Below, in pieces: positions 1 to 64,000 of a stretch of 64,000 bases of DNA. The notes beneath the pieces are model-generated. The model did not search any database. It saw only the letters and a program-made list of their open reading frames with translations, and was not told where the DNA came from. Each line of letters begins with the position of its first letter. Position 1 is the stretch's first letter. Both the position numbers and the translations under genes were made by a program. Location: positions 62,001-126,000 of the forward strand of contig CAIYSL010000119.1 in assembly GCA_903928915.1 (NCBI GenBank). The letters run 5' to 3'. The stretch comes from an uncultured Syntrophobacterales bacterium (GTDB lineage: Bacteria > Desulfobacterota > Syntrophia > Syntrophales > UBA5619).

Positions 1-955
1 GGTCCATCCCGGTTCCGCGCACCGCCGCGGCGTAGGCGCCCTTGAACCCCCCCGTTCCCACCCCCAGCAGGGGCCTCTCGGCGATCAGCCGCAGGCTGTT
101 GCGCCAGTACTCCAGCCGGTAGCCGACGGAGGTCGCCTCCGGCCGGCCGGGCCGCCAGTTCGTCATCTCGTCGGCCATCTGGCTGATCCGCCGGTGAGGA
201 ACCGAGGAGGGCATGAGGCTGATCGCTCCGCCCAGCACCGCCGCCAGGAGGAGAGCGGCGGCCACGCCCCGCCAGCGCCATTGGCAGAGGAGGAAATAGA
301 AACCGAGCACCAGCGCCACCACGTAGCCGGTCCTCCCGGAGACGACGAACAGCACGTTCGCCAGGGCCGCCAGCGCGAGCACCGCGGCGATGATCCTGAG
401 CGAACGCCTCTCCTGCCGGCGCGCCTCCAGGCCGAACAGGAAGGCGCCGTAAGCCATCAGGAAGCCGTGGGTGATCCGGTGCTTGAAGGGGGTGTACGCG
501 TCTTCGGGCGTGATGTGGAAAACCGCCAGCGGCGGCATGACGCCCACCCGCAGGAGGTAGGAAATCACGATCGTCAGCGCCAGGGCGGCCAGGAAGCCCG
601 CCAGGGCGCGGCGCCGGGTCCGTTCCTCGCGGAAGAAGAACAAGAGGATCGGGATGTACAGGAGGTTGGCCGCCTTCGAGAGCGACCCCAGGGCCTCGCG
701 CGGCGCCGCATCGCCGTACAGGAGCCCGACGATGTACATCCCGAACAGCAGCAGACCGGGGACAACGATCGGGTTGTCCCCGACGGCGGCAAGCTTCTCC
801 CGGAAGCGGCCCCCTGCCAGCCAGAGCGCCAGGATCAGGACCAGGAGGATCTCGTCCAGCGCCGTGGAGATGGGCAGCGAACAGCCGAGCGCAACCGCCG
901 CCCAGCCGGCGCCGGTATCCGCTCCGCGACCGATTGCCCGATAGGACCAGTCCAT
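1..955 (-). CDS. O-antigen ligase family membrane protein (partial, cut by left edge)
   Basis: Member of the Wzy_C / WaaL O-antigen ligase-polymerase family, with only the N-terminal ~318 residues in view. WaaL enzymes work at the periplasmic face of the inner membrane and move undecaprenyl-linked glycan onto lipid A-core. The minus strand is open from the ATG at 955 to base 1. It has many hydrophobic segments, SGRTGY at residues 206-211 and the family signature ERPLLGVGTGGF at about 293-304. A TTG four codons upstream is less likely because the GGAAAGG ribosome site abuts it. Some relatives ligate sugars to pilin instead. A pilus operon lies in this window, but nothing seen here decides between the two roles. 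Confidence 0.85.
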   Translation of the reverse strand, partial: MDWSYRAIGRGADTGAGWAAVALGCSLPISTALDEILLVLILALWLAGGRFREKLAAVGDNPIVVPGLLLFGMYIVGLLYGDAAPREALGSLSKAANLLYIPILLFFFREERTRRRALAGFLAALALTIVISYLLRVGVMPPLAVFHITPEDAYTPFKHRITHGFLMAYGAFLFGLEARRQERRSLRIIAAVLALAALANVLFVVSGRTGYVVALVLGFYFLLCQWRWRGVAAALLLAAVLGGAISLMPSSVPHRRISQMADEMTNWRPGRPEATSVGYRLEYWRNSLRLIAERPLLGVGTGGFKGAYAAAVRGTGMD

Positions 956-1230
956 AGCCCGGCTCAACCTTTCCCGCGGGAAATCCCGCCCGACGCGTCC
1001 GGCCTTCGCGGGGAGGCGAACAGGACCACCCCGGGCTGCCCGTCGGAGGCGATTTGCGGATACAGCTCCGCTCTCTGGATTCCCCCCCGCGGTCGCAGCC
1101 GGCGGCGGTGTTGTCGAACCGGCGATTTCGTGGCTATCCCCCCTGCGTTCAATCCGTGAACGTTCGGTACGTACTGAAACGGCCCCGCAAAGTCAAGGCA
1201 AAAAGCCCTGCGCCCCGCAGCGGCGGCCGC

Positions 1231-1671
1231 CTAGTTGACCCGCTGCCAGACCTGCGTCCGCCCCAGCAGGGAGAAGCCGATGAACCCCCGGACCTTCAGC
1301 TTCTGCCCGCCCGCGTCGAGTTCCAGCTTGCACTTGTAGGTCTTGCCGTTGTTCGGGTCCATGATGGTGCCGCCGCCATACTCGTCCCCCTCCTTCTTCA
1401 GGTCCTTCAGGAAGACCATGCCGATCAGGGGTTTGTTCTGGTCGCTCCCCGTGCACTTCTCGCAGAGCTTGCCCGCGCCGCCGTCCTTCTCCTGGAGGAG
1501 CTGGACGATCTTCCCGTGCAGCTTGCCGCCGGACTCGTACACCTCGACGATCGACTTTTCCTTGTTCGTCTCATCGTCGATGGTCTTCCATTTGCCCACC
1601 GGCGAATCGGCGGCCCAGGCCGTCCCGACGGACCAGGCCAGTACACTCAACAGGATGAACATGCGCTTCAT
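1231..1671 (-). CDS. DUF2147 family secreted protein
   Basis: Small exported protein of the DUF2147 family (146 aa), usually periplasmic and of unknown function. The first ~20 residues form a signal peptide (charged MKR, hydrophobic core, cleavage near TAWA|AD). The mature part opens with the family-typical PVGKWKTIDDET and continues through a Lys/Gly-rich beta-type domain with one Cys pair (CEKC, about residues 70-73). It ends in VWQRVN, where family members carry a similar W-x-R tail. GGAGGG sits 6 bases before the ATG. It stands alone between a divergent acyl-CoA ligase gene and the O-antigen ligase. The 275 bases downstream hold no gene I can support. Confidence 0.8.
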   Translation of the reverse strand: MKRMFILLSVLAWSVGTAWAADSPVGKWKTIDDETNKEKSIVEVYESGGKLHGKIVQLLQEKDGGAGKLCEKCTGSDQNKPLIGMVFLKDLKKEGDEYGGGTIMDPNNGKTYKCKLELDAGGQKLKVRGFIGFSLLGRTQVWQRVN

Positions 1672-1754
1672 GGATTGCCCTCCTTCCGTTCATGCATGGA
1701 GCCGCGGCTCCGCCTCGCACACCCTACCCGAGCACCGGTATCGCTCGCGCTGCA

Positions 1755-1783
1755 TTGTTACCGCAAACGGGCCGGATGATCAA
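1755..1783 (-). promoter_or_regulatory. Possible sigma-70 promoter for the DUF2147 gene
   Basis: On the minus strand TTGATC (1783-1778) and TAACAA (1760-1755) are 17 bases apart, about 85 bases before the DUF2147 start. The -35 match is good and the -10 is poor. The rest of the 366-base gap 1672-2037 contains GC-rich sequence and the ribosome site of the next gene, with no other feature I can support. Confidence 0.35.
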
Positions 1784-2037
1784 GTGAAATAGCATAATTT
1801 ACAGGGGCATAGAAAAGGGGGCCGCACCGCACGGGCAGGCAGGACAGCCCCCCTGCCCGGCAGCGGGGGACAGGGCCGCGCTTGCCGTTCTGTCGGAGCG
1901 ATCAGCGCAGGCCTGCGAAACGCGTTCTGCACGCCGCAGCGGACGGCCTGCGCGGGTCGACCGAGCCACCGCCCGCCCGTTAATTCTGTTGAAATGGTTT
2001 CCGTCCCTGTGGTAAGGAGGAGCGAAAAATTGCGGGG

Positions 2038-3522
2038 TTGGAGCGTCTGATGAGTCTGGGTGCGATGCTGGCCGAAAGCGCCGTGCAGTTTGCGTGCAAG
2101 GTTGCCGTCATCCACGGCGAACGGAGGATCACCTACGGCGAGTTGAACCGGGCCGCCTGCGCCCTGGGAAACAATCTCCGGTCGCTCGGTCTCGGCAAGG
2201 GGGACAAGGTCGCCCTGATGCTCCCCAACTGTCCCGAGTTCGTGATCGCCTACTTCGGCATCCAGAAGATCGGCGGCGTGGCCGTGACGCTGAACGTCCA
2301 GTCCACCCCCTACGAGCTCGCGCATCTGCTGGCCGACAGCGATTCCCGGTGCCTGATCACCCAGGAGAGCCTGGCGAAGCGCTTCGAGGAGATACGAAGC
2401 GAGCTTCCGCTCTGCGGCCACCTCATCACCACGAACGGCCCGGACGATCCCTCCCCCTTCCGGGAGATCGTCGCCGCCGGCCCCTTCACCGAGGATATCC
2501 CGCCGCTGGCGGACGACGACCCCGCCGTGATGATCTACACGGCAGGCCTCACCGGAAAGCCCCTCGGCGCCGTCCTCACCCACCGCAACCTCCTCACCCA
2601 GTCGGTCCTGCTGAGGACGATCTGCCACATGGACGACGACAACATCGGCCTGGCCGTCATCCCCTTCTTCCATTCCTTCGGCGCCGTGGCAAACATGCTG
2701 GCGCCGCTCAGGATCGGCGCGGCGGCCGTCCTGATGGACCGGTTCACCCTCGACGGGATCTTCACCGCCATCGAACGGGAACGGGTGACCTACGTCGCCG
2801 CCGTGCCCCGGCTCTTCCTGGGGATGCTGTTCCATACCGGCAGCGAGAAGTACCGGACCGATTCGCTGAAGTTCTGCGTCACCGGCGGCGCGGCGATGCC
2901 CCCCGAATTCATCCCCCTGTTCGAACAGCGGTTCGGCGCCAAGATCATGGAGGGCTACGGCCTCACCGAGGCCTCGCCCGTCTCCTCCTTCAGCCGCCTC
3001 GACATGCCCCAGAAGCCCGGCTCCATCGGGATTCCCATCCCCGGCGTGGAGGCGCGGATCGTTGACGCAGAGGAGCGGGACGACCACGACCGGGAGCTCC
3101 CGCGGGGGACCGTGGGCGAGTTGATCCTCCGGGGCGAGAACATCATGCAGGGCTACTACAAGGACGACGTGATGACCGCCCAGGTCCTGAAAGGGGGCTG
3201 GCTCCACACGGGCGACCTCGGCAGGATGGACCAGGACGGCTACATCTTTCTCACCGGTCGGAAGAAACGGATGATCATCACCAGCGGATTCAACGTCTAC
3301 CCCCGGGAGATCGAGATCATCCTCGGTCTCCACCCCGCCGTCCAGGAGGCCCGTATCGTCGGGAAGGAGGACCTGCTGCGGGGGGAGATCGTCAAGGCGC
3401 TCGTGGTGCGCAAGCCCGGGCGGGGGCTCGAGGAGCGCGACCTGCTCAAGCACTGCCGGACCTACCTGTCCACCTACAAGGTCCCGCGGGAGATAGAATT
3501 CGTGGAAAGGATGGAACAATAG
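2038..3522 (+). CDS. Acyl-CoA synthetase (AMP-forming)-like protein lacking the C-terminal catalytic lysine motif
   Basis: Class I adenylate-forming (ANL) enzyme of the acyl-CoA ligase type, expected to convert a carboxylic acid, ATP and CoA to an acyl-CoA. The order of core motifs is normal: the P-loop at about residues 167-178, the GYGLTEASP motif near 305, LHTGDLG near 390, and the hinge region with FNVYPREIEI near 420. Two things are odd. The P-loop reads YTAGLTGKPLG, so the usual Ser/Thr-Gly-Thr-Thr and the second Lys are altered. The protein also stops at 494 residues just after YKVPREIEFVER, before the PKT..GK motif that carries the catalytic lysine. The start is uncertain: TTG 2038 (17 bases after AAGGAGG) or ATG 2050. 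Two bases separate its stop from the thiolase ATG, so the pair is an operon. Confidence 0.8.
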   Translation: MERLMSLGAMLAESAVQFACKVAVIHGERRITYGELNRAACALGNNLRSLGLGKGDKVALMLPNCPEFVIAYFGIQKIGGVAVTLNVQSTPYELAHLLADSDSRCLITQESLAKRFEEIRSELPLCGHLITTNGPDDPSPFREIVAAGPFTEDIPPLADDDPAVMIYTAGLTGKPLGAVLTHRNLLTQSVLLRTICHMDDDNIGLAVIPFFHSFGAVANMLAPLRIGAAAVLMDRFTLDGIFTAIERERVTYVAAVPRLFLGMLFHTGSEKYRTDSLKFCVTGGAAMPPEFIPLFEQRFGAKIMEGYGLTEASPVSSFSRLDMPQKPGSIGIPIPGVEARIVDAEERDDHDRELPRGTVGELILRGENIMQGYYKDDVMTAQVLKGGWLHTGDLGRMDQDGYIFLTGRKKRMIITSGFNVYPREIEIILGLHPAVQEARIVGKEDLLRGEIVKALVVRKPGRGLEERDLLKHCRTYLSTYKVPREIEFVERMEQ

Positions 3523-3524
3523 CC

Positions 3525-4880
3525 ATGGAAAAGATACCGCAAAGACTGGACCGGACACTCGCCGAGATCTACGCCCAGGCGCCCGTCGCCGCCTACGGCG
3601 CGCGGAAACCCGAGCCCCCGGCTGCGCCGGGCGGCAGGAATAAGGCCGCGCCGGGGCTGCGGGAGGTGGTGGTCGTGGAGGCCTGCCGCACCCCCTACGG
3701 CCGCTTCGGCGGCGCGCTCAAGGGGTTCAGCGCCCCGGAGCTGGGGGCCCTGGCCATCAAGGAAGCCCTCCGCCGCACCGGCGGGAAGGTCAAGCCCGCC
3801 GACGTGGACTACGTCTTCATGGGTCAGGTCGTGCCCGCGGGCTGCGGCCAGGTCCCCAGCCGCCAGGCCACGATCCTGGCGGGACTTCCCGAGACGGTCC
3901 CCAGCATCACCGTCAACAAGGTCTGCTCCTCCGGGATCAAGACCGTCGACCTCGCCCTCCAGATGATCCAGCTCGGGCGGGCGGACATCTGCATCGCCGG
4001 CGGTCAGGAGAGCATGACCAACGCCCCCTTCGGCCTGCCCGAGATGCGCTGGGGCGCCCGGATGGGGCTCCCTTCCCGCCCCGCCGTGGACCTGATGGTC
4101 AACGACGGGCTCTGGTGCGCCTTCTATAACCGCCACATGGCGCTGCACGGCTCGGAAGTGGCGGACGAATTCGGGTTCAGCCGGGCCGATCAGGACGAGT
4201 GGGCGCTGCGCTCCCAGCAGGCCGCGGTAGACGCGATGCAGGCGGGGCGTCTCGACGAAGAGATCTTCCCCGTCGAGGTCCGCGAGGGGAAGAAGACCCT
4301 GGTCATGGACAAGGATGAGGGGCCCCGGCCGGAGACGACGGCCGAAGGGCTGGCCAAGCTGCCTGCCGTGTTCGGCCACAAGAGCACCGTCACCGGCAAA
4401 CCGGGAAGCGTGACCGCCGGCAACGCCCCCGGGGTGAACGACGGGGGCGACGTCTGCCTCCTGATGAGCGCCGAGCGGGCCGCGGCCCTCGGGATCAAAC
4501 CGCTCTGCACGATCGTCGATTACGCCGAGGTCTCCCAGCCGCCGAAGGACATCGCCACGGTCCCGGGGCTCGCCATCCGGAAGGTCCTGGAGCGAAACGA
4601 CCTCACCCTCGACGAGATCAAGCTGGTGGAGATCAACGAGGCCTTCGCCGCGGTCGTCCTGGTCAGCGCCCGGGCGATCCTGGGGATGACGAAGGAGGAG
4701 ATGTTCGCCAAGGTCAACGTCAACGGCAGCGCGATCGCCTACGGCCACCCCATCGGCGCCACGGGGGCACGGATCCTGATGACCCTGGCCTACGAACTCC
4801 GGAGGCGCGGCGGAGGCTTGGGCGTCTGCGGCATCTGTTCCGGCGCCGCCCAGGGCGACGCCATGCTGATCCGGGTGTAG
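3525..4880 (+). CDS. Acetyl-CoA acetyltransferase (thiolase) with N-terminal extension
   Basis: Thiolase that cleaves 3-oxoacyl-CoA (or condenses two acyl-CoAs) in beta-oxidation. The nucleophilic Cys is near residue 134 in NKVCSSGIKT. The GHP motif lies in NGSAIAYGHPIGATG (His near 408), and Cys residues near 435 and 438 occupy the C-terminal catalytic region (CGICSGAAQGDA). At 451 aa it exceeds the usual ~390-400. The thiolase fold begins at about residue 46 (REVVVVEACRTP) after a Pro/Ala-rich linker. The first ~18 residues (MEKIPQRLDRTLAEIYAQ) resemble the tail of an acyl-CoA ligase, the part the upstream gene lacks. It is followed 24 bases later by the crotonase gene. Confidence 0.9.
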   Translation: MEKIPQRLDRTLAEIYAQAPVAAYGARKPEPPAAPGGRNKAAPGLREVVVVEACRTPYGRFGGALKGFSAPELGALAIKEALRRTGGKVKPADVDYVFMGQVVPAGCGQVPSRQATILAGLPETVPSITVNKVCSSGIKTVDLALQMIQLGRADICIAGGQESMTNAPFGLPEMRWGARMGLPSRPAVDLMVNDGLWCAFYNRHMALHGSEVADEFGFSRADQDEWALRSQQAAVDAMQAGRLDEEIFPVEVREGKKTLVMDKDEGPRPETTAEGLAKLPAVFGHKSTVTGKPGSVTAGNAPGVNDGGDVCLLMSAERAAALGIKPLCTIVDYAEVSQPPKDIATVPGLAIRKVLERNDLTLDEIKLVEINEAFAAVVLVSARAILGMTKEEMFAKVNVNGSAIAYGHPIGATGARILMTLAYELRRRGGGLGVCGICSGAAQGDAMLIRV

Positions 4881-4904
4881 GACCCGGGAAAAGGAGCGCA
4901 GGAA

Positions 4905-5687
4905 ATGGAATACCGGAACATCCTGTTTGCCGTCGATGAAGGGGTGGCAGTGCTTACCTTCAACCGGCCCAAGGCGCTCAACGCGATGAATTCCGAGACG
5001 ATCGCGGAGCTCGCCGACGCGGTGGCCGTCTGCGGGAAGGACGAGGCCGTCAAGGCGCTCGTCCTCACCGGGGCCGGGGAACGGGCCTTCGTGGCCGGCG
5101 CCGACATCTCCCAGATGCGCGACCTCCGGCCCCAGGAGGCGCTCGCCTTCATGGAGCAGGGCCAGGAGACCCTGCGGCGGGTCGAGACGCTCCCCAAGCC
5201 GGTCATCGCCGCCGTGAACGGCTTTGCCCTCGGCGGCGGGACGGAGATCGCGCTGGCCTGCGACATCCGCTTCGCCTCGGAGAAGGCCCTGTTCGGCCAG
5301 CCCGAGATCCTGATCGGCCTCATCCCCGGCTGGGGCGGGACCCAGCGCCTCGCCCGGATCGTCGGGATGGGCCGGGCGAAGGAGATGATCCTGAGCGGGG
5401 GGCAGATCGACGCGAAACGGGCCTTCGAGATCGGCCTTGTCAACCGCCTCTTCCCGCCGGAGCAGCTGCTCCCGGAAACGGTTGCCTTCGCCCGGAAGCT
5501 GGCGGCGCTGCCCGGGTTCGCCCTCAAGATGGCCAAGCACAGCATCAACTTCGGCGCCGACCTGCCCCTCGACAACGCCTGCCGGATCGAGGCCGAGTGC
5601 TGCGCCCAGTGCTTCAGCACCGACGACCAGAAGGAAGGGATGGGGGCCTTCCTGGAGAAGCGGAAACCCGTTTTTCACGGCCGATAA
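4905..5687 (+). CDS. Enoyl-CoA hydratase/isomerase (crotonase family)
   Basis: Cytoplasmic crotonase-fold protein, 260 aa, the normal family length. It probably hydrates 2-enoyl-CoA (crotonyl-CoA) to 3-hydroxyacyl-CoA. Seen in the sequence are the substrate/oxyanion segment AFVAGADISQM, the second oxyanion-hole glycines and first catalytic glutamate in FALGGGTEIALACDIRFAS, and the second glutamate in GQPEILIGLIPGWGGTQRL. Both glutamates typical of hydratases are present, which favours hydratase over isomerase. AAGGAGCG lies before the ATG. It is third in a run with an acyl-CoA ligase and thiolase, which fits a beta-oxidation or acyl-CoA assembly operon. A terminator lies 25 bases downstream. 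Confidence 0.9.
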   Translation: MEYRNILFAVDEGVAVLTFNRPKALNAMNSETIAELADAVAVCGKDEAVKALVLTGAGERAFVAGADISQMRDLRPQEALAFMEQGQETLRRVETLPKPVIAAVNGFALGGGTEIALACDIRFASEKALFGQPEILIGLIPGWGGTQRLARIVGMGRAKEMILSGGQIDAKRAFEIGLVNRLFPPEQLLPETVAFARKLAALPGFALKMAKHSINFGADLPLDNACRIEAECCAQCFSTDDQKEGMGAFLEKRKPVFHGR

Positions 5688-5712
5688 CTGCGGCTGCCGT
5701 TCTGCGAACAAG

Positions 5713-5744
5713 AAGCCCCCCGGGTTGGATACACCGGGGGGCTT
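5713..5744. terminator. Bidirectional rho-independent-type hairpin
   Basis: Perfect 11-bp stem AAGCCCCCCGG / CCGGGGGGCTT with a 10-base loop, lying between two convergent genes (the crotonase ends at 5687, the TPR membrane gene ends at 5821). The flanking A and T residues are short, so it may work in both directions but weakly. Confidence 0.7.
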
Positions 5745-5820
5745 CGCGCATGCAGACAGCGGCCGTGCGGAGCTGCCCGTGGTTACTTCTTCCGCTTCGT
5801 GACATTCCGTTGCAGAGTCT

Positions 5821-7695
5821 CTACGGCGCTCTTTTCCTGAGAACCTCTGCCAGGTTGTTATGGGCCGTGGTAAAATCCGACCTTAATTTCAATGCCGTCT
5901 GGTATTCCCTGATCGCCTCATCAAGGCGCCCCTGCCCCTGATAGGTCGCGCCCAGGTTGTTATGGGCATCGGCATGATCCGGCTTGAGTCGTATTACCGT
6001 CTGATATTCCCTGATCGCATCATCAAATCGACCCTGCCCATGGTATGCCCCACCTAGGTTGTAATGGACGTCGGGATAATCTGGTTTAAGTCTTATCGCT
6101 GCCTGATATTCCCTGACAGCATCATCGAGACGGCCCTGCTGCTTATACGCCAACCCCAGATTGTAATGGGCATCCGCATAATCCGGGTTAAGGTTTATCG
6201 CCGTCTGGTATTCCTTGATAGCGTCATCAAATCGACCCTGTTGATAATGAATGACTACGCCCAGGTTGTTATGGGGGCGAGCCTTGAACGGACTTTTCTT
6301 GACCACATCCTCCCAGAGCGTCACCTCATCCCGCCAGACCATATTCCGTGCATGAGCCGTCAAGGATAAACCGATCACCGCCAAGATCATCACCGGTAAA
6401 ACCGCCTTTGCCAGCCCCTTTGCCCGATCTGCCAGTTTACCGCGCATGACTACTATCCCCGATATGAGCGCCATAAAGAATCCGACCGACGGAAGATATA
6501 GCCTGTGTTCGAAAATGACATCGATGATCGGAATGATGCTCGATTCAACCGACAGCGTCATAAAAAACCAGAATATCCCAAAAGCGATCAACCTGTACCA
6601 GCACGAGTCTGCCCGGTCTGATTTCTGCGAACGGTACAACAGGTATATCCCCCAGCAAAAAACACCCAGAAGAAACAAAAAAGACAAAAATACCGGAGGG
6701 GCAAGGAATGTTCTGTATATGGGATAATCGTAGTCGAGGTTCTGCTCAGCCGGGAAGAACAGCAACCTGATGTACGTCACAATGACCCGAAACTGCGTGG
6801 TCAAGTAGTCCCACCGCGAGACATCTGCACTACCGGCTACCTTCGTCAGGTCATCAATCCCTCCTTGCCCTGCGGATGCACCCTGAAACAGAATCAGAAA
6901 TACCGGAATAATGCACATCGTGAGCAGCAGGGGCAAAAGGTACCGTATCCGCGTCTTGATATCGCCCCGGAAAAACAGGAACTCGTAAAGGACGGCCATG
7001 ACCGGCAAGGTAAAGGCAATCTCTTTTGATAGCATCGCCAGGGTGGCAGAAATGAGCGACGCCGCGTAGAAGGAATGTCCTGCATTCCTCGCTGACTCGG
7101 AACTCCTAGCCTTGATATACAGGACCAGCGCAAGCAGATAAAAAAGCGTTGCCAAAGAAGCACTTCTTTGGACGATATAGGTAACAGCCTGTGTGTGAAC
7201 TGGATGGCTTACGAAGAGAAGCGCCGTAAATAAGGGAATCCATCTATACTCATATGAATTCTTTAGACCATGATGAGAAAGATAAGAAAATACATATGAG
7301 GTCTTGAAGGTAAGAATCATCAACCAGTAAACAAGCAGGCCATTCAACAGATGAACGATAATATTGAAAATATGGTAGCCGGCCACATTGAGTCCGTGCA
7401 TACTGAAGTTCACAAAGAACGTCAACTGGGTGATGAGTCGATTCTTATAGACATTCTGTGGACCGAAAATCTGGCCCATATCCTGAATAACAGAATCATT
7501 GCGGATACTATTGATATCATCAAGTATAAAAGGAACAGTGGCCGTGTTTGAATAAATCAGAATGCCCAGGATAATAATGATCAGCAGATGGATTAACGGT
7601 TTTCGGGATAGAGCCTCCGGCTCGGCAGACACTGACGGCGGCTTGCTGGTTCTTTGCCGGTTATCCGGTACTTTCTTCTTTGATTGTTTTGACAT
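5821..7695 (-). CDS. Multi-pass membrane protein with C-terminal TPR repeats (PMT/TMTC-like)
   Basis: Inner-membrane protein of the O-mannosyltransferase-like (GT-C fold) plus TPR type, about 624 aa. After a basic N-terminus there is one membrane helix, then the loop FILDDINSIRNDSVI with an acidic DD as in GT-C enzymes, and around ten further helices. From about residue 480 to the end there are 4-5 TPR units of 34 residues with nearly identical sequence. The substrate is unknown. A paralog with similar layout lies at 24064-25956. Codon and base use are clearly more AT-rich than the neighbours and a transposase relic lies upstream, both suggesting transfer. The start is chosen at the ATG 7695; a GTG at 7731 would add 12 residues. 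Neither has a strong ribosome site. Confidence 0.75.
   Translation of the reverse strand: MSKQSKKKVPDNRQRTSKPPSVSAEPEALSRKPLIHLLIIIILGILIYSNTATVPFILDDINSIRNDSVIQDMGQIFGPQNVYKNRLITQLTFFVNFSMHGLNVAGYHIFNIIVHLLNGLLVYWLMILTFKTSYVFSYLSHHGLKNSYEYRWIPLFTALLFVSHPVHTQAVTYIVQRSASLATLFYLLALVLYIKARSSESARNAGHSFYAASLISATLAMLSKEIAFTLPVMAVLYEFLFFRGDIKTRIRYLLPLLLTMCIIPVFLILFQGASAGQGGIDDLTKVAGSADVSRWDYLTTQFRVIVTYIRLLFFPAEQNLDYDYPIYRTFLAPPVFLSFLFLLGVFCWGIYLLYRSQKSDRADSCWYRLIAFGIFWFFMTLSVESSIIPIIDVIFEHRLYLPSVGFFMALISGIVVMRGKLADRAKGLAKAVLPVMILAVIGLSLTAHARNMVWRDEVTLWEDVVKKSPFKARPHNNLGVVIHYQQGRFDDAIKEYQTAINLNPDYADAHYNLGLAYKQQGRLDDAVREYQAAIRLKPDYPDVHYNLGGAYHGQGRFDDAIREYQTVIRLKPDHADAHNNLGATYQGQGRLDEAIREYQTALKLRSDFTTAHNNLAEVLRKRAP
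5851..6262. repeat. 102-bp tandem repeat encoding TPR units
   Basis: The 3' end of the TPR gene is built from near-identical units with a 102-bp period. The phrase (c/t)agrtTgt(t/a)atgg recurs at 5851, 5953, 6055 and 6157 and again about 105 bases later. Low divergence at the DNA level suggests recent expansion or ongoing homogenisation. Confidence 0.8.
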
Positions 7696-7879
7696 CGTGA
7701 GCCCTGCTCTTATTGAACGAATACTCTTCACCTGTCGCCGTTCAAAATCTAGCCGGAAAAATCACTACTGTCTCAAAAATTCTGAAATTGCAGGATCACC
7801 TTTCATAGGATCAGGCAGTTGGACGGATCTTCTCGCTCTTTTAAAATCAGGTTGCCCTTCTTTCTTTATCCTCCGGTAC

Positions 7880-8350
7880 GATGCTGTCTAATGCAGGATC
7901 AGTCGTTCGTGCGTCATCGTGATGGGCGGCTGGTCAAAAGGGTTGATTCATCCCTGCAAATCCCGTGGTGGACAGGTTGTAGCGCAACATCGCCATCAGG
8001 TTCGACAGAGACCAGGGAACAGGGGCCGGATCTTCCGGCATGTCAGAATCAACACCGCGATCACGCTGTCCGAATCTAGATCAGGAGGGCGTTCGGAGAC
8101 GTTCCCACAAAGGTCTTGATCCTCAGATCCTGTTCGATCGTCTTGAAAAAGATCTCGCTCCGCCACCCATTTTGTATATCGCGGCGTCGTGGTTGGTTTG
8201 CAGGACAATGACCTCTTCGTCCCAGACTTCTCCACGTCTCAAGACGCCGGGATAGTCCTGTTGCGAAGAGAGCAGCATCAGTTCAATGATCTGATCGCTC
8301 AGGTTGTTTCACAATCGAAAAGCAAATGCAGCTTCACCGCCCCTTCCGTT
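7880..8350 (-). pseudogene. Decayed IS4-type transposase
   Basis: No intact frame exists, but the minus strand pieces together into the C-terminal part of an IS4/DDE-type transposase. In order: AVKLHLLFD near 8320; a YPGVLRR-type stretch near 8240; EEVIVLQTN; SEIFFKTIEQDLRIKTFVGT at 8159-8100, a hallmark of this family; then NALLI, a TAG stop, a frameshift, VIAVLIL, another frameshift, PWSLSNLMAMLR and RDLQG-stop-INPFDQPP near 7930. Several stops and frameshifts and an internal deletion show it is long dead. No terminal inverted repeats or target duplication could be assigned. It occupies most of the gene-free stretch 7696-8465. Confidence 0.8.
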
Positions 8351-8357
8351 GCCGAAA

Positions 8358-8386
8358 CTTGGTCCAGTCAAGGAGACTGGACCAAG
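8358..8386. repeat. Perfect 12-bp inverted repeat
   Basis: CTTGGTCCAGTC, a 5-base loop AAGGA, then GACTGGACCAAG. It lies at the edge of the transposase relic and downstream of the acyl-CoA ligase that ends at 8466. It may be part of the old element or a terminator without a T-tract. Confidence 0.6.
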
Positions 8387-8465
8387 CTCAAGACTTCTAT
8401 CTGAGTTTGTGCACCCGTTTCAGTTGCTCAAACCTGTCTTGGACCGATACGGGGAAGAATAGTTC

Positions 8466-10151
8466 TTATTTTTTCCGCTTCTCCAGCTCCTCCGCCCGGA
8501 GCTGCTTCCGGAGGATCTTGCCCACGTTCGTCTTGGGGAGCTCCTTGCGGAACTCGATCTCCGTCGGGAGCTTGTACGTGGCCAGCCGCGTCTTGCAGTA
8601 CTCGATCAACTCCTCCGGGGTGGCGGTCATCCCCTCCTTCAGGACCACGAACACCTTCACGCTCTCCCCCCGGATCGGATGCGGGACGCCGATCGAGCAG
8701 GCCTCCTGGACCTTGGGATGGAGGTAGAACACCTCGTCGATGTCCCGCGGGTAGACGTTGAACCCGCCGGAGATGATCATGTCCTTCTTCCTATCGACGA
8801 TGTAGAAGTAGCCGTCCTCGTCCATGGTGGCGATGTCGCCGGTGTAGCACCAGCCGTCGCGGAGCGTCTTGGCCGTCTCGTCGGGCCGGTCCTTGTAGCC
8901 CAGCATCACCTGAGGCCCCTTGACGATCAGCTCCCCCCGCTCTCCCACCGGGACGTCGGTCACCTCGTCCTCCAGGTCCACGATCCGCGCCAGGGTGTCC
9001 GGAATCGGCACGCCCACGCTTCCCACCTTGTGCACACCCATGAACGGGTTGACATGGGTCACCGGCGAGGTCTCGGTCATCCCGAACCCTTCCATGATGA
9101 TCGCCCCGGTGGCCTTCTCGAAGTCATGGATCACCTCCACCGGCAGCGGCGCGCTCCCGGAGAAGGCCCCCTTGATGCAGGTCATCGGGGTCTTCTTCAG
9201 GTCGGGATGGTTCAGCATCCCGATGTACATCGTCGGCACCAGCGGCGTGAAGCTCGGACAGAAGCTCCGGATCGCCTCGAGCAGCGGTTCCGGCTGGGGC
9301 CGGGGGACGAGGATCTGGGTCCACCCTTTGTAGATGGCGTAATTCAGGACGACGGAGAGACCGAAGACGTGGAAATAGGGGAGCGCCCCGAGGATTATCT
9401 CCCCGCCCTTGCCGAAGGCGGGCACCCACGACGAAAGCTGCTGCACCTGCTTGCTTAGGTTCGCGTGGGTCAGCATCACCCCCTTGGAGACGCCGGTCGT
9501 CCCGCCGGTGTACTGGTACATGGCCACGTCGGCAAATGCGCACTTCACCGCCGGCGGATTGGGGCCGTACTTGGCGAGGCACTCCTTCCAGTCGTACACA
9601 TCCGCTGCCGGCTTGACCGCGCCGAAGGGGTACTTCTTCAGCCATCTGCCCAGGACGCGCTTGAGCGGGGGGAGATAATCCCCGATGCAGGTGGTGACGA
9701 TCTGTTTGACCTTCGTCCGGGGCCTAAGGTCGATCATCCGGTTTGCGAGCACATCCAGGGTTATCAACACCTTGGCGCCGGAATCGTTGAACTGGTGCTC
9801 CAGTTCGGGATCGGAGTAGAGGGGGTTGTTCATCACCGTGACCGCCCCGATCTTCAGGATCGCGTAGTAGGCGACGACGCAGGGGATGATGTTGGGCAGG
9901 AGGATCGCCACGGCCTCCTTCGGTTTGACGCCGAAGGCGGCGAGGCAGGCGGCGAACCGGTCCACCATCTCCTTCAGCTGCCCGAAGGTGACGGTCGTCC
10001 CCTGGAAGACCAGGGCCGCCTTATCGGGGAACTCCGCCGCGGTCCGCTCCAGGAAATCGGGCATGCAGACCTCTTCATAGGCGATCGTCTGCGGGACCCC
10101 CTTTTCGTACGACTTCAGCCACGGTTTCTCCAGGTACCTCGACTCGGCCAT
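8466..10151 (-). CDS. fadD: Long-chain fatty acid--CoA ligase
   Basis: AMP-forming acyl-CoA synthetase, 561 aa, that activates fatty acids to acyl-CoA at the inner membrane/cytosol. All core motifs are intact: P-loop YTGGTTGVSKG with the downstream MLTH, EGFGMTETSPVTH, GWCYTGDIATMDEDGY, the hinge DRKKDMIISGGFNVYPRDIDE, and the C-terminal LPKTNVGKILRKQLR carrying the catalytic lysine. That makes it the functional contrast to the ligase at 2038. Start at ATG 10151 is preferred, with GGGAGGG 10 bases upstream; an upstream in-frame codon at 10205 would add 18 residues without a good site. It lies downstream of the ETF:quinone oxidoreductase-like gene in the same direction, separated by a repeat-bearing gap. 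Confidence 0.9.
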   Translation of the reverse strand: MAESRYLEKPWLKSYEKGVPQTIAYEEVCMPDFLERTAAEFPDKAALVFQGTTVTFGQLKEMVDRFAACLAAFGVKPKEAVAILLPNIIPCVVAYYAILKIGAVTVMNNPLYSDPELEHQFNDSGAKVLITLDVLANRMIDLRPRTKVKQIVTTCIGDYLPPLKRVLGRWLKKYPFGAVKPAADVYDWKECLAKYGPNPPAVKCAFADVAMYQYTGGTTGVSKGVMLTHANLSKQVQQLSSWVPAFGKGGEIILGALPYFHVFGLSVVLNYAIYKGWTQILVPRPQPEPLLEAIRSFCPSFTPLVPTMYIGMLNHPDLKKTPMTCIKGAFSGSAPLPVEVIHDFEKATGAIIMEGFGMTETSPVTHVNPFMGVHKVGSVGVPIPDTLARIVDLEDEVTDVPVGERGELIVKGPQVMLGYKDRPDETAKTLRDGWCYTGDIATMDEDGYFYIVDRKKDMIISGGFNVYPRDIDEVFYLHPKVQEACSIGVPHPIRGESVKVFVVLKEGMTATPEELIEYCKTRLATYKLPTEIEFRKELPKTNVGKILRKQLRAEELEKRKK

Positions 10152-10206
10152 ACTCGTCCACCCTCCCTTCTTTTTTTGCTGGATCCGTCCTCCCGGAACC
10201 TCCACT

Positions 10207-10326
10207 CACCCCCACCCTGCCCTCCCCCGGCAAGGGGGAGGGATACAACAGTTGTGGAACGGGATATTGTCTACCCTATCGGGCATGCCCGCCCCTCCCT
10301 CACCCTGCGAGGGGAGAGAGGGGAAG
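10207..10326. repeat. GC-rich intergenic repeat, copy 1
   Basis: Two adjacent C-run/G-run inverted repeats. CCCTCCCCC-GGCAA-GGGGGAGGG lies at 10220-10242 and a second lies around 10296-10325 (CCTCACCCTGCGAGGGGAGAG). The lead-in CTCACCCCCACCCTGCC resembles the copies at 12663 and 26895. It fits a dispersed intergenic hairpin family. Confidence 0.65.
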
Positions 10327-10403
10327 GTGCAGAGGGCATGCTTGACGCGCCCGATCGCGCGACAACCGGACACGACAGCGCCCCGGGGGAATCCCCTGCG
10401 GAA

Positions 10404-12551
10404 TCACGCTCCGGGCAGGGCGCAGACGTCCGCCGGGGGCTTCTCCTCTTCCAGCCCCATCGATTGCCAGACGATCTCGGCGATGTCGAGGCAGGCCGTC
10501 GTCTCCTCCTTCTTGCGGTCCTTGATCCCGTCGGACAGCATGGTCAGGCAGAAGGGGCAGCCCACGGCCACCCTGCCGGCGCCGGTGGCGATCGCCTGGT
10601 CGGTGCGCATGTTGTTGATCCGCTCGCCCACGTCCTCTTCCATCCACATCCGCGCCCCGCCGGCACCGCAGCAGAAGCTCCCGGCCGCCGACCGCTCCAT
10701 CTCGGTCAGCCGCAGGCCGGGGACGGCCGCGAGGATCCGCCGGGGCTGGTCGTAGATCCCGTTGTACCGGCCGAGGAAGCAGGAGTCATGGTAGGTGGTG
10801 AGCCCCCCCGCCAGCGGTTTCTTGAACGCGATCTTCCCCTGGCCGATCAGGTCGGCGATGATCTCCGTGTGGTGGTACACCGCGAAGGCGCCGCCGAAGT
10901 GCGGGTAGTCCTTCTTCAGGGCGTTGTAGCCGTGCGGACAGGTGGTGACGATCTTCCGCACGTTGTAGCCCTTCATCACCGCGATGTTGGCCTGGGCCAG
11001 CGTCTGGTAGAGGTACTCGTTCCCCCCGCGCAGGGCGGAATCGCCGCAGCACCCCTCCTCGGTCCCGAGGATGCCGAAGCTGACCCCCGCCGCTTGCAGG
11101 ATCTTGGCGAAGGCCGCGGAGACCTTCTTCCCCCGGTCGTCGAAGGACCCGGCGCACCCCACGTAGAAGAGGTACTCCACGTTCGGGTCTTCGGCCAGGG
11201 TCTTGACCCCCAGCTCCTTCGCCCAGTCCGCCCGCAGGTGGGAGCCGACCCCCCAGGGGTTGGAGTTGTTCTCCATGTTCCGGAAGGTGAGCTGGAGCTC
11301 CGGCGCGAAGTCCGCCTCGGTCAGGACCTTGTACTGCCGCATCCCCACGATCTTGGGGACGTGCTCGATCGATGCCGGGCAGTGCTCCTGGCAGTACATA
11401 CAGTTCGTGCAGGCCCAGAGCTCGTGGAGATCGATCACCTCGCCGACCATGGCCTTCCCGGCCGGAGGCGCTTCCTGAGCCGCCTCGGCACCCGCCTCCT
11501 CCGGCGGCTTTGCGCTCTTGCGCGCCGCGACCGTCGCGGAGGCCCGCTCGAGCCAGTGGGTCTTGAGGTCCTGGATCACCTTCTTCGGCGAGAGCGGCTT
11601 GCCCGAGAGGTAGGCCGGGCAGCCGTCCTGGCAGCGCCCGCAGCGCGTGCAGGCGTCGGAATCGAAGATCTGCTTCTTGGTGAACTCCTCGATCCTCCCC
11701 ACGCCGAAGCTCTCGGCCGTCTCGAAATCCCGGATCGGTTCAAGATTCCCCACCGGCTTGAGCGACGCCAGGAAATGGTTGGCGGAGGTGGTGATGATGT
11801 GGATCAGCCGGGAAAAGGGGATGTAGGCGATGAACCCCAGGGAGAGCAGGGCATGAATCCACCAGTTCACCTTGTGGACAGCCCGCGCCGTGTCGGGATC
11901 GACCCCGGCAAAGGCCCTGGCCAGGGGCCAACCGACAAAGGACCAGACCTCCCAGGAGGGCCGAGTAACGTGAATCCGCAGTGCTTCGCTGAGAAAACCG
12001 GTGACGATGATCGCCAGGATCAAGAGCAGGACGACCGCGTCGTCGGCGGTGGTATCCGGGGTCTGTTGGTAGCCGAGACGGTCGGGCTTCCGGACATACC
12101 GGCGGTGGAGCGCCAGCACGATGCCGGCCAGGACGAACAACCCGGAGAGGTCCATCAACAGCGAGAAGAGCAGGTAAAACCACCCCCGCAGAAAGGTCCA
12201 CCCCAGCAGGGGCCCGGTGAGGTACGTCTCCTTGGCGATCAGGCCGGTCCCGATGAAGAGCACCACGAACCCGAAGAAGATCAGCCCGTGCATGATGCCC
12301 GGGTAGGGGTCGCGGAAGGTCTTGACCTGTCCAAGCCCGTGCGTCAGAAGCAGCTTGACCCGCTGGCCGAGGTTGTCCAGGCGCAGCTCGGGCTTGCCGA
12401 GGGCGACCCAGAGTTGCCAGCGCCGGTAGAGGCCATAGGCGAAGACCGCCATGGCAAGGGCCGCGAGGGGATAGAACAGGACACCAAAAGATTCGGCATT
12501 CCAGTATACCTGCCGCCCTTCATTCCCAACCGAAAATGCGACGTGTTCCAT
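10404..12551 (-). CDS. Membrane-bound Fe-S oxidoreductase (DUF224, ETF:quinone oxidoreductase-type)
   Basis: HdrD/GlpC-related membrane iron-sulfur protein, 715 aa. The N-terminal ~250 residues form a NarI-like membrane domain of about six helices, followed by two ferredoxin-type 4Fe-4S motifs (CTRCGRCQDGCP and CTNCMYCQEHCP). The C-terminal half has two CCG-type cysteine clusters (EGCCGDSALRGG and FCCGAGGARMW). In syntrophic fatty-acid oxidisers, proteins of this type are proposed to pass electrons from reduced EtfAB to menaquinone, the reverse-electron-transport step that butyryl-CoA oxidation needs. The location directly downstream of etfB-etfA, in the same direction, supports that role here. 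A repeat sits in the 236-base gap to etfA, so separate transcription is possible. Confidence 0.88.
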   Translation of the reverse strand: MEHVAFSVGNEGRQVYWNAESFGVLFYPLAALAMAVFAYGLYRRWQLWVALGKPELRLDNLGQRVKLLLTHGLGQVKTFRDPYPGIMHGLIFFGFVVLFIGTGLIAKETYLTGPLLGWTFLRGWFYLLFSLLMDLSGLFVLAGIVLALHRRYVRKPDRLGYQQTPDTTADDAVVLLLILAIIVTGFLSEALRIHVTRPSWEVWSFVGWPLARAFAGVDPDTARAVHKVNWWIHALLSLGFIAYIPFSRLIHIITTSANHFLASLKPVGNLEPIRDFETAESFGVGRIEEFTKKQIFDSDACTRCGRCQDGCPAYLSGKPLSPKKVIQDLKTHWLERASATVAARKSAKPPEEAGAEAAQEAPPAGKAMVGEVIDLHELWACTNCMYCQEHCPASIEHVPKIVGMRQYKVLTEADFAPELQLTFRNMENNSNPWGVGSHLRADWAKELGVKTLAEDPNVEYLFYVGCAGSFDDRGKKVSAAFAKILQAAGVSFGILGTEEGCCGDSALRGGNEYLYQTLAQANIAVMKGYNVRKIVTTCPHGYNALKKDYPHFGGAFAVYHHTEIIADLIGQGKIAFKKPLAGGLTTYHDSCFLGRYNGIYDQPRRILAAVPGLRLTEMERSAAGSFCCGAGGARMWMEEDVGERINNMRTDQAIATGAGRVAVGCPFCLTMLSDGIKDRKKEETTACLDIAEIVWQSMGLEEEKPPADVCALPGA

Positions 12552-12662
12552 ACTCTCTCCCGACGAGAAGCCCCCTCACGGACGCTTGGGCCGATTTTTT
12601 TAGAGAACGGGCATAAATTGAAGACAGTACCCTAAAAGGACACCTTCGGAAAAAAGCAAATT

Positions 12663-12746
12663 ATCCCCTCCCCTGGCGGGAGGGGATTACGGGGAGGGGG
12701 TTTCCACCCTCACCCTAACCCTCCCCCGTCGAGGAGGAGGGAAGGT
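12663..12746. repeat. GC-rich intergenic repeat, copy 2
   Basis: Two inverted repeats. ATCCCCTCCC-CTGGC-GGGAGGGGAT at 12663-12687 is followed by CACCCTCACCCTAACC and CCCTCCCCC-GTCGA-GGAGGAGGG near 12720-12741. The CCCTCCCCCGTCGAGG core is shared with the copy at 26908. It lies between etfA and the membrane Fe-S gene, where it may also act as an RNA stabiliser or partial terminator. Confidence 0.65.
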
Positions 12747-12787
12747 TGGACTCTTGACGAGGGTATCCTTAAATTATTCCCCCTACT

Positions 12788-13765
12788 CTACGCAAGCAGT
12801 TTCTTACACTCTTTCGCGAATTCGGGCATGAACTTGAAGAGGTCCTCCACGACGCCGTAATCCGCCTTCGCGAAGATCGGGGCCTCCGGGTCCTTGTTCA
12901 CGGCCACGATGAACTTGGAGGAGCTCATCCCGGCCAGGTGCTGAATGGCCCCGGAGACGCCGCAGGCGATGTAGAGGTTGGCGGAGACGATCTTCCCGGT
13001 CTGCCCCACCTGGTCCGACTGGGGCCGCCAGCCCGCATCGACCGCCGCGCGGGAGGCCCCGACGGTCGCGCCCAGGATCGCCGCCAGCTCTTCCAGCACG
13101 GCGTACCCTTCCGGTCCCTTCATGCCCCGTCCGCCGGTGACGATGATGTTCGCCTCGGTCAGGTCCACCTTTCCGCTCGTGTCCTTCTGGACCTCGATGA
13201 CCTTCGTCTTGAGCTGCCCCGCCTCGAGGGCGGGGTCGAACTTCACCACGGCCCCGGCCTTGGGGTTTTCCGTGGCGGGAAAGACGTTCGGCCTAAGCGA
13301 TGCCATCTGGGGGAAGGAGGCGATCGCGACCTCAGCGTAACACTTGCCCGCGTACATCGGCCGGAGGGCCAAGAGCTTCCCGTCGACGATCTTCACGTCC
13401 GTGCAATCCGTGGCCAGACCCGTGGCGAGCTTCCCCGCCAGACGGCCGGCGAGGTCCTTCCCCTGCGTGGAGGCGCCCAACAGCAGGATGGCCGGGTCGT
13501 TCTCCTTCACGATCTTTGCCACCGCCAGCGCGTGGGCGTCCGTCGTGTAGGGTTCGAGAGCGGGGGAATCCGCCACGAACACCCGATCGACACCGTACTT
13601 GCCCAGCTGCCCGGCAATCCCCTCGATCCCCGCGCCGCAGAGAACGGCGCACACCTCGTCGCCGAGCTGGTCCGCAAGCTTGCGTGCGGTGGCGGCCAGT
13701 TCGAAGCTGATCTTCCGGAAGGCGCCGTCCCGCTGTTCCGCGACGATCCATACACCCTTTGCCAT
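12788..13765 (-). CDS. etfA: Electron transfer flavoprotein, alpha subunit
   Basis: EtfA, 325 aa, FAD-binding half of the EtfAB heterodimer that accepts electrons from acyl-CoA dehydrogenases in the cytoplasm. The N-terminal half is the Rossmann-like domain (MAKGVWIVAEQRDG). The C-terminal FAD domain shows GGRGMKGPEGY, QVGQTGKIVSANLYIACGVS and GAIQHLAGMSSSKFIVAVNK, which are diagnostic. Three in-frame ATGs lie at the 5' end. ATG 13765 is chosen because AAGGAGG is 8 bases upstream, whereas the ATG two codons before it leaves only 2 bases. It follows etfB by about 130 bases in the same direction and precedes the membrane Fe-S oxidoreductase. Confidence 0.95.
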   Translation of the reverse strand: MAKGVWIVAEQRDGAFRKISFELAATARKLADQLGDEVCAVLCGAGIEGIAGQLGKYGVDRVFVADSPALEPYTTDAHALAVAKIVKENDPAILLLGASTQGKDLAGRLAGKLATGLATDCTDVKIVDGKLLALRPMYAGKCYAEVAIASFPQMASLRPNVFPATENPKAGAVVKFDPALEAGQLKTKVIEVQKDTSGKVDLTEANIIVTGGRGMKGPEGYAVLEELAAILGATVGASRAAVDAGWRPQSDQVGQTGKIVSANLYIACGVSGAIQHLAGMSSSKFIVAVNKDPEAPIFAKADYGVVEDLFKFMPEFAKECKKLLA

Positions 13766-13896
13766 ATCCATATCCTCCTTCAAAGCGAGCATCCGATCGG
13801 AATACCCGTGAAAAAGCTTCTACCGCCGATGGCGGCTTCGCAAAAAGCTCCAGAGGCAAGGCGCGCAGCCTATGGACTTTTTCCGCTGCCGCCCGG

Positions 13897-14667
13897 TCAT
13901 ATGACCTTCGCCTCTTCGCGCAGCAGGCGGGCCAGCTCCGCGGCCTTCAGGGCCACGTCGTCGCCGCAGATGATCTTCCCCGCGGCCCGCGCCGGCGGCG
14001 GCACGAACTTGACGATCGTGGCCTTGTTCGCCACCGAAACGCCGAGGCCGGCGGCGTCCTTCACGTCGACGGGTTTCTTCTTCGCCTTCATGATCCCCGG
14101 CAGCGAGGCGTACCGCGGCTCGTTGAGCCCCTTCTGGGCAGTGAGCAGACAGGGAAGCGGGCACTCGATCAGCAGCTGGGCCCCCTCGATCGGCCGGATG
14201 ACCTTGACGCCGGCCCCGGTAAACTCCAGTTTGGTGATGACGGTCACCTGGGGAATGCCCAGCAGCTCGGCCAGGATGGCGCCCACCTGCCCGGAGTCGT
14301 CATCGATGGCGCGCTGGCCGCAGAAGATGATGTCGTGAGGGATTGCCTTGATGGCCGCCGCAAGGGCCGAGGCCGTGGTGTAGGCGTCGGCGCCGTCAAA
14401 GGCAGGATCGCAGATATGGATGCCCCGGTCGGCGCCCATCGCCAGGGCCGTCCGGATCGTCTCCATCGCCCGCTGCGGCCCGACGGAGACGATGGTCACC
14501 TCGCCGCCGTTTTTCTCCTTCAGCCGCAGCGCCTCCTCCACGCCGAACTCGTCGTAAGGGTTCATGACCCATTTGATGCCGCCCTCTTCGATCCCCGAGC
14601 CGTCGGGCTTCACCTTGATCTGGGCCTCCGTATCCGGAACCTGTTTCACGCATGCAACGATATTCAC
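13897..14667 (-). CDS. etfB: Electron transfer flavoprotein, beta subunit
   Basis: EtfB, 256 aa, partner of EtfA. It begins MNIVACVKQVPDTEAQIKV and has the AMP/FAD-site-type segments WVMNPYDEFGVEEALRLKE, ALAMGADRGIHI and FCGQRAIDDDSGQVGAILAE, all typical of the family. The spacing to acs upstream is 235 bases with no gene in between. Gene order acs, etfB, etfA, membrane Fe-S protein, acyl-CoA ligase on one strand makes a coherent fatty-acid oxidation module. Whether this EtfAB is the simple or the bifurcating type cannot be settled by eye. Confidence 0.95.
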   Translation of the reverse strand: MNIVACVKQVPDTEAQIKVKPDGSGIEEGGIKWVMNPYDEFGVEEALRLKEKNGGEVTIVSVGPQRAMETIRTALAMGADRGIHICDPAFDGADAYTTASALAAAIKAIPHDIIFCGQRAIDDDSGQVGAILAELLGIPQVTVITKLEFTGAGVKVIRPIEGAQLLIECPLPCLLTAQKGLNEPRYASLPGIMKAKKKPVDVKDAAGLGVSVANKATIVKFVPPPARAAGKIICGDDVALKAAELARLLREEAKVI

Positions 14668-14902
14668 CTCTTCCTCCTTCCCGGATGCCCGTCACGCGCG
14701 GCGTCCCTGACCGGTGTGACGCACGCATCCACCAGTAAGACTCTCCGACCGTCCACGTCGCCCCGCCCGGCGCCCCGGGAAACGACGGACCGCCGGGACC
14801 GGATCCCGCGGTCCGCAGGGTCCCCGGTTCACTCAACCCACCCGGAGACCCTGCGGCTTGTTCGCTCCCCCCCGGGGACAGCAGAAACGAAGCGGGGTTC
14901 TT

Positions 14903-16879
14903 CTACAGCCTGTTCTTCACCAGATCGGCCACCACCGAAGGATCGGCGAGGGTGCTCGTATCGCCGAGGTTATCCACGTCGTTGGCCGCCACCTTCTTGA
15001 GGATCCGCCGCATGATCTTGCCGCTGCGGGTCTTGGGAAGGCCGTCCGCCCACTGGATCTTCTCCGGCGTGGCGATCGGGCCGATGATGTTCCGGACATG
15101 CGCCACGAGCTCCTTCTTCAGGGCATCGGATTTCTCCACCCCCGTGTTCAGCGTCACGTAGGCATAGATCGACTGCCCCTTGATTTCGTGGGGATAGCCG
15201 ACAACCGCGGATTCCGCCACTTTATCGTGGGAGTTGAGCGCCGCCTCGACCTCGGCGGTGCCCATCCGGTGGCCGGAGACGTTGATCACGTCGTCGATGC
15301 GGCCGGTGATCCGGTAGTAGGCGTCGCTGTCGCGGAGCGCCCCGTCGCCGGTGAAGTAGTAACCGGGGTACGGTTCGAAATAGGTCTCTTCGTACTTCTT
15401 GTGGTCCTTGTAGATCGTCCGGGTGAACCCGGGCCAGGCGCGCTTGATGCAGAGCGCGCCGCGGCCGACCAGCTCCTTGACCTCCACCCCCGTGGCATCG
15501 TCTACCAGGGTCGGGACGACCCCCATGATCGGCAGCGTCGCCAGGGCCGGCTTGATCGGGATCGCGCCGGGCAAGGGCAGGATCATGAACCCGCCCGTTT
15601 CGGTCTGCCACCAGGTGTCCACGATCGGACACTGGTTGCGGCCGATCACGCTGTAGTACCAGTGCCAGGCCTCGGGGTTGAGGGGTTCGCCGACGGAGCC
15701 GAGGATGCGCAGCGACGAGAGGTCGACCCCTTTCACCCACTCCTCCCCCTCCTTGGCGATGGCCCGGATGGCCGTGGGGGCGGTGTAGAACTGCGTCACC
15801 TTGTACTTCTCCACGATCTGCCAGAACCGGCTGTAGGTGGGGTAGTTGGGCACCCCTTCGAACATCAGCGAGGTTGCGCCGTTGCACAGCGGCCCGTAGA
15901 TGACGTAGCTGTGGCCCGTCACCCAGCCGATGTCGGCGGTGCACCACCAGATGTCGTTCTCATGCACGTCGAAGGCCAGCTTGTGGGTGTAGGCCGTGAA
16001 CAGCAGGTACCCCGCCGTGGTGTGGAGGGCCCCCTTGGGCTTGCCGGTGGAGCCGGAGGTGTACAGGATGAAGAGCGGGTCCTCGGCATCCATCCATTCG
16101 GGCTCGCACTTCGCGTCGACCTTGGCCATCTCTTCGTGATACCAGAGGTCGCGGCCCGGGACCCAGTCGAGATTCCCGATCTTGTCGCCGACCCTTTTGA
16201 CCACGATCACCTTCTGGATGGAGGGGCACCCCTTCAGCGCCGTGTCGGCGTCCTTCTTCTGGGGGACCGCCTTGGCGCCGCGGAAGGAGCCGTCGCAGAC
16301 CACCAGGACCTTCGCCTCGGAGTCCTGAATCCGGACGGAAAGGGCGTCGGGGCTGAAACCGCCGAACACCACCGTGTGGACGGCGCCGATGCGGGTGCAG
16401 GCCAGCATGGCCACGCCCGCCTCGGGGACCATGGGCATGTAGATGCAGACCCGGTCGCCCTTCTTCACCCCCTGCGCCTTGAGCACGTTGGCGAACTTGC
16501 AGACTTCCTTGTGCAGCTCGCGGTAGGTGATCGCCCGCTCCTCGTTCGGTTCGTTCCCGACCCACTGGATCGCCACCTTGTCGCCCCGCTTCTCCAGCTG
16601 CCGGTCCAGGCAGTTGTACGAAACGTTGAGTTTCCCGCCTTCGAAATACTTGACGTAGATCGGCCCCTTGCGGACGTCGAAGTTGAAATCCTCGACCTTG
16701 TCCCACTTCTTGAAAAAGGTCACGTACTCATCGGCCTGCTTGGCCCACCAGGCCGGCGGGTCGGCAAGGAATTCGTCGTACAGCCTCTGGTACTCCTCCC
16801 GGCTCTTTATGTACGCGAGCTTGCGCACTCGCTCGTGCACCGGATACACCTCTTGCAGTATCGTCTTCTGTTCTTCCAT
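14903..16879 (-). CDS. acs: Acetyl-CoA synthetase (AMP-forming)
   Basis: Acs, 658 aa, full length, which interconverts acetate + ATP + CoA with acetyl-CoA + AMP + PPi in the cytosol. In syntrophs the reverse direction has been proposed to conserve ATP. Seen are the Acs N-terminal domain (residues ~30-90), the P-loop [27 protein letters not shown] around residue 420, [31 protein letters not shown] and the C-terminal [16 protein letters not shown] with the catalytic lysine, which is also the usual acetylation target. GGGAGGAACCG precedes the ATG. A 7-bp GC hairpin with four Ts (16951-16979) lies about 70 bases upstream of the start. Confidence 0.95.
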
Positions 16880-17093
16880 CGGTTCCTCCCTTCAATTCGT
16901 GAATGATGATTATGAACCCAACCCAGCTTCAGGAGGGAAGGCTCTCGGAAAAGGCCCTGCGGGCCCCTGCCCGGGCCTTCCGGTATCCCATCGTGACAAG
17001 CGAAAAACCCGCTCTGGCATAGAAATTTATTTTATAGATTCTAAAGCGTTAGGAGATTTTGTTGATCGTGAACGGCGGTCACTATCTGACCAG

Positions 17094-17105
17094 AAGTCAT
17101 GACTT
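17094..17105. promoter_or_regulatory. 12-bp perfect palindrome, possible operator
   Basis: AAGTCATGACTT, followed directly by six further Ts, lies in the long divergent gap between acs and the porin gene. It is about 215 bases before the acs start and could be a regulator site or a short terminator-like hairpin. The remainder of 16880-17623 is GC-rich with AT-rich patches (for example TTTATTTTATAGATTCTA near 17030, a candidate -10 region for acs) and contains no gene I can support. Confidence 0.3.
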
Positions 17106-17623
17106 TTTTTGTTTTGCTCTACCCCACTATGCCTCCCTGTGTCAAGAACTATTTTCTGGGCAAAACCGCGGCGATTCGCTGCGGGGAACTTCCCGACTTT
17201 TCCCCTTTTTCCACCAGCCGCGCCCGGCCCTGCGGCCGGTCTATTCAGCGCGTCTTGCACACACCGGTGTGTCGTTTTTTACACACCGCCCCTCCCCGAC
17301 GGGCTGACAAGGTCCGGCGCCGGGGCCGCAGGAATCGTTTCCCGGGAAGCCGGCCCCCGTTGGCGGCGACCGGACCGGTGAGCGGACCTGATGACGCTGA
17401 ATAGTTCAACATCAAGTTTATATTTGCTTTTCTCAGTGAATTCCCTCCCGGGATCGCACCGCTGCCTCGCGAAACGGGCAGAAACCATGCCGTTGAATCG
17501 GGCCATGGTACGGTGATTGCAGAAGGTTCTCCCCGGGACGTACCCGCTTGCCCCACCCGGGGACGCACGGTCATCATCCGCCCTGGGGCAGCGGCGCCGC
17601 TGCCCGGGCTGCGGGAAAACTGC

Positions 17624-17652
17624 TTGACATCGCACCCGGAGGGTGTTAGCGT
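17624..17652 (+). promoter_or_regulatory. Probable promoter of the porin gene
   Basis: A consensus TTGACA (17624-17629) is followed after 17 bases by TAGCGT (17647-17652). It lies ~200 bases before the porin ATG and predicts a leader of about 185 bases. Confidence 0.5.
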
Positions 17653-17659
17653 CCCTCAA

Positions 17660-17847
17660 AATATCTGTGAAAGGAGGTGGTTTCCCGAGCAGGTATCGAT
17701 GGCGCACGGCCTGCGGAGCCCCAAGCGGGGCATCCCTGCCGGGTTCGGACCGGCAGCTGGTCCGGCCGTGGTTAAGACGCATCGGCGTCGGTTTTTGAGC
17801 TGGTCCCCATGCCCGTGGGGATCGAACAAGAAAACAGGAGGAACGAA
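17660..17847 (+). promoter_or_regulatory. Structured 5' leader of the porin gene
   Basis: The leader starts with a near-perfect anti-anti-SD stretch AAAGGAGGTGG (17670-17680) that has no start codon at normal distance. Four hairpins follow: GCCCC-AAGC-GGGGC (17718-17731), CTGCCGG...CCGGCAG (17736-17756), GACGC-ATCG-GCGTC plus GG and five Ts (17776-17796, terminator-like), and TCCCC...GGGGA (17804-17821). A 50-codon frame from ATG 17699 ends in TGA overlapping the porin ATG (ATGA). I recognise no known riboswitch class. Confidence 0.45.
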
Positions 17848-19185
17848 ATGAAGAGACTTTTGGTCGTTTTACTGGCGCTGGGGCTGCTCGCTGCCTTTGG
17901 CGCGACCGCATCGGCCGCGGACGTGAAGTTCTCCGGCCAGTACTATGTGGTCGGCGTATACGAGAACAACAGAGAATTGCGCGACACGGATGCCACCTAC
18001 TCCAAGGCCTATTTCTGGACGCGCACCAGGATCCAGACGGTGTTCCAGATCGCCGAGGGGCTCTCCTTCACGACCCGGTTCGACGCCTTCGAGAAGCAGT
18101 GGGGCGCCGTGAACCGCAGCAGCAGCAACAGCGAAGACAAGTCCAACTCGGGCAAGGTCAACAGCGTCAACCTGACCCTCCAGGAAAACATTGAGATGGA
18201 GTACGCCTTCGTGACCTTCAAGACGCGGGTCGGCCAGTTCGACATCGGCTACCAGGCCGCTGACGAGTGGGGAACCGTGTTCGGCGACACGCCGGGCTCC
18301 CGTCCGCGTGCCAAGTACACCGGCGCCTTCGGTCCGGTCAACGTGATCGGTATCTACCAGAAGGACTATGAGGCCGACACCGTCCGGCTGAACGCCACGA
18401 CCGGCGCCGGCAACTCCTCCGGGATCGTCGACGGCGACGTGGACAAGTACATGCTCGCCGGGATCTACAACTGGAAGGGCGGCGCCGCCGGTCTTCTGTA
18501 CGTGTACACCAACGGGGCTTCCAACCGTCCCACCGCCAACATGCGGACCCAGATCCACACCCTGGCCCCCTACATGAAGGGGACCTTCGGCCCGGTCTAT
18601 GTCGAGGCCGAGTTGATCTGGCTCTCCGGCAAGTCCCGCAAGTACGAAGCCCCGGCCACCGCGGCTGACCAGGACAAGGAAGGCCTCGGCGCCTATGCCC
18701 TGGCGCGGGTGAACCTGGGCCCGGCCTATGTGGGCGCCCAGTTCGGCTACAGCTCCGGCGATCCGAACGACACCACGAAGGACAAGAGCGGCCCCGTCAG
18801 CACCACGTCGTGGGTCCCCGCCCTGCTGTTCGGGAACGCCAACCTGAAGTCCTGGTCCTACGGCACCCCCGAGAACGGGTCCTTCAGCACCAACAAGCAG
18901 AACCTGTGGCTCTGGAACGCCTTTGCCGGGTTCAACCCCACCCCGAAGATCAACATCGAAGGGGCGATCTCCTGGATGTACGCCGACAAGAAGCCCAACA
19001 ACTTCGTCTCCAAGCAGTACGGTTGGGAAGCGGACATCAAGGCCTCCTACAAGATCTACGACAACCTGACCTACATGGTGGGTGCGGGCTACCTCTGGAC
19101 CGGCGATTACTTCAAGGGGACCAGCGATGCCAACAAGATCGGGAACGACTACCTCCTGCTGAACCAGCTGACCTTGAACTTCTAA
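17848..19185 (+). CDS. Outer-membrane porin
   Basis: Outer-membrane beta-barrel porin, 445 aa. The first ~23 residues are a signal peptide (MKRLLVVLLALGLLAAFGAT..ASA|ADV). The mature part is rich in alternating aromatic/polar strands, Gly, Asn and Tyr, and ends in LLNQLTLNF with the C-terminal Phe recognised by the BAM complex. Such porins are abundant general-diffusion channels in Desulfobacterota, and the solute is unknown. Start ATG 17848 has AGGAGG 6 bases upstream; a longer frame from 17809 lacks a ribosome site. Codon use is strongly biased to C-ending codons, consistent with high expression. It is monocistronic, with a promoter, long leader and strong terminator. Confidence 0.88.
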   Translation: MKRLLVVLLALGLLAAFGATASAADVKFSGQYYVVGVYENNRELRDTDATYSKAYFWTRTRIQTVFQIAEGLSFTTRFDAFEKQWGAVNRSSSNSEDKSNSGKVNSVNLTLQENIEMEYAFVTFKTRVGQFDIGYQAADEWGTVFGDTPGSRPRAKYTGAFGPVNVIGIYQKDYEADTVRLNATTGAGNSSGIVDGDVDKYMLAGIYNWKGGAAGLLYVYTNGASNRPTANMRTQIHTLAPYMKGTFGPVYVEAELIWLSGKSRKYEAPATAADQDKEGLGAYALARVNLGPAYVGAQFGYSSGDPNDTTKDKSGPVSTTSWVPALLFGNANLKSWSYGTPENGSFSTNKQNLWLWNAFAGFNPTPKINIEGAISWMYADKKPNNFVSKQYGWEADIKASYKIYDNLTYMVGAGYLWTGDYFKGTSDANKIGNDYLLLNQLTLNF

Positions 19186-19219
19186 GGCGACTGATCCAGA
19201 GGGTCTTCCTCTAGAACCG

Positions 19220-19250
19220 GCCCCGGGGAGCGATCCCCGGGGCTTTTTTT
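19220..19250 (+). terminator. Rho-independent terminator after the porin gene
   Basis: 9-bp stem GCCCCGGGG / CCCCGGGGC with a 6-base loop followed by seven Ts, 34 bases after the porin stop codon. Confidence 0.92.
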
Positions 19251-19348
19251 GTGCCTCCGCCGTCACCCTTCCCCGCCGACCGGATGATGGTCCTCTGCGC
19301 GAACCTTTCTGGAATCCCTGGGTGCCCGTCTCGGCGAGGGGAAGCGTC

Positions 19349-19399
19349 CGCGAAGCGGCGAATTTACGCTGCCTGAGCCCGAAGGGCGAGTCCGTAAAT
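19349..19399. repeat. Nested inverted repeats upstream of the fmdB-like gene
   Basis: CCGC-GAA-GCGG (19349-19359 region) lies next to ATTTACG (19362-19368) ... CGTAAAT (19393-19399), which encloses GCCC-GAA-GGGC. The compact hairpins suggest a small intergenic repeat or structured RNA. No second copy was seen in this window. The rest of 19251-19514 shows nothing else. Confidence 0.4.
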
Positions 19400-19514
19400 C
19401 TGAGCGGCCGGGCCGGGGATTCCGGCGGTGAGCGACGGGACCATCATCCGGTCGGCGCCCCTCCCCTTGACCCCCCGCGCTGAAGCGTGGTATGAAACCT
19501 GCCGGGAGGGCGCC

Positions 19515-19712
19515 ATGCCGCTGTACGATTACGAATGCACCCGCTGCGGCCACCGGTTCGAGATGATCATGAAGCTCGACGCGGACGCCCCGGCGTGCCC
19601 CTGCTGCGGCACTCAGGCGGCGAAGCAGCGGATCGCCGCCTTCAGAACGAACGCCTGGTCGCGATTCCTCGACGGGATGGAAAAGCGGATCAGCCCGGAG
19701 AAATTCAAGTAG
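19515..19712 (+). CDS. FmdB-family zinc ribbon protein
   Basis: Small putative regulatory/zinc-ribbon protein of the FmdB (CxxC_CXXC_SSSS) family, 65 aa. It begins with the family-defining MPLYDYECTRCGHRFE and has two CxxC knuckles (CTRC and CPCC) expected to bind one zinc. The C-terminus is a basic helix. ATG 19515 is chosen with GGGAGGG 5-8 bases upstream; the frame extends further 5' without family similarity. Function is poorly defined across bacteria. Its stop is 21 bases from the proposed hflX start and in the same frame, suggesting cotranscription. Confidence 0.82.
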   Translation: MPLYDYECTRCGHRFEMIMKLDADAPACPCCGTQAAKQRIAAFRTNAWSRFLDGMEKRISPEKFK

Positions 19713-19733
19713 GGAGAGCCCCAAGGAGCGACC

Positions 19734-21398
19734 ATCGAAAAGATTCACGGCAACCTCACCGGCCTCGGTCCGGCCGAGATCAAGCGTATCGGACAGCTGT
19801 ACCGGCGGCGCATCCCGCCCGAGCGGATCATCACCCACGAGCTTGCCCGCCAGCTCACCGAACTCTCCCGCGAACTCAACCGCCAGCTCGGCCTGTTGAT
19901 CACCCGCCGGGGCGAAGTCGCCTACGTGATCGTGGGGTCCCATCACGACATCGTCATCCCGTCGCTCGACGGGTTCCGCTCCTCCTCGGTCCGGTTCAAG
20001 GGGCTGCGCCTGATCCACACCCACCTGGCCGGCGAGGAGCTCACCACCGACGACCTCACCGACCTGGCGCTGTTGCGCCTCGACCTCGTCTGCGCCGTCG
20101 CGGCCGGCGAGGACGGTCTGCCCGGCCTGGCCCACACGGCCCATCTCATCCCGGAGAACCCCGCAGGGCGGTACTGGGAGACGCTCCCGGCCCGGCGTCC
20201 CGCCGAGATGGACACCGACTTCGCCGCCTTCATCGCCGCCCTCGAGGGGGAGTTCACGCGCAGGCAGAAGAGCCGCAAGGTCGAGGCGGTCGACCGCGCC
20301 ATCCTCGTCCGGGTGGAGACGAAGCCCTTTGCCGACAGCGAGGCCTCGCTGACTGAGCTCGGGGAGCTCTGCCGCACCTCCGGGGTCGAGGTGTTCGACG
20401 CCGTGGTCCAGCACCGCCCCGAGGTGGACCCCCGCTTCCTGATCGGCAAGGGGAAGCTCTCGGACCTGGTCATCCGGGCGCTCCAGATGGGGGCAAACCT
20501 CCTGGTGTTCGACCACGAGCTGACCGCGGCCCAGATCCGGTCGCTCGCCGATTTCACCGAGATGAAGGTCATCGACCGCACCCAGGTGATCCTCGACATC
20601 TTCGCCAAGCGCGCCCACAGCCGGGAGGGGAAGATCCAGGTGGAGCTCGCCCAGCTCAAGTACCGGCTCCCCCGCCTCACCCGGCAGGACGCGGGCCTCT
20701 CCCGCCTGGCCGGGGGGATCGGCGGCACCGGGCCCGGCGAGACCAAACTGGAGGTGGACCGCCGGCGCATCCGGGCGCGGATCCACCACCTCGAGAAGGA
20801 GCTGAAGGGGATCGAGAAGGCGCGCGGGCAGCGGCGGGTCCGCCGGGAACGGCGGGGGCTGCCCGTCGTCTCGATCGTGGGGTACACCAACGCCGGCAAA
20901 TCGACGCTGCTGAACGCCCTGACCAAGAGCGAGGTCCTGACCGAGGACCGCCTGTTCGCCACCCTCGACCCGAAGAGTTCGCGCCTGCGATTCCCCCGGG
21001 ACAGTTCGGCGGTCATCACCGACACCGTCGGGTTCATCCGGGACCTGCCGAAGGAGCTCGTCGCCGCCTTCGCGGCCACCCTCGACGAGCTCCATCAGGC
21101 CGACATCCTCCTGCACGTGATCGACGTGGGCAACCCCGCCTTCGAGGCGCAGATCGCCGCCGTCGAGAAGATCCTCGCCGACCTGGACCTGCTCGGGAAG
21201 CCGACGCTGCGGGTGTTCAACAAGGCGGACCGCGTGCCGGAGAAGGCGCTCCTGGCGACCCTCTCCGAGCGGTTCGGGGCCGTGGCCGTCTCCGCCCTCG
21301 ACGCGGCCACGCTCCCCCCGCTGATGGAGAAACTCGAAGCCCTGATCCACACCGGAGACGGCCGTCATCACGACGGGGAGGTCCCCGGCGATGGCTAG
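19734..21398 (+). CDS. hflX: GTPase HflX (probable ATC start)
   Basis: Ribosome-associated GTPase HflX, which rescues or splits stalled ribosomes. The G domain shows VGYTNAGKSTLLNAL (G1), DTVGFIRDLP (G3, with G2 in between) and NKADR (G4). Before it lie the HflX N-domain (LIGKGKLSDLV, VFDHELTAAQIR, DRTQVILDIFAKRAHSREGK) and the coiled linker with GGIGGTGPGETKLE. The conserved N-terminal extension (EKIHGNLTGLGPAEIKRI and onward) is encoded from 19734, but its first codon is ATC, five bases after AAGGAG, with an in-frame stop at 19710 and no ATG, GTG or TTG between. The first ordinary start, TTG 19896, would remove ~54 conserved residues. The gene overlaps the next by 8 bases. Confidence 0.9.
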   Translation: MEKIHGNLTGLGPAEIKRIGQLYRRRIPPERIITHELARQLTELSRELNRQLGLLITRRGEVAYVIVGSHHDIVIPSLDGFRSSSVRFKGLRLIHTHLAGEELTTDDLTDLALLRLDLVCAVAAGEDGLPGLAHTAHLIPENPAGRYWETLPARRPAEMDTDFAAFIAALEGEFTRRQKSRKVEAVDRAILVRVETKPFADSEASLTELGELCRTSGVEVFDAVVQHRPEVDPRFLIGKGKLSDLVIRALQMGANLLVFDHELTAAQIRSLADFTEMKVIDRTQVILDIFAKRAHSREGKIQVELAQLKYRLPRLTRQDAGLSRLAGGIGGTGPGETKLEVDRRRIRARIHHLEKELKGIEKARGQRRVRRERRGLPVVSIVGYTNAGKSTLLNALTKSEVLTEDRLFATLDPKSSRLRFPRDSSAVITDTVGFIRDLPKELVAAFAATLDELHQADILLHVIDVGNPAFEAQIAAVEKILADLDLLGKPTLRVFNKADRVPEKALLATLSERFGAVAVSALDAATLPPLMEKLEALIHTGDGRHHDGEVPGDG

Positions 21399-21846
21399 CT
21401 CCCCCGGGCCGCTCCGCAGACGGGCGGGGCTGGCGCTCCTGATCGTGCTCACGGCCTACGCGGTCCTGAACCTCCTCGTGCAGGGCATCCGGTCCGCCCC
21501 GGCGATCCCGCCGCTCGACCCGGTCACGATCCACGAGGCGCGGATCAGCCGGCTCAAAGGGCTGCTCCCCGCAACCGGGGAGGTCGGCTACGTCACGACG
21601 GTGGAAAACGAGGCGATCTTCGCCAAGGAACGGGCCTTTCGGAACGTGGAGTTCCTCGCCCAGTACGTGCTGACGCAGTACACCCTCGCCCCGCTGATCG
21701 TGAGAAACTCTCCCGCGATGCCGCTCGTGGTCGGCAACTTCCTCGACGGCCCGCCTGCGCCGGGGTTTCTGGAGCGGCACGGCCTGGTCCCGCTCAAGGA
21801 TTTCGGCGACGGCCTCGTGCTGTACCGCAGGGAGGGGAACCCATGA
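21391..21846 (+). CDS. Hypothetical membrane-anchored protein
   Basis: 151 aa, not recognised. There is one N-terminal membrane segment (about residues 12-31, after RRRAG) and then a ~115-residue domain probably on the periplasmic side, with no cysteines or known motif. A YVTTVENEAIFAKERAFRNVEFLAQYVL stretch dominates its middle part. It overlaps hflX by 8 bases and the next membrane protein by 4 (ATGA), so it is translationally coupled to both. By position it may assist the downstream GT-C-type membrane protein; this is inference only. Confidence 0.65.
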   Translation: MASSPGPLRRRAGLALLIVLTAYAVLNLLVQGIRSAPAIPPLDPVTIHEARISRLKGLLPATGEVGYVTTVENEAIFAKERAFRNVEFLAQYVLTQYTLAPLIVRNSPAMPLVVGNFLDGPPAPGFLERHGLVPLKDFGDGLVLYRREGNP

Positions 21847-23357
21847 GCGTGCTCCTGTTCGGCCTTTCCCTGCTCCTGCCGGCTGCCGCAGGCGTATTGC
21901 TGGTCCTACTTTTCTGCCCCGCCCTGAACCAGGGCCGGGCCGGCCGCCTCTTCGCCGGGTTTGCCGGTTGCGGCCTCGGGATGGGCCTGGCAACGTGTCT
22001 TTCCTTCCTCTCGCTCCTGGTCGGGGCTGCCCCGCTCCTGCCGCTCGTCGAGATCGGCGCCGCGCTGCTCACGGGGGTCGGCTGGCTTGTCCTGCTCAGG
22101 CGGCGCGCCGCCCGAGCGGCCCCGCCGCTTCCGGAACCGCCGGGAGGAACCCGAATCGAACTGCTGCTGGCCGGGATCGCGGCCTGCGCGCTCGCCGCCT
22201 CGGCGGCCTCCTTCTTCCTGACCTATCTGCAGGAGCCGCACGGCCGGTGGGACGCCTGGCTGATCTGGAACATGCACGCCCGTTTCCTGTACCGGGGCGG
22301 CGAGCTCTGGGCCGAGGCCTTCGCCAGCGGCCTGGACTGGAGCCACTGGGACTACCCGCTGCTCCTGCCGCTGGCCATCGCCCGGGGCTGGGGCTACCTG
22401 GGGGGGGAGAACCTCCCCGTCCCGGCCCTGGTGGCGGCGCTGTTCGCGTTCATCACCCTGGGTCTGCTCTGCGCCTCCCTGGCGTTCCTGCGGCGGCCGG
22501 GCCAGGGGTACCTGGCGGCGATGGTCCTGATGGGGACCCCCTTTTTCGTCACCATGGGGGCGTCGCAGTTCGCCGACATCCCCCTGGCCTTCTTCATCCT
22601 GGCGACGCTGGCCCTGCTCGTCACGGCGGCGCGGTCCGCCCCGGGGGGCACCGGGGCGCTGATCCTGGCGGGGCTGTGCGCGGGGCTCGCCGCCTGGACG
22701 AAGAACGAGGGGCTCCTGTTTCTGCCCGTTGCCGCTGCGGCGCTGTTCGGGACCACGCTCCGGAGAGCCGGCGCCGCAGGTGCCTCCCGGCGGACCGCCG
22801 CGTTTCTCGCCGGGGCGCTCCCGGTGCTGCTGGCCGTGGCCGCCTTCAAGCTCGGGATCGCCCCGACCAACGACCTGCTGGCGGGGTTCGGCAGGGAGGC
22901 CCTCGGCGCGAAGCTGTTCGACGCCGACCGGTACTGGGCGATCGCCCGCGCCTTCTTCCTCACCGGGCTCAGCTTCACCCAGGGGCTGATCGACGTGCGC
23001 GTGGGCATGCGGATCAACCCCGGCGCCGTCAGCGTCATCCTGCTGGCCGCCTATCTCCTCCTGGCAGGGATCGGCAGCGACCGGGCGGGCCGGGCCGGCC
23101 TCGCCCAGGCCGGCGCCATCCTCGCGCTGATGCCGGCGGGGTACTTCTTCGTCTACGTCATGACCCCGCTGGATCTGGACTACCATCTTGCCACGTCGCT
23201 GAACCGGCTGTTTCTCCAGCTGTGGCCCGGCGCAATCTTTGTCGTGTTTATGCTCGCCAATGGGCCGGAGGCGGCCACCGGCGCAGGGGCGCCGGCGCCC
23301 CTGCCGCCGCGGGCAGCGACGCGTGCCGCAGAGGGGAAGAAACCGAAGAGGATTTGA
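21843..23357 (+). CDS. Multi-pass membrane glycosyltransferase-like protein (GT39/ArnT-type)
   Basis: 504-aa inner-membrane protein with about eleven hydrophobic helices. A large periplasmic loop early in the protein carries [17 protein letters not shown] and [14 protein letters not shown]. This acidic/aromatic first loop is typical of GT-C glycosyltransferases that use polyprenyl-phosphate sugars. Neighbours agree: the next gene is a polyprenyl-phosphate sugar synthase-like GT2, the usual donor maker, followed by another GT-C/TPR protein. Start ATG 21843 overlaps the previous stop. The acceptor is unknown; lipid A, O-antigen or protein are all possible. Confidence 0.75.
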
Positions 23358-23366
23358 GGAGGCGAA

Positions 23367-24068
23367 ATGAACCCCGAACAGGTGCTGTCCGTCGTCATCC
23401 CGGTGTACAACGAAAAGACGACGATTCTGCCGATCATCGCCAAGGTCCTGAAGCTCCCGTTCGTGGGGGAGGTCCTCGTCGTCGACGACGGTTCCACCGA
23501 CGGGACGCGGGAGATCCTGCGGGCGACCTCCTTCGACGACCGGGTACGGCTGTTCTTCCACGAACGCAACCAGGGCAAGGGGGCGGCGCTCAGGACCGGG
23601 TTCGGCCACGTCTCCGGGGCGATCGTGGCGATCCAGGACGCGGATTTGGAGTACGATCCCGGCGAGTTTGCCGAGATGATCCGCCCGATCCGCGACGGGG
23701 TGGCCGATGTGGTGTACGGGTCGCGCCTCTCCGGCGGGAAGCCGCAGCGGGTGCATCTCTTCTGGCACCGGATGGGGAACAATTTCTTGACCTTCCTGAC
23801 CGACCTTCTGTACAACACGACCCTCTCCGACATGGAGACCTGCTACAAGGTGTTCACGAAAGAGGTCCTCGCGACGATCCGGATCGAATCGGACGACTTT
23901 TCCGTGGAGCCCGAGCTGACGGCGAAGATCTGCAAGAACAAACGGTGGCGCATCTATGAAATACCGATCTCCTACTACGGGAGAAGCTACGCGGAAGGGA
24001 AAAAGATCACCTGGCGGCACGGGATCTCCGCCCTCTGGACGCTCCTCAAGTACCGCCTCCGGGATTGA
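23367..24068 (+). CDS. Family 2 glycosyltransferase (polyprenyl-phosphate sugar synthase type)
   Basis: 233-aa cytoplasmic-face GT2 enzyme, close in layout to dolichyl-phosphate mannose synthase. Seen are the N-terminal VVIPVYNEKTTI, the nucleotide-binding VVDDGSTDGT, the DXD-like QDADLEYDP and the acceptor loop GSRLSGGKPQRVH. No C-terminal membrane helices are present, so it is the short soluble form. It probably transfers a sugar from a nucleotide donor to a lipid phosphate for use by the flanking GT-C membrane proteins. GAGGAGGCGAA precedes the ATG. Its stop TGA overlaps the proposed ATT start of the next gene. Confidence 0.88.
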   Translation: MNPEQVLSVVIPVYNEKTTILPIIAKVLKLPFVGEVLVVDDGSTDGTREILRATSFDDRVRLFFHERNQGKGAALRTGFGHVSGAIVAIQDADLEYDPGEFAEMIRPIRDGVADVVYGSRLSGGKPQRVHLFWHRMGNNFLTFLTDLLYNTTLSDMETCYKVFTKEVLATIRIESDDFSVEPELTAKICKNKRWRIYEIPISYYGRSYAEGKKITWRHGISALWTLLKYRLRD

Positions 24069-25956
24069 CCGCCCCGCAGCGGGCCTCGGCCGGACCCTCC
24101 TGATCTGCGCGGCCATCGCCGCGTTGACGCTGATCGTCTACGGTCCGATGGTGGACCACGGGTTCATCAGCTTCGACGACGACGACTACCTCACCGCCAA
24201 TCCGGTCGTCCGGCAGGGGCTGACCTGGGACGGGGTCGTCTGGGCCTTTTCCGCCCCCCGCGTGTACAACTGGCACCCCCTGACCTGGCTGTCGCACATG
24301 CTCGACGTTCAGCTCTTCGGCCTGAACGCGGGGGCCCACCACTTGATGGGGCTGCTGTTGCACATCGCAAACAGCCTGCTGCTGTTCGGCGTCCTTCGGG
24401 CGATGACCGGGGCGCCCTGGCGAAGCGGGGTGGTGGCCGCGCTGTTCGCGCTGCACCCCCTGCACGTGGAGTCCGTGGCCTGGGCGGCCGAGCGCAAGGA
24501 CCTGCTGAGCACCCTCTTCTGGCTGGCCACCCTCGGCCTGTACCACCGCTACACGCAAGCCCCGGGCATCCGCCGCGCCTGGCCGGTGTTCCTGTGCTAC
24601 GCCGCCAGCCTGACGGCGAAGCAGATGGCAGTCACGCTCCCCTTCCTCCTGCTTTTGCTGGATTACTGGCCGCTTGGCCGCCTGGTCCCGCTGCCGGCGG
24701 GCCGCGCCGCGGCAAGTCCGGGGCGGAAGGTCCCTCCTGCCGCCGGCGACAGCGGCGCTGCGGCCGCGCAGCCGTTTAGCCGTTCCTTCCTCGGCCCCCT
24801 GGTGCGGGAGAAGCTCCCGCTGCTGGTCCTGGCCGCAGGGGCGAGCCTCCTGATCTACCTGATCCAGGCCCGGACGGGGATCGTGAAGTCTTCGGCCGTC
24901 TTCCCCTTTGCGGACCGGCTGGCAAACGCGCTGGTCGCCTACGGAGCCTACCTGTTCAAGACCCTCTGGCCCCTGCACCTGGCCGTCTTCTACCCCCACC
25001 CCGGAGCGGCGCTCTCCCTCGGGACGGTCGCGGCCGCAGCAGCGCTGCTGGCGGCGGTCACGGTTGCCGTCCTCCGGAGCGGGAAGCCCTACCTGAGCGT
25101 GGGGTGGTTCTGGTACCTGGGGACGCTGGTCCCGGTGATCGGGCTGGTGCAGGTGGGGGTTCAGGGGATGGCCGACCGCTACACCTACGTGCCCCTGATC
25201 GGCATCTTCCTCATGGCCGTCTGGGGGGGTGCGGACCTCGCCGCCCGCTGGCGGGTTCCGGCGGCGGTGCGGGCGGGTGCGGTGGCCGCGGTCCTGGCCG
25301 CGCTCACGGTCCTCACCTGGTTCCAGGTGGCCACGTGGCGGGACGACCTCACCCTGTACAGCCACGCCGTCCGGGTCACCGCGGGAAACGACTGGGCCGA
25401 GTACAACCTGGGGCTGGCCCTGATGGCCAGGGACCGGGACGACGAGGCGCTCGCCCATTTCCAGGAGGCAGCCCGCCTCCAGCCGCGGTACGCCGACGCC
25501 TTCCTGAACATCGGGGTCATCCGGGCCCGGCAGGACCGGCTCGACGAGGCGGCCGCAAGCTTCGGCCGGGCACTGGAGATCGAGCCGGCGAACCGGGAAG
25601 CGCTCCTGAATCTCAGCCTGGCGCTGACGAGGCAGGGGAAGACCGCCGCGGCGGCAGGTCGCCTCGATCAGCTGCGGCGGCTGAACCCCGGCGACCCGGA
25701 GACCTGGTTCCTGACGGGGGTCGTCAGGCTGCGGCAGGAAGACCCCTCCGGCGCAGAGGCCGCCTACCGCGAGGCGCTCCGTCTCCGGCCCGCTTACCCC
25801 GAGGCCCACAACAACCTGGGCATCCTCCTGGCCCGGCAGGGGCGGCTCACGGCGGCAATCGACCACTTCCGGGAGGCGCTCCGGATCCGTCCCGCCTATC
25901 CGGAGGCAGCGAAGAACCTGGACGCCGCACTCGGCCAAGGACGGACAGCGCCGTAG
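24064..25956 (+). CDS. GT-C-like membrane protein with C-terminal TPR repeats (start uncertain)
   Basis: About 630 aa: roughly ten membrane helices, then 5-6 TPR units from about residue 440. After the first helix comes GFISFDDDDYLTANPVV, the acidic loop shared with the paralog at 5821-7695, then WHPLTWLSHMLDVQLFGLN, HPLHVESVAWAAERKDLLS and QGMADRYTYVPLIGIF, a signature of this TMTC-like family. The first helix begins at once, and no ATG, GTG or TTG lies at its front. The options are ATT 24064, overlapping the previous TGA (ATTGA), ATG 23956 deep inside the GT2 gene, or TTG 24124, which cuts the helix. Unlike the paralog, base composition matches the surroundings. Confidence 0.78.
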   Translation: MDRPAAGLGRTLLICAAIAALTLIVYGPMVDHGFISFDDDDYLTANPVVRQGLTWDGVVWAFSAPRVYNWHPLTWLSHMLDVQLFGLNAGAHHLMGLLLHIANSLLLFGVLRAMTGAPWRSGVVAALFALHPLHVESVAWAAERKDLLSTLFWLATLGLYHRYTQAPGIRRAWPVFLCYAASLTAKQMAVTLPFLLLLLDYWPLGRLVPLPAGRAAASPGRKVPPAAGDSGAAAAQPFSRSFLGPLVREKLPLLVLAAGASLLIYLIQARTGIVKSSAVFPFADRLANALVAYGAYLFKTLWPLHLAVFYPHPGAALSLGTVAAAAALLAAVTVAVLRSGKPYLSVGWFWYLGTLVPVIGLVQVGVQGMADRYTYVPLIGIFLMAVWGGADLAARWRVPAAVRAGAVAAVLAALTVLTWFQVATWRDDLTLYSHAVRVTAGNDWAEYNLGLALMARDRDDEALAHFQEAARLQPRYADAFLNIGVIRARQDRLDEAAASFGRALEIEPANREALLNLSLALTRQGKTAAAAGRLDQLRRLNPGDPETWFLTGVVRLRQEDPSGAEAAYREALRLRPAYPEAHNNLGILLARQGRLTAAIDHFREALRIRPAYPEAAKNLDAALGQGRTAP

Positions 25957-26028
25957 CAGCGCATGCCGTCACCCCCTCCGCACGTCCGCACGCAGCGCCG
26001 CCGGGTCGCGACGCCCCCCCCCGACCGG

Positions 26029-26820
26029 CTACATGATCCCCTTGTACCAGCCCCCGTCGATCTGCACCGCGGCGCCGGTGATGTAGCCGCTCCGCTCCGA
26101 GGCGAGGAAGGCCACCAGCGCCGCGAACTCCTCCGGCGTCCCGAGCCGCTTCATCGGGATGGAGGCCTCCCAGCGGGCGATCACCGCCTGGGCCGTCGTC
26201 CCCTCCTTCTGCGCCGTGGTCTCGGCAAGGGTCCGGACGCGGTCGGTCAGGGTGTAGCCGGGACAGACGCTGTTGACCGTGACGTTGAACGGGGCCAGTT
26301 CGTTCGACAGGGACTTGGCCAGCCCGATCACGCCGGAGCGGATGGTGTTGGACAGGATCAGGCCGTCGATCGGCTGCTTGACCGAGATCGAGGTCATGTT
26401 GATGATCCGGCCCCACCCCTTGGCCTTCATCACCGGGACGGCCTCGCGGGTCATCAGGATCGTCGACAGGAGGTTGAGGCGGAACCCCGCCTCCCAGAGC
26501 GTCTCGTCGATTGCGAGGAAATCGACCGAGGGAGGGCCGCCCGCGTTGTTGACGAGGATGTCCAGGGTCCCGAACCCCTCGATCGCCCTGCGGACCACCC
26601 CCCTGGCCTGGCCGGGATCGCTCACGTCGGCGGGGATGGCCAGCACCTCGGCCCCGGTTTCCCGCCGGATCAGCGCCGCCGCCTCTGCCAGGTGGGGGTC
26701 GTCGAGGGCGCCGATCGCCACCCGCGCCCCTTCCCGGGCGAGCTCCAGGGCAACCGCCCTGCCCAGCCCCATGCTCCCCCCGGCGACGAAGGCCGCCTTT
26801 CCCTTCAGCCCCAGATCCAT
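26029..26820 (-). CDS. SDR family oxidoreductase lacking the usual Tyr-x-x-x-Lys
   Basis: Short-chain dehydrogenase/reductase, 263 aa, NAD(P)-dependent. It has the cofactor motif GGSMGLG (residues 14-20), NNAGG at 91-95 and Ser144 in NMTSIS. Where most family members have YxxxK it reads SNTIR (157-161), so neither Tyr nor Lys is at the expected place. A subgroup of SDRs annotated as 3-oxoacyl-ACP reductase-like shares this substitution, so the protein is probably a real gene with altered chemistry or substrate. GAGGATTG precedes the ATG. It stands alone and convergent to the TPR gene; the substrate is unknown. Confidence 0.82.
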   Translation of the reverse strand: MDLGLKGKAAFVAGGSMGLGRAVALELAREGARVAIGALDDPHLAEAAALIRRETGAEVLAIPADVSDPGQARGVVRRAIEGFGTLDILVNNAGGPPSVDFLAIDETLWEAGFRLNLLSTILMTREAVPVMKAKGWGRIINMTSISVKQPIDGLILSNTIRSGVIGLAKSLSNELAPFNVTVNSVCPGYTLTDRVRTLAETTAQKEGTTAQAVIARWEASIPMKRLGTPEEFAALVAFLASERSGYITGAAVQIDGGWYKGIM

Positions 26821-26894
26821 ACAATCCTCCTCAGATCGTTATTCGAACGAATGCCCCTTCCGCTCCCCGCTCCGGCCCCCAGCCCTCCTCGCCC

Positions 26895-26950
26895 GTCACC
26901 CCCACCCCTCCCTCCCCCGTCGAGGGGGAGGGAGAGAGGGAGGGGGGCCA
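26895..26950. repeat. GC-rich intergenic repeat, copy 3
   Basis: CTCCCTCCCCC-GTCGA-GGGGGAGGGAG (26908-26934), an 11-bp perfect stem preceded by GTCACCCCCACCC and followed by AGAGGGAGGGGGG. It shares its core with the copies at 10207 and 12663. Confidence 0.7.
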
Positions 26951-27051
26951 ACGAAGGATGGCGATAGAAGAACATGCGGGCGCGATTGCGATTCCATAAC
27001 AGATCGACCGCCTGCCGTCAACGGCCGCCCCGGGGCGGCCGAAATTCACTA

Positions 27052-27080
27052 TTGACATCACCCTGTTTTTGTTTTAAGGT
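27052..27080 (+). promoter_or_regulatory. Probable promoter of the 2-oxoacid:ferredoxin oxidoreductase operon
   Basis: TTGACA (27052-27057), a 17-base spacer that is T-rich at its end, and TAAGGT (27075-27080). It lies ~230 bases before the first structural gene, just ahead of the leader peptide frame. Confidence 0.55.
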
Positions 27081-27116
27081 CCGCTCTGTTTCGCCAAGCA
27101 CGCGGGATTTCCGAGA

Positions 27117-27233
27117 ATGAACGGCATGTTAAGAAGGGCATCACGAATCCGTCGGGAACTGCTCGGCCGGGGCCTCCTGTTGCGTCGCACCCTTCTCGTG
27201 ATGGGCAAGGAACCCATCGCCCGTCGTTTTTAG
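27117..27233 (+). CDS. Candidate leader peptide (38 aa, Leu/Arg-rich) for attenuation
   Basis: Short frame between the promoter and an intrinsic terminator, 38 codons with ATG at 27117 and TAG at 27231. Eight codons are Leu, clustered as ELL (15-16), LLL (20-22) and LL (26-27), and ten are Arg. The ribosome site is weak. On the RNA, GATGGG (27200-27205) can pair with CCCATC (27213-27218). CCATCGCC (27214-27221) can pair, with one mismatch, with GGCCATGG (27267-27274), the left arm of the terminator. That is the 1:2 / 2:3 / 3:4 layout of amino-acid attenuation: a ribosome stalled on Leu codons 26-27 would cover segment 1 and free segment 2. No homologous leader is recognised by name, so this is a prediction. 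Confidence 0.5.
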   Translation: MNGMLRRASRIRRELLGRGLLLRRTLLVMGKEPIARRF

Positions 27234-27263
27234 GAAAGGTTCTCCCCGAACACACCGTATCCT

Positions 27264-27297
27264 AAAGGCCATGGGTGGAAAAGACCATGGCCTTTTT
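27264..27297 (+). terminator. Intrinsic terminator in the leader (attenuator)
   Basis: AAAGGCCATGG, a 10-base loop, then CCATGGCCTTT and further Ts, ending only 15 bases before the first structural gene's ATG. A strong terminator between promoter and gene implies regulated read-through. Confidence 0.8.
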
Positions 27298-27312
27298 CAT
27301 TGAGGAACGAGC

Positions 27313-27891
27313 ATGTACGAAGTGATATGGCACGGCCGCGGCGGTCAGGGCGTCGTGATCGCGGCGCAGATCCTCGCCGAATCCGCTTACCTCCAGGGAT
27401 TCAAGGGGGTCACCTCCGCCCCGACCTTCGGCCCGGAGCGGCGCGGGGCGCCGCTGACTGCCTCCACCCGGATCTCCGACACGCCGATTCGGACCTTCTC
27501 GCAGATCGAGCGGGCCGACATCGTCGTCGTGCTCGACCCGACGCTGTTTACGGCGGTCAACATCCTGGGATCGCTGAAGCCCACCGGGTGGCTGCTCGTC
27601 AATACCTCCCAACAGCCCGACGAACTGGATGTCACGGCGGGGATCAACGTCGCCACGGTGGACGCGGCGGCCATCGCCCTGAAGTTCCACCTGATCAAAG
27701 AGGGGGCGCCGATCGTCAACACCCCGATGCTGGGGGTGTTCGCGAGGGCCGCGGGGATCGTCGACGTGGAGCACATGGAGAAGGGGCTCAAGTGGAAACT
27801 CTCCGGCACGGCGGCGGCAACGAACATCGCGGCGCTCAGGGCCGCCTACGAAGAGGCGCGCATCAAACCGGGAACGAGCCAGGTTCCCTGA
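27313..27891 (+). CDS. 2-oxoacid:ferredoxin oxidoreductase, gamma subunit
   Basis: Gamma (PorG/KorC-type) subunit, 192 aa, of a four-subunit thiamine-diphosphate enzyme that oxidatively decarboxylates a 2-oxoacid to acyl-CoA with ferredoxin as acceptor, or runs in reverse. The start EVIWHGRGGQGVVIAAQILA is the family signature, followed by TFGPERRGAP and VVVLDPTLF. It is first of four tightly spaced genes (gamma, delta, alpha, beta), the order seen in archaeal and thermophile pyruvate or ketoisovalerate oxidoreductases. Substrate cannot be read from the sequence. The Leu-rich leader upstream would suit branched-chain 2-oxoacids, but that is inference. Confidence 0.9.
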   Translation: MYEVIWHGRGGQGVVIAAQILAESAYLQGFKGVTSAPTFGPERRGAPLTASTRISDTPIRTFSQIERADIVVVLDPTLFTAVNILGSLKPTGWLLVNTSQQPDELDVTAGINVATVDAAAIALKFHLIKEGAPIVNTPMLGVFARAAGIVDVEHMEKGLKWKLSGTAAATNIAALRAAYEEARIKPGTSQVP

Positions 27892-27907
27892 TCCGGAAAG
27901 GCAGGGT

Positions 27908-28201
27908 ATGGAACCCAAAGACGACAACATCTCCGCCATGTGCAAACCCTCCGTCGGCGAGGCGGGCAGGACCGGCGACTGGCGGGACGCTACCCCGGTC
28001 ATAGACCAGACCAAGTGCATCGCCGCGGTCAAGAACCGGCCCGCCTGCTATCTCTGCTGGCTGTACTGTCCCGAGGGGGTGGTCGAGGCCGGCGTGCCGG
28101 TGAAGATCAACCTCGAGTACTGCAAGGGGTGCGGCGTCTGCGCCGAGGAGTGTCCCTCGAAGGCGATCACCATGGTGATGCACGAGGAGAACGGGAAATG
28201 A
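27908..28201 (+). CDS. 2-oxoacid:ferredoxin oxidoreductase, delta (ferredoxin-like) subunit
   Basis: 97-aa 8Fe-ferredoxin-type subunit that wires the TPP site to external ferredoxin. The second cluster motif is classical (CKGCGVCAEECP). The first is CIAAVKNRPACYLCWLYCP, in which the first cysteine is displaced by an insertion, as in other Por delta subunits. The N-terminal ~40 residues are a polar extension. Its stop overlaps the alpha subunit ATG (ATGA), showing translational coupling; it starts 16 bases after gamma. Confidence 0.9.
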   Translation: MEPKDDNISAMCKPSVGEAGRTGDWRDATPVIDQTKCIAAVKNRPACYLCWLYCPEGVVEAGVPVKINLEYCKGCGVCAEECPSKAITMVMHEENGK

Positions 28202-29403
28202 GCAACGTCCAGATCATGACGGGCAATTCCGCAGCGGCCTGGGGGGCGAGGCTCGCCAAGGTTCAGGTCGTCTCCGCCTACCCGATCACCCCCTCGACCT
28301 CGGTTACCGAAACGATCGCCAACTGGGTCGAGCGGGGGGAACTGAAGGCCGAATACGTCCGCGTGGAGAGCGAGCACTCGGTGATGACGGTTTGCGTCTC
28401 CGCCTCAACCGTCGGCGCCCGGGTGTTCACCTCGACCTCTTCCCACGGCCTGCTGTACATGCACGAGCAGCTCCACTGGGCAGCCGGCTCGCGCCTGCCG
28501 ATCGTGCTGTGCTGCATCAACCGCGGCGTCGGCGCCCCCTGGTCGATCTTCAACGACCAGCAGGACTCGATCGCCCAGCGCGACACGGGCTGGATCCAGA
28601 TCTACTGCCGCGACAACCAGGAGATCATCGATTCGGTCATCCAGGCCTACCGGATCGCCGAAGAGGTCTACTGCCCGGTGATGGTCTGCTACGACGGGTT
28701 CGTCCTCTCCCACACGATGATGCCCGTGGACATCCCCGACGCCGAAGAGGTCTGCCGGTTCCTGCCCCCGTACAAACCCCATACGCTCCTCTGCGCGGAG
28801 GAGCCCCGGAACATCAACCCGGTCATCTTCCCCTGGCAGCGCCGCGACGCCGAGGGGGTCCTCCGGGACGGATACATGGACATGCGCTGGAAGCTCCAGC
28901 ACGCCCTCGAGGGATCGGCCGCCGTGATCGCGCGGACCTCCCGTGACTTCGCAGAACGGTTCGGCCGCGACCACGGCGGGCTGCTCTGGGGCTACCGGAC
29001 CGAGGATGCCGAGCTGTTCATCGCGGCGATGGGCTCGATCGCCACGGAGGCCACGACCGCGGCCGACCTGCTTCGGGAGCAGGGGGTCCGGGCCGGCGTC
29101 GTGGGCGTCCGGGTCTACCGCCCCTTTCCCCGCGAAGAGGTCCGCCAGGCCTTCCGGAGCGCCCCGGCGATCATCGTGTTCGAAAAGGACATCAGCTACG
29201 GATACGAAGGGGCCCTCGCGGCCGACATCAAGGCCGCCCTCTACGGCACCGGGATCGCCGCGCCGATCCATAACTTCATCGCCGGCTTGGGCGGCCGCGA
29301 CGTGAAGGCCCACGAGCTGGCCGAGGCCGTCCGCGCATCGCTGGCGGCGATGGCCCAGGGCACACGCGAGCGGCAGACCTGGCTGAACTGCGTCACCGAG
29401 TAG
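28198..29403 (+). CDS. 2-oxoacid:ferredoxin oxidoreductase, alpha subunit
   Basis: 401 aa, alpha (PorA/VorA-type) subunit. It carries the pyrimidine-binding domain at the N-terminus (GNSAAAWGARLAKVQVVSAY, PITPSTSVTE, VESEHSVMTV) and the transketolase C-terminal-like domain near the end (GSIATEATTAADLLREQGV, EKDISYGYEG). Glu in VESEH is the residue expected to activate TPP. The true start is ATG 28198, overlapping the delta stop; a longer open frame upstream (from 27940) is out of frame with delta and shows no similarity. It is followed 17 bases later by the beta subunit. Confidence 0.92.
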   Translation: MSNVQIMTGNSAAAWGARLAKVQVVSAYPITPSTSVTETIANWVERGELKAEYVRVESEHSVMTVCVSASTVGARVFTSTSSHGLLYMHEQLHWAAGSRLPIVLCCINRGVGAPWSIFNDQQDSIAQRDTGWIQIYCRDNQEIIDSVIQAYRIAEEVYCPVMVCYDGFVLSHTMMPVDIPDAEEVCRFLPPYKPHTLLCAEEPRNINPVIFPWQRRDAEGVLRDGYMDMRWKLQHALEGSAAVIARTSRDFAERFGRDHGGLLWGYRTEDAELFIAAMGSIATEATTAADLLREQGVRAGVVGVRVYRPFPREEVRQAFRSAPAIIVFEKDISYGYEGALAADIKAALYGTGIAAPIHNFIAGLGGRDVKAHELAEAVRASLAAMAQGTRERQTWLNCVTE

Positions 29404-29420
29404 GGAACGGGAGAAGGAAC

Positions 29421-30320
29421 ATGCCGGAAAAACTGTTCAAGGTCAACAAGGAGGAGTACATCCTGCCGGGAAACCGGGCCTGCTCGGGGTGCGGCCTCTC
29501 GTTGGCCTACCGCTACATCCTCAAGGCCCTCCGCGAGAACACGATCCTGACCCTGCCGGCGAGCTGCCTGACGGTCCTCCACGGCCTCTACCCGATCACC
29601 TCGGTGGGGATCCCCTGCCTCAACTGCACCTTCGCCAGCACGGCGGCCTCGGCGTCGGGGATCGTGGCGGGGCTGGCGGCCATGAACCGGACCGACACCA
29701 CCGTCGTGGCCATCGCCGGCGACGGCGGGACCTTCGACATAGGCATCCAGGCCCTCTCCGGGGCGGCCGAGCGGGGGACCGACTTCATCTTCGTCTGCTA
29801 CGACAACGAGGGGTACATGAACACCGGGACGCAGCGCTCCAGCGCCACCCCGGCAGGGGCGCTGACCACCACGACGCCCGTCCTCACCAAGCAGCAGAAC
29901 AAGAAGGACATGATGAAGATCATGGAGGGGCACGACATCCCCTACCTGGCCACCTGCTCCCCCTCCTACCCGATCGACCTGTACGACAAGTTCGTCAAGG
30001 CAAAGCGGATCAAAGGGACCCGGTACCTCCAGGTCGCCACCCCCTGCCCTCCCGGCTGGGTGTTTCCGCCCAAGGACACGGTCAAGATCGGCCGGCTCGC
30101 CGTCGAGACGGGGATCGTAGTGCTGTACGAAATCGAAAACGGGAAGTTCCGGTTCACCGGCCGGAGCAAGACCCTGGCCGAAAAGGGGACCCGCGCGCCC
30201 GTGATCCAGTTCATCGAGCGGCAGGGGCGGTTCCGGAAGATGAGCATGGAGCAGTTGGGAAAGTTCCAGCGGGTAGTCGACGGCAAATGGAACGAGTACC
30301 TCCGCCGGGCAGAGACCTGA
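29421..30320 (+). CDS. 2-oxoacid:ferredoxin oxidoreductase, beta subunit
   Basis: 299 aa, beta (PorB-type) TPP-binding subunit. The N-terminal GNRACSGCGLSLAYRYILKA holds the first of the cluster cysteines, CLNCTF lies near residue 70, and the TPP/Mg motif is AIAGDGGTFDIGIQALSGAA with YDNEGYMNTGTQRS. The C-terminal ~70 residues contain the PorB-type extension (PPKDTVKIGRLAVETGI) and one further Cys region. It ends the operon; a palindrome that could act as terminator begins about 120 bases downstream. Confidence 0.92.
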   Translation: MPEKLFKVNKEEYILPGNRACSGCGLSLAYRYILKALRENTILTLPASCLTVLHGLYPITSVGIPCLNCTFASTAASASGIVAGLAAMNRTDTTVVAIAGDGGTFDIGIQALSGAAERGTDFIFVCYDNEGYMNTGTQRSSATPAGALTTTTPVLTKQQNKKDMMKIMEGHDIPYLATCSPSYPIDLYDKFVKAKRIKGTRYLQVATPCPPGWVFPPKDTVKIGRLAVETGIVVLYEIENGKFRFTGRSKTLAEKGTRAPVIQFIERQGRFRKMSMEQLGKFQRVVDGKWNEYLRRAET

Positions 30321-30443
30321 AGCGGCCTTCGTTCCCTGAGCGCGAACAGAGGCCTGACCCCAAGACCGCGCCAAAGATTTTTCCGGCCCTGCCCTTCCCG
30401 CTGAAACTGCCCCGGGGGAAATAGGTATCTGCCAATGGCCAAC

Positions 30444-30505
30444 GGGGTCAGGTCTTTAAAATTAGCGTTTTGCTTAAAAAACGCTAATTTTAAAGACCTG
30501 ACCCC
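30444..30505. repeat. 28-bp perfect palindrome (REP/MITE-like hairpin)
   Basis: GGGGTCAGGTCTTTAAAATT and onward (28 bases, 30444-30471), a 6-base loop, then the exact reverse complement (30478-30505). The terminal CCTGACCCC also occurs in inverted orientation at 30353-30361. It lies between convergent genes and supplies the last codons and TAA of waaA. The GGGGTCAGG ends resemble hairpins mobilised by REP-associated tyrosine transposases; none is encoded in this window. It may double as a bidirectional terminator. Confidence 0.85.
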
Positions 30506-31806
30506 ATAACCTTTGTTCTCAGGACCCGGGCGACCAGGTCGGCGTACCGCGCCGCAGCGCCTTTGTTGGCCGCCACGGCCTGCCGTCCTGCTTCGCCCCT
30601 CTGCCGCAGGAGGGCGGGGTTGGCGAGGAGCTCCCCGATCTTCCCGAACAGTTCCCCTCCGTCGCGAACCGCGATACCCGCCCCGACCTCTTCCAGCAGG
30701 GCGCGCTCGTCGCGGAAATCCTCCGTGTGGGGGCCGTAGCAGACCACCTTCCCCCAGGCAGCGGCCTCGAGGATGTTCTGCCCCCCCTTCGGGACCAGGC
30801 TCCCGCCGCAGAAGACCACCGTGGCCAGACTGTACACCTTGAACAGCTCGCCGATCACGTCCACGATCACGACCCGCTCCCCTCGGCGGCAACCGCCGGC
30901 CCGGATCTCCGACAGGCTGATGCAGTCGCCAACCCCCGCCCGGCGGATCAGCTCCGCCACCTCGGCTCCCCGCTCGCAGTGGCGGGGGATGAGGATGAGT
31001 TTGAAGGCGGGCCGCGTCTCCAGGAGCCGCCGGTATACCTCCAGGACAACCTCCTCCTCCCCCGCGTGGGTGCTCCCGGCGACCAGCACCTCCTCCCCCG
31101 GGGCGATCCCCAGGGTTTCGGCGATCTCCCCCGCGATCGCCGGGGAGACCCGGGCGGCGAGGCCGTCGTACTTGGCGTTTCCCAGGCAATGGATCCGGTC
31201 CGCGGGCAGGCCGATCGCCGCGAGCCGCTCGGCATCCACGGCGGAGATCACGCCGGCCTCGGCGACGGCGGCAAGGACCCTCTTCCAGAAGAACCGCGTC
31301 GCCCGGTACCGGCCGAAGGAGCGGGGGGAGATCCGGCCGTTTACCATCACGATCCGCGTCCCCCGCCTGCGGCAGATCCGGATGAAATTGGGCCAGAGCT
31401 CGGTTTCGAGCGGGACGAAGATGTCGGGGTTGACCAGGCCGAGTACCCTGCGGCAGACAGCGGGGATGTCGAGGGGGTAATAGATGTGGGCGCTCGCACC
31501 GGGGACGAGGGTTTGCGCCATCTCCTGCCCCGTTTCGGTGCTCGTCGACAGGACGATCGAGGCCCCGGGGAACCGCTCCCTCAGCGCCGTCACGACAGGA
31601 GCGGCGGCCGTCACCTCGCCGACCGAGACGGCGTGGACCCAGATCCGCGGGCTTCCCGCCAGGGCGGCGGCCCCCGGGAGGCCGCGGCCGAGCTTGGGAC
31701 CGATGCTCCGGCGGTATTTGCCCGTCAGGGCCATCCTCGCCCCGTAGTAGGGGACGACAAAGAGGGCAGCCGCAGCGAGCAGCGCATTGTACAGTACGGA
31801 CCACAT
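30490..31806 (-). CDS. waaA: 3-deoxy-D-manno-octulosonic acid transferase (Kdo transferase)
   Basis: WaaA/KdtA, 438 aa, which transfers Kdo from CMP-Kdo to lipid IVA at the cytoplasmic face of the inner membrane. One N-terminal membrane anchor is followed by the GT-B domains with WVHAVSVGEVTAAAPVV, STSTETGQEMA, PLETELWPNFI, VAGSTHAGEEEVVLEVY, LIPRHCERG and the donor-site GGSLVPKGGQNILEAAAWGK. The last six codons (VMGSGL plus TAA) lie inside the palindrome at 30444-30505, so the original C-terminus may have been replaced by an element insertion. The rest of the protein is complete. CCTGATGTGG context at the start; no strong ribosome site seen. Confidence 0.92.
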   Translation of the reverse strand: MWSVLYNALLAAAALFVVPYYGARMALTGKYRRSIGPKLGRGLPGAAALAGSPRIWVHAVSVGEVTAAAPVVTALRERFPGASIVLSTSTETGQEMAQTLVPGASAHIYYPLDIPAVCRRVLGLVNPDIFVPLETELWPNFIRICRRRGTRIVMVNGRISPRSFGRYRATRFFWKRVLAAVAEAGVISAVDAERLAAIGLPADRIHCLGNAKYDGLAARVSPAIAGEIAETLGIAPGEEVLVAGSTHAGEEEVVLEVYRRLLETRPAFKLILIPRHCERGAEVAELIRRAGVGDCISLSEIRAGGCRRGERVVIVDVIGELFKVYSLATVVFCGGSLVPKGGQNILEAAAWGKVVCYGPHTEDFRDERALLEEVGAGIAVRDGGELFGKIGELLANPALLRQRGEAGRQAVAANKGAAARYADLVARVLRTKVMGSGL

Positions 31807-31952
31807 CAGGAGATCACTCCGTTGACGCGAGACGCCGCCGGCACCGGCCCAGGCCGGGCCGATCGGCCGTTTTCAAATACCACGGCCGGCCGGAGCCCGC
31901 AAGAAAAAGGGAGTGGGCGGGTATGAGGTCATCGAGCTGCGGTCGCGGCCGC

Positions 31953-32921
31953 TCAGGCCACCTGGCACCCCGGGGCGATGGGCTCCCCGCGCAGGAGACG
32001 CTGCATGTTCTCGAACACGCACTTCGTCACGTTTGCCACGTTGTCCACCACGACCCCGCCGGTGTGCGGCGTCAGGACCACCTGCTCCAGGGCGAACAGC
32101 GGGTTGTCCGTCCCCGGGGGTTCGACCGCGAAGGTGTCGATTCCCGCGCCGAACAGTTTGCCGGACACCAGCGCCTGGTGGAGCGCGTCCTCGTCAACCA
32201 CGCCGCCCCGGGCGGTGTTGATGATCACCGCCCCGTCCTTCATCCGCGCGATGGCCTCCCGGCCGACCAGGCCGCGGGTGCTCTCCATCAGCGGGACATG
32301 GACGCTCAGGATGTCGGACTCGGCCAGGAGCCGGTCGAAGGCCGCGTACCGAACGGCCAGGGCGCGCTCCGTCGCCTCGTCCAGCCGCCGTACATCGTGG
32401 TACAGCACCTCCACGTCGAAGACGCTCAGCTTCCGGACCACCTCCCGGCCGATGTTGCCCATCCCGAGCAGGCCGACGGTCTTCCCTTTGAGCTGCCGGC
32501 ATTCGGTGCGCATCTCCTGCTTGAGCCACACCCCCTGCCGCAGCTTCCGGTCCAGGAAGGGGATCCGGCGGTAGACCGCGAGCATCAGGGCGATCGCGTG
32601 CTCCGCCACCGGAACGGCATTCATCCCCGCCGCGATGGCAACGGGGATCCCGCGCCGCTTCGCCGCAGCGACGTCGATCTTCTCATACCCCACCCCCCAC
32701 TTGTGGATCAACCGCAGCCGGGGTGCGTCGTCGATCATCGTTGCAGTCACCGGGGCGAAATTGGTCATGACGAAGTCGGCATCCCTGGCCAGCGCGTGCT
32801 GCACCGCGGAGTCGTAACTCGCTGCAAAGCGGACCTCCAGGTTGGACGGGGCAACCGCAAGAACGATCCGCTTGATCTGCTCATCCCAGGGATCCAGACA
32901 CGCTGCGATCCATTTTTCCAT
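31953..32921 (-). CDS. D-isomer specific 2-hydroxyacid dehydrogenase
   Basis: 322 aa, NAD-dependent dehydrogenase of the phosphoglycerate/2-hydroxyacid family. Seen are the dinucleotide motif GLLGMGNIGREV, ARGGVVDEDAL with the substrate-binding Arg, EPPGTDNPLF (catalytic Glu nearby) and VVLTPHTGGVV with the catalytic His. No ACT domain, so it is unlikely to be a regulated SerA. ATG 32921 has AGGAGG 9 bases upstream; a longer open frame to 33104 lacks family similarity. It sits next to a TctCAB uptake system and a broken Ldh2-type dehydrogenase, suggesting that the set handled an imported hydroxy- or oxo-carboxylate. Confidence 0.88.
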   Translation of the reverse strand: MEKWIAACLDPWDEQIKRIVLAVAPSNLEVRFAASYDSAVQHALARDADFVMTNFAPVTATMIDDAPRLRLIHKWGVGYEKIDVAAAKRRGIPVAIAAGMNAVPVAEHAIALMLAVYRRIPFLDRKLRQGVWLKQEMRTECRQLKGKTVGLLGMGNIGREVVRKLSVFDVEVLYHDVRRLDEATERALAVRYAAFDRLLAESDILSVHVPLMESTRGLVGREAIARMKDGAVIINTARGGVVDEDALHQALVSGKLFGAGIDTFAVEPPGTDNPLFALEQVVLTPHTGGVVVDNVANVTKCVFENMQRLLRGEPIAPGCQVA

Positions 32922-33153
32922 ACCCGCTGACCTCCTGTGCCGGTCATTCAAATCCCCTGACAGTGCCGCGAAGGCCTGTCCGCTCACCCGCTGGAAACAC
33001 GATGCAGCCCGGATTTCCCGTGCCGGTACCCCGGCCTGCCGGGATGGGCGGTACTGCGCTGAAGCGAAGCCCGTTCGTCTCCCGGTCCGCCGCCGGCTGC
33101 TCAACGGCGGACCGGGAAGTACCGGCGAAGTGGCCGGCTAGGCACCAGTGTTA

Positions 33154-34131
33154 TCAATCCTTGATCAACTTGCTCAGCTCAATGATCTGGGCCTCGAAGT
33201 CTTCCCAATGCTTGCCGAACTGCTCGGGGCTCATATAACGGAGTGCCAGGGTCATATCCGCTATCCGCTTCTTGTGGTCATCCGAGCTGAGGACCTTCTT
33301 GATTGCGTTGGCCAGGACATCCACCACCGGTTTCGGGGTCCCGGCGGGCAGGACATATCCCCGTGAGGAGGACATGTAGATCTTGTACCCCTGCTCCTCC
33401 ATGGTTGGCGCGTCCGGGAAGAATTGGCTGCGTTCGTCATCCAGAACGCCCAGGATACGCACCTGGTTGTTCTTAACCACCGATCGCATATCCCCCACGT
33501 TGCCGCAAAACACATCGATCTTTCCCGCGACGACCTGCACGAGTGCCGGCGCCATGCCGCCGGGGAAGGTAACATGGGCGAACTGGATACCGGCAGCCTT
33601 CTCGAATTGCAGGGCGGTAAAATGGTCGTCGTTGCGGACGCCGACCGATGCGGTGACGGTCTTGGGCGCCTTCTTGGCGGCCGCCACCAGATCCTTGATA
33701 CTCTTATAGGGGCTGTCATACTTCACGGCGATCACATTCGCATCCAGGACATGCATGCCCAGAGGCTGGAAGTTCTTGCGGTCGTAACCTGCCTTGCGTT
33801 TCGGATCCAGATAGGACAATGACGTGGGAAAGGTGACGGCTGCAAAGGTGTAGCCGTCCGGCTTGGATTTCACCAATTGGGACAATCCGATCTGAGTGCT
33901 GGCTCCCGGTTTATTCACGACCACGACCGGCACTCCCAGCTCCTTTTCCAGCCCGCTTGCCAGCAGGCGCCCCCCCACATCGGGAGCGCCACCCGCCTCT
34001 TGCGGGATGATCAGGGTGACGGTCTTCCCCTTCTCGGGGAAATCCGCAGTCCATGCCGGCGATGCGACCATAAACCCGAACATCGCACAGACGATCGCTA
34101 TTGCACCAACTGAATACCGTTTCTTCACCAT
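33154..34131 (-). CDS. tctC: Tripartite tricarboxylate transporter, substrate-binding protein
   Basis: Periplasmic solute-binding protein of the TctC/Bug family, 325 aa. The signal peptide occupies residues ~1-30 (MVKKRYSVG ... SPAWTA|DFPEKG). The fold follows with VTLIIPQEAGGAPDVGGRLLA (ligand carboxylate loop in Bug proteins), VVNKPGASTQIGL and PDGYTFAAVTFP. ATG 34131 is chosen with AAGGAGG 10 bases upstream. It is last of tctB, tctA, tctC on the minus strand, about 110 bases after tctA. The ligand is probably a carboxylate; which one cannot be told. Confidence 0.9.
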   Translation of the reverse strand: MVKKRYSVGAIAIVCAMFGFMVASPAWTADFPEKGKTVTLIIPQEAGGAPDVGGRLLASGLEKELGVPVVVVNKPGASTQIGLSQLVKSKPDGYTFAAVTFPTSLSYLDPKRKAGYDRKNFQPLGMHVLDANVIAVKYDSPYKSIKDLVAAAKKAPKTVTASVGVRNDDHFTALQFEKAAGIQFAHVTFPGGMAPALVQVVAGKIDVFCGNVGDMRSVVKNNQVRILGVLDDERSQFFPDAPTMEEQGYKIYMSSSRGYVLPAGTPKPVVDVLANAIKKVLSSDDHKKRIADMTLALRYMSPEQFGKHWEDFEAQIIELSKLIKD

Positions 34132-34241
34132 ACCTCGTAAACCTCCTTTCAGCAGTTGCGTAATCTCCAGCGCCACACCGTAGTGGCGGCCCGCTGGCTA
34201 TACGGCCCGCAAGGAAAGCGGAACCCTCAACCATCTCTCTT

Positions 34242-35747
34242 CTAAACCGGTTCTTCCCCGGATATCGCTTCTTTACTACGCCGGAAGAATTTCAGGGAAG
34301 GCAAAAGCAGAACCAGCGCTGTCAGCACAAGGAACACAACGGCTAGGGGACTCTTCAGAAAGATAAGAAACGAACCCTGGGAGATCTCCAGGGACTGTTT
34401 GAGAGACCGCTCCATCATGGGTCCCAGGATCAGCGTCAGCACAACGGGCGCCAGGGGGAATTCCAGCTTCCGCAAGAGATAGCCGATCACGCCAAAGATC
34501 GTCATGACCAGGATATCGAAGGCGCTGTTGCTCACGCTGTAGGAACCCAGGATCAGAAAGCCCATGATGACCGCGCAGAGAATTCCATAGGGGATCTTCA
34601 GGACTTTGACCCACATGCCGATCAGCGGCAGGTTGAGAATCAGCAGCATCACATTGCCGATGCAGAAGCTGGCGATTACCCCCCAAGCCAAGGCGGGATG
34701 TTCCTTGAACAGGAACGGACCCGGAATGAGACCGTGCATCAAGAAAGCCCCCATGATCACCGCGATCGTCGGCGAGGCGGGAATACCCAGGGTAAACAGC
34801 GGGATGAGCGCCCCGTTGGCATGGGCGTTGTTGGCCGTCTCGGGCCCCGCGACCCCCTGGATCATGCCGGTTCCGAAGCGCTCCGGATGTTTGGATGACT
34901 TCCTCTCGGCGATATAGGCCAGAAAGGAAGACGCCGAATTCGTGATTCCCGGAATGAGTCCCAAGGCGGTTCCGATCAAGCTGCCCCGCACAATGGCTCC
35001 GGCGGAATCCCGCACATCCTGGCGGGTGGGTATCAGCGAGCTCATCTTCGCAAGGACCGTCTGCGCCAGGGACTTCTCCGCATTTTCGAGGAGCTCGGCG
35101 AGACCGAACAAACCCATGATGATCGGGATAAAGCCGATCCCGTCGAGAAGCTCCATCACGCCAAAGGTGAAGCGGGGAACTCCTTTTGTCGGATCGGTCC
35201 CCACCATGGCCAGGGCAAGGCCAAAGACGCCCATCATCAGCGCCTTGATCATCGATTTGCCGGCCAATCCCATGAGCAGCGAGATGCCCAGCAGGAGCAG
35301 GGAAAAGAACTCCACCGGTCCGAACTCCAGGGCCCAGCGGGAGAGCGGCCCTGCCGCAAACACCAGGCAGATGGTTGCGAAGGTGCCCCCGATGAAGGAG
35401 CCGACAGCTGCAACGGAGAGGGCCACCCCGGCCCGCCCCTGCTTGGCCATCTGGTAACCGTCCAGACAGGTGACCACCGATGCCGCCTCACCCGGGACAT
35501 TCAGCAGGACACTGGTGATCGTCCCCCCGTACTGTGTCCCATAGAAGAGCGCGGTGAGCATGATGATCGCCCCGGTCGGATCCATGCTGAACGTCAAGGG
35601 GATGAGCATCGCCGATCCGGCTGCGGGCCCGATCCCCGGCAGCACGCCGATCAATGTACCCAGTATCGACCCGACGAAAGCCATCAAAAGATTCATCGGC
35701 GTCAGGGCAACCGAGAACCCCATCAGCAGGTTCTGAACGGCCTCCAT
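34242..35747 (-). CDS. tctA: Tripartite tricarboxylate transporter, large membrane subunit
   Basis: TctA, 501 aa, about twelve membrane helices, the sodium- or proton-driven permease. It carries the two family-typical glycine/proline repeats GTLIGVLPGIGPAAGSAMLIP (short pieces GVLPGIGPAAGSAML near residue 38) and GTALGLIPGITNSASSFLAY near 275, and the GIPASPTIAVIMGAFLMHGL segment. Domain duplication of this sort is usual for TctA. It starts 11 bases after the end of tctB, indicating one transcript, and is followed by tctC. Confidence 0.93.
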   Translation of the reverse strand: MEAVQNLLMGFSVALTPMNLLMAFVGSILGTLIGVLPGIGPAAGSAMLIPLTFSMDPTGAIIMLTALFYGTQYGGTITSVLLNVPGEAASVVTCLDGYQMAKQGRAGVALSVAAVGSFIGGTFATICLVFAAGPLSRWALEFGPVEFFSLLLLGISLLMGLAGKSMIKALMMGVFGLALAMVGTDPTKGVPRFTFGVMELLDGIGFIPIIMGLFGLAELLENAEKSLAQTVLAKMSSLIPTRQDVRDSAGAIVRGSLIGTALGLIPGITNSASSFLAYIAERKSSKHPERFGTGMIQGVAGPETANNAHANGALIPLFTLGIPASPTIAVIMGAFLMHGLIPGPFLFKEHPALAWGVIASFCIGNVMLLILNLPLIGMWVKVLKIPYGILCAVIMGFLILGSYSVSNSAFDILVMTIFGVIGYLLRKLEFPLAPVVLTLILGPMMERSLKQSLEISQGSFLIFLKSPLAVVFLVLTALVLLLPSLKFFRRSKEAISGEEPV

Positions 35748-35758
35748 ATCAGTACCTC

Positions 35759-36235
35759 CTACAAACCCAGTTTGTTAAGCAGCGACAGGGATGACAAGGG
35801 CAGCCGCACATCCAGAAACTTTCCGAACACGTAAAATACGCCTACGCTCCCGATGGCAGAAATGATCAGGCTCATCCAAATGGGCTGCTTGCCAAGGAAC
35901 AGCAGCATGAAGATCAAAAAGAGAAACATCGTCAGTTGAAATCCAAGGAGATCGAGCAGCAGAGCCGTCAGCACCAGGGCCGCGATCGTGGCAGCGATCT
36001 GGATCCGCCCCTTGAAATCGGGCAGGAATCTTCCCTCCTCCGGCTTGCCCGCCGGCCGGGAAAGCTGTACGAGCCAGATGAGTGACATAGCTCCCAGTAT
36101 GACACCCAACCAAAAGGGGAAGAAACCGGCTCCCGGCCCCACCGGGGTGTAGTACTCCAACTCCCAGGCCTCCCACATCATATACCCTGACGCTGCCATG
36201 AATAGCAGCGCCGAAACCTGGTGTATCCGTAGCAT
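35759..36235 (-). CDS. tctB: Tripartite tricarboxylate transporter, small membrane subunit
   Basis: TctB, 158 aa, four membrane helices with the family-typical GPGAGFFPFWLGVILGAMSL after the first helix. Its small size and poor conservation are normal for TctB. ATG 36235 has GGAGG 9 bases upstream; the open frame to 36328 has no such site. It is first gene of tctB-tctA-tctC, and only about 45 bases separate it from the end of the broken Ldh2-type gene, so all were probably once one operon. Confidence 0.88.
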   Translation of the reverse strand: MLRIHQVSALLFMAASGYMMWEAWELEYYTPVGPGAGFFPFWLGVILGAMSLIWLVQLSRPAGKPEEGRFLPDFKGRIQIAATIAALVLTALLLDLLGFQLTMFLFLIFMLLFLGKQPIWMSLIISAIGSVGVFYVFGKFLDVRLPLSSLSLLNKLGL

Positions 36236-36278
36236 GATCTCCGTCCTCCCCTGTGATTTGGACAGCCGCTGGCAACCG

Positions 36279-36780
36279 TTATCCCAGCGAAACGCCGGTC
36301 TCCTTACCGATGGCCAGCAGATCCTCAACTACCTTCTGCGGGAGCGGTATCCCCCGTTGCCTTCGCTCCCGTTCCTTGATGAATTCAAGCTCTCCGGGCA
36401 GATAGATTTCACTGACGCCCCGGGCTCTCGGTGCTCCTTTGATTTCCTCGCTGTACTCATCCATCCGCTGCTTAAATGCCACAACATCGTCGAAAACACC
36501 AACCTTTATTGCGAGAAATGCATGGCCGACACCGGCCAGGCCGGCCGCCGTATCGGTCCCTTTCACCCGTGGGCCAAAAGCGGAGTTGGCCAACACCCCG
36601 TGACAGCAGATCCACCATCAGCGTGATTCCGAACCCTTTGTAGCCGCCGACCGGCAGCAGGATGCCGTTGAGGGCCTCCTGCGGGTCCGTAGTCGGTTCG
36701 CCCTCCCTGTTGAGCGCCCACTCACGGGGAATGGTCGTCATCCCCCGATCTTTCGGGGCGCGCCCATTATTCCATTGACT
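36279..36780 (-). pseudogene. Truncated, frameshifted malate/L-lactate dehydrogenase (Ldh2 family)
   Basis: Remains of an Ldh2-family NAD(P)-dependent dehydrogenase (malate, lactate, ureidoglycolate type). One frame gives TTIPREWALNREGEPTTDPQ, ALNGILLPVGGYKGFGITLM and VDLLS. At about 36606 the reading frame shifts by one base and continues as GVLANSAFGPRVKG, GVGHAFLAIKVGVFDDVVAF and the C-terminal LPGELEFIKERERRQRGIPL. About the first 200 residues, with the active-site His, are missing upstream of 36780. The open frame 36279-36596 is only the C-terminal piece. Its place ahead of tctB fits a former transporter-dehydrogenase operon. Confidence 0.82.
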
Positions 36781-36885
36781 CGCCGCCGCATCCCATTGTA
36801 TCTGTTTTGCTCTGAACGACCTGTTCCGCAGCCGGCAGGGGGAAGCCCCTCCCGGGGGGCGGATAAGAAATGGGGGGACATACCT

Positions 36886-37359
36886 ATGTCGGGAAGGAAG
36901 ATGCGGGCGATTGCAGGCGTTGTGTTCTGGACTGCAGTCATGACCGGGGCGGCCGTTGCGGCGGGAACGGGCGGGGTGACATACGAGAACCGGGTGCAGG
37001 GGATCCTTGCCGACTATTGCCTCTCCTGTCACGGCAGCGACGCGCCCACCATGGAGGCCTTCAAGAAGGACCAGGAGGGGTTCAAGAAGGCCGGGAAAGG
37101 CCCGCGGATGGACACCTACAGCCACCTGATGGTCATGGTGACCGGATCGGACACCGGCGCCTTGATGCGGAGGCTCGACGACGGCAAGGCTGCCCAGGAC
37201 GGCAAACCCGGGAACATGTACGCCTACCTGGGGAAGACGGCAGGGGAGCGGTCTGAGAACCTGCGGGTAATCAAGGAATGGGTCGGCGGCTGGACCCTGA
37301 AGCGAAAAAAAGACATCAGCCAAGAAGAGCTGAAGGCGATCAAGGCCGCCGAGCGATAA
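36886..37359 (+). CDS. Exported monohaem cytochrome c-like protein
   Basis: 157 aa. A signal peptide covers residues ~1-27 (MSGRKMRAIAGVVFW ... AVAAG), then a single CLSCH haem-binding motif near residue 49 preceded by VTYENRVQGILADY, as in cytochromes of the class I / PSCyt type. The C-terminal two thirds is Lys-rich with several Met (HLMVMVTG, NMYAYLG), which could give the distal ligand. Function is unknown; periplasmic electron transfer is likely. Start ATG 36886 follows GGGGGGA by 7 bases; ATG 36901 is an alternative. It is divergent from the Ldh2 relic and about 100 bases upstream of rpe. Confidence 0.75.
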   Translation: MSGRKMRAIAGVVFWTAVMTGAAVAAGTGGVTYENRVQGILADYCLSCHGSDAPTMEAFKKDQEGFKKAGKGPRMDTYSHLMVMVTGSDTGALMRRLDDGKAAQDGKPGNMYAYLGKTAGERSENLRVIKEWVGGWTLKRKKDISQEELKAIKAAER

Positions 37360-37461
37360 GCCGGCCGGTGCAGTCGACCCGCAGGCGGCGATCGGGGCGG
37401 GCGAGAGGAACGTTGACACCCCTGCGGCGATGGTGTAAGGAGTTCGGGCGAGGAACCGGCC

Positions 37462-38133
37462 ATGCAGAAGATCGCACCATCAATCCTTTCGGCGGACGGA
37501 AGCAGACTCGGCGAGGAGATCGCGGCCGTTGAGGCGGCGGGAGCGGACCTGCTGCACATCGACATCATGGACGGCCACTTCGTCCCCAACCTCACCATCG
37601 GACCGGGGCTGGTCGCCTCGCTGCGGCACCGGACCCGCCTCCCCTTCGACGTCCATCTGATGATCGAGAACCCCGAGAGGTACATCGACGAGTTCGCCAA
37701 AGCGGGGAGCGACTGGATCACCGTCCACGTGGAGGCGGCGGTCCACCTCCATAGGATCGTCCACCTGATCCGCGAGAAGGGGGTCCGGGCCGGGGTCTCC
37801 CTCAACCCGGCGACGCCGCTTTCCCTGGTGGAGCCGATCCTTCCCGAAATCGACCTGCTGCTCATCATGACCGTCAACCCCGGGTTCGGGGGGCAAAAAT
37901 TCATCGCCGGGATGCTCCCGAAGATCGCCGCGGCCAAGCGGCTGATCCGGGAGGCCGCCCCGGAGGTCCTGATCGAAGTGGACGGCGGTGTCACGCTGAA
38001 GAACATCCGCTCGATCGCCGACGCCGGCGCGGACATGCTCGTGGCCGGCTCCTCGGTGTTCGGAAGCGGAGACTACGCCGAAACGATCGGGGCGATGAAG
38101 TCGCTCCTGGCGGCCCCAACCGTCACCGTCTGA
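37462..38133 (+). CDS. rpe: Ribulose-phosphate 3-epimerase
   Basis: Rpe, 223 aa, full length, TIM-barrel enzyme that interconverts ribulose-5-P and xylulose-5-P in the pentose phosphate pathway. It has all signatures: IAPSILSADGSRLGEEI, HIDIMDGHFVPNLTIGP with the metal-binding His-x-Asp, DVHLMIENPERYI, MTVNPGFGGQKFI and EVDGGVTLKN. AAGGAG lies about 20 bases ahead of the ATG with GAGGAA nearer. Its neighbours have no metabolic link that I can see. Confidence 0.96.
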   Translation: MQKIAPSILSADGSRLGEEIAAVEAAGADLLHIDIMDGHFVPNLTIGPGLVASLRHRTRLPFDVHLMIENPERYIDEFAKAGSDWITVHVEAAVHLHRIVHLIREKGVRAGVSLNPATPLSLVEPILPEIDLLLIMTVNPGFGGQKFIAGMLPKIAAAKRLIREAAPEVLIEVDGGVTLKNIRSIADAGADMLVAGSSVFGSGDYAETIGAMKSLLAAPTVTV

Positions 38134-38177
38134 CCCGCACGTCATGCAGCCATTCCGGCGAATCCCGGATCGGAGTC

Positions 38178-38210
38178 CGGGACGGGCGCCGCAGTCCAGG
38201 CGCCGTCCCG
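38178..38210. repeat. GC-rich hairpin downstream of rpe
   Basis: CGGGACGGGCGCC (one bulged G), loop GCAGTCCA, GGCGCCGTCCCG. It sits in a segment starting GTCATGCAGCCATTCCGGCG (38141-38160), which resembles the GTCATTCCGGCGAA-type dispersed intergenic repeats of many proteobacteria. No T-tract, so not a classical terminator. No other copy in the window. Confidence 0.5.
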
Positions 38211-38325
38211 GCGCAGGCCGGGAGCAACGACCCTCGAGCTGGTTGCCGGCCCCCGGAGTGCGTCCGGGGTGCACGGCGTGACACCCTGTTTGAAATGTGT
38301 GTGGCCATGTAGCGGAGGTGATGAG

Positions 38326-39591
38326 ATGCTCCAGGATGTCCTTCTGAGCCCAGAAGAGATCGCCCTGAAGGCGGAGGTGCGCCGGTTCGTCAAGGAGGAG
38401 GTGCCTTCCGAGCTGCTCAAACGGATGGACCGCGACGAGATCACCTACCCCCGCCAGTTCGTCAAGGCGCTCGGCGAGCGCAACCTCCTGGGCCTGCGTT
38501 TCCCCAAAGCGGAGGGGGGACGCGGTATGGGCTGGGCGGCCGAGATCGCGGCCCTCGAGGAGGTGGGGGTCCTGGGCACGGCCCTGGGCTGCGCCTTCTC
38601 GATGCCCTCGATCGTGGGCCAGGCCCTCCACTCCTTCGGGACACCCGACCAGAAACAGAAATTCCTTCAGCCCCTGCTCCGGGGGGAGCTGATCTCCGCC
38701 GAGGCCCTCACCGAGCCCCGGGGGGGCTCGGACTTCTTCGGGGCCACGACCCGGGCGGAGCTGAAGGACGGCTGGTTCACCGTGCGGGGGCAGAAACGGT
38801 TCGTCGTCGCCGCCGACGGGGCGGACTTCTTCATCGTCTACTGCAACACCGACCCCCAGGGGAAGCCCCACGAACGGATCAGCCTGCTATTGATCGAAAA
38901 AGAGCGGCCGGGCGTCGAGGTAAAGTACCTGTACAAGCTGATGGGGACCCGGGGGGGCGGGACGGGGAGGCTGATCTTCCAGGACGTCAAGGTCCCCGAG
39001 GCGAACCTGATCGGCGGGCTCAACCAGGGGGCGCAGATCTTCAACACGATGATGGTCCCCGAGCGGCTCACCTCGGCCGGGGGGTCACTCGGGATGGCCC
39101 GCGCCGCCCTCGAGGTCGCCGTCCGCTATTCCGACCGGAGGAAGGCCTTCGGCCAGAAGATCCGGAACTTCGAGGGGGTGAGCTTCAAGGTGGCCGACGC
39201 GATCACCAGCCTCGACGCGGCCCGGGCGCTCACCATCGCCGCGGGCAGGAGCGTCGACGCGGGGCAACCCGCGGCACGGCGGCTCGTCAGCGAGGCGAAG
39301 AAGTTCGCCACCGACACGGCCTGGGGCGTCTGCAACCTGGCCATGCAGATCGTCGGCGGGATCGGCTACACCAACGTCTACCCGGTGGAGAAGATGCTCC
39401 GCGACACCCGTCTGATCCAGATCTGGACCGGGACGAACGAGATCATGAACCTTCTCATCCAGCACGAGTACTACCGCGAACTCCTGGGCGACCCCTCCCC
39501 GGGCAGGATGATCGAGGCCGACGCCGAGGAGGCAGCCCAGGACGACGAGAAGGTGTACGAGGACGGCGAGATGTGGACCAAGGGGTGGTAG
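38326..39591 (+). CDS. Acyl-CoA dehydrogenase family protein with atypical catalytic position
   Basis: 421-aa FAD-dependent acyl-CoA dehydrogenase fold: N-terminal helical domain, [19 protein letters not shown] (FAD/substrate loop), a beta domain, and a C-terminal helical domain with [20 protein letters not shown] and [20 protein letters not shown]. Where most members read YEGT, with the catalytic Glu, this one reads IWTGTNEI, with Thr at about residue 368. Either the base is elsewhere (as in isovaleryl-CoA-type enzymes) or the chemistry differs. ATG 38326 follows GGAGGTG. The C-terminus has an acidic tail ([18 protein letters not shown]). First of five co-directional genes to 44554. Confidence 0.88.
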
Positions 39592-39659
39592 CGGCAGGGG
39601 GGAGACTGCGGCCAGGGGCCGGGGCGGCGGCCGGGCAACGACAAACGGGGGAGGAAGGC

Positions 39660-40688
39660 ATGGACAAAGCAGTGGCGGTTCTCGGGGCCGGGGCGATCGG
39701 CAGCAGCGCCGGCGCCGATCTGACCCGGGCGGGTCTGGACGTGACGATCATCGACCAGTGGCCTGCGCACGTCGAAGCCATGAAGGCCGACGGCCTGCGG
39801 GTGAAGCGCAAGGACGGCGATTTCACCATCCCTGTCCGGGCCCTCCATCTCTGCGAGCTGGCGTCCTCCAATCGGGATTTCGCCATCGTGCTGCTGGCTG
39901 CCAAGTCGAACGATACCCGCTGGCTCGCGGAACTGATCAAGCCCTACCTCCGCGAAGACGGCGTGCTGGTGGGTCTGCAGAACGGGATGAACGACGACGC
40001 GATCGCCTCGATCGTCGGCCGCGGCCGCACGGTGGGCTGCGTCGTCGAACTGCAGGCGGAGCTGTTCACCCCCGGGCAGATCCAGCGAAACACGACCCAC
40101 GCGGGGACGTGGTTCGCCGTGGGCGAGCTCGACGGAGCGCTCACGGAGCGCGTCCGCGAGGTCGCCCACCTCATGGGCAAGGTCGGGCGGTGCGATGTGA
40201 CCGATAACATCACCGGTGCGAAGTGGACGAAGCTCATCGCCAACATCATGACCCAGGCGCCGTTCGGGCTGTTCGGCCTCAGAAACTACGAGGCGATGGC
40301 CCTGCCCGGCATGCATGAAATCTCCGTACGGCTCGGCAGGGAGGCGCTCGCGGTCGGAACGGCCCTCGGGTACCGCATCGAACCGGTGTTCGGGTTGACG
40401 GCCGACCAATTCTCCGGCTCCAGCGACGAGAACCTGGTAACGGCCATGAAGACGCTGATGAGCCACGTCGGCGGGGGACGCACCGCCCCGATCCACGACC
40501 ACCTCAAGGGCCGCCGGAGCGAGATGGCGTTCATCCCCGGTTTGGTGTCGGACAAGGGGCGGGAGCTGGGCATTCCGACCCCCTGCAACGACGCGATCGT
40601 CGAACTGGACCGGCAGATCAACCGGGGCGAGCTGAAGATGGACCCCGCCAACCTTGAACGGCTCAAGGCCATGCTGCCGGCGGCCTAA
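39660..40688 (+). CDS. Ketopantoate reductase-like (ApbA/PanE family) oxidoreductase
   Basis: 342 aa, NADP-dependent 2-oxoacid reductase fold. The N-terminal Rossmann motif is VLGAGAIGSSAGADLTRAG. Then come VLLAAKSNDTRW and LVGLQNGMNDDAI (the family KpanE N-domain end), and the C-terminal helical domain has GAKWTKLIANIMTQAPFGLFG, with the catalytic-type Lys, and SEMAFIPGLVSDKGRELGIP. Family members reduce 2-dehydropantoate, but many paralogs act on other 2-oxo or branched substrates. Its setting between an acyl-CoA dehydrogenase and a solute-binding protein argues for a catabolic role. GGGGGAGGAAGG precedes the ATG at 39660. Confidence 0.82.
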   Translation: MDKAVAVLGAGAIGSSAGADLTRAGLDVTIIDQWPAHVEAMKADGLRVKRKDGDFTIPVRALHLCELASSNRDFAIVLLAAKSNDTRWLAELIKPYLREDGVLVGLQNGMNDDAIASIVGRGRTVGCVVELQAELFTPGQIQRNTTHAGTWFAVGELDGALTERVREVAHLMGKVGRCDVTDNITGAKWTKLIANIMTQAPFGLFGLRNYEAMALPGMHEISVRLGREALAVGTALGYRIEPVFGLTADQFSGSSDENLVTAMKTLMSHVGGGRTAPIHDHLKGRRSEMAFIPGLVSDKGRELGIPTPCNDAIVELDRQINRGELKMDPANLERLKAMLPAA

Positions 40689-40748
40689 GCGCCTGCCCGG
40701 TCTTGCAGGGGAAAGGGACGGACAGGCCGTAACGAAGGAGGGAACCCC

Positions 40749-41723
40749 ATGCACAGACACCTGCTCCGCACGGTCATGGCGATCTCGGTCGCGGTCGGCA
40801 TCGGCATCGCCGACGCCGGCTCCGCGGCGTACCCCGAACGCCCGGTCCGCATCGTCGCCGCATCCGCCCCGGGCGGGGGCACCGACATCATCGCCCGCCT
40901 GCTGGCGAACAAGCTGTCCGAGGTGTTAAAACAGCAGGCCATCGTCGACAACCGGGCCGGCGGCGGCGGCCAGATCGCCACCGACACGGTCGCCAAGGCG
41001 GCGCCCGACGGCTACACGCTGCTGGTGCAGGGCAACGGCATCTCCTACACGACGTACCTGTACAAGAAACTCCCCTTCGATGTGAAGCGCGACGTCGTCG
41101 CGGTAACGATGGTCGGCAGCCAGCCCTTTGTGCTCGCCGTCCACCCCTCCGTGCCGGCAACGTCGATTGCCGAACTGGTGCAGCTGGCCAAGGCGAAACC
41201 CGGGGAATTGCGTTTCTCCTCGGGCGGCATCGGCGGCTCCTCGCACCTCGGAACGGAGCTGCTGCGCTACCGCGCCGGCGTGGACATGCTGCACGTGCCG
41301 TACAAAGGCACGGGCCCCGGCGTCACGGCGATCCTGAACAGGGAGGTGCATCTGGGGATGGCCGGCGTCGGCACGGTGCTGCCGCACAGCCAGGGCGGCA
41401 AACTCCGCGCGCTGGCCGTCACCGGCGCCAAACGCAGCCCCGCGGCGCCCGACCTGCCGACGATCGCGGAAAACGGCCTGCCCGGGTATGCCTACGATGT
41501 GTGGTACGGGCTGTTCGCACCGGCGAACACACCCCGGGACGTGCTCGCCCGGATCAATGCCGCCGCCACCGAGGCGCTGCGCGACCCCGAAACGGTGAAG
41601 CGGTTCGCTGCCGCCGGCGTGGACGTGATGGGCGGCGGCGTGGAGGAGTCCAACCGGTACCTGCGGACGGAAATGGCCACCTGGGAAAAGGTCATCCGGG
41701 AGGCGGGAATCCGGGCCGACTGA
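40749..41723 (+). CDS. Orphan Bug/TctC-type solute-binding protein
   Basis: 324-aa periplasmic binding protein of the Bug (TctC) family. The signal peptide spans residues 1-27 (HRHLLRTVMAISVAVGIGIA ... GSA|AYPERP). Family motifs are PERPVRIVAASAPGGGTDII, VVDNRAGGGG-like VDNRAGGGGQIATD, PDGYTLLVQGNG and MLHVPYKGTGPGVTAIL. No membrane subunits are adjacent, so it would share the permease at 34242-36235 or another one, as is common for Bug proteins. GAAGGAGGG lies before the ATG. It probably imports an acid used by the flanking enzymes; the ligand is unknown. Confidence 0.88.
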   Translation: MHRHLLRTVMAISVAVGIGIADAGSAAYPERPVRIVAASAPGGGTDIIARLLANKLSEVLKQQAIVDNRAGGGGQIATDTVAKAAPDGYTLLVQGNGISYTTYLYKKLPFDVKRDVVAVTMVGSQPFVLAVHPSVPATSIAELVQLAKAKPGELRFSSGGIGGSSHLGTELLRYRAGVDMLHVPYKGTGPGVTAILNREVHLGMAGVGTVLPHSQGGKLRALAVTGAKRSPAAPDLPTIAENGLPGYAYDVWYGLFAPANTPRDVLARINAAATEALRDPETVKRFAAAGVDVMGGGVEESNRYLRTEMATWEKVIREAGIRAD

Positions 41724-41862
41724 GTCCGGCCGGCGTTCGCGCTTCTCCCCCCGATCGGGGCGGCCGCCGAAGAGGCCGGCCTAGACGACGAGCAGGTCCG
41801 CAGGAACGGCGGGAGGCGCACCGGCATCCGTCGCGCGTACCGGAAAGGAAGGAGGGAAACAC

Positions 41863-43167
41863 GTGCCCTGGATTGACAGCTTTCACCCCCGGCGGTTCGG
41901 GCCGCCGGGGTTCCACAACAGGCCCTTCGGCATCAGGGAACTCGACGGAACCGCCGCCGACATCTACCGGGTGCTGCCCACCTACCGGCGGATCAGCCAG
42001 AAGCGCAACACCCTGATGCAGCCCGAATGGCGGCAGGACCTGCCCGGCCATACCGAGCAGGACCGGACCGCCAAGGCGATCAGACTGGTGAAGCGGGGGG
42101 CGAACGGCTACTCGCTTTTGGACTGGGGCTTCATGACCGCCGCCGACGCCAACCTCCAGGCCAGCCGCACCGGCAACAATGTCCCCAACCGCGGCGCCAG
42201 CTCCTGGGGGGTCCTGGGCATGGGCCACCCGGAGGAGCTTCCCCGCTGGGAAGCGGACCCCCGGGAGAACGCAGCCATCGTCAAGCGCATGGGCTATCTT
42301 TTCGGCGCCGACCAGGTGGGCGTCGCGCTGCTCGACCGCCGGTGGGTCTACTCCCACTACTTCGTGAAACAGACCGGCGCCGAGATCCCGATCCGTTTCT
42401 CCGACGAGCCGGGCTACGAGCACATCGAACGGCCGGTCCAACTGGCGGACGGAACCCAGGTCATCCCCCGGAACATGAAATACGTCATCGTCTTCATCCA
42501 TGAGATGAACCGCGACGGCATCAGCATGGCCCCCACGCTGTTCGCCCATGCCACTACCCGCACGACCTATTCGAAGATCGCCTTCATCACCGCGAGCATG
42601 GCCGAGTTCCTGCGGGGCCTGGGGTACAACGCCATCGCCAGCGCCAACGAGACCGCCCTCAATACGCCCCTGGCCATCGACGCCGGCCTGGGGCAGCTCT
42701 CGCGCCAGGCGAAGCTGATCAACCCGACCTACGGGCCGCGCTGCCGCATCTCCAAGGTCTTCACGGACATGCCCCTTAGTGCGGACAGGCCCATCGACTT
42801 CGGCGTCACCGGTTTCTGCAACATCTGCCTGAAGTGCGCCCGCGCCTGCCCCCGCCATTGCATCCCCACGGGGCCGCCCAGCTACGAGCCGAAGGGTGAT
42901 TACAGCCACGACGCCGTGCTCCAGTGGCAGCTGGACCACATGAAATGCCGCGAGTACTTCACTGCCGTCGGCACCAACTGCGGCCTCTGTCTCGTCGCCT
43001 GCCCCTACAACAAGCCGCCCCACTGGGGCCACTGGTTCGTATCGTCGCTGATCGCGACAACGCCGCTGTTCAACAGGTTCCTGCTCTGGATGGACGACCG
43101 GCTGGGCTATGGAAAACGCAGGAGCGCCAACGAGTTCTGGGCGAGGGTCCGGAGCGGCACGCTGTAG
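41863..43167 (+). CDS. Reductive dehalogenase-like corrinoid/Fe-S protein without Tat signal
   Basis: 434 aa, RdhA-type fold. Recognisable are the corrinoid-domain segments (FIHEMNRDGISMAPT, FLRGLGYNAIASANETALNT, AGLGQLSRQAKLINPTYGPR) and TDMPLSADRPIDFGVTGFC, leading into two 4Fe-4S motifs: C319-x2-C322-x2-C325-x3-C329-P, and C362 with C373, C376 and C380. Respiratory RdhAs carry an N-terminal Tat signal (RRxFxK) and an RdhB anchor gene. Here neither is present, so the protein should be cytoplasmic, like catabolic dehalogenases and uncharacterised RdhA relatives. Start GTG 41863 follows GGAAGGAGGG. The substrate is unknown; the protein could also be an epoxyqueuosine-reductase-related reductase, but length and motifs favour RdhA. 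Confidence 0.82.
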   Translation: MPWIDSFHPRRFGPPGFHNRPFGIRELDGTAADIYRVLPTYRRISQKRNTLMQPEWRQDLPGHTEQDRTAKAIRLVKRGANGYSLLDWGFMTAADANLQASRTGNNVPNRGASSWGVLGMGHPEELPRWEADPRENAAIVKRMGYLFGADQVGVALLDRRWVYSHYFVKQTGAEIPIRFSDEPGYEHIERPVQLADGTQVIPRNMKYVIVFIHEMNRDGISMAPTLFAHATTRTTYSKIAFITASMAEFLRGLGYNAIASANETALNTPLAIDAGLGQLSRQAKLINPTYGPRCRISKVFTDMPLSADRPIDFGVTGFCNICLKCARACPRHCIPTGPPSYEPKGDYSHDAVLQWQLDHMKCREYFTAVGTNCGLCLVACPYNKPPHWGHWFVSSLIATTPLFNRFLLWMDDRLGYGKRRSANEFWARVRSGTL

Positions 43168-43384
43168 GAGCGGTTGAAAGGAGGGAAGGGCAACTCCCCC
43201 CGTGCGGGCGCGAACCCCGCCGCAGGCTGCGGACGGACCTCATGCCCCCAACCGGTTCTTTTGCTTGACAACCTCCTGCCGAGAATCTAAGATTCCGGGT
43301 CCTATGAGCGGCGCTTGCGAGTCAGGGCGTTTCTCGCTGCCCGGGCGCCTTCAGGAACGCAATTCCCGACGGAGGTCCACCTTC

Positions 43385-44554
43385 ATGCCCGACTTCACCC
43401 GCTGTCCCGTCATCGACAACCACGCCCATGTCCTCGAACCGGAAAAGGCAGCCCTGGAACCGATCTGGCTCGCCCGGGAATTCTTCCACGGCATCGCCGA
43501 TATCCCCACCGCCGGCGTCGCCAAGAGCAAACTCTGGGGCGCCAGCGATGAACTTCTTCTCCACTTCCCCCACATGGGCGTCGTGTTGACCGCGGTCTGC
43601 CAGCTTGCGAAGCTGTTCGGCTGCGAACCCACGCTCGAGGCGGTCACCGCCGAGCGGAACCGCCGGACCGCGGCAACGGGGCTCGCCGGCTACGCGAAGA
43701 TGCTGTACGACGATGCCCGGATCGTCTGCTCGATTATGGACTCGAACCTCCCGATCGGCGATCCGATCCTCGACCTGACCCCGGGCCGGAAACTGCGGCT
43801 CCTTCAGATGGACCCGCTCCTCCAGAAGCTGCTGGGGACGAGCGGCTCCTACGCCGAACTCCTGCGGCTGTTCCAGGCGGCGGTCGAAAAGGCGATCCGC
43901 GAAGACGGGTTCGTGGGGATCAAATCCCACCTGGGCGAGTTGGTCGGCTTCGGGTTCCCGCCCGTGGAGGCGGACGAGGCCGAGCGGATCCATGGAGCCG
44001 CCGCGGCAGGAGACGGGGAGGCGTTCAAGAAGCTCTACATGGCCGTTTGGCTGGCGACCATGCTCCAGGCCCAGGAGATCGGGTTTCCGATTCACATCCA
44101 TACCGGGATTACCGGCGGCCTCTGGAACGGCTCGGTCGCGCAGTGCGACCCCTTCCTGCTGGTCCCGATTCTCCGGCAGCCCCGGTTCCTCAAGACCCGG
44201 CTGATCCTCCTCCACGCGGGGCATCCCTGGATGCAGCACGCCGGCATGATGGCCCATACCTTTCCCCACGTCTGGGTGGACATCGGCTGGACCACCCCCT
44301 GGGCCTCCCAGCGGATCGTCGAGGTGTACCGCGACGTGCTCGGGCTGACCCCGCTGTCCAAGCTGGTGATCGGCAGCGGAGGCCACGGCTCTCCCGAAGT
44401 CTCCTGGCTGGCTGCCAAACTCGCGCAGATAGCCCTGGGCGAGGTGCTGACCGACTCGGTCCGCCTGGGGCTCATGGCCGAAAAGGACGCCGAACGGACG
44501 GGGCGGATGATCCTCCATGACAACGCCGCCCGGCTGTACGGCCTGAAATCGTGA
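43385..44554 (+). CDS. Amidohydrolase family (amidohydrolase 2 / FluG-like) protein
   Basis: 389 aa, metal-dependent TIM-barrel hydrolase. DNHAHV at residues 11-16 gives the HxH metal pair, PIHIHTGITGG near 240 and ILLHAGHPWMQHAG near 275 supply further His ligands, and GSGGHGSPEVSWLAAKLAQI with ILHDNAARLYGL form the FluG-like C-terminal part. Where FluG-type proteins usually show GSD, this protein has GSGGHG, so the last metal ligand may be altered. ATG 43385 has GGAGG 9 bases upstream; the frame back to 43202 has no family similarity. Possible reactions are decarboxylation or hydrolysis of a ring or amide. Last gene of the co-directional run with the RdhA-like protein. Confidence 0.82.
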   Translation: MPDFTRCPVIDNHAHVLEPEKAALEPIWLAREFFHGIADIPTAGVAKSKLWGASDELLLHFPHMGVVLTAVCQLAKLFGCEPTLEAVTAERNRRTAATGLAGYAKMLYDDARIVCSIMDSNLPIGDPILDLTPGRKLRLLQMDPLLQKLLGTSGSYAELLRLFQAAVEKAIREDGFVGIKSHLGELVGFGFPPVEADEAERIHGAAAAGDGEAFKKLYMAVWLATMLQAQEIGFPIHIHTGITGGLWNGSVAQCDPFLLVPILRQPRFLKTRLILLHAGHPWMQHAGMMAHTFPHVWVDIGWTTPWASQRIVEVYRDVLGLTPLSKLVIGSGGHGSPEVSWLAAKLAQIALGEVLTDSVRLGLMAEKDAERTGRMILHDNAARLYGLKS

Positions 44555-44584
44555 CCGCGTCCAAGGGATCAACCTACCGGGCGA

Positions 44585-45643
44585 TCATCGCTCCTTTGAA
44601 GCGGGCGCTGCCGAGGCGGCCGCGCGGATACGGAGGACCTCCTCGGCCTCAGCCACGATCCGGTCCACCACCTCCCTGACCGTGGGCTCGTCGCGGATCA
44701 GCCCCGTCGCCTGCCCCACCGGCAGGACGCCGGAGGCCATGTCTCCCTCCTCGGTGGCGATGCGGATCGCCTTGAAGGCGTTGGCCATGAAGGCCAGCTG
44801 CCGGGCGTTCTTCCACCCCGAGGCCAGCACCCCGAGGAAGAGCTTCAGGTAGGGCATGCCGAGCTGCGCGGCGATCTCCCGGGAGTTTACCAAAGCCGCC
44901 GGGAGGTTGAGGCCGCGGCGAATCGCCCGGCGGGCGGCGTCGGTCTTCATCACCCGGCAGGGGATCCCGTCGAAGCGCGTCGAGTAGAGCGTGTCCATGA
45001 CCCCCTTCTCGATCGACAGCCCCTTGTAGCGGTCGTGGAGCGGGCTCTCCCGGGTCGTCATGAACCGGCTCCCCATGGCCACCCCTTCCGCCCCGAGGAC
45101 CAGGGCCGCCGCCAATCCCCTCCCGTCGGCGATCCCGCCGGCGGCGATCACCGGGATTGCGAGGGCGTCGGCCAGGGTGGGGATGAGGCAGAAGGTGGTG
45201 ATCTCCTCCCCGTGGGCGGCCGCCTCGTGGCCGGTGGCGATCACCCCGTCGGATCCGTAGTCCTGGGCGCGGCGGGCGTGCCGCTCGTTGACCACCGTGG
45301 CGATCACCTTCCCGCCGTATTTGTGGGCCTCCTTGACGATCCAGTCGCCCTTGCCGAGGGAAAAATTGATCACCGGCACCTGTTCCTCCAGGAGGACCCG
45401 GGCGTTATCCGCGGCCCCCGGGAACAGCAGGGTGGCGTTGGCCCCGAAGGGCTTGGCGGTGAGGCTCCGGATCTCCCGGATCGCCTCCCGGGTCCGCCGG
45501 GCGTCCAGCGGGCCCGTGGCCAGGATCCCGAGGCCGCCCGCGTTGGAGACGGCGGCCACCATCTTCGGGACGCTGATCCAGCTCATCCCGGACAGAACGA
45601 TGGGGTACTCGATGCCGAACAGCTCGGTGATACGTGTCTTCAC
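44585..45643 (-). CDS. Nitronate monooxygenase / 2-nitropropane dioxygenase-like FMN protein
   Basis: 352 aa, FMN TIM-barrel protein of the NMO family. It begins with FGIEYPIVLSGMSWIS, has GATGH-type VIATGHEAAAHG with the family His, IPVIAAGGIADGRGLAAALV and GAEGVAMGSRFMTTRESP, which bind FMN phosphate. In anaerobes the oxygenase role is unlikely; homologs include enoyl reductases (FabK) and proteins linked to acyl-CoA metabolism. It is convergent to the amidohydrolase and co-directional with the acyl-CoA dehydrogenase upstream (83 bases), consistent with a shared transcript and an acyl-CoA related role. Confidence 0.85.
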   Translation of the reverse strand: MKTRITELFGIEYPIVLSGMSWISVPKMVAAVSNAGGLGILATGPLDARRTREAIREIRSLTAKPFGANATLLFPGAADNARVLLEEQVPVINFSLGKGDWIVKEAHKYGGKVIATVVNERHARRAQDYGSDGVIATGHEAAAHGEEITTFCLIPTLADALAIPVIAAGGIADGRGLAAALVLGAEGVAMGSRFMTTRESPLHDRYKGLSIEKGVMDTLYSTRFDGIPCRVMKTDAARRAIRRGLNLPAALVNSREIAAQLGMPYLKLFLGVLASGWKNARQLAFMANAFKAIRIATEEGDMASGVLPVGQATGLIRDEPTVREVVDRIVAEAEEVLRIRAAASAAPASKER

Positions 45644-45726
45644 AGGCGCCCTCCCTCTCTAGCCGGTTGTGCGTGCACAGCGATCCAGGCTTCCCGAAAA
45701 ATCGGTTTCTGTCCTTATTTATCTAT

Positions 45727-46869
45727 CTATCTATTCTGGAGGTACCTGCCGATCGTCATGATCTCCGCCTCCTTGGTCCCCTCGTACAGCTCGAGGATCT
45801 TGGCGTCGCGGTACCACTTCTGGACGGGGTACTCCTCGATGTACCCGTACCCCCCGTGGAGCTCCACGGCGTAGTTGGCGCAGAACACGGCGGTCTCCCC
45901 GCCGAAGAACTTTGCCATCGCCGCGAGGGTGTAGTCGGGCCGCCCCGCGTCGATCAGCCAGGCCGCCTTGTACACCAGCCCCCGCAGGGCCTCGATCCGG
46001 ATCGCCATCTCGGTGAGCTTCTTCTGGGTGAGCTGGTAGGCGCCCAGCGGCTGGCCGAAGGCGGTCCGCTCCTTTACGTACCGGACGCTCGTCTCGAGGC
46101 AGGCCTCGGAGAGCCCCAGGGCCTGGGCCGCGACCATCACGCGGGTCGTATCGAAGAAGTGCATCAGCTCGCGGAACCCGTTCCCTTCCTGCCCGACGAG
46201 GTTCGCCTGGGGGACCCGGCAGTCCTCGAAGGCGATCTCCGCCGTGTCGCTCGCCCGGATCCCGAGCTTCCCGTGGATCTTGGTCCGGGTGATCCCCGGG
46301 GTGTCCGCCGGGACGATGATCAGGCTGAAGCTGTTGTGCTTCTTCTGATCGGGGTTGGTGATGCACTGCGCCACCATGAAGTCGCAGACGGTGCCGTTGG
46401 TGATGAACGTCTTGCTGCCGTTGATCACGTAATCGCTGCCGTCCTTGACCGCACGGGTCTTGTACCCGGCCACGTCGGTCCCGGCGTTGGGCTCCGTGAA
46501 GGCCCCGGCGCACACCTTCTCGCCCCCGCAGACCGGGGGAAGCCAGGTCTGCTTCTGCTGGTCGCTCCCGTACTGGAAGATCGCCTCGCAGCCGAAGGTC
46601 GCCGCCGTAACGTTCAGGGCGATCCCCATGTCCACCCGGGAGAGCTCTTCGGTGATGATCGAGTTCCCGACGCATCCCGCCCCGGCGCCGCCGTACTCCT
46701 CGGGCACCCAGGCGCCGACGAGCCCCTGAGCCGCCGCCTTCCGCCGGATCTCCGGGGTGTACTTCTCCTGTTCGTCGCAGGCCTGCGAAACGCCGGCGAG
46801 GTTGTCGCGGGCGAACCGGTACGCCATGTCCTGCAACATCCGCTGTTCCTCGGTCAGTTCGAAATCCAT
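45727..46869 (-). CDS. Acyl-CoA dehydrogenase
   Basis: 380 aa, standard acyl-CoA dehydrogenase. FAD/substrate motif CAGAFTEPNAGTDVAGYKTR, then FITNGTVCDFMVAQ, RTAFGQPLGAYQLTQKKLTE, VELHGGYGYIEEYPVQKWYR and the catalytic LELYEGTKEAE with the normal Glu. It passes electrons to EtfAB. Chain-length preference cannot be read. ATG 46869 is chosen with GGGAGG 6 bases upstream; the frame continues further 5' without similarity. The contrast with the Thr-substituted enzyme at 38326 is notable. Divergent from the NYN gene across a 256-base gap. Confidence 0.93.
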   Translation of the reverse strand: MDFELTEEQRMLQDMAYRFARDNLAGVSQACDEQEKYTPEIRRKAAAQGLVGAWVPEEYGGAGAGCVGNSIITEELSRVDMGIALNVTAATFGCEAIFQYGSDQQKQTWLPPVCGGEKVCAGAFTEPNAGTDVAGYKTRAVKDGSDYVINGSKTFITNGTVCDFMVAQCITNPDQKKHNSFSLIIVPADTPGITRTKIHGKLGIRASDTAEIAFEDCRVPQANLVGQEGNGFRELMHFFDTTRVMVAAQALGLSEACLETSVRYVKERTAFGQPLGAYQLTQKKLTEMAIRIEALRGLVYKAAWLIDAGRPDYTLAAMAKFFGGETAVFCANYAVELHGGYGYIEEYPVQKWYRDAKILELYEGTKEAEIMTIGRYLQNR

Positions 46870-47000
46870 GTGCATCCTCCCTTCGTGACCAAAAAACGAC
46901 CACCGCCGCCCTTGCGGAGGCGACAGGTCCACCCGCTTCGAAGGCCTGCCCGGTACCGCACCTTCCCTGGAGAGAACAGTCGCCTTACCGATCCTTTCGG

Positions 47001-47030
47001 TTGTTAAATTGAAACCTGCTTTGGTATAGT
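47001..47030 (+). promoter_or_regulatory. Probable promoter of the NYN-domain gene
   Basis: TTGTTA (47001-47006), 18-base spacer, TATAGT (47025-47030), about 95 bases before the ATG at 47126. The -10 matches the consensus at five of six positions. Confidence 0.5.
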
Positions 47031-47125
47031 ACGCGAGAAAAACTGACTTCGGCCGACAGCCCGACGGGAAGGATCTATAGCACATTCCCCCCCCCGGCGG
47101 CAACGACTTCCTGCGGAGGCCGCCC

Positions 47126-47659
47126 ATGCACATCATCGTCGACGGTTACAACCTGATCCGTCAATCGGACGTTCTGCGGGGGTATGAGCGACAGAGCCTG
47201 GAAGCGGGCAGAACGGCCCTCATCCGCGTCCTGGCCTTGTATAAACGATCGCGCGGACACCGGATCACCGTGGTCTTCGACGGCTGGGAGGGGGGCTCGC
47301 CGCAGGAGGAGCGGGACCTGGCCGGCGGGGTGGCGATCATCTACTCCCGCCTCGGGGAGAAGGCCGACGAGGTGATCAAGCGACTCGTCGCGGCAGCCAG
47401 CGAAGAGATCCTGGTGGTGAGCTCCGACCGGGAGATCGCCACGTTCGCCGCCCGCCGCGGCAAGGGGGCCATCGCTTCCCCCGAATTCGCCGCCCGGCTC
47501 GACCGACTCGCCGCTTCGCCTCCGCCGGGCGCCGCCGACATCGAGGCGGAAGCGGGCGACGAGGACGACGATCGCAGGGGCGCCGAGAAGAAGAAGGGGC
47601 CCAGCCGGCGGCTCTCCAAGCAGAAACGGACGCAACTCGCCCGGATCAGAAAATTGTGA
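47126..47659 (+). CDS. YacP-like NYN domain (PIN-fold nuclease) protein
   Basis: 177 aa. The N-terminal ~130 residues match the NYN_YacP type of PIN-like nuclease: MHIIVDGYNLIRQSD, ITVVFDGWEGG, AIIYSRLGEKADEVIKRLV and VVSSDREIATFAARRG supply the acidic residues of the metal site. Members of this family act on RNA, for example the Rae1 ribosome-linked nuclease of Bacillus. The C-terminal ~50 residues are a charged, low-complexity tail (Glu/Asp then Lys/Arg rich) likely to contact nucleic acid. Convergent with holA, six bases apart. Has its own promoter. Confidence 0.85.
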   Translation: MHIIVDGYNLIRQSDVLRGYERQSLEAGRTALIRVLALYKRSRGHRITVVFDGWEGGSPQEERDLAGGVAIIYSRLGEKADEVIKRLVAAASEEILVVSSDREIATFAARRGKGAIASPEFAARLDRLAASPPPGAADIEAEAGDEDDDRRGAEKKKGPSRRLSKQKRTQLARIRKL

Positions 47660-47665
47660 TCGCCG

Positions 47666-49057
47666 TTACCCGGTCCCACAGGCCCTGATCAGGAACCGCT
47701 CCAGCAGGAGGACCGGCTCTTTGCCCGTCGTCTTCAGGGCCAGGTCGGTGTGGAGGAGCATCTCCAGGTAGCCGGCCAGCTCATCCCGGGAGAACCTGCC
47801 CGCGTTCCGCAGGGCCTGATAGACGACGAAGGGGTGCTGCGCGCACAGGGCGATCCCCTCCCCGCCGTCGCCGGCCAGCCGCCGCACGGCGGGATACAGG
47901 GCCTTCTGAAACCTGCCGTAATCCATGTCCGCGCCGAAGGTCCCGAGCTTCCCCGAGGCGATCAGGAGCTTCGCCTGGAACAGAAACCGGATTTCCCGGG
48001 TGATCATCGACAGGATCATCAGGGGGTGGAGCCCCTGGTCGATCAGCTCGTGCAGGGTCTTCAGGGCCGACCCCAGGCTCCGCCCGGAGAGCGCCGCGGT
48101 CAGCGCGAACACGGTGTCCTCCTTCGTCTTGCCGATGAGCGTCTCCACGTCCGCCGCCTCGATCTGCGGCCGAGAGCCGGTGTAGGTGATCAGCATGTCG
48201 ATCGCCCCGAGGGATTCCCGGAGGTCGAACCCGGTCTTTCTCCCCAAGGCGGACCAGGCCTCCGCCGAGAGCCGTTTCCCGCTTCTGGCCAGCGGTTCGG
48301 TGGCCATCTCCCGGAGGGCCTGCTGCTGCCTCGTCTCCCCCTTCGCCCGCGTAAAGGTCACGACCCTGCCCGCCTGCGCGATCGTCTTGTACAGCTTCTT
48401 CCGCCGGTCCACCGCCTCCGCGGTCAGGATCAGGACGTTCCCCGCGGGCATACCCCCGGTGAGCGTCCGCTCCAGGCGGTCGCTCTCCTCCGGCCGCTCC
48501 TTCCCGGCAGGGGCGGGGTAGCTCGCGGCGATCTCCAGGGCCTTGGGAAGCCAGGTTTCCCGTCCGACCCCGCCGTCATCCGGGACGGCACGCTTCCAGA
48601 GGTCGTCGTCGATCTTTTGCCAGCCGCCGTCCCGGAGGTCGTCGAGATGGAGTCCCGTGATCTGGAGGAATTGGCGGAAATCGGCCGCCGCCCGGGCGGG
48701 GTCTGCGGCGAGACGCTCCCGGATCCGGCCGATCAGCGGGGCAAGGACATTTTTCGACTGGAAGAGCCGGGTGTCGCGGACGATGACCACCTTACGTCCG
48801 GGCAAGAGCGGCGGGGTGATCAGGGATTCGCAGAGCGAGTCCACATCCTCGCGTTCGCCGTCGAGCACAAACAGGTTCAGTTCCCGGTCCCGCGGGTCGG
48901 GGATGAGGAGCGCCGTTATCTTTTCGAGGGCGTCTTTCAGCAGAAACTCTTCGTCGCCGGCCAGCAGGTAGCAGGGTGCGCTCGCCCCCCGCTGCAACTC
49001 CCCGAGGACCGCGGCGAGGGAATCTCCCCGCCCCGTATCGTCGTCGTGAACCGCCAT
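47666..49057 (-). CDS. holA: DNA polymerase III, delta subunit (long form)
   Basis: HolA, 463 aa, clamp-loader subunit that opens the beta sliding clamp. The N-terminal CYLLAGDEEFLLKDALEKI and VVIVRDTRLFQSKN are typical, as are EAWSALGRKTGFDLRESLGA, VETLIGKTKEDTVFALTAAL and the C-terminal HPFVVYQALRNAGRFSRDEL. Usual delta subunits are ~340 aa; here some 110-120 residues are inserted between the first strand/helix units and the VLILTAEAVDRRKKLYK segment (about residues 100-210), rich in charged residues. This looks like a lineage feature of the gene, not a fusion. It follows the LOG gene by 18 bases. Confidence 0.9.
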   Translation of the reverse strand: MAVHDDDTGRGDSLAAVLGELQRGASAPCYLLAGDEEFLLKDALEKITALLIPDPRDRELNLFVLDGEREDVDSLCESLITPPLLPGRKVVIVRDTRLFQSKNVLAPLIGRIRERLAADPARAAADFRQFLQITGLHLDDLRDGGWQKIDDDLWKRAVPDDGGVGRETWLPKALEIAASYPAPAGKERPEESDRLERTLTGGMPAGNVLILTAEAVDRRKKLYKTIAQAGRVVTFTRAKGETRQQQALREMATEPLARSGKRLSAEAWSALGRKTGFDLRESLGAIDMLITYTGSRPQIEAADVETLIGKTKEDTVFALTAALSGRSLGSALKTLHELIDQGLHPLMILSMITREIRFLFQAKLLIASGKLGTFGADMDYGRFQKALYPAVRRLAGDGGEGIALCAQHPFVVYQALRNAGRFSRDELAGYLEMLLHTDLALKTTGKEPVLLLERFLIRACGTG

Positions 49058-49075
49058 CGGCTCGAACCCTTCTTC

Positions 49076-49732
49076 CTACAGGATGACGAACTTCTGGATG
49101 TGCCGCACCACCTCGGCGGGATCGTCGATGATCTGGAATGAGTCGAGGTCTTCGGGAGAGATGTTCTGGGTGGTCAGCATCGTCGTTTTCAGCCAGTCGA
49201 CGAGCCCCTGCCAGTACTCGCTCCCCATCAGGATGACCGGGAAGGGTTTGATCCGTTTGGTCTGGATGAGGGTCAGGGCCTCGAACAGCTCGTCCAGCGT
49301 CCCGAACCCGCCGGGCATGATGACGTAGGCCATGGCGTACTTGACGAACATCACCTTCCGGATGAAGAAATACTTGTAATCGATGCTGATGTTGGCGTAG
49401 GGGTTCGGCACCTGCTCCAGCGGGAGTTTGATGTTCATCCCCACCGACTGGCCGCCGGCCTCGGCCGCCCCCTTGTTGGCGGCCTCCATGATCCCGGGGC
49501 CGCCGCCGGTAATGACGCCGAACCCTTTTGCCGCCAGGAGCCTGGCCAGCGCCTCCGCCTTCTGGTAGTAGGGATCGCCCGGGAGGGTCCGCGCCGACCC
49601 GAAGATGCTCACGGCGTGGCCGACCCCGGAGAGGGTCTCGACGGCGTCGACGAACTCCGCCATGATGCGGAAGATGCGCCAGGATTCCTCCATCGACAGG
49701 GCATCCACGACAAACTGGCTCTTCTCATCCAT
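49076..49732 (-). CDS. LOG family protein (TIGR00730-type Rossmann fold)
   Basis: 218 aa, lysine-decarboxylase-like (LOG) family. Motifs are AVSIFGSARTLPGDPYY, GVITGGGPGIMEAANKGAAE and the signature MPGGFGTLDELFEALTLIQT (PGGxGTxxE). Many such proteins are cytokinin riboside 5'-monophosphate phosphoribohydrolases or nucleotide hydrolases related to PpnN; the physiological substrate in bacteria is often unclear. Cotranscribed with holA. The 186 bases upstream to rpsU hold no gene. Confidence 0.9.
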   Translation of the reverse strand: MDEKSQFVVDALSMEESWRIFRIMAEFVDAVETLSGVGHAVSIFGSARTLPGDPYYQKAEALARLLAAKGFGVITGGGPGIMEAANKGAAEAGGQSVGMNIKLPLEQVPNPYANISIDYKYFFIRKVMFVKYAMAYVIMPGGFGTLDELFEALTLIQTKRIKPFPVILMGSEYWQGLVDWLKTTMLTTQNISPEDLDSFQIIDDPAEVVRHIQKFVIL

Positions 49733-49918
49733 CGCTTTACCTCAGCGTAAACCCGGATACCGCTGCGGAAGGATCGGCAGCCCGGTACCGCCGGGCCGGG
49801 AGATGTCCGCGCCCCCCTGCGGGGATCGGGATGCCCGCCCGCTGCGGATCGCTGCGCGGAGCACTGCCCGGAGGCGCGCCGGTCAGCCGGCCCGCGTTCC
49901 GGTCGATGAAGATTCCCG

Positions 49919-50110
49919 TTAGGAGACCCGGCGGCGCTGCACCTTGGCCAGGCGACGGCGTGCCTCGATGGTCTTCCGCTTCTTCTTCACCGACGGCTTC
50001 TCGTAGGCCCGCCGCAGTTTCAGCTCCTTGAACAGGCCGCTCTTGGAGAGCTTGTTCTTGAGGATCTTCAAAGCCTTTTCCACGTCGTTGTCGAATACTT
50101 TTACTTCCAA
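49919..50110 (-). CDS. rpsU: 30S ribosomal protein bS21
   Basis: 63-aa small basic ribosomal protein that helps the 30S subunit engage mRNA near the anti-SD. The sequence EVKVFDNDVEKALKILKNKL followed by FKELKLRRAYEKPSVKKKRK is clear bS21. The start codon is TTG at 50110, with GGGAGG 6 bases upstream, a good but non-ATG start. It stands apart from hisC, which ends upstream in a terminator, so it has its own promoter somewhere in 50111-50222 (no convincing hexamers seen). Confidence 0.95.
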   Translation of the reverse strand: MEVKVFDNDVEKALKILKNKLSKSGLFKELKLRRAYEKPSVKKKRKTIEARRRLAKVQRRRVS

Positions 50111-50222
50111 ATCGCTCCTCCCTTTCCTTTATCTCACGGTTTATGTACTTCCTCGTTCGCCTAGATCATTTTCCGCGGCGCCCCTTCCCGGGCAGGTCCC
50201 GGCCGCGGTGAAAAACCGGCGC

Positions 50223-50279
50223 AAAAAAAGGGCAGTACGGCGAAACAAACGGAAATGGTTCGTGCCGTATACTACCCTT
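50223..50279 (-). terminator. Rho-independent terminator after hisC
   Basis: On the minus strand AAGGGTAGTATACGGCACGAA pairs with TTTCGCCGTACTGCCC across a ~11-base loop, with small bulges, and is followed by seven Ts. It separates hisC from rpsU. Confidence 0.82.
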
Positions 50280-50307
50280 ACTGTACGCCTATGTTAGACC
50301 ACGCTCC

Positions 50308-51372
50308 TTACTCGGTGAGGATGCTGCGCAGTGCCTCTGCAAATTCGTTGTTTTCTTCAGGGGTTCCGACGGTGACGCGCATGAAGCCCTTGAGCCGTCC
50401 CGGGGCATTGAAGTTCTTGATCAGGATGCCCCGCTCCTTGAGTCCGGTATATACGCGATCCGCATCGAAATCGCAACTAAAAAATACAAAATTCGCATCG
50501 GTCGGCCGGACCCGGATGCCCGGCAGCGTTTCCATGGCCGTGGTGAGCTCACCCCGCCACCGGCGAATCTTCGCCGCCTGCTCCAGAAAGGCCTCCTCTT
50601 CGTCGAGGTAGAACCCGGCGGCCGCCTGCGACAGGGAGTTGAGGTTGTAGGGAAGCCGCACCTTGTTGAGCTCCCGGACCAGGGGCGCCGGACCGATCAG
50701 GAGCCCGATCCGCATCGCCGCGAGGCCCACCTTGGAAAGCGTCCTCAGGATGACCAGGTTTTCCCTGCGGCCGAGCTCGGGCAGGAAGGTCTGCTGGGCG
50801 AAATGGAAATAGGCCTCATCCACGACGACGATCCCGGCAGCCTCCCGGAGGAGGGAGCCGATCCGCTCGGCGCTGAAGCAGTTGGCCGTCGGGTTGTTGG
50901 GATAGGCGAGGAAGGTCAGGGCGGGCGGCTGCGCGCCTGCCTGTGCCCGCATCGCCGCCAGGTCGAGGTCGAAGCTGTCGTCGAGGGGGACCTCGGCGAC
51001 CCGGAAGCCCGCGTTCAGCGCGGTGATCCGGTACATGGCGAAGGTGGGCGTCGGGATCATCACCCCGGCCCCGGGCCGCGCCAAGGCCGTGCAGAGGACC
51101 TGGATCAGCTCGTCCGAGCCGTTGCCGAGCATCACCTGATCCGCCCCCACGCCGAAGGCGCGGGCGAACCGGGCGGCCAGCGCGACGGACCCGGCCTCGG
51201 GGTACCGGTTCAGTTCGACGGCCGCCAGTCGCGCCGCGAACCGCGGACGGAGCTCGGCGGGCATGGCCAGCGGGTTTTCGTTCGCATCCAGCTTGATCCG
51301 GCAGGATGCGGGGTCCACCGCATAGGCCTTCTGGCCGAGAACCTCTTGCTTGATCAACGCCCGGATGTCCAT
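50308..51372 (-). CDS. hisC: Histidinol-phosphate aminotransferase
   Basis: HisC, 354 aa, PLP enzyme that converts imidazole-acetol-phosphate and glutamate to histidinol-phosphate. N-terminal IKLDANENPLAMP, ELNRYPEAGS, LGNGSDELIQVL, LAYPNNPTANCFS, VVDEAYFHFA, the PLP-lysine in LRTLSKVGLAAMRIGLLIG and MRVTVGTPEENNEFAEALR are all characteristic. ATG 51372 overlaps the TGA of the upstream lipoyl/octanoyl transferase gene (TGATG). It is the only his gene here, so the pathway is scattered. It ends in a clear terminator. Confidence 0.93.
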   Translation of the reverse strand: MDIRALIKQEVLGQKAYAVDPASCRIKLDANENPLAMPAELRPRFAARLAAVELNRYPEAGSVALAARFARAFGVGADQVMLGNGSDELIQVLCTALARPGAGVMIPTPTFAMYRITALNAGFRVAEVPLDDSFDLDLAAMRAQAGAQPPALTFLAYPNNPTANCFSAERIGSLLREAAGIVVVDEAYFHFAQQTFLPELGRRENLVILRTLSKVGLAAMRIGLLIGPAPLVRELNKVRLPYNLNSLSQAAAGFYLDEEEAFLEQAAKIRRWRGELTTAMETLPGIRVRPTDANFVFFSCDFDADRVYTGLKERGILIKNFNAPGRLKGFMRVTVGTPEENNEFAEALRSILTE

Positions 51373-52190
51373 CAACCGTCCCCCTCCCCGTCCCGGGTTT
51401 TGCCGCCCTGCCTGTCCGCGAGCAGGTCGCGGGTGAGCCGCTCCTCCGCGGGCGTCAGCGTCCCTTCGTGAAACCGGATGCCCAGCCGCTCGGCAAAGGC
51501 ATCGCGCAGCGCCCGGCAGAGCAGCGCTTCGTCCACCTCGGGACCGGCGTGCTCGCCCACCGCGGTCACCGCAGCGCGCAACCGCTCGAGCTTCCGGCCG
51601 GGATCCCCGGGGGAACGCATCACGGCACAGCTCCGGACGGGATCGAACTCCATCAGGAGCGCCCCGTGCTGCAGGAAGACGCCGCCCGATCTCACCTGGG
51701 CCGACCCGCAGATCTTCCGTCCTTCCACGAGGAGTTCATACCGGGAGGAAACGGCAAAGCAGGAGGCGCCGAACGACCCCTCCGCCGCCCCCCTTCCCAC
51801 CTGATCGCTTTCGGCCCGGATGCCCACGCGGGCGAGGCCCCCGACGATGCAGTCGCTGATGAGGCGGTACGTGGCGAGGATATCCGGCGTGAAGAGGGGC
51901 ACATCGTCGCCGGCGACGACGGCGTAGGTCAGCTCCCGATCGTGGAGGACCGCCTTGCCGCCGGTCGGCCGCCGGACGATCTCGATGCCGAGCCGCCGGC
52001 AGGCGGCCGCATCGATCTCCCGCCCGGCGTCCTGAAAGCGGCCGAGGGAGACTGCCGGGGCCTGCCATCCGTAGAAGCGCAGCGTCGGCGGACCGGTGGT
52101 GCGGACCCGCTCCCGAAAAATCGCCTCATCGATGGCCATGTTCTCCGCGGCGCCTCCCCTGCGAAAGGGAAGCAGTCTCCATGCCTCCAC
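51372..52190 (-). CDS. Lipoate-protein ligase / octanoyltransferase (LplA/LipM family)
   Basis: 272 aa, biotin/lipoate transferase fold. The substrate loop RRPTGGKAVLHDRELTYAVV and the segment GASCFAVSSRYELLVEGRKI followed by GSAQVRSGGVFLQHGALL are conserved; the Cys in ASCF matches the acyl-accepting Cys of LipM octanoyltransferases, and the Lys in GRKI the catalytic lysine. Because gcvH is immediately upstream (7 bases), octanoylation or lipoylation of GcvH is the likely task. LipM-type octanoyl transfer seems a little more probable than lipoate ligation because no LplA C-terminal domain is evident. Overlaps hisC. Confidence 0.85.
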   Translation of the reverse strand: MEAWRLLPFRRGGAAENMAIDEAIFRERVRTTGPPTLRFYGWQAPAVSLGRFQDAGREIDAAACRRLGIEIVRRPTGGKAVLHDRELTYAVVAGDDVPLFTPDILATYRLISDCIVGGLARVGIRAESDQVGRGAAEGSFGASCFAVSSRYELLVEGRKICGSAQVRSGGVFLQHGALLMEFDPVRSCAVMRSPGDPGRKLERLRAAVTAVGEHAGPEVDEALLCRALRDAFAERLGIRFHEGTLTPAEERLTRDLLADRQGGKTRDGEGDG

Positions 52191-52197
52191 CGGGGAT

Positions 52198-52596
52198 TCA
52201 GTCGACCTCCGTTTCCTCGATCACGAAGTCCTGGTATCCCCTCGTGTCCAGGAGGTCTTCCAGTTCCTCCGGATCGTCCATATCCACGATGATCATCCAG
52301 CCCGTGTCGTGGGGATCGCTGTTGACGATGCCGATGTCGTCGGTGATGTCCTCGTTGATGCTGATGACCGTCCCGCTGATCGGCGAGATCAGCTCGACGA
52401 CCGCCTTCGCCGATTCGATGCTGCCGAAGGGCTCGTCGCGCTCCAGGTACGCATCCACCTCGGGGAGGTCGAGCGAAATGATCTCTCCCAATTTTTCCTG
52501 CGCATGGTCCGTGATCCCGATCGTGGCCAGATCGCCCTCTACCCTGACCCAGATATGCTCCCGACTGTACAGCAGATCATCCGGAAATACCTTCAT
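52198..52596 (-). CDS. gcvH: Glycine cleavage system H protein
   Basis: GcvH, 132 aa, lipoyl carrier of the glycine cleavage complex. REHIWVRVEGDLATIGITDHAQ and GEIISLDLPEVD lead to the lipoyl-Lys64 in FGSIESAKAVVELISPISG, with DPHDTGWMIIVDMDDPEEL near the end. An acidic tail follows. The other gcv genes are not here. In anaerobes without a full system GcvH can serve as the hub for lipoyl assembly, and the adjacent octanoyl/lipoyl transferase fits that. Confidence 0.95.
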   Translation of the reverse strand: MKVFPDDLLYSREHIWVRVEGDLATIGITDHAQEKLGEIISLDLPEVDAYLERDEPFGSIESAKAVVELISPISGTVISINEDITDDIGIVNSDPHDTGWMIIVDMDDPEELEDLLDTRGYQDFVIEETEVD

Positions 52597-52620
52597 ACGA
52601 TATGCATCCTGTCCTTTTAG

Positions 52621-53700
52621 TCACAGCACTGTAAAGTCTTTGCTGCTCGGCGTCAAGCACTGAGCGCCCTGATCGGTCACCAGGACCGTATCTTCGATCC
52701 GTACGCCCCAAACGCCCGGGAGATAGATCCCCGGCTCGACGGTCACCACCATGCCGGCCTCAAGGAGTTCCTCCCTCCCGGCGGCGAGACGCGGCGGTTC
52801 GTGGACGTCGAGCCCCACGCCGTGGCCGGTGCCGTGGGTGAAATAGCTCTCCATCCCCGCCTCTGCGAGGCACTCCCGGGCGATGCGGTCGATCTCGCCG
52901 CAGGCGATCCCCGGCCTGATCGCCCCGATCGCCCGGTCATGGGCCTCCCGGACGAGCCGGTAGACCTCTTCCTGGCGGGCCGACGGCCGGCCCACCACAT
53001 AGGTGCAGGTCTCGTCGGAGTGGTAGCCCCCCCAGACGGCGCCGTAGTCGACCTTGACGCAGTCGCCGTCCGCGATCGCCCGGCCCCCGGGTGTGGCGTG
53101 GGGAAGGGCCGAATTGGGCCCCGAGGCGATGATCGTGTCGAAGGAGACCCCCTCCGCCCCGCCGCGGCGCATCCGGTATTCCAGCTCGAGGGCGAGCTCC
53201 CGCTCCCGGACGCCCGGCCGGATCATATCCCGCACCGCCGCGAGCGCCTCGGCCGCGATCCGCGCCGCCTCCCGGATCAGGGCGATCTCCCGCTGATCCT
53301 TGACGGCCCGGAGCGTCTGGAGGGCCCCTGCGACCGGTTCGAGCCCCACCTCCGGGAGCCCTGCCTGAAGCCTGAGGTGTTCCTCCACAGTCAGGCTGGC
53401 CGCCTCGAACCCGATCCGTCCTACCCCGTGGCGGCCGGCAACCGCGGCTATCCCCTCGACGCGGCTGCGGAATTCGACAATCTCGATCCCGGGGGCCTCC
53501 CCCCGCGCCTGGGTCACGTACCTGCCGTCCACCAGGAGTTCAAGCCAGTCGGGACCCACCATGAGGGCGCCGTCGCCCCCGGTGAAACCGGTCAGGTACC
53601 GGATGTTCTTTTCATTCAGGATGAGCAGGGCCTCCGCAGCGGGAAACCCCAGCCGAAGCCGGCTCAGCCGCCGGTCATAGGGCGCCGGATCAGCTCGCAT
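52621..53700 (-). CDS. pepP: Xaa-Pro aminopeptidase (M24 family)
   Basis: 359-aa M24 metallopeptidase that removes residues before proline. N-terminal creatinase-like domain ([20 protein letters not shown]) and C-terminal pita-bread domain with all five metal ligands: Asp in [18 protein letters not shown] (two), His in [13 protein letters not shown], Glu in [12 protein letters not shown] and Glu in RIEDTVLV. Length is typical of the short cytoplasmic form. Its start overlaps the end of the TPR gene by 11 bases. In many Desulfobacterota this peptidase sits next to accB/efp; here it is followed by gcvH. Confidence 0.93.
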
Positions 53701-54337
53701 GGCCCTGCAACCTGCCCACGTTGTCGAGCCACCGCGAAAGCTTCCCGATGACGACCCTGCTGTGCCGCTCGGCCTCCTGCCGGTGGAGAGTCTCTTGCAC
53801 CTCGGCGAGCAGTTGGACGGCCCTGTCGTTGCCGGGCTCCCGCCCCGCGATCGCGCCGAGGAGTTCCGCCGCTGCCCCGATATGGCCCTGGCGGATGTAC
53901 AGCTCCGCGAGCGTCACCGTCTGGAAATCGGACGGCACTGCCGCGGCCCCTTCCGCAGCCGGTTCCGGCTCGGCAATCGCCCCCGGGGCGTCCTCCGGCG
54001 CCGGCGCCGTGTCGGTGTTGAGCGCCCGGTATCGCCCGAGCGCGGCCTCTGCCTTCTCCTCCAGCCCCAGGCTGCGGTAGGCGTCCCAGAGGGCGGCATA
54101 GACCCGCGAAAGGGCCGCCAGCGAGTGCTCCATATCCCGGAGGAGCGCTTCGGCCTCCTCCAGCCTCCCCTGCCGGATGCGGACGCGGCAGATCAGCCCC
54201 CGGGCGTCGAGGTCGCCGGGCATCCTGAGGAGCCGCGTCTCCGCTGCCGCGAGCGCCGTTTCATTGTCGCCGGCGGCAAGAAAGGCCTCCGTCTGTTCGC
54301 GGAACGCCTCCCGCTCCCGGAGCGCATCATCAGCCAT
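53690..54337 (-). CDS. TPR-like repeat protein
   Basis: 215 aa, helical, with about three degenerate TPR units: residues ~15-50 (AFLAAGDNETALAAAETRLL), ~50-110 (RIRQGRLEEAEALLRDMEHS, YRSLGLEEKAEAALGRYRAL) and, after a Pro/Ala/Glu linker, ~145-185 (TLAELYIRQGHIGAAAELLG). It ends in the amphipathic [17 protein letters not shown]. No signal peptide. The role is unknown; by overlap it is coupled to pepP. A linker plus C-terminal single helix is reminiscent of scaffold proteins, but that is a guess. Confidence 0.7.
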   Translation of the reverse strand: MADDALREREAFREQTEAFLAAGDNETALAAAETRLLRMPGDLDARGLICRVRIRQGRLEEAEALLRDMEHSLAALSRVYAALWDAYRSLGLEEKAEAALGRYRALNTDTAPAPEDAPGAIAEPEPAAEGAAAVPSDFQTVTLAELYIRQGHIGAAAELLGAIAGREPGNDRAVQLLAEVQETLHRQEAERHSRVVIGKLSRWLDNVGRLQGHAS

Positions 54338-54502
54338 GCTTCACCGTTTTTTGAAGCTTCTCCGCTCGGATTCCCCGCAGCGTGCTGCGGGGAGCGACTC
54401 GCTGCGGATTCAACATCTTCGGGCTGTTTTTCGTACCACCCTGTGAAACGGCATGAACGCTAACACAGCCCCGGAGAGCATGTCAAGGAGGAAAACCCCC
54501 GC

Positions 54503-54886
54503 TCATTTCCTGCCCAGACAGTCCGACTTTCCCTTGCCGTAGCCCTGGGTTTCCTCCTTCCGCAGGACGCCCCCCGCGAAGGTCAGGACGTACAGGAAAT
54601 CGCTCTCCCCGCAGTTGTAGAACCACCGCTCCCCCTTCCGGCCGGCGCCGGGGGAGGCGTCCCGCGCCGCTGTCCTGTCCCTCTCCCTTTCCGCCTTGCC
54701 CGTCTTCGCCCGGGACCTTGTCCCGGCCCCCTCCTTGTAGGTGGGCGGACCGCATTCCAGCAGGACCTTCCCGGTCGTGTCCCCGACCCGCACGAGGCCG
54801 CTGCCGCACCGAAAGGCCAGCGCATCGCCCCCCAGGGCCGCGGTCAGGAAGGCCGCAATGCCCATAGCCGCTACGATCGTTCCCAT
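54503..54886 (-). CDS. DUF2845 family secreted protein
   Basis: 127 aa. The signal peptide spans residues 1-24 (MGTIVAAMGIAAFLTAALGG ... ALA|FRCG). The mature start FRCGSGLVRVGDTTGKVLLE and CGPPTYKE is the DUF2845 signature. The middle is a charged Lys/Arg/Glu segment, then WFYNCGESDFLYVLTFAGGV, with four cysteines overall likely to form disulfides. Function unknown, found in the periplasm of Desulfobacterota and gammaproteobacteria. It follows the large FN3 lipoprotein in the same direction after about 95 bases. The gap 54338-54502 shows nothing. Confidence 0.78.
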   Translation of the reverse strand: MGTIVAAMGIAAFLTAALGGDALAFRCGSGLVRVGDTTGKVLLECGPPTYKEGAGTRSRAKTGKAERERDRTAARDASPGAGRKGERWFYNCGESDFLYVLTFAGGVLRKEETQGYGKGKSDCLGRK

Positions 54887-54982
54887 CAGAGCACCTCCCC
54901 TGGTTGAAGAAACACCCCGAAAGAAAAACGGGGGCGGCCCGCGCCGCCCCCGTCACTCAGCGATCATCCGCCCTGCGCAGGA

Positions 54983-57900
54983 TCAGGGCGCGACGCAGAT
55001 CTGCGTCGTCTGCGGCGACTCGGTGCCCACGCCGTTGACGGTGGACACGGTGTAGCAGTAGGAAGTGCCCACGACAACCGCCGCATCGTTCGTTGTTAAC
55101 GTCGCGGGGGGTGGCGGGGCTGCTGGCTCGGCCACGGCCCGCAGGAGCACATACGCTGCGGCGCCCGTCTTCTTGTAGACGTTGTAGTAGGCGGCCCCTG
55201 CCATGCGATTCCAGGTGAGGTCGAACGAAACACCTGAGGGTGCCACGGTAAAGCCCGTCGGCGTCAGCGGCACACCACCCGCCTGCGTGGTGGCGCAGAC
55301 CTGGGCCGATTTCACCGACTCCCCGCTCGAGGCGTTGAAGCTGCTCACGGCGTAGCAGTAGAGCGTATTGGGCGTCAGCCCCGCATCCGTGTAGGGCGAA
55401 GCATTGACCGATGCCAGCGCCGAGACAGCGGCATCGCGGTAGATGCGGTACCCGGTCGCCCCGGCAGCGGCGGTCCAGGAGATCTGGATCTGAGTCGCGG
55501 ACATCGCCGTGGCCGAAACGTTCGTCGGCGCGGCCGGCGGCGCGGCGGCAGTGGTCACGCAGGCGGGGTCCGATTTTGCCGATTCATCGCCGGCAGTGCT
55601 GACCGCGGCGACGGTGTAGCAGTAGGTCGTGTTGCCGAACACCGAGGTATCGGTCACCGTCGTCGCCGTCGGGGTGAACAGCGGGACCGTCGCCCCGTCC
55701 CGGTAGATGCGGTAGCTGGCGGCGCCCGCGGATGCGCCCCAGGTCAGCCGGACCTGCGGCCCGGCCAGAAGCTGCGCCGCGAGCCCCGTCGGGGTCGGCG
55801 GCGGCGCGGCGCCGGTGACGACGCACACCTGCGACGATTTCGCCGATTCGTTGCCCGCCCCGTCCAGGGCGGCAACGGCGTAACAGTAGCCGGTGCTCGC
55901 GGCAACGGTGATATCCGTGACGGTGGCGGTCGAGGCTATCAGTGCGGCGACCCCGTTGCGGTATACCCGATAGCCCACGGCGCCGCCCACGGCGCCCCAG
56001 TTCAGCCGGACCTGGGGGCCCGGCAGCACCGTTGCGGTGAGCCCGGTCGGGGCTACGGGCACCACCCCGCCGGTGGACGTGCAGACCGGGGTCGACTGGG
56101 CAGACTCGTTGCCCGAGACGTCCACGGCGGTGATGGTGTAGCAGTACCCGGTCTTGGGCTCCAGGTCGATGGTGCCGCCGGTATCGATCACGGTCGACGC
56201 CGGGGCGGCGACGGACAGGGAGGGCAGTCCGTCCGTTCCTCCGTCGCGGTAGATCCGGTACAGCGCGGCGCCGGCGGAGAAGTTCCAGGAGAGTGTGACG
56301 CTGGGCGGCGGGCCCGCCGACCCCGTTGCCGTCAGGCCGGTCGGCGTCGGAGGCGCCGAGAGCTGGGTCGTGGCGCAGACCTGCGAGGATTTCGGCGATT
56401 CGCCGCCTGCAGCGTCGTTGCCCGCCACTGCGTAGCAGTACAGGGTGCTGGGCAGGAGGCCCGAATCGGTGAAGGTCGTGGTCACGACGGAGGCCCGCAG
56501 CGCGAGGCCCGGAATGTCACCCAGGGGGTCCCTATAGACCCGGTAGCCCGTCGCCCCGGCCAGAGCCGACCAGGAGAGGCGGATCTGCGACGGGGAAATC
56601 GCCGTGGCGGTCAGGCCCGACGGTGGCAGGGTCGCGGTCAACCCGCAGACCGTTCCGGTGAAGGACGTCTCCGCCCCCGTGGCGTCGACCGTCCTGATCT
56701 GATAGCAGTAGCGCGTCGCGTGGGAGAGCCCCTGGTCGAAGTAGGAGTTCTGGCTGGCGTTCGCGATGAAGATCCCGTTCCGGTAGACGCGGTAGGAGAC
56801 CGCGGTGACCGATTTCTGCCAGGTGAGCGACATCTGCGACGACGAGATGGGGGTCACCGTCAGGTCCACGAAACAGGAGGTCGAGGTGCCGAAGGGGCTG
56901 GGATTCCCCGGCGGGTTTGCAGTCTTACTGGTATACTCACTCGCCAATCCCGGCAGGTCGAAGATCGCATAGGCGTTTGCCGTGCTCCCCTTCAGGTCGT
57001 TGGCAAAGGCCTCCAGCTTGACGTTTACCCAGGAGGCGTAGTCCTTTGCATAGACGAGGCTCACGGTGGCGTGGCCGGTGGCGTCGGTGGTCACGGCGGT
57101 CACCGAGGCGACGTTCCCCGGGTCGAGCCGGTTGTTGCCGTTCTGGTCCTCCTTCTCCCCGGTCAGGGGGTTGGTGTCCAGGACCCCGTTGAAATCGTAC
57201 AGCGGGTTGTGGAGCATCGAATCCTCGTTGGCGCAGGCAGGGACCCCGGGGAGCGTAGACGTCAACGCCACGAGCGTCGGTGTCTGAATCCATCGTGATG
57301 CATCATCGGACCAGACATAGTACCCCTTCCGGTAATGGATGGGGGTGACGGTCGAGACGACCGTGGCGCCCGCAACCGGATTTCCCGCGGAATCGGTCAC
57401 CAGTGCGACATAGTCTTTCTGGTACCGTATCTTGTCGGGCATGTCTATCACCCAGGGACCGGTCTGGAGGGTGATGAACAGGGACTTCTTGGCCACGGTG
57501 ATTGCCGTTGTCGAGGTCACCGCGGTCCCCTGAACCGTAGCCCGGACGGTGACGCCGCCCAGGCCGCCGGACGATGCGCCGGCGATGAAGTAGGTGCTCG
57601 CCGCTCCGAAGCTGTCGGTGGCGGCCGAGGCCGGGGAGAGCCGCCCCCCGCTCACATCGTTGACGATGTTGAAGATGACGTTCTTGTTCTTCACCAGGTT
57701 GTTGTTGGCGTCGCGGACCGTGGCGGTGATCAGGCTCTTCTCGTTCTCCAGCCCGACGCTGTTCGTCCCGATGACGGTGGGGCTGGCCTGGAGGGTCAGC
57801 GAGTAGACCGTGGGCGCCACGAACTCCACGCCGGTCTGTGCGGTGGGGCCGCTGGCCACGGAGGCCTGCAGCAGGCCCGGGCCCGAGTTCGTCGACCTGA

Positions 57901-58798
57901 TCGTGACCGCCGCCCTGCCGTCGGCCCCGGTCACCGCTACGGCGACTATCTGATTTCCGGGCATGAAACCGCCGCGGGTCGTGGAAAAGTTGATCGTGAC
58001 GCCGGCCTGGGGGGTCGTCCCGCTCATGTACTGCACCGTGACCGTTCGGTTCGTTTCGATGTCGATCTCGGTGATTACCGTCGGTGGCGGGTCGAGAAAC
58101 TTCAGGATGGCCGTGTTCACGGTCAGGCTATGCTGCACCGTCGCGCCGATGGCCGAGGCGGTGATCGTGTCCACCCCGCCGACGGTCCCGGTAAGGTTCA
58201 CGGTCACCTGACCGCTGAGGTTCGTGACGTAGGTGGCGGCGCCCAGGGTGTTGCCCTTTGCGGAGGTCACGGTAACCGTCTTTCCGGAGATGCCGATTCC
58301 CTTCGAGTCCTTCAGGAAGATGGTGAGCGGCGTGGTGTCGCCGAAGGAGAGGGACTGGGCCCCGCTGAGGGAGAGGTTCGTCCCGGTCACGGTCACGGTG
58401 TTGGTGGTGCTCACCGCGCCGGTGGCGGCGCTCAGGTTTATCACCCGGTTGGCCGGATTTCCGCCGGTGCCCAGGGCCGCCGTCGCCTTGCCGCTCGCAT
58501 CGGTTTTCCCGCTGGTGACGGCCACGATCCCCGAATCGGCGGAGAAAGAGACGTCCTTGTCCGCCAGGGCCCGGTTGCCGCTGTCCTTGACGATCGCCGT
58601 CAGGGTGACCGAGGGGGTCCCGGTCATATCGGAGTCGAGTTGCTGATTGCTGACCAAAAGATCGATGCTCGCCGCCGTGGTCTGCCCGGGCGCAGGGGCG
58701 GGCACATCGCCGCTGGTGCCGGCGCCGCATCCGTTGAACAGGATTGCGGCGAGGATCCCGATCGTCACAAGCATTCCCGAAGACCTCTTTGTAATCAT
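54983..58798 (-). CDS. Large lipoprotein with bacterial Ig-like and seven FN3 domains
   Basis: 1271 aa, surface or periplasmic lipoprotein. After MITKRSSGMLVTIGILAAIL comes FNGC as lipobox (an unusual Phe/Asn before Gly-Cys). Residues ~25-480 are bacterial Ig-like (Big_1, invasin-type) units with the VTLTAIVKDSGNRALADKDV and VTVTSAKGNT patterns; a Cys-bearing linker follows (~500-620). The rest is seven fibronectin type III modules of ~90 residues, each with GYRVYRNG or similar and a YCY ... VC cysteine pair suggesting one disulfide per module. ATG 58798 has AAGGAG 6 bases upstream. It follows a single-FN3 lipoprotein and pilMNOPQ, implying an adhesive or pilus-linked role. Confidence 0.85.
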   Translation of the reverse strand: MITKRSSGMLVTIGILAAILFNGCGAGTSGDVPAPAPGQTTAASIDLLVSNQQLDSDMTGTPSVTLTAIVKDSGNRALADKDVSFSADSGIVAVTSGKTDASGKATAALGTGGNPANRVINLSAATGAVSTTNTVTVTGTNLSLSGAQSLSFGDTTPLTIFLKDSKGIGISGKTVTVTSAKGNTLGAATYVTNLSGQVTVNLTGTVGGVDTITASAIGATVQHSLTVNTAILKFLDPPPTVITEIDIETNRTVTVQYMSGTTPQAGVTINFSTTRGGFMPGNQIVAVAVTGADGRAAVTIRSTNSGPGLLQASVASGPTAQTGVEFVAPTVYSLTLQASPTVIGTNSVGLENEKSLITATVRDANNNLVKNKNVIFNIVNDVSGGRLSPASAATDSFGAASTYFIAGASSGGLGGVTVRATVQGTAVTSTTAITVAKKSLFITLQTGPWVIDMPDKIRYQKDYVALVTDSAGNPVAGATVVSTVTPIHYRKGYYVWSDDASRWIQTPTLVALTSTLPGVPACANEDSMLHNPLYDFNGVLDTNPLTGEKEDQNGNNRLDPGNVASVTAVTTDATGHATVSLVYAKDYASWVNVKLEAFANDLKGSTANAYAIFDLPGLASEYTSKTANPPGNPSPFGTSTSCFVDLTVTPISSSQMSLTWQKSVTAVSYRVYRNGIFIANASQNSYFDQGLSHATRYCYQIRTVDATGAETSFTGTVCGLTATLPPSGLTATAISPSQIRLSWSALAGATGYRVYRDPLGDIPGLALRASVVTTTFTDSGLLPSTLYCYAVAGNDAAGGESPKSSQVCATTQLSAPPTPTGLTATGSAGPPPSVTLSWNFSAGAALYRIYRDGGTDGLPSLSVAAPASTVIDTGGTIDLEPKTGYCYTITAVDVSGNESAQSTPVCTSTGGVVPVAPTGLTATVLPGPQVRLNWGAVGGAVGYRVYRNGVAALIASTATVTDITVAASTGYCYAVAALDGAGNESAKSSQVCVVTGAAPPPTPTGLAAQLLAGPQVRLTWGASAGAASYRIYRDGATVPLFTPTATTVTDTSVFGNTTYCYTVAAVSTAGDESAKSDPACVTTAAAPPAAPTNVSATAMSATQIQISWTAAAGATGYRIYRDAAVSALASVNASPYTDAGLTPNTLYCYAVSSFNASSGESVKSAQVCATTQAGGVPLTPTGFTVAPSGVSFDLTWNRMAGAAYYNVYKKTGAAAYVLLRAVAEPAAPPPPATLTTNDAAVVVGTSYCYTVSTVNGVGTESPQTTQICVAP

Positions 58799-58838
58799 CA
58801 CCCGCTCCTTCTTTTTTCGCCCGCGTCCGCGGGATGGT

Positions 58839-59189
58839 TCAGAGTACGGCACAGACGTCCGTGCTTTGCGCCGATTCCTTCCCGGAGGCATCGCAGGCGG
58901 TCACCCGGTAGCAGTACCGGGTCTGCGGCTTCAGGCCGGCATCGGCCAGCGACGTCTTGTCCGTGGCTTTCAGATACGCACCGTTTCGATACACCTTGTA
59001 CCTCGTCACCCCCACATCGTCGCGGGAGGGCTTCCAGGCAACCCTCACCTCCGCCGGAGGGACCGCCGTGATGGCCAGGCCGTTGGGCACGGTCGGCGGC
59101 GCCGTGTCGGCCCCCCTGCCGGCGCCGTCCTGCGCGCACCCGGCAGCAACAAGAACAAGGGCCGCGAGTGAAAAGATCAACCGCTTCAC
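58839..59189 (-). CDS. Small single-FN3 lipoprotein
   Basis: 116 aa, lipoprotein (KRLIFSLAALVLVAAGC, an ideal lipobox with LVAAGC). After a short linker it is one fibronectin type III module: PPTVPNGLAITAVPPAEVRV, TRYKVYRNGAYLKA and TRYCYRVTACDASGKESAQS then DVCAVL. It has the same YCY ... VC pattern as each module of the 1271-aa neighbour, so it is either the ancestral unit or a trimmed copy. Start GTG 59189 lies five bases beyond the pilQ stop, with GGAGG inside the pilQ end as ribosome site, so it is coupled to pilQ. Confidence 0.8.
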   Translation of the reverse strand: MKRLIFSLAALVLVAAGCAQDGAGRGADTAPPTVPNGLAITAVPPAEVRVAWKPSRDDVGVTRYKVYRNGAYLKATDKTSLADAGLKPQTRYCYRVTACDASGKESAQSTDVCAVL

Positions 59190-59194
59190 GCCGT

Positions 59195-60913
59195 CTACTG
59201 CGCCTCCTGGATGATCCGCGGCGTGATGAACACGAGCATCTCGCGGGTGACCTTGGTCTTGGTCTCGTACTTGAACAGCCACCCGAGCAACGGGATCTCC
59301 GCGAGCCAGGGGACCGAATCCTGGGCAAAGGTCTCGTTCGTCTTGAGCACGCCGCCCACGACGATGGTGTCGCCGTCCTTCACGACGACCTTGGAGGTCA
59401 CGCCGGTGGTGTTGATGGCCGGATTCCCCAGGACTTCGAGGGACCTGTCCACATCCTTGTTGGAGGCCTCGATCGTCATGGAGATCCGCTCCTTGTCCGG
59501 GGTTATCTTGGGTGTCACGATCAACTTAAGATCGGCGTCCTCGTACCGCACCGTGGGCGGGTTCGTGCTCGTGCCCGGGGTGACGACGGGGATCTTCTTG
59601 CCCTGCCAGATCTCGGCCTTCTCGTTCTCCAGGGTCGTCACCTTCGGCGAGGAGATGACCCGGCCGTCGCCGTTGTTTTCCATCGCGGCGAGCTTGGCGT
59701 CCAGGACGAACTGGGACGACCCCATGACGAGCCCGATCCCCGGGGCCAGGGCGCCCGCGCCCGCCCCGATGATGGAGGGGAAATTCACGGCCGCGTTGCT
59801 CTTGGTCAGGCCGAGCCCCGCCGGCAGGGTGGTCAGGTCGCCGGTGTTGGAGTTGCCGATCAGAAACCCGATGTCCCGGCCGCCCCAGGAATCCTTGAAC
59901 CCGTACCCCCAGCGGATCCCCAGCTCGCGGACGAAATTCGTGCTTACCTCCACGATCTTCGCCTCGATGGCGATCTGCTTGAGCCTCCCCTGCTCCACGT
60001 TCTGCTTCTGCTCGCGCGCCTTCCGGTCGTCCTCGGCCTTGAGGTGCTGCTCCTCGATTTTCCGGCGGTCGTCCTCTTCCTTCTTCTTCCGGTCGAGGGT
60101 GATCACCGTGATGATGTTGCCGTCCCGCTTCTTGTCGAGCCCCTTGAGGTCCAGAACCGTTTCCAGGGCCTGGTCCCAGGGGACATCCTTCATATGGAGG
60201 TTCAGGGTCCCTTTCACATCCTCGCCGGCAACGATGCTCACCTTGCCCAGCTCCGCCAGCAGCCGAAAGATATCCTTGATCTCCGCATCCTGAACGTCGA
60301 GGGAGATCCGGGGGCCGGAATAGGTCTTGGGGGCCGCGCTGTTTATCGGCTTGAGCGTCGCTGCCGCGGCTGCGGGGGCCGCCTTCGGAGGCGCCGCGGC
60401 CGGGGCCGGGGCCGGGGCCGGGGCCGGGGCCGGAGCCGCCGGTCTTGCCGCAACCGCATCCTCCGCCGGCGGGAGCGAGGTCACGTTGAAATCGATCAGG
60501 ACATTCATCCCTTCCTGCCGGACGCTGAAGGGGACCTTCCGTTTCAGCTCGACCGTGGTCAGGACCCAGGACCGGCCCCCGGCAGACCGCTGGACGGGTA
60601 TCACCCGCACCACGTTGGCGAGAGCACCCTCGCCGAGCGGCCGGCGGAGCCCTTCGGGGACGAAGAGATTTTCCAGGCGGAGCACAACCGCGTCACCGGT
60701 CTGGCTCTCCACGGAGCTCCCGGACTGTTTGGAAACGGCAAAGGTCACCCGTTCCTTTCCCGGCAGCTTTTCGAAGGTGATGTTCTCCAGGTATCCCGCC
60801 ACCGGTGCGGCCGTGTCCGCCGCCGCGGGCGATGCACCCCAGGCCGGGAGGGCCGGCGGCGCAAGGACCGCCGCGACAAACGCAAGCCATGTCCATCTGA
60901 GTGCCCGTTTCAT
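59195..60913 (-). CDS. pilQ: Type IV pilus secretin PilQ
   Basis: PilQ, 572 aa, outer-membrane secretin through which the pilus exits. Signal peptide residues 1-26; an AMIN domain (~38-135: ITFEKLPGKERVTFAVSKQS, VPFSVRQEGMNVLIDFNV); an Ala/Pro linker (~150-195) encoded partly by GGGGCC repeats; an STN domain (~205-270: ISLDVQDAEIKDIFRLLAEL); a charged helix (~280-325); then the secretin core with FVRELGIRWGYGF, VISSPKVTTLENEKAEIWQG and the C-terminal VPWLAEIPLLGWLFKYETKT. A separate N1 domain is not obvious, the charged helix lying where it would be. It follows pilP with a 4-base overlap. Confidence 0.93.
   Translation of the reverse strand: MKRALRWTWLAFVAAVLAPPALPAWGASPAAADTAAPVAGYLENITFEKLPGKERVTFAVSKQSGSSVESQTGDAVVLRLENLFVPEGLRRPLGEGALANVVRVIPVQRSAGGRSWVLTTVELKRKVPFSVRQEGMNVLIDFNVTSLPPAEDAVAARPAAPAPAPAPAPAPAAAPPKAAPAAAAATLKPINSAAPKTYSGPRISLDVQDAEIKDIFRLLAELGKVSIVAGEDVKGTLNLHMKDVPWDQALETVLDLKGLDKKRDGNIITVITLDRKKKEEDDRRKIEEQHLKAEDDRKAREQKQNVEQGRLKQIAIEAKIVEVSTNFVRELGIRWGYGFKDSWGGRDIGFLIGNSNTGDLTTLPAGLGLTKSNAAVNFPSIIGAGAGALAPGIGLVMGSSQFVLDAKLAAMENNGDGRVISSPKVTTLENEKAEIWQGKKIPVVTPGTSTNPPTVRYEDADLKLIVTPKITPDKERISMTIEASNKDVDRSLEVLGNPAINTTGVTSKVVVKDGDTIVVGGVLKTNETFAQDSVPWLAEIPLLGWLFKYETKTKVTREMLVFITPRIIQEAQ
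60402..60437. repeat. GGGGCC hexanucleotide repeat inside pilQ
   Basis: Five exact GGGGCC units (60402-60431) plus one GGAGCC on the plus strand, in frame with pilQ on the minus strand and encoding an Ala-Pro run in the linker between AMIN and STN. A 6-bp unit cannot shift the frame, only the linker length. The plus strand has four or more G4 runs and could form a G-quadruplex. Confidence 0.8.
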
Positions 60914-61695
60914 GGTTTCCTCTCTTCTTCCTTGTTCTGATGCAGCAAGACGTTAATCTTCCTGGTCTGCTTCCTTTTCTGGGGGGTTTCCGGGTCCGGC
61001 GGGAGCGGCTCTTCGATGATCAGCCGGTCGCTCAGGATCGAGACGACCCGCCCGCCGTTCGGGCCGATATGCGTCCCCACAACCAGGGGATAGCTCTTCT
61101 TGGCCGCATCGTCTTTCACGATCGCCATGCGCTGCTTGTCGTCGCCGGCGATCCCGACGAGGCGAAACTTGCCGATCTCCGCCTGCTGGAGCGGAGAGAT
61201 GGGGCGTTTCCCCTGGGCCGCCTTCCGCAGCTCCTCTTCCTTTGCCCTTCTTTCCTTCTCCTTCTTCACGGCAAGATCGACCTCGACGAAGGGCTGAAAG
61301 GGATCGCTCTTTCCGGCAGGGCTGTAGCTGTAGGATTGGGAAGGCGCCGGAACGGCGGCAGCGCCGGTAGCGGTCGCCGGAACAGCGGCAGCGCCGGGGG
61401 GGCCGGGTGCGGCGCCGGCGACGGGGGGTACCGGGGCCGCTGATACGGGGGACGTCGAGGCGCGTACGGCGGTCGCAGCAGCCGCCCCGGCGGCAGCCCC
61501 GGCAACGGCCCCTGCGGTTACCCCCGCGCCCGGTTGCGCAGCCGGCGCCGCGGGCGGAGGGGGTTTCACCTCGGCAGCCCGGGGAGACGACGGGGCGGCG
61601 CGCCCCTTGGACGGGACCCGGGCGTCCAGCCCGGCGACGAGGACGAGCGTAAGGCCCAGACAGGCAAACACTGCGAGCGCATTTCGTGTTTTCAT
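60910..61695 (-). CDS. pilP: Type IV pilus assembly protein PilP
   Basis: PilP, 261 aa, periplasmic protein linking the PilN/PilO complex to the PilQ secretin. N-terminal membrane/signal segment (residues ~5-22), a long Ala/Pro/Gly-rich linker (~28-115), then the PilP domain: SPAGKSDPFQPFVEVDLA, a charged helix, QAEIGKFRLVGIAGDDKQRM, YPLVVGTHIGPNGGRVVSIL and RLIIEEPLP. Many PilPs are lipoproteins; here VLVAGLDA has no Cys, so it would be membrane-anchored instead. ATG overlaps the pilO stop (ATGA), and its own stop overlaps pilQ. Confidence 0.9.
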   Translation of the reverse strand: MKTRNALAVFACLGLTLVLVAGLDARVPSKGRAAPSSPRAAEVKPPPPAAPAAQPGAGVTAGAVAGAAAGAAAATAVRASTSPVSAAPVPPVAGAAPGPPGAAAVPATATGAAAVPAPSQSYSYSPAGKSDPFQPFVEVDLAVKKEKERRAKEEELRKAAQGKRPISPLQQAEIGKFRLVGIAGDDKQRMAIVKDDAAKKSYPLVVGTHIGPNGGRVVSILSDRLIIEEPLPPDPETPQKRKQTRKINVLLHQNKEEERKP

Positions 61696-62366
61696 TTCTT
61701 CTTTTCCACGAACATGTAGGTCTTCACCGTACAGGAGGTCTTGACGATCCGTCCCCGCCCTTTCACATCCTGCGATTCCGCCATGGTGATATCCTCCACG
61801 TTGACGATGCGCGGAAGGCGGGCCACCTGTTCGAAGAAGGAAAGCGTGCTGTGGAACCCGCCGGTCAGCTGCACCTTGATGGGGATATCCTCGTAAAACT
61901 TTTCCGGCCCGGCCGGCTTCGGGGGCTGTCCCCCGGCAGGAGTTGCAGCCGGCGCAGGCGGCGCGGCCGGCGGCTTGACCGGTTTCGTCTCCGGGGTCTT
62001 CTTTTCCGGCGGCTTCGGTTCGAACAGCAGAAAGTTCACCCCTGCCTCCTTGCCGGAGAGCACTACCGAAGAGAGGAGCCCCGCGATCTCCCGCTCGTTG
62101 GGGAGCTTCTGCAGCGCCGTCGCGAACGCCTCCTTGAGTGCGTTGACCTCCTGGAGATGTTTGCTGAGCTGCGAGGCGGCCAGCTCCTTGTCCGCAACCT
62201 GCCGCTGCAGCTCGGCAAGTTTGGTGCCGAGGTCCATCTTCTGCGTCAGGAGGTCCGAGAGGAACAGCGTGTAGTAGAAATAGCCGATCAGGACGCACGC
62301 CAAGACCACCACCAGGATCTTCACCTTGGGGGAGAGTTTATTCAGCTCGTCAAAATTCATCGCCAT
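61692..62366 (-). CDS. pilO: Type IV pilus assembly protein PilO
   Basis: PilO, 224 aa, bitopic inner-membrane protein that pairs with PilN. One transmembrane helix at residues ~17-36 (VKILVVVLACVLIGYFYYTL), a periplasmic coiled coil (~45-90: KLAELQRQVADKELAASQLS), the PilO domain with NEREIAGLLSSVVLSGKEAG, and, after a Pro-rich insert, PIKVQLTGGFHSTLSFFEQV and RIVNVEDITM. The Pro/Ala insert in the middle of the domain (~125-155) is longer than usual. Start is three bases from the pilN stop, end overlaps pilP. Confidence 0.93.
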   Translation of the reverse strand: MAMNFDELNKLSPKVKILVVVLACVLIGYFYYTLFLSDLLTQKMDLGTKLAELQRQVADKELAASQLSKHLQEVNALKEAFATALQKLPNEREIAGLLSSVVLSGKEAGVNFLLFEPKPPEKKTPETKPVKPPAAPPAPAATPAGGQPPKPAGPEKFYEDIPIKVQLTGGFHSTLSFFEQVARLPRIVNVEDITMAESQDVKGRGRIVKTSCTVKTYMFVEKKK

Positions 62367-62369
62367 GGC

Positions 62370-62918
62370 TTACGCTTCCCGTTTTATGCCGCAGGTCAGG
62401 ATGAACTGCTGCAGTTTCGTGCCCGCCACGTCCTTTTCCCGCGAGACCACCAGATCGACCGTCTTGATGAACCATGCCTTCTCCAGGTTCTTCATGAACA
62501 GGGCCACGGTGCCGTTGTCCTTGGCGATGCCCTCGATGCGGAGCTCCTGCCCCGTTGCGACGATCTTCTCCAGCCACATCTCCTTCGCGGGGATGAGCGT
62601 GTTCAGCTCGTCGAGCATCCGCACCGGAAAGATCCGGTTCCCCTCCAGGGTGTTGATCACCCCCAGTTTCTGTTCGAGTTCCTTCTTGTCGCGCTTGATC
62701 CGGTCGATGTCGCCCACCTTCTTGTCGAGGACGGCCAGCCGGGCGTTCGCCTCGGCGATCTGCGTTTCGAGGCTGCCGACGCTCGCGGTAAAATAGACGT
62801 ACACCCCGACCAGCACCAGCAGGAAGAGGCACAGACTCCCTGCGTACAGGACGATCTGGCGCTGGATGCTCTCCTTCTTTTCCTTTTCCCGGTAGGGGAG
62901 AAGATTGATTCTGATCAT
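62370..62918 (-). CDS. pilN: Type IV pilus assembly protein PilN
   Basis: PilN, 182 aa. The cytoplasmic N-terminus MIRINLLPYREKEKKES contains the INLLP motif that binds PilM. One membrane helix follows (residues ~22-43) and then a periplasmic coiled coil and ferredoxin-like domain (LNTLIPAKEMWLEKIVATGQ, LRIEGIAKDNGTVALFMKNL). ATG 62918 has GAGAGGG 6 bases upstream; a GTG two codons earlier is possible. It lies about 80 bases after pilM. Confidence 0.93.
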   Translation of the reverse strand: MIRINLLPYREKEKKESIQRQIVLYAGSLCLFLLVLVGVYVYFTASVGSLETQIAEANARLAVLDKKVGDIDRIKRDKKELEQKLGVINTLEGNRIFPVRMLDELNTLIPAKEMWLEKIVATGQELRIEGIAKDNGTVALFMKNLEKAWFIKTVDLVVSREKDVAGTKLQQFILTCGIKREA

Positions 62919-62997
62919 GGGCACCCTCTCTCGAGGTCAGCGGCAAGAGCACGCCCGGATGGCTTGGCAGAAAATTCTTTCATTCCCGAAGCCTTCA

Positions 62998-64000
62998 TCA
63001 TTTATCTCCCAGCTTTCGCAAGGCAAGCCCCACACTGACGGCGGCAATCGGGCCGATGCCCTCAGCCGTTTCGTTCTCCAGGGCGCGCTTATCGACGGCG
63101 ATCTTCCGGAAGGGGTTGATGATCTCCGTCTCGATCCCCAGGCGTTGCGCCAGGTCGGAAGCGATGCCGGGAATCAGGGCGCCGCCGCCGGACAGGAGGA
63201 CGTGCTTGATGTTTTCCGCTCCGAAGGTGGAACGGAAGTAGTCCACCGAGCGCTCGACCTCGGAGCAGATGGAATCGGCATGGGCGATCATCCCTTCCCG
63301 GAAGGTCCTGCGCGTCTGCTCGTCGTCGCCGTACCCCTCTGTCAGGGCCTCCTCCGCCTTTTCCGCCGGGACTCCGAGATGCTGGGCGATCGCCTCCGTC
63401 ACGGAATTGACGCCGATGGTGAAATCCCGCGTGAATATCGAAACGCCGCCTTTTACGGCATTCAGGTTCGTGATGCTCGCCCCGACGTTGATCAGGATGT
63501 CCACGTCGGTCTCCTCGAAGTCATAATTCTCTTCGTACATGGTTTCGAGGGCAAAAGAATCCACGTCCACGATCGTCGGGATGAGGCCGGCCGCTTCGAT
63601 GACCTCGGTGTAGCCTTCGATGATCTCCTTTTTCGCCGCCACGAGCAGGACTTCCATCTGGGTGGGGTTGTAGGGGTTTTCACCGAGGATCTGACAGTCG
63701 TAATCCACCGTGGCCATGTCGTCGAAGGGCAGGTACTTTCCCGCCTCGTCATGGATGAGCTCGCGCAACTCCTGCTCGTCCATCTGGGCGATGGTGACCT
63801 TTTTCACGATTACGGCGTGCCCGGAGATGGAGGTGACGACCCTCTTCCGTTTGCACTTTGACTGTTTGAAGAGTTTCTTGATGGCTTGCGCCAAGAGCTC
63901 GGGCTCGGCAACGACGCCGTCGACGATCACCCCTTTGGCAAGGGGCAGGCGGGAAAAACGACTCAGGACACGCCCCTTGGAGGTATCCTGTATCTCTGCG
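62998..64000 (-). CDS. pilM: Type IV pilus assembly protein PilM (5' end cut by right edge)
   Basis: Actin-like cytoplasmic ATPase-fold protein PilM; about 333 C-terminal residues are visible and the frame runs open to base 64000. The first visible part is AEIQDTSKGRVLSRFSRLPL followed by GVIVDG. Then come VVTSISGHAVIVKKV, FDDMATVDYDCQIL, the nucleotide-binding-type NVGASITNLNAVKGGVSIFT and the conserved VLLSGGGALIPGIASDLAQR. It forms the cytoplasmic ring that binds the PilN tail. First of the pilMNOPQ operon in transcription order. Confidence 0.93.
   Translation of the reverse strand, partial: AEIQDTSKGRVLSRFSRLPLAKGVIVDGVVAEPELLAQAIKKLFKQSKCKRKRVVTSISGHAVIVKKVTIAQMDEQELRELIHDEAGKYLPFDDMATVDYDCQILGENPYNPTQMEVLLVAAKKEIIEGYTEVIEAAGLIPTIVDVDSFALETMYEENYDFEETDVDILINVGASITNLNAVKGGVSIFTRDFTIGVNSVTEAIAQHLGVPAEKAEEALTEGYGDDEQTRRTFREGMIAHADSICSEVERSVDYFRSTFGAENIKHVLLSGGGALIPGIASDLAQRLGIETEIINPFRKIAVDKRALENETAEGIGPIAAVSVGLALRKLGDK

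Follow-up and report, generated by a model that had tools for sequence, protein, structure and literature searches.

The closest described systems are the class I acyl- and aryl-CoA ligases of the ANL superfamily, such as Amycolatopsis feruloyl-CoA synthetase (8wev), 4-coumarate:CoA ligase (4CL; 5bsr) and 4-chlorobenzoate:CoA ligase (3cw9). Among 374 class I sequences the lysine of motif A10 (Lys740) and the arginine of motif A8 (Arg639) are two of five invariant residues, the P-loop lysine (Lys330) occurs in 97%, and in T. thermophilus LACS the amine of this lysine contacts Thr325 and Thr326 (PMC6122825). According to the passages of the same paper that deal with mutants, replacement of the A10 lysine results in a 500-600-fold fall in CBL (K492A) and leaves about 4% of the activity of FadD13 (K487A, i.e., some 96% lost), replacement of the P-loop lysine of CBL (K169M) costs just 4-5-fold, and the A8 arginine of CBL is needed for both steps, with a 600-fold effect on CoA efficiency. 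Mutation of CBL Gly409 kills the thioester step only, and Asn411 contacts AMP in the thioester form (PMC6122825). Acetylation of the A10 lysine of acetyl-CoA synthetase is described as blocking the first half-reaction and not the second, and arginine as unable to substitute for this lysine in plant ACS (PMC10062202).

Two further systems are of interest for comparison. For FAAL-like domain 2 of the eukaryotic DIP2 protein, the authors suggest that adenylation was not retained and that the domain diverged to an unknown function (PMC9342972). Acs1 of Syntrophus aciditrophicus is described as a characterised, active acetyl-CoA synthetase with PPi-dependent ATP formation (PMC4992975).

The window analysed here (the whole stretch of 64,000 nucleotides, from an uncultured member of the Syntrophales) encodes a ligase homologue, the short ligase, which shares with the class I enzymes the whole-length fold, motifs A4, A5, A7 and A8, the hinge lysine and the residues of the AMP and acyl pockets, at about 26-32% identity (Table 1). 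Unlike these enzymes it lacks the A10 lysine, the T..K of its P-loop is replaced by L..L/M in the family, and the A8 arginine is often lost. Acs1 belongs to the same superfamily, and its host is presumably of the same order as the window organism; unlike Acs1, the short ligase lacks residues on which the ATP/PPi step depends, whichever way it runs. With DIP2 domain 2, as portrayed by its authors, it has in common an ANL domain with degenerate motifs; DIP2 is a eukaryotic protein of the FAAL branch with two fused domains, whereas the short ligase is a stand-alone bacterial protein of the CoA-ligase type, and the comparison is one of likeness, not of descent.

Table 1. Features of the short-ligase locus, in window coordinates.
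Feature	Position	Strand	Basis or remark
A10-less acyl-CoA ligase homologue	2038..3522	+	PF00501 and truncated PF13193
Altered A3/P-loop, YTAGLTGKPLG	2536..2568	+	Leu167 for Thr, Leu172 for Lys
Intact A5 (GYGLTE), adenine / alpha-phosphate / Mg site	2953..2970	+	Residue alignment
Intact A7 (TGD), ribose-binding Asp389	3208..3216	+	Residue alignment
A8, GRKKRMIITSGFNVYPREIE	3256..3315	+	Gly413 and Asn415 invariant; Arg404 retained in window, missing in many relatives
C-terminal end of ligase homologue; expected A10 segment missing after it	3478..3522	+	
Thiolase	3525..4880	+	PF00108/PF02803
Conserved N-terminal extension of thiolase lineage, not ligase tail	3525..3659	+	Extension comparison, shuffles
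Enoyl-CoA hydratase	4905..5687	+	Downstream of thiolase
Canonical full-length long-chain acyl-CoA ligase	8466..10205	-	Intact A3 and A10 (ELPKTNVGKILRK); neighbour in related loci too
CCG-domain iron-sulfur oxidoreductase	10404..12551	-	Recurrent neighbour

A conserved subfamily with a shortened C terminus

The short ligase comprises 494 aa when read from TTG 2038 and 490 aa from ATG 2050, the latter aligning with the start of most orthologs. The best Shine-Dalgarno-like match, AAGGAGG (2014-2020), lies 29 bases 5' of the conserved ATG and 17 bases 5' of the TTG, and the true start is uncertain because of this spacing. The protein belongs to the ANL superfamily by the Pfam AMP-binding profile (PF00501; 309 bits, cut-off 29.9), with the AMP-binding_C profile covered at positions 1-70 of 76 only. 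Among the best 25 of 106 NCBIfam acyl-CoA ligase models none passes, the highest being PRK06187.1 (438.3 bits, cut-off 476).

The first-pass annotation had described a ligase that ends before the A10 lysine segment and carries an altered P-loop. Both observations are confirmed, although the real terminus (...YKVPREIEFVERMEQ*) lies three residues further than the end first given. A match at E <= 1e-100 was present in 47 of 61 relatives, and a wider contig scan retained 80 of 209 matches as loci, with record titles mostly of Syntrophaceae, Syntrophales, Syntrophus, Smithella and Deltaproteobacteria; the assignment of ortholog rows to the order Syntrophales follows these titles. After removal of 18 exact protein duplicates and 4 rows of abnormal length, 110 loci (L021-L130) yielded 88 distinct proteins, which without exception lack an A10 segment and end at a distance of 13-24 residues from the YKxPR tyrosine. 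The segment is likewise missing from all 97 rows of the set enlarged with L138-L146, which was not deduplicated a second time (the tree shows at least one identical pair, L107 and L141). The rows dropped for length were L026/L054, which share one sequence with an internal TAG after residue 231 and may reflect either decay of the copy or an error in sequencing, and L030/L061, which read through to 768 aa and contain a run of unknown residues at the thiolase start.

Could the short end reflect an assembly error, a frameshift or a decaying pseudogene? The internal TAG of L026/L054 and an A10-like string in another frame at one of the 97 loci (L022) point in this direction. The idea that a sequencing error hides a single restored frame is contradicted by the orthologs, as the same end recurs in 97/97 rows from many assemblies; moreover, 13 of 14 close ortholog pairs have a dN/dS of 0.08-0.17 (the other pair is saturated) and the altered P-loop is strongly conserved. 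We consider this explanation very improbable. The search for a hidden A10 in other frames extended from 90 bases before to 210 bases after the stop at the 97 loci and returned only the L022 match (LPRRRFPGKI), judged to be due to chance; the strict pattern used recovers 25 of 38 other ligase tails and thus misses about a third.

The genome to which the window belongs gave 25 AMP-binding matches. Loci were obtained for 20 of these, including the window gene itself. The tails of the other 19 contain GK in 14 cases, TxK in two (L016, L017) and GA for GK in one (L018); in the remaining two (L019, L020) the A10 stretch is not visible in the tails as read. L018 (G000:C88:617-1672, minus strand) represents a second degenerate AMP-binding protein of this genome, with the P-loop IPTAAIQGKPRGAVLTH and the A10 sequence PKGPGGAV (GK to GA), and is placed outside the short-ligase clade in the tree.

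At E <= 1e-150 the short ligase is found in 93 of 108 order genomes that are >=90% complete. A phylum scan identified distant relatives in two further families, f52 (P-loop YSSGLTGYPMGAML) and f76 (P-loop IFTAGLLGRALGATL), which form a sister group; there the P-loop is altered in the same way, and A10 is shortened and in part eroded. Profile searches detected clade members in 20 of the 24 f52-order genomes and in 17 of the 18 from the f76 order. Four additional matches at E <= 1e-130 in the f52 order (L215-L218) are ordinary ligases and were kept apart as controls. At 1e-150, 34 of 395 phylum genomes pass: 16 of the own order, 11 of f52, 4 of f76, and 3 with ordinary ligases as judged by motif (G163, L156; G217, L159; G257, L151). 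The stricter test, a P-loop DNA signature, is positive in 12 of the 395, all of the own order. In a maximum-likelihood tree of 63 rows the short ligases form one group (100/99), as do the f52 proteins (100/100), with the single f76 row beside the latter (99/97), and all three together constitute a clade apart from 22 ordinary ligases (100/100). The homologue is thus a member of a conserved acyl-CoA ligase subfamily and not an error. In the open-licence PMC literature we found no title or abstract describing such a ligase family.

The thiolase extension is a trait of its own lineage

As first annotated, the thiolase starts two bases past the ligase stop in a different frame (stop 3520-3522, ATG 3525) and carries some 45 extra N-terminal residues, with Thiolase_N beginning at residue 48. 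The annotation had further proposed that the first part of this stretch is a degenerate ligase tail, moved to the thiolase by a change of frame. The two-base spacing, the other frame and a superficial EKIP match are compatible with such a transfer. However, when the first 16 residues were compared with real A10 tails, 637 of 1000 shuffles reached the best score. The extension follows the pattern MEKxPQKLxxxxxxxYxxAPxAxFGxRKPDF..., conserved in the thiolase lineage, and is found away from the short ligase: in six genomes (G029, G033, G045, G049, G188, G284) the thiolase bearing it lies on another contig, and it also occurs in a genome of another family (G190) that has no short-ligase match. It is kept whether the thiolase starts 2 or about 300 bases from the ligase, spacings that both occur among the orthologs, and other order members have at the same place a different thiolase (about 40% identical) without it. 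A transferred tail is therefore hardly credible; the 45 extra residues are a trait of the thiolase lineage, not the missing ligase tail. A 45-residue extension (PQKL...FGERKPDF) is seen at 3525-3659 of the window and in L189-L195, with and without a short ligase.

Residues lost and kept, and the predicted fold

Positions were mapped by motif to the numbering of PMC6122825 in an alignment of 134 rows, comprising the 97 order rows and 37 of the sister group (20 + 17). The P-loop threonine (Thr325) is Leu in all 134 rows. The P-loop lysine (Lys330) is retained in none, being replaced by Leu, Met, Ile or Val in 131, Arg in 2 and His in 1; the window protein reads YTAGLTGKPLGAVLTH. Since Thr325 and Lys330, in contact in T. 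thermophilus LACS, are both lost, a hydrophobic pair seems to have taken the place of a polar one. The A10 lysine is absent from the 97 order rows, and the 37 sister rows have Lys (29) or Arg (8). The A8 arginine (window Arg404) is present in the window and in 61 of 97 order rows, and in none of the 20 and 17 sister rows, so that it is lost in 73 of 134 overall. The clade thus shows stages of loss, with the P-loop pair gone throughout and A10 gone altogether in one order.

Thirteen residues examined in the AMP, acyl and pantetheine sites show no variation among the 134 rows, namely H208, G279, G280, Y303, G304, T306, E307, G356, Y369, D389, K406, G413 and N415 (in the numbering of PMC6122825 His373, Gly456, Gly457, Tyr486, Gly487, Thr489, Glu490, Gly573, Tyr591, Asp624, the hinge Lys, Gly648 and Asn650). 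They include the superfamily-invariant Glu490, Gly573 and Asp624. Other sites are loosened in the order: Gly623 is Ser in 21 of 97 rows, and Gly632 is replaced in 18 of 97. No clade-specific lysine that might act as a substitute was found at the checked alignment positions.

Given the loss of the A10 lysine and the change in the P-loop, adenylation by the short ligase is probably very weak or absent. Some residual activity would be possible, as FadD13 K487A keeps about 4% and CBL K169M loses just 4-5-fold. On the latter ground the protein might still be an ATP-dependent acyl-CoA ligase, slow or working with another basic residue; the intact AMP/Mg site, the location among beta-oxidation genes and the A10 lysine retained in 29 of 37 sister rows are in line with this. 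Against it, the A10 lysine, the P-loop pair and often the A8 arginine are lost together, no substitute lysine is apparent at the checked positions, and arginine, present in 8 of 37 sister rows, is reported to fail in place of the A10 lysine in plant ACS (PMC10062202). We regard a slow ligase as rather unlikely.

An AlphaFold model of the short ligase (78 sequences) reached a pLDDT of 91.3 and a pTM of 0.92. The Foldseek and VIA-align matches of this predicted model are CoA ligases and other ANL enzymes throughout, with the ANL fold extending over both domains; against 5bsr, 5bst and 4eat, 479-482 residues align at 1.9-2.6 A with Z about 50. CoA-bound or thioester-form structures are among those that match the whole length (1.8-2.6 A): 4CL with AMP and CoA (5bsr; 2.0 A, 481 residues), 3cw9, whose title calls it thioester-forming (2.3 A, 475 residues), and ternary MenE (5x8f; 2.0 A, 461 residues). 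With the ATP-bound 5bsm and 4fut the model aligns just to about residue 452-455, and with the adenylate structure 3cw8 it deviates by 8.6 A. There are exceptions to this trend, as 5bst (4CL with coumaroyl adenylate) fits over the full length and 3gpc (human ACSM2A with CoA) deviates by 8.7 A. The thioester-type domain arrangement is only a hint, because a control model of the full-length neighbouring ligase (11 rows) gave a pLDDT of 33.

Candidate roles and gene context

The annotation had offered, as its other reading, a ligase that lost adenylation and kept another role. Conservation, purifying selection and the pattern of lost and kept residues agree with this, and suggest that ATP-dependent adenylation is probably lost or nearly lost while a ligand-binding role is kept; for the specific role we infer acyl-CoA/AMP binding or sensing, acyl-AMP-to-CoA transfer and weak ligase activity as candidates. 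As the homologue has lost the ATP-using parts, keeps its pocket and is retained across three groups of anaerobic bacteria, its role is probably other than ordinary fatty-acid activation. On balance, we lean towards a subfamily that gave up ATP-dependent acyl-adenylate formation and would act as a non-adenylating ligand-binding partner or sensor. Such a protein would still bind acyl-CoA and/or AMP, probably in a thioester-type domain arrangement, and in Syntrophales would function within beta-oxidation gene sets, with activation carried out by ordinary full-length ligases. Against a loss of adenylation stand the sister rows with an A10 lysine and the A8 arginine of the window and of most order rows, as well as the variable context described below.

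A half-ligase that lost the ATP half only would keep the reaction acyl-AMP + CoA <-> acyl-CoA + AMP, using acyl-AMP from elsewhere or starting from acyl-CoA and AMP. The invariant Gly413 and Asn415 (Gly409 and Asn411 of CBL) correspond to thioester-step residues in the CBL mutants presented in PMC6122825, the acetylation effect cited from PMC10062202 concerns the first half-reaction only, and the model aligns over its full length with thioester-form structures. However, that structural match rests on a model whose control performed poorly, and the A8 arginine, with its 600-fold effect in CBL, is lost in more than half of the rows. The hinge Lys, Gly648 and Asn650 are also present in four ordinary ligases of the same alignment, so that their conservation is non-specific. 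A half-ligase would moreover require a source of acyl-AMP, and we know of none. This alternative is possible but doubtful, and a non-adenylating protein that binds AMP or acyl-CoA ranks above it because of the non-specific Gly648 and Asn650 and the loss of Arg639.

The non-adenylating reading bears on metabolic models. Homology annotation would give a fatty-acid--CoA ligase, and pathway models of syntrophs would therefore count an activation and its ATP cost, which the short ligase probably does not carry out. The staged loss of the ATP step in a ligase fold would be a natural experiment showing which elements of the two-step mechanism are dispensable, and the near-universal retention points to a function in energy-limited bacteria beyond present assignments.

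In Syntrophales the short ligase usually heads beta-oxidation genes. For 81 order loci the sequence continues for at least 1200 bases downstream. The nearest screened gene on the same strand, within a limit of 700 bases, encodes a thiolase at 52 of them, a hydratase at 2 and a phosphoglycerate-mutase-like protein at 2; the other 25 have no screened gene within this distance. With at least 3500 bases downstream (42 loci), a same-strand beta-oxidation gene is found in 23 and a full-length ligase in 8; in the window the full-length ligase sits 5 kb from the short one. In L132 and L187 the ligase gene is followed by two thiolase genes (a and b) and then by those for 3-hydroxyacyl-CoA dehydrogenase, hydratase and acyl-CoA dehydrogenase, in this order. 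Sister-group contexts differ: f76 loci have a PilS-like kinase, a sigma-54 response regulator and an OMP-decarboxylase-like gene, and f52 loci contain genes for a radical SAM and an HD_5 protein. An HD_5 protein is encoded in L133 as well. Neighbouring genes were rejected as proof of function because the context varies. Both the beta-oxidation and the signalling settings would suit a protein that acts as sensor or partner.

More speculatively, this protein, part of the core set in three orders of anaerobic and mostly syntrophic bacteria, could be a converted ligase that no longer uses ATP. It would instead sense or buffer the state of the acyl-CoA/AMP pool and so link energy charge and the level of acyl-CoA to near-equilibrium metabolism; it would be embedded in beta-oxidation operons in Syntrophales and lie next to signalling genes in relatives (a PilS/PilR-type pair; HD_5-family proteins with an HD domain). 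We put this forward as a tentative idea with a low chance of being correct.

In the loci L179, L246, L133 and L236 of relatives, signalling genes (HD_5; PilS/PilR-type pair) lie near the short ligase instead of beta-oxidation genes. Another recurrent gene, for a phosphoglycerate-mutase-like metalloenzyme (in L136 with PF10143/PF01676), separates the genes of the short ligase and thiolase from that of the full-length ligase (L136:11402-12610, L131:11957-13165).

Follow-up and report, generated by a model that had tools for sequence, protein, structure and literature searches.

A predicted leucine attenuator ahead of a 2-oxoacid:ferredoxin oxidoreductase operon in Syntrophales

Introduction

Why should clustered leucine codons and a transcription terminator stand ahead of an operon encoding a 2-oxoacid:ferredoxin oxidoreductase? 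The question is raised by a stretch of 64,000 nucleotides (the window) from an uncultured Syntrophobacterales bacterium (contig CAIYSL010000119.1). An initial annotation, made from the letters alone, had read the region as an amino-acid attenuator controlling branched-chain 2-oxoacid metabolism. The leader and its operon were compared with those of related genomes.

The oxidoreductase operon

Four genes on the forward strand form the operon porC-porD-porA-porB (27313-30320), which is followed by a convergent gene. The porC/vorC-like gamma subunit (27313-27891; TIGR02175, 182.5 bits with a cut-off of 81.1; PF01558) and the ferredoxin-type, porD/vorD-like delta subunit (27908-28201; TIGR02179, 83.7 bits with a cut-off of 60.05; Fer4 domains) both pass the cut-offs of their POR/VOR subfamilies. 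They are joined by a porA/vorA-like alpha subunit (28201-29403, start set by homology; PF01855, PF17147) and a porB/vorB-like beta subunit (29421-30320; PF02775). Four subunits with matching domains are also found in PorCDAB/VorCDAB oxidoreductases (PDB 9bt4; oxalate oxidoreductase, 5c4i), but the window enzyme falls below the equivalog cut-offs of both POR (PorA, NF040682, 433 of 550 bits; PorB, NF008819, 347 of 405) and VOR (alpha, 364 of 646; beta, NF008818, 368 of 405). With 357 bits (POR) and 364 bits (VOR) for the alpha subunit, model scores fail to separate the two.

The gene neighbourhood was uninformative as a clue to the substrate. Neighbours were clustered and part of them annotated; no acyl-CoA ligase adjoining the operon was recognised, and the convergent gene was the sole neighbour conserved throughout. 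Elsewhere in the window's genome, an alpha subunit scoring above the oxalate oxidoreductase cut-off was observed (L189, G000:C108).

Layout and conservation of the leader

Upstream of the porC start codon (ATG 27313), a promoter, a 38-codon frame, a hairpin and a terminator follow each other in the 5' to 3' direction. The promoter (27052-27080), read from the sequence, consists of a -35 box TTGACA (27052-27057), a 17-base spacer and a -10 box TAAGGT (27075-27080). It had been called a good one; its position was correct, and the TTGACA-17 layout was found again in relatives, even where the leader is deleted, but the -10 box is weak and a simple promoter scan of the window did not list the promoter. 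Rereading the sequence placed the leader frame, the GATGGG/CCCATC hairpin and the terminator where the initial annotation had put them. The leader peptide MNGMLRRASRIRRELLGRGLLLRRTLLVMGKEPIARRF is encoded at 27117-27233 on the forward strand (ATG 27117, TAG 27231-27233) and, as had been described, contains eight leucine codons in clusters (codons 5, 15-16, 20-22 and 26-27) and ten arginine codons.

A leader frame or stems lacking conservation in close relatives had been named as evidence against attenuation. The leader proved to be conserved across the order ahead of the same porCDAB-type operon. Similar leader DNA was present in 68 of 100 relatives, the nearest by record being uncultured Syntrophaceae/Syntrophales assemblies, and all 31 inspected loci lie upstream of the same gamma gene except the leuA copy. 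Within the order, a covariance model of the leader found matches in 132 of 155 genomes, a count that includes leuA and other copies. When 80 loci were fetched by the alpha subunit, the leader was found directly upstream of the gamma gene in 40 (E ≤ 3e-5); among these loci the model detected no leader at the more distant alpha homologues (54-59% identity; L144-L152, L154-L164). Several Syntrophales loci giving no strong model match still possess a Leu leader, diverged but accompanied by a terminator (L195, L196, L203-L209, L212, L213).

Some lineages have lost the leader, among them the leuA-less G002. Loss, whole or partial, was seen at L020, L092, L094, L197, L198, L200, L201 and L202, most of which keep the promoter; at L020 and L202 the Leu region is gone but the terminator remains. 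In two genomes, the operon or leader occurs a second time (L119 and L242 in G001; L256 and L257 in G057, at contig ends).

Conserved pairings in the leader RNA

The intrinsic terminator (27264-27297) has a stem of 27264-27274 with 27285-27295, a loop of 10 bases and a T-run; 97.8% of its cells are paired in the relatives. As antiterminator, pairing of CCATCGCC with GGCCATGG had been proposed. This pair exists with one mismatch, but it is unconserved (73% of cells) and shows no covariation; it was dropped, the conserved pairing being that of 27220-27235 with 27260-27275. The 5' arm of the latter, CCCGTCGTTTTTAGGA (27220-27235), contains the leader stop codon (27231-27233) in the window and is near-invariant as nucleotides despite differing reading frames in relatives. 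It is conserved as RNA: 15 of its 16 positions are predicted to pair with the 3' arm TCCTAAAGGCCATGGG (27260-27275), and some changes compensate each other. The 3' arm overlaps the 5' arm of the terminator; segment 27264-27275 is common to both structures, which are mutually exclusive, and both pairings are conserved. Longer antiterminator arms (TTTAGAATTT/AAATTCTAAA) occur in L024, L026 and L032.

Between the control codons and the antiterminator lies a pause-type hairpin (P1, segment 1:2; 27200-27218) of GATGGG (27200-27205) and CCCATC (27213-27218). This hairpin, already part of the initial annotation, shows compensatory changes, for example AU, CG, GC and UA at one position, and its covariation score was reached by 0 of 500 shuffles. 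The role assigned to it has to be revised: it does not overlap the conserved antiterminator and is therefore probably a pause or synchronising hairpin. Its loop comprises 6 or 7 bases among relatives, so that the leader end is read in different frames.

Two further observations concern these pairings. The leader start (27110-27125, TTTCCTGAAAATGA-like in relatives) can pair with 27222-27235, which would terminate an untranslated leader. At L133, L136, L137 and L153, the same layout is built from another primary sequence (GGCCTCGTC with GATGAGGCC), with CTC and CTT Leu codons nearby.

Predicted switching by leucine supply

Folding of the window leader was modelled with the ribosome at different positions. 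A ribosome placed at codon 26 or 27 (CTT CTC, 27192-27197) gave probabilities of 0.97 for the antiterminator and 0.01-0.02 for the terminator. The terminator reached 0.96 when the ribosome stood at the stop codon and likewise 0.96 without a ribosome, in which case the antiterminator arm is paired with the leader start. Thus, the earlier claim that stalling at Leu codons 26-27 gives read-through is upheld by the folding model, but by way of 27220-27235 with 27260-27275 and not of the pair proposed then.

Equilibrium folding of the complete leader, tried as a test of antitermination, failed in most relatives: once the transcript is complete, the terminator is favoured despite a stalled ribosome. 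The switch must therefore be kinetic, as it is in known attenuators, for which the logic of ribosome-mediated attenuation has been described (PMC1183508). A test on the transcript before the terminator 3' arm was adopted after the equilibrium result had been seen, the rationale being that attenuation is a kinetic race. At this stage the antiterminator was available upon a Leu stall in 38 of 38 leaders (probability 0.62-0.99, median 0.88), and when the ribosome, with an assumed footprint of 12-13 bases, stood at the stop codon, its probability was 0.00-0.03 in all 38 (median 0.00). Shuffling of the upstream segment gave a mean antiterminator probability of 0.35, and the observed value was reached by 19 of 1140 shuffles.

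We propose the following mechanism. When leucyl-tRNA is scarce, the ribosome would stall at Leu codons 26-27, leaving 27220-27235 open to pair with 27260-27275; no terminator would form and the operon would be transcribed. When leucine is plentiful, the ribosome would reach the stop codon at 27231 and mask 27220-27235, and the terminator (27264-27295) would end transcription. Termination is also predicted for an untranslated leader, whose own start region would pair with the antiterminator 5' arm. Transcription, termination and the leucine response of this leader are predictions from its sequence; on these grounds, the oxidoreductase operon is very probably subject to attenuation by leucine supply.

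Leucine as the sensed amino acid

Leader frames of the relatives were picked by a rule blind to Leu content. L100 and L140, for which the rule took a clearly wrong frame, were excluded from the codon-position analysis and from both folding-state analyses of relatives; L119 yielded no frame. Leucine accounts for 24% of the residues in 40 homologous leaders. Its share is maximal near the pause hairpin (87%, 74% and 89%), and the positions of window codons 26 and 27 carry Leu in 89% and 74% of the relatives (38 leaders). The leaders thus offer a translatable frame in which codons for the sensed amino acid stand at the control site.

The same scaffold ahead of other genes

A second copy of the leader in the same genome is located upstream of leuA, and the same scaffold precedes leuA in many relatives. 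A third, weak match in this genome (C61, E 0.31) has neither antiterminator nor Leu leader and was discarded. Related leaders with Lys codons stand ahead of dapA (L044, L053, L056, L238, L241, L258) and represent a possible peptide-based lysine attenuator. Elsewhere in the phylum, leaders with similar terminators (L055, L062, L057-L061, L064) carry Trp runs ahead of a trpB-like gene, or Phe/Tyr codons ahead of genes for DAHP synthase, ADH synthase and an aminotransferase. At L237 and L240 (G038, G065), a Tyr run (YYFYYYYYGG) and the same terminator precede a gene of the tyrosine phenol-lyase/tryptophanase family, perhaps a lyase running toward tyrosine synthesis.

Control codons match the gene product across the related leaders. 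This match acts as a built-in control, and for that reason leucine codons ahead of an oxidoreductase are meaningful. Common descent of the entire scaffold is likely for the leuA and dapA leaders; weaker matches have mainly the terminator half in common.

Loss of leuA and the role of the enzyme

Since leucine starvation would turn the operon on, the enzyme is most likely anabolic, carboxylating for leucine synthesis. In this direction, isovaleryl-CoA, CO2 and reduced ferredoxin would yield 2-oxoisocaproate, and transamination would then give leucine. That the operon under control produces the amino acid being sensed holds for the leuA copy; for the oxidoreductase, a complementarity with leuA was found (uncorrected for kinship).

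We analyzed 92 genomes of the order (≥90% complete, ≤5% contaminated) and determined absence of leuA by a TIGR00973 search. The 22 genomes without leuA are spread over eight families. The operon or its leader was present in 20 of them, as compared to 31 of the 70 genomes with leuA, which thus keep both (Fisher p 1.3e-4, uncorrected for kinship). Only two genomes (G045, G082) have neither leuA nor the operon, 9.8 being expected if the two were independent. An alpha subunit at ≥63% identity is encoded in 18 of the 22 leuA-less genomes; in G057 and G522 the leader lies at a contig end, in G522 together with the gamma gene. This contig-end check was confined to leuA-less genomes and favours the association; without it, the comparison is 18 of 22 with 31 of 70 (p 0.003).

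Furthermore, ilvC is kept in 17 of the 22 leuA-less genomes; hence in many of them leuA is lost while the route common to valine and isoleucine is retained, which fits leucine formation from isovalerate. The five that also lack ilvC may be auxotrophs. Carboxylation of isovalerate to leucine is known biochemistry of rumen anaerobes, established from labelling since the 1960s (Allison 1962 and 1966, as cited in PMC7356843). The activity itself was thus already known, and the reaction of that pathway is the one proposed here; our new proposal is its genetic link to a leucine-regulated operon.

Substrate and direction are deduced from regulation and gene content. We think it somewhat probable that the enzyme converts isovaleryl-CoA and CO2 to 2-oxoisocaproate, for use in leucine synthesis, and with the same moderate confidence we favour the explanation as a whole, a leucine attenuator on a PorCDAB/VorCDAB-type enzyme carboxylating isovaleryl-CoA for leucine.

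The main rival to the isovaleryl-CoA role holds that the enzyme serves anabolism as a pyruvate synthase, forming pyruvate from acetyl-CoA and CO2, under the same leucine attenuator, with leucine as a gauge of biosynthetic demand. Pyruvate and acetyl-CoA are the precursors of leucine, which is an abundant amino acid. We regard this possibility as tentative and distinctly less probable. It agrees with the best score of the alpha subunit, 433 bits with archaeal PorA, and with four small relatives (G024, G040, G086, G091) in which this operon's enzyme is the only one with POR-type alpha and beta subunits found, G040 and G086 having Leu-containing leader frames with a terminator. However, these single-enzyme genomes are 86-97% complete assemblies, and the window's genome has another, more pyruvate-like PorA (C75; 419 bits POR, 313 bits VOR). 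A pyruvate synthase would also leave the concentration of leuA loss in operon-bearing genomes unexplained and give no account of leucine as the single signal.

Enzymes of the POR/VOR class can run in either direction, and in Thermococcales VOR has a catabolic role. Leucine control of catabolic branched-chain 2-oxoacid oxidation, as the initial annotation suggested, is nevertheless improbable and less likely than a biosynthetic role: an operon switched on when leucine is short has the wrong sign for leucine breakdown, and leuA, like further genes of biosynthesis, carries the same scaffold.

Absence of any regulator, the frame being fortuitous and the terminator a commonplace one located between promoter and gene, would be compatible with the folding of the window leader alone, only modestly better than that of shuffles (z -1.5), but this is very improbable, contradicted by order-wide conservation, covariation and codon placement, by which the leader is real and beyond chance. 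Arginine sensing, offered earlier in view of the ten Arg codons in the window leader, is the least likely of all: Arg is found in 0% of the relatives at the two stall codons and numbers merely 2-4 in several of their leaders, and it was discarded as the signal.

Comparison with known attenuators

No Rfam element, amino-acid leaders and T-boxes included, matched the window at gathering scores, and the leader gave chance-level matches alone; a known Rfam element was thereby ruled out. In the openly licensed literature searched, we found no leucine attenuator on this enzyme class or in Syntrophales, which is weak evidence; ilv/leu attenuators occur in other phyla. Among these, the Leu-rich attenuator peptide of Staphylococcus aureus ilv-leu (PMC5794164) and the leuA/ilv leaders of Actinobacteria (PMC1262725) are also leader peptides for branched-chain synthesis, but belong to other phyla and target other genes.

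We are evenly divided on the broadest proposal: that leucine synthesis in Syntrophales proceeds by reductive carboxylation of isovaleryl-CoA, regulated by leucine and carried out by a dedicated PorCDAB-type enzyme, that leuA thereby became dispensable several times, and that the attenuator is a member of an undescribed family of scaffolds in the phylum, one hairpin design with swapped control codons (Leu, Lys, Trp, Phe/Tyr). A leucine-controlled operon tracking leuA loss provides candidate genes for the isovalerate route in uncultured syntrophs, and where the sequence of a reversible enzyme does not tell its substrate, attenuator control codons can show in which direction it works physiologically.

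The leuL, trpL and hisL attenuators of enterobacteria (PMC1183508) share with the window leader a leader peptide with control codons, mutually exclusive antiterminator and terminator, and a stop codon in the antiterminator 5' arm. The window leader shows no sequence or Rfam match to them. In contrast to the enterobacterial systems, its pause hairpin adjoins the antiterminator arm without overlap, its target is a ferredoxin-dependent oxidoreductase operon, and within the phylum a single scaffold serves several amino acids.
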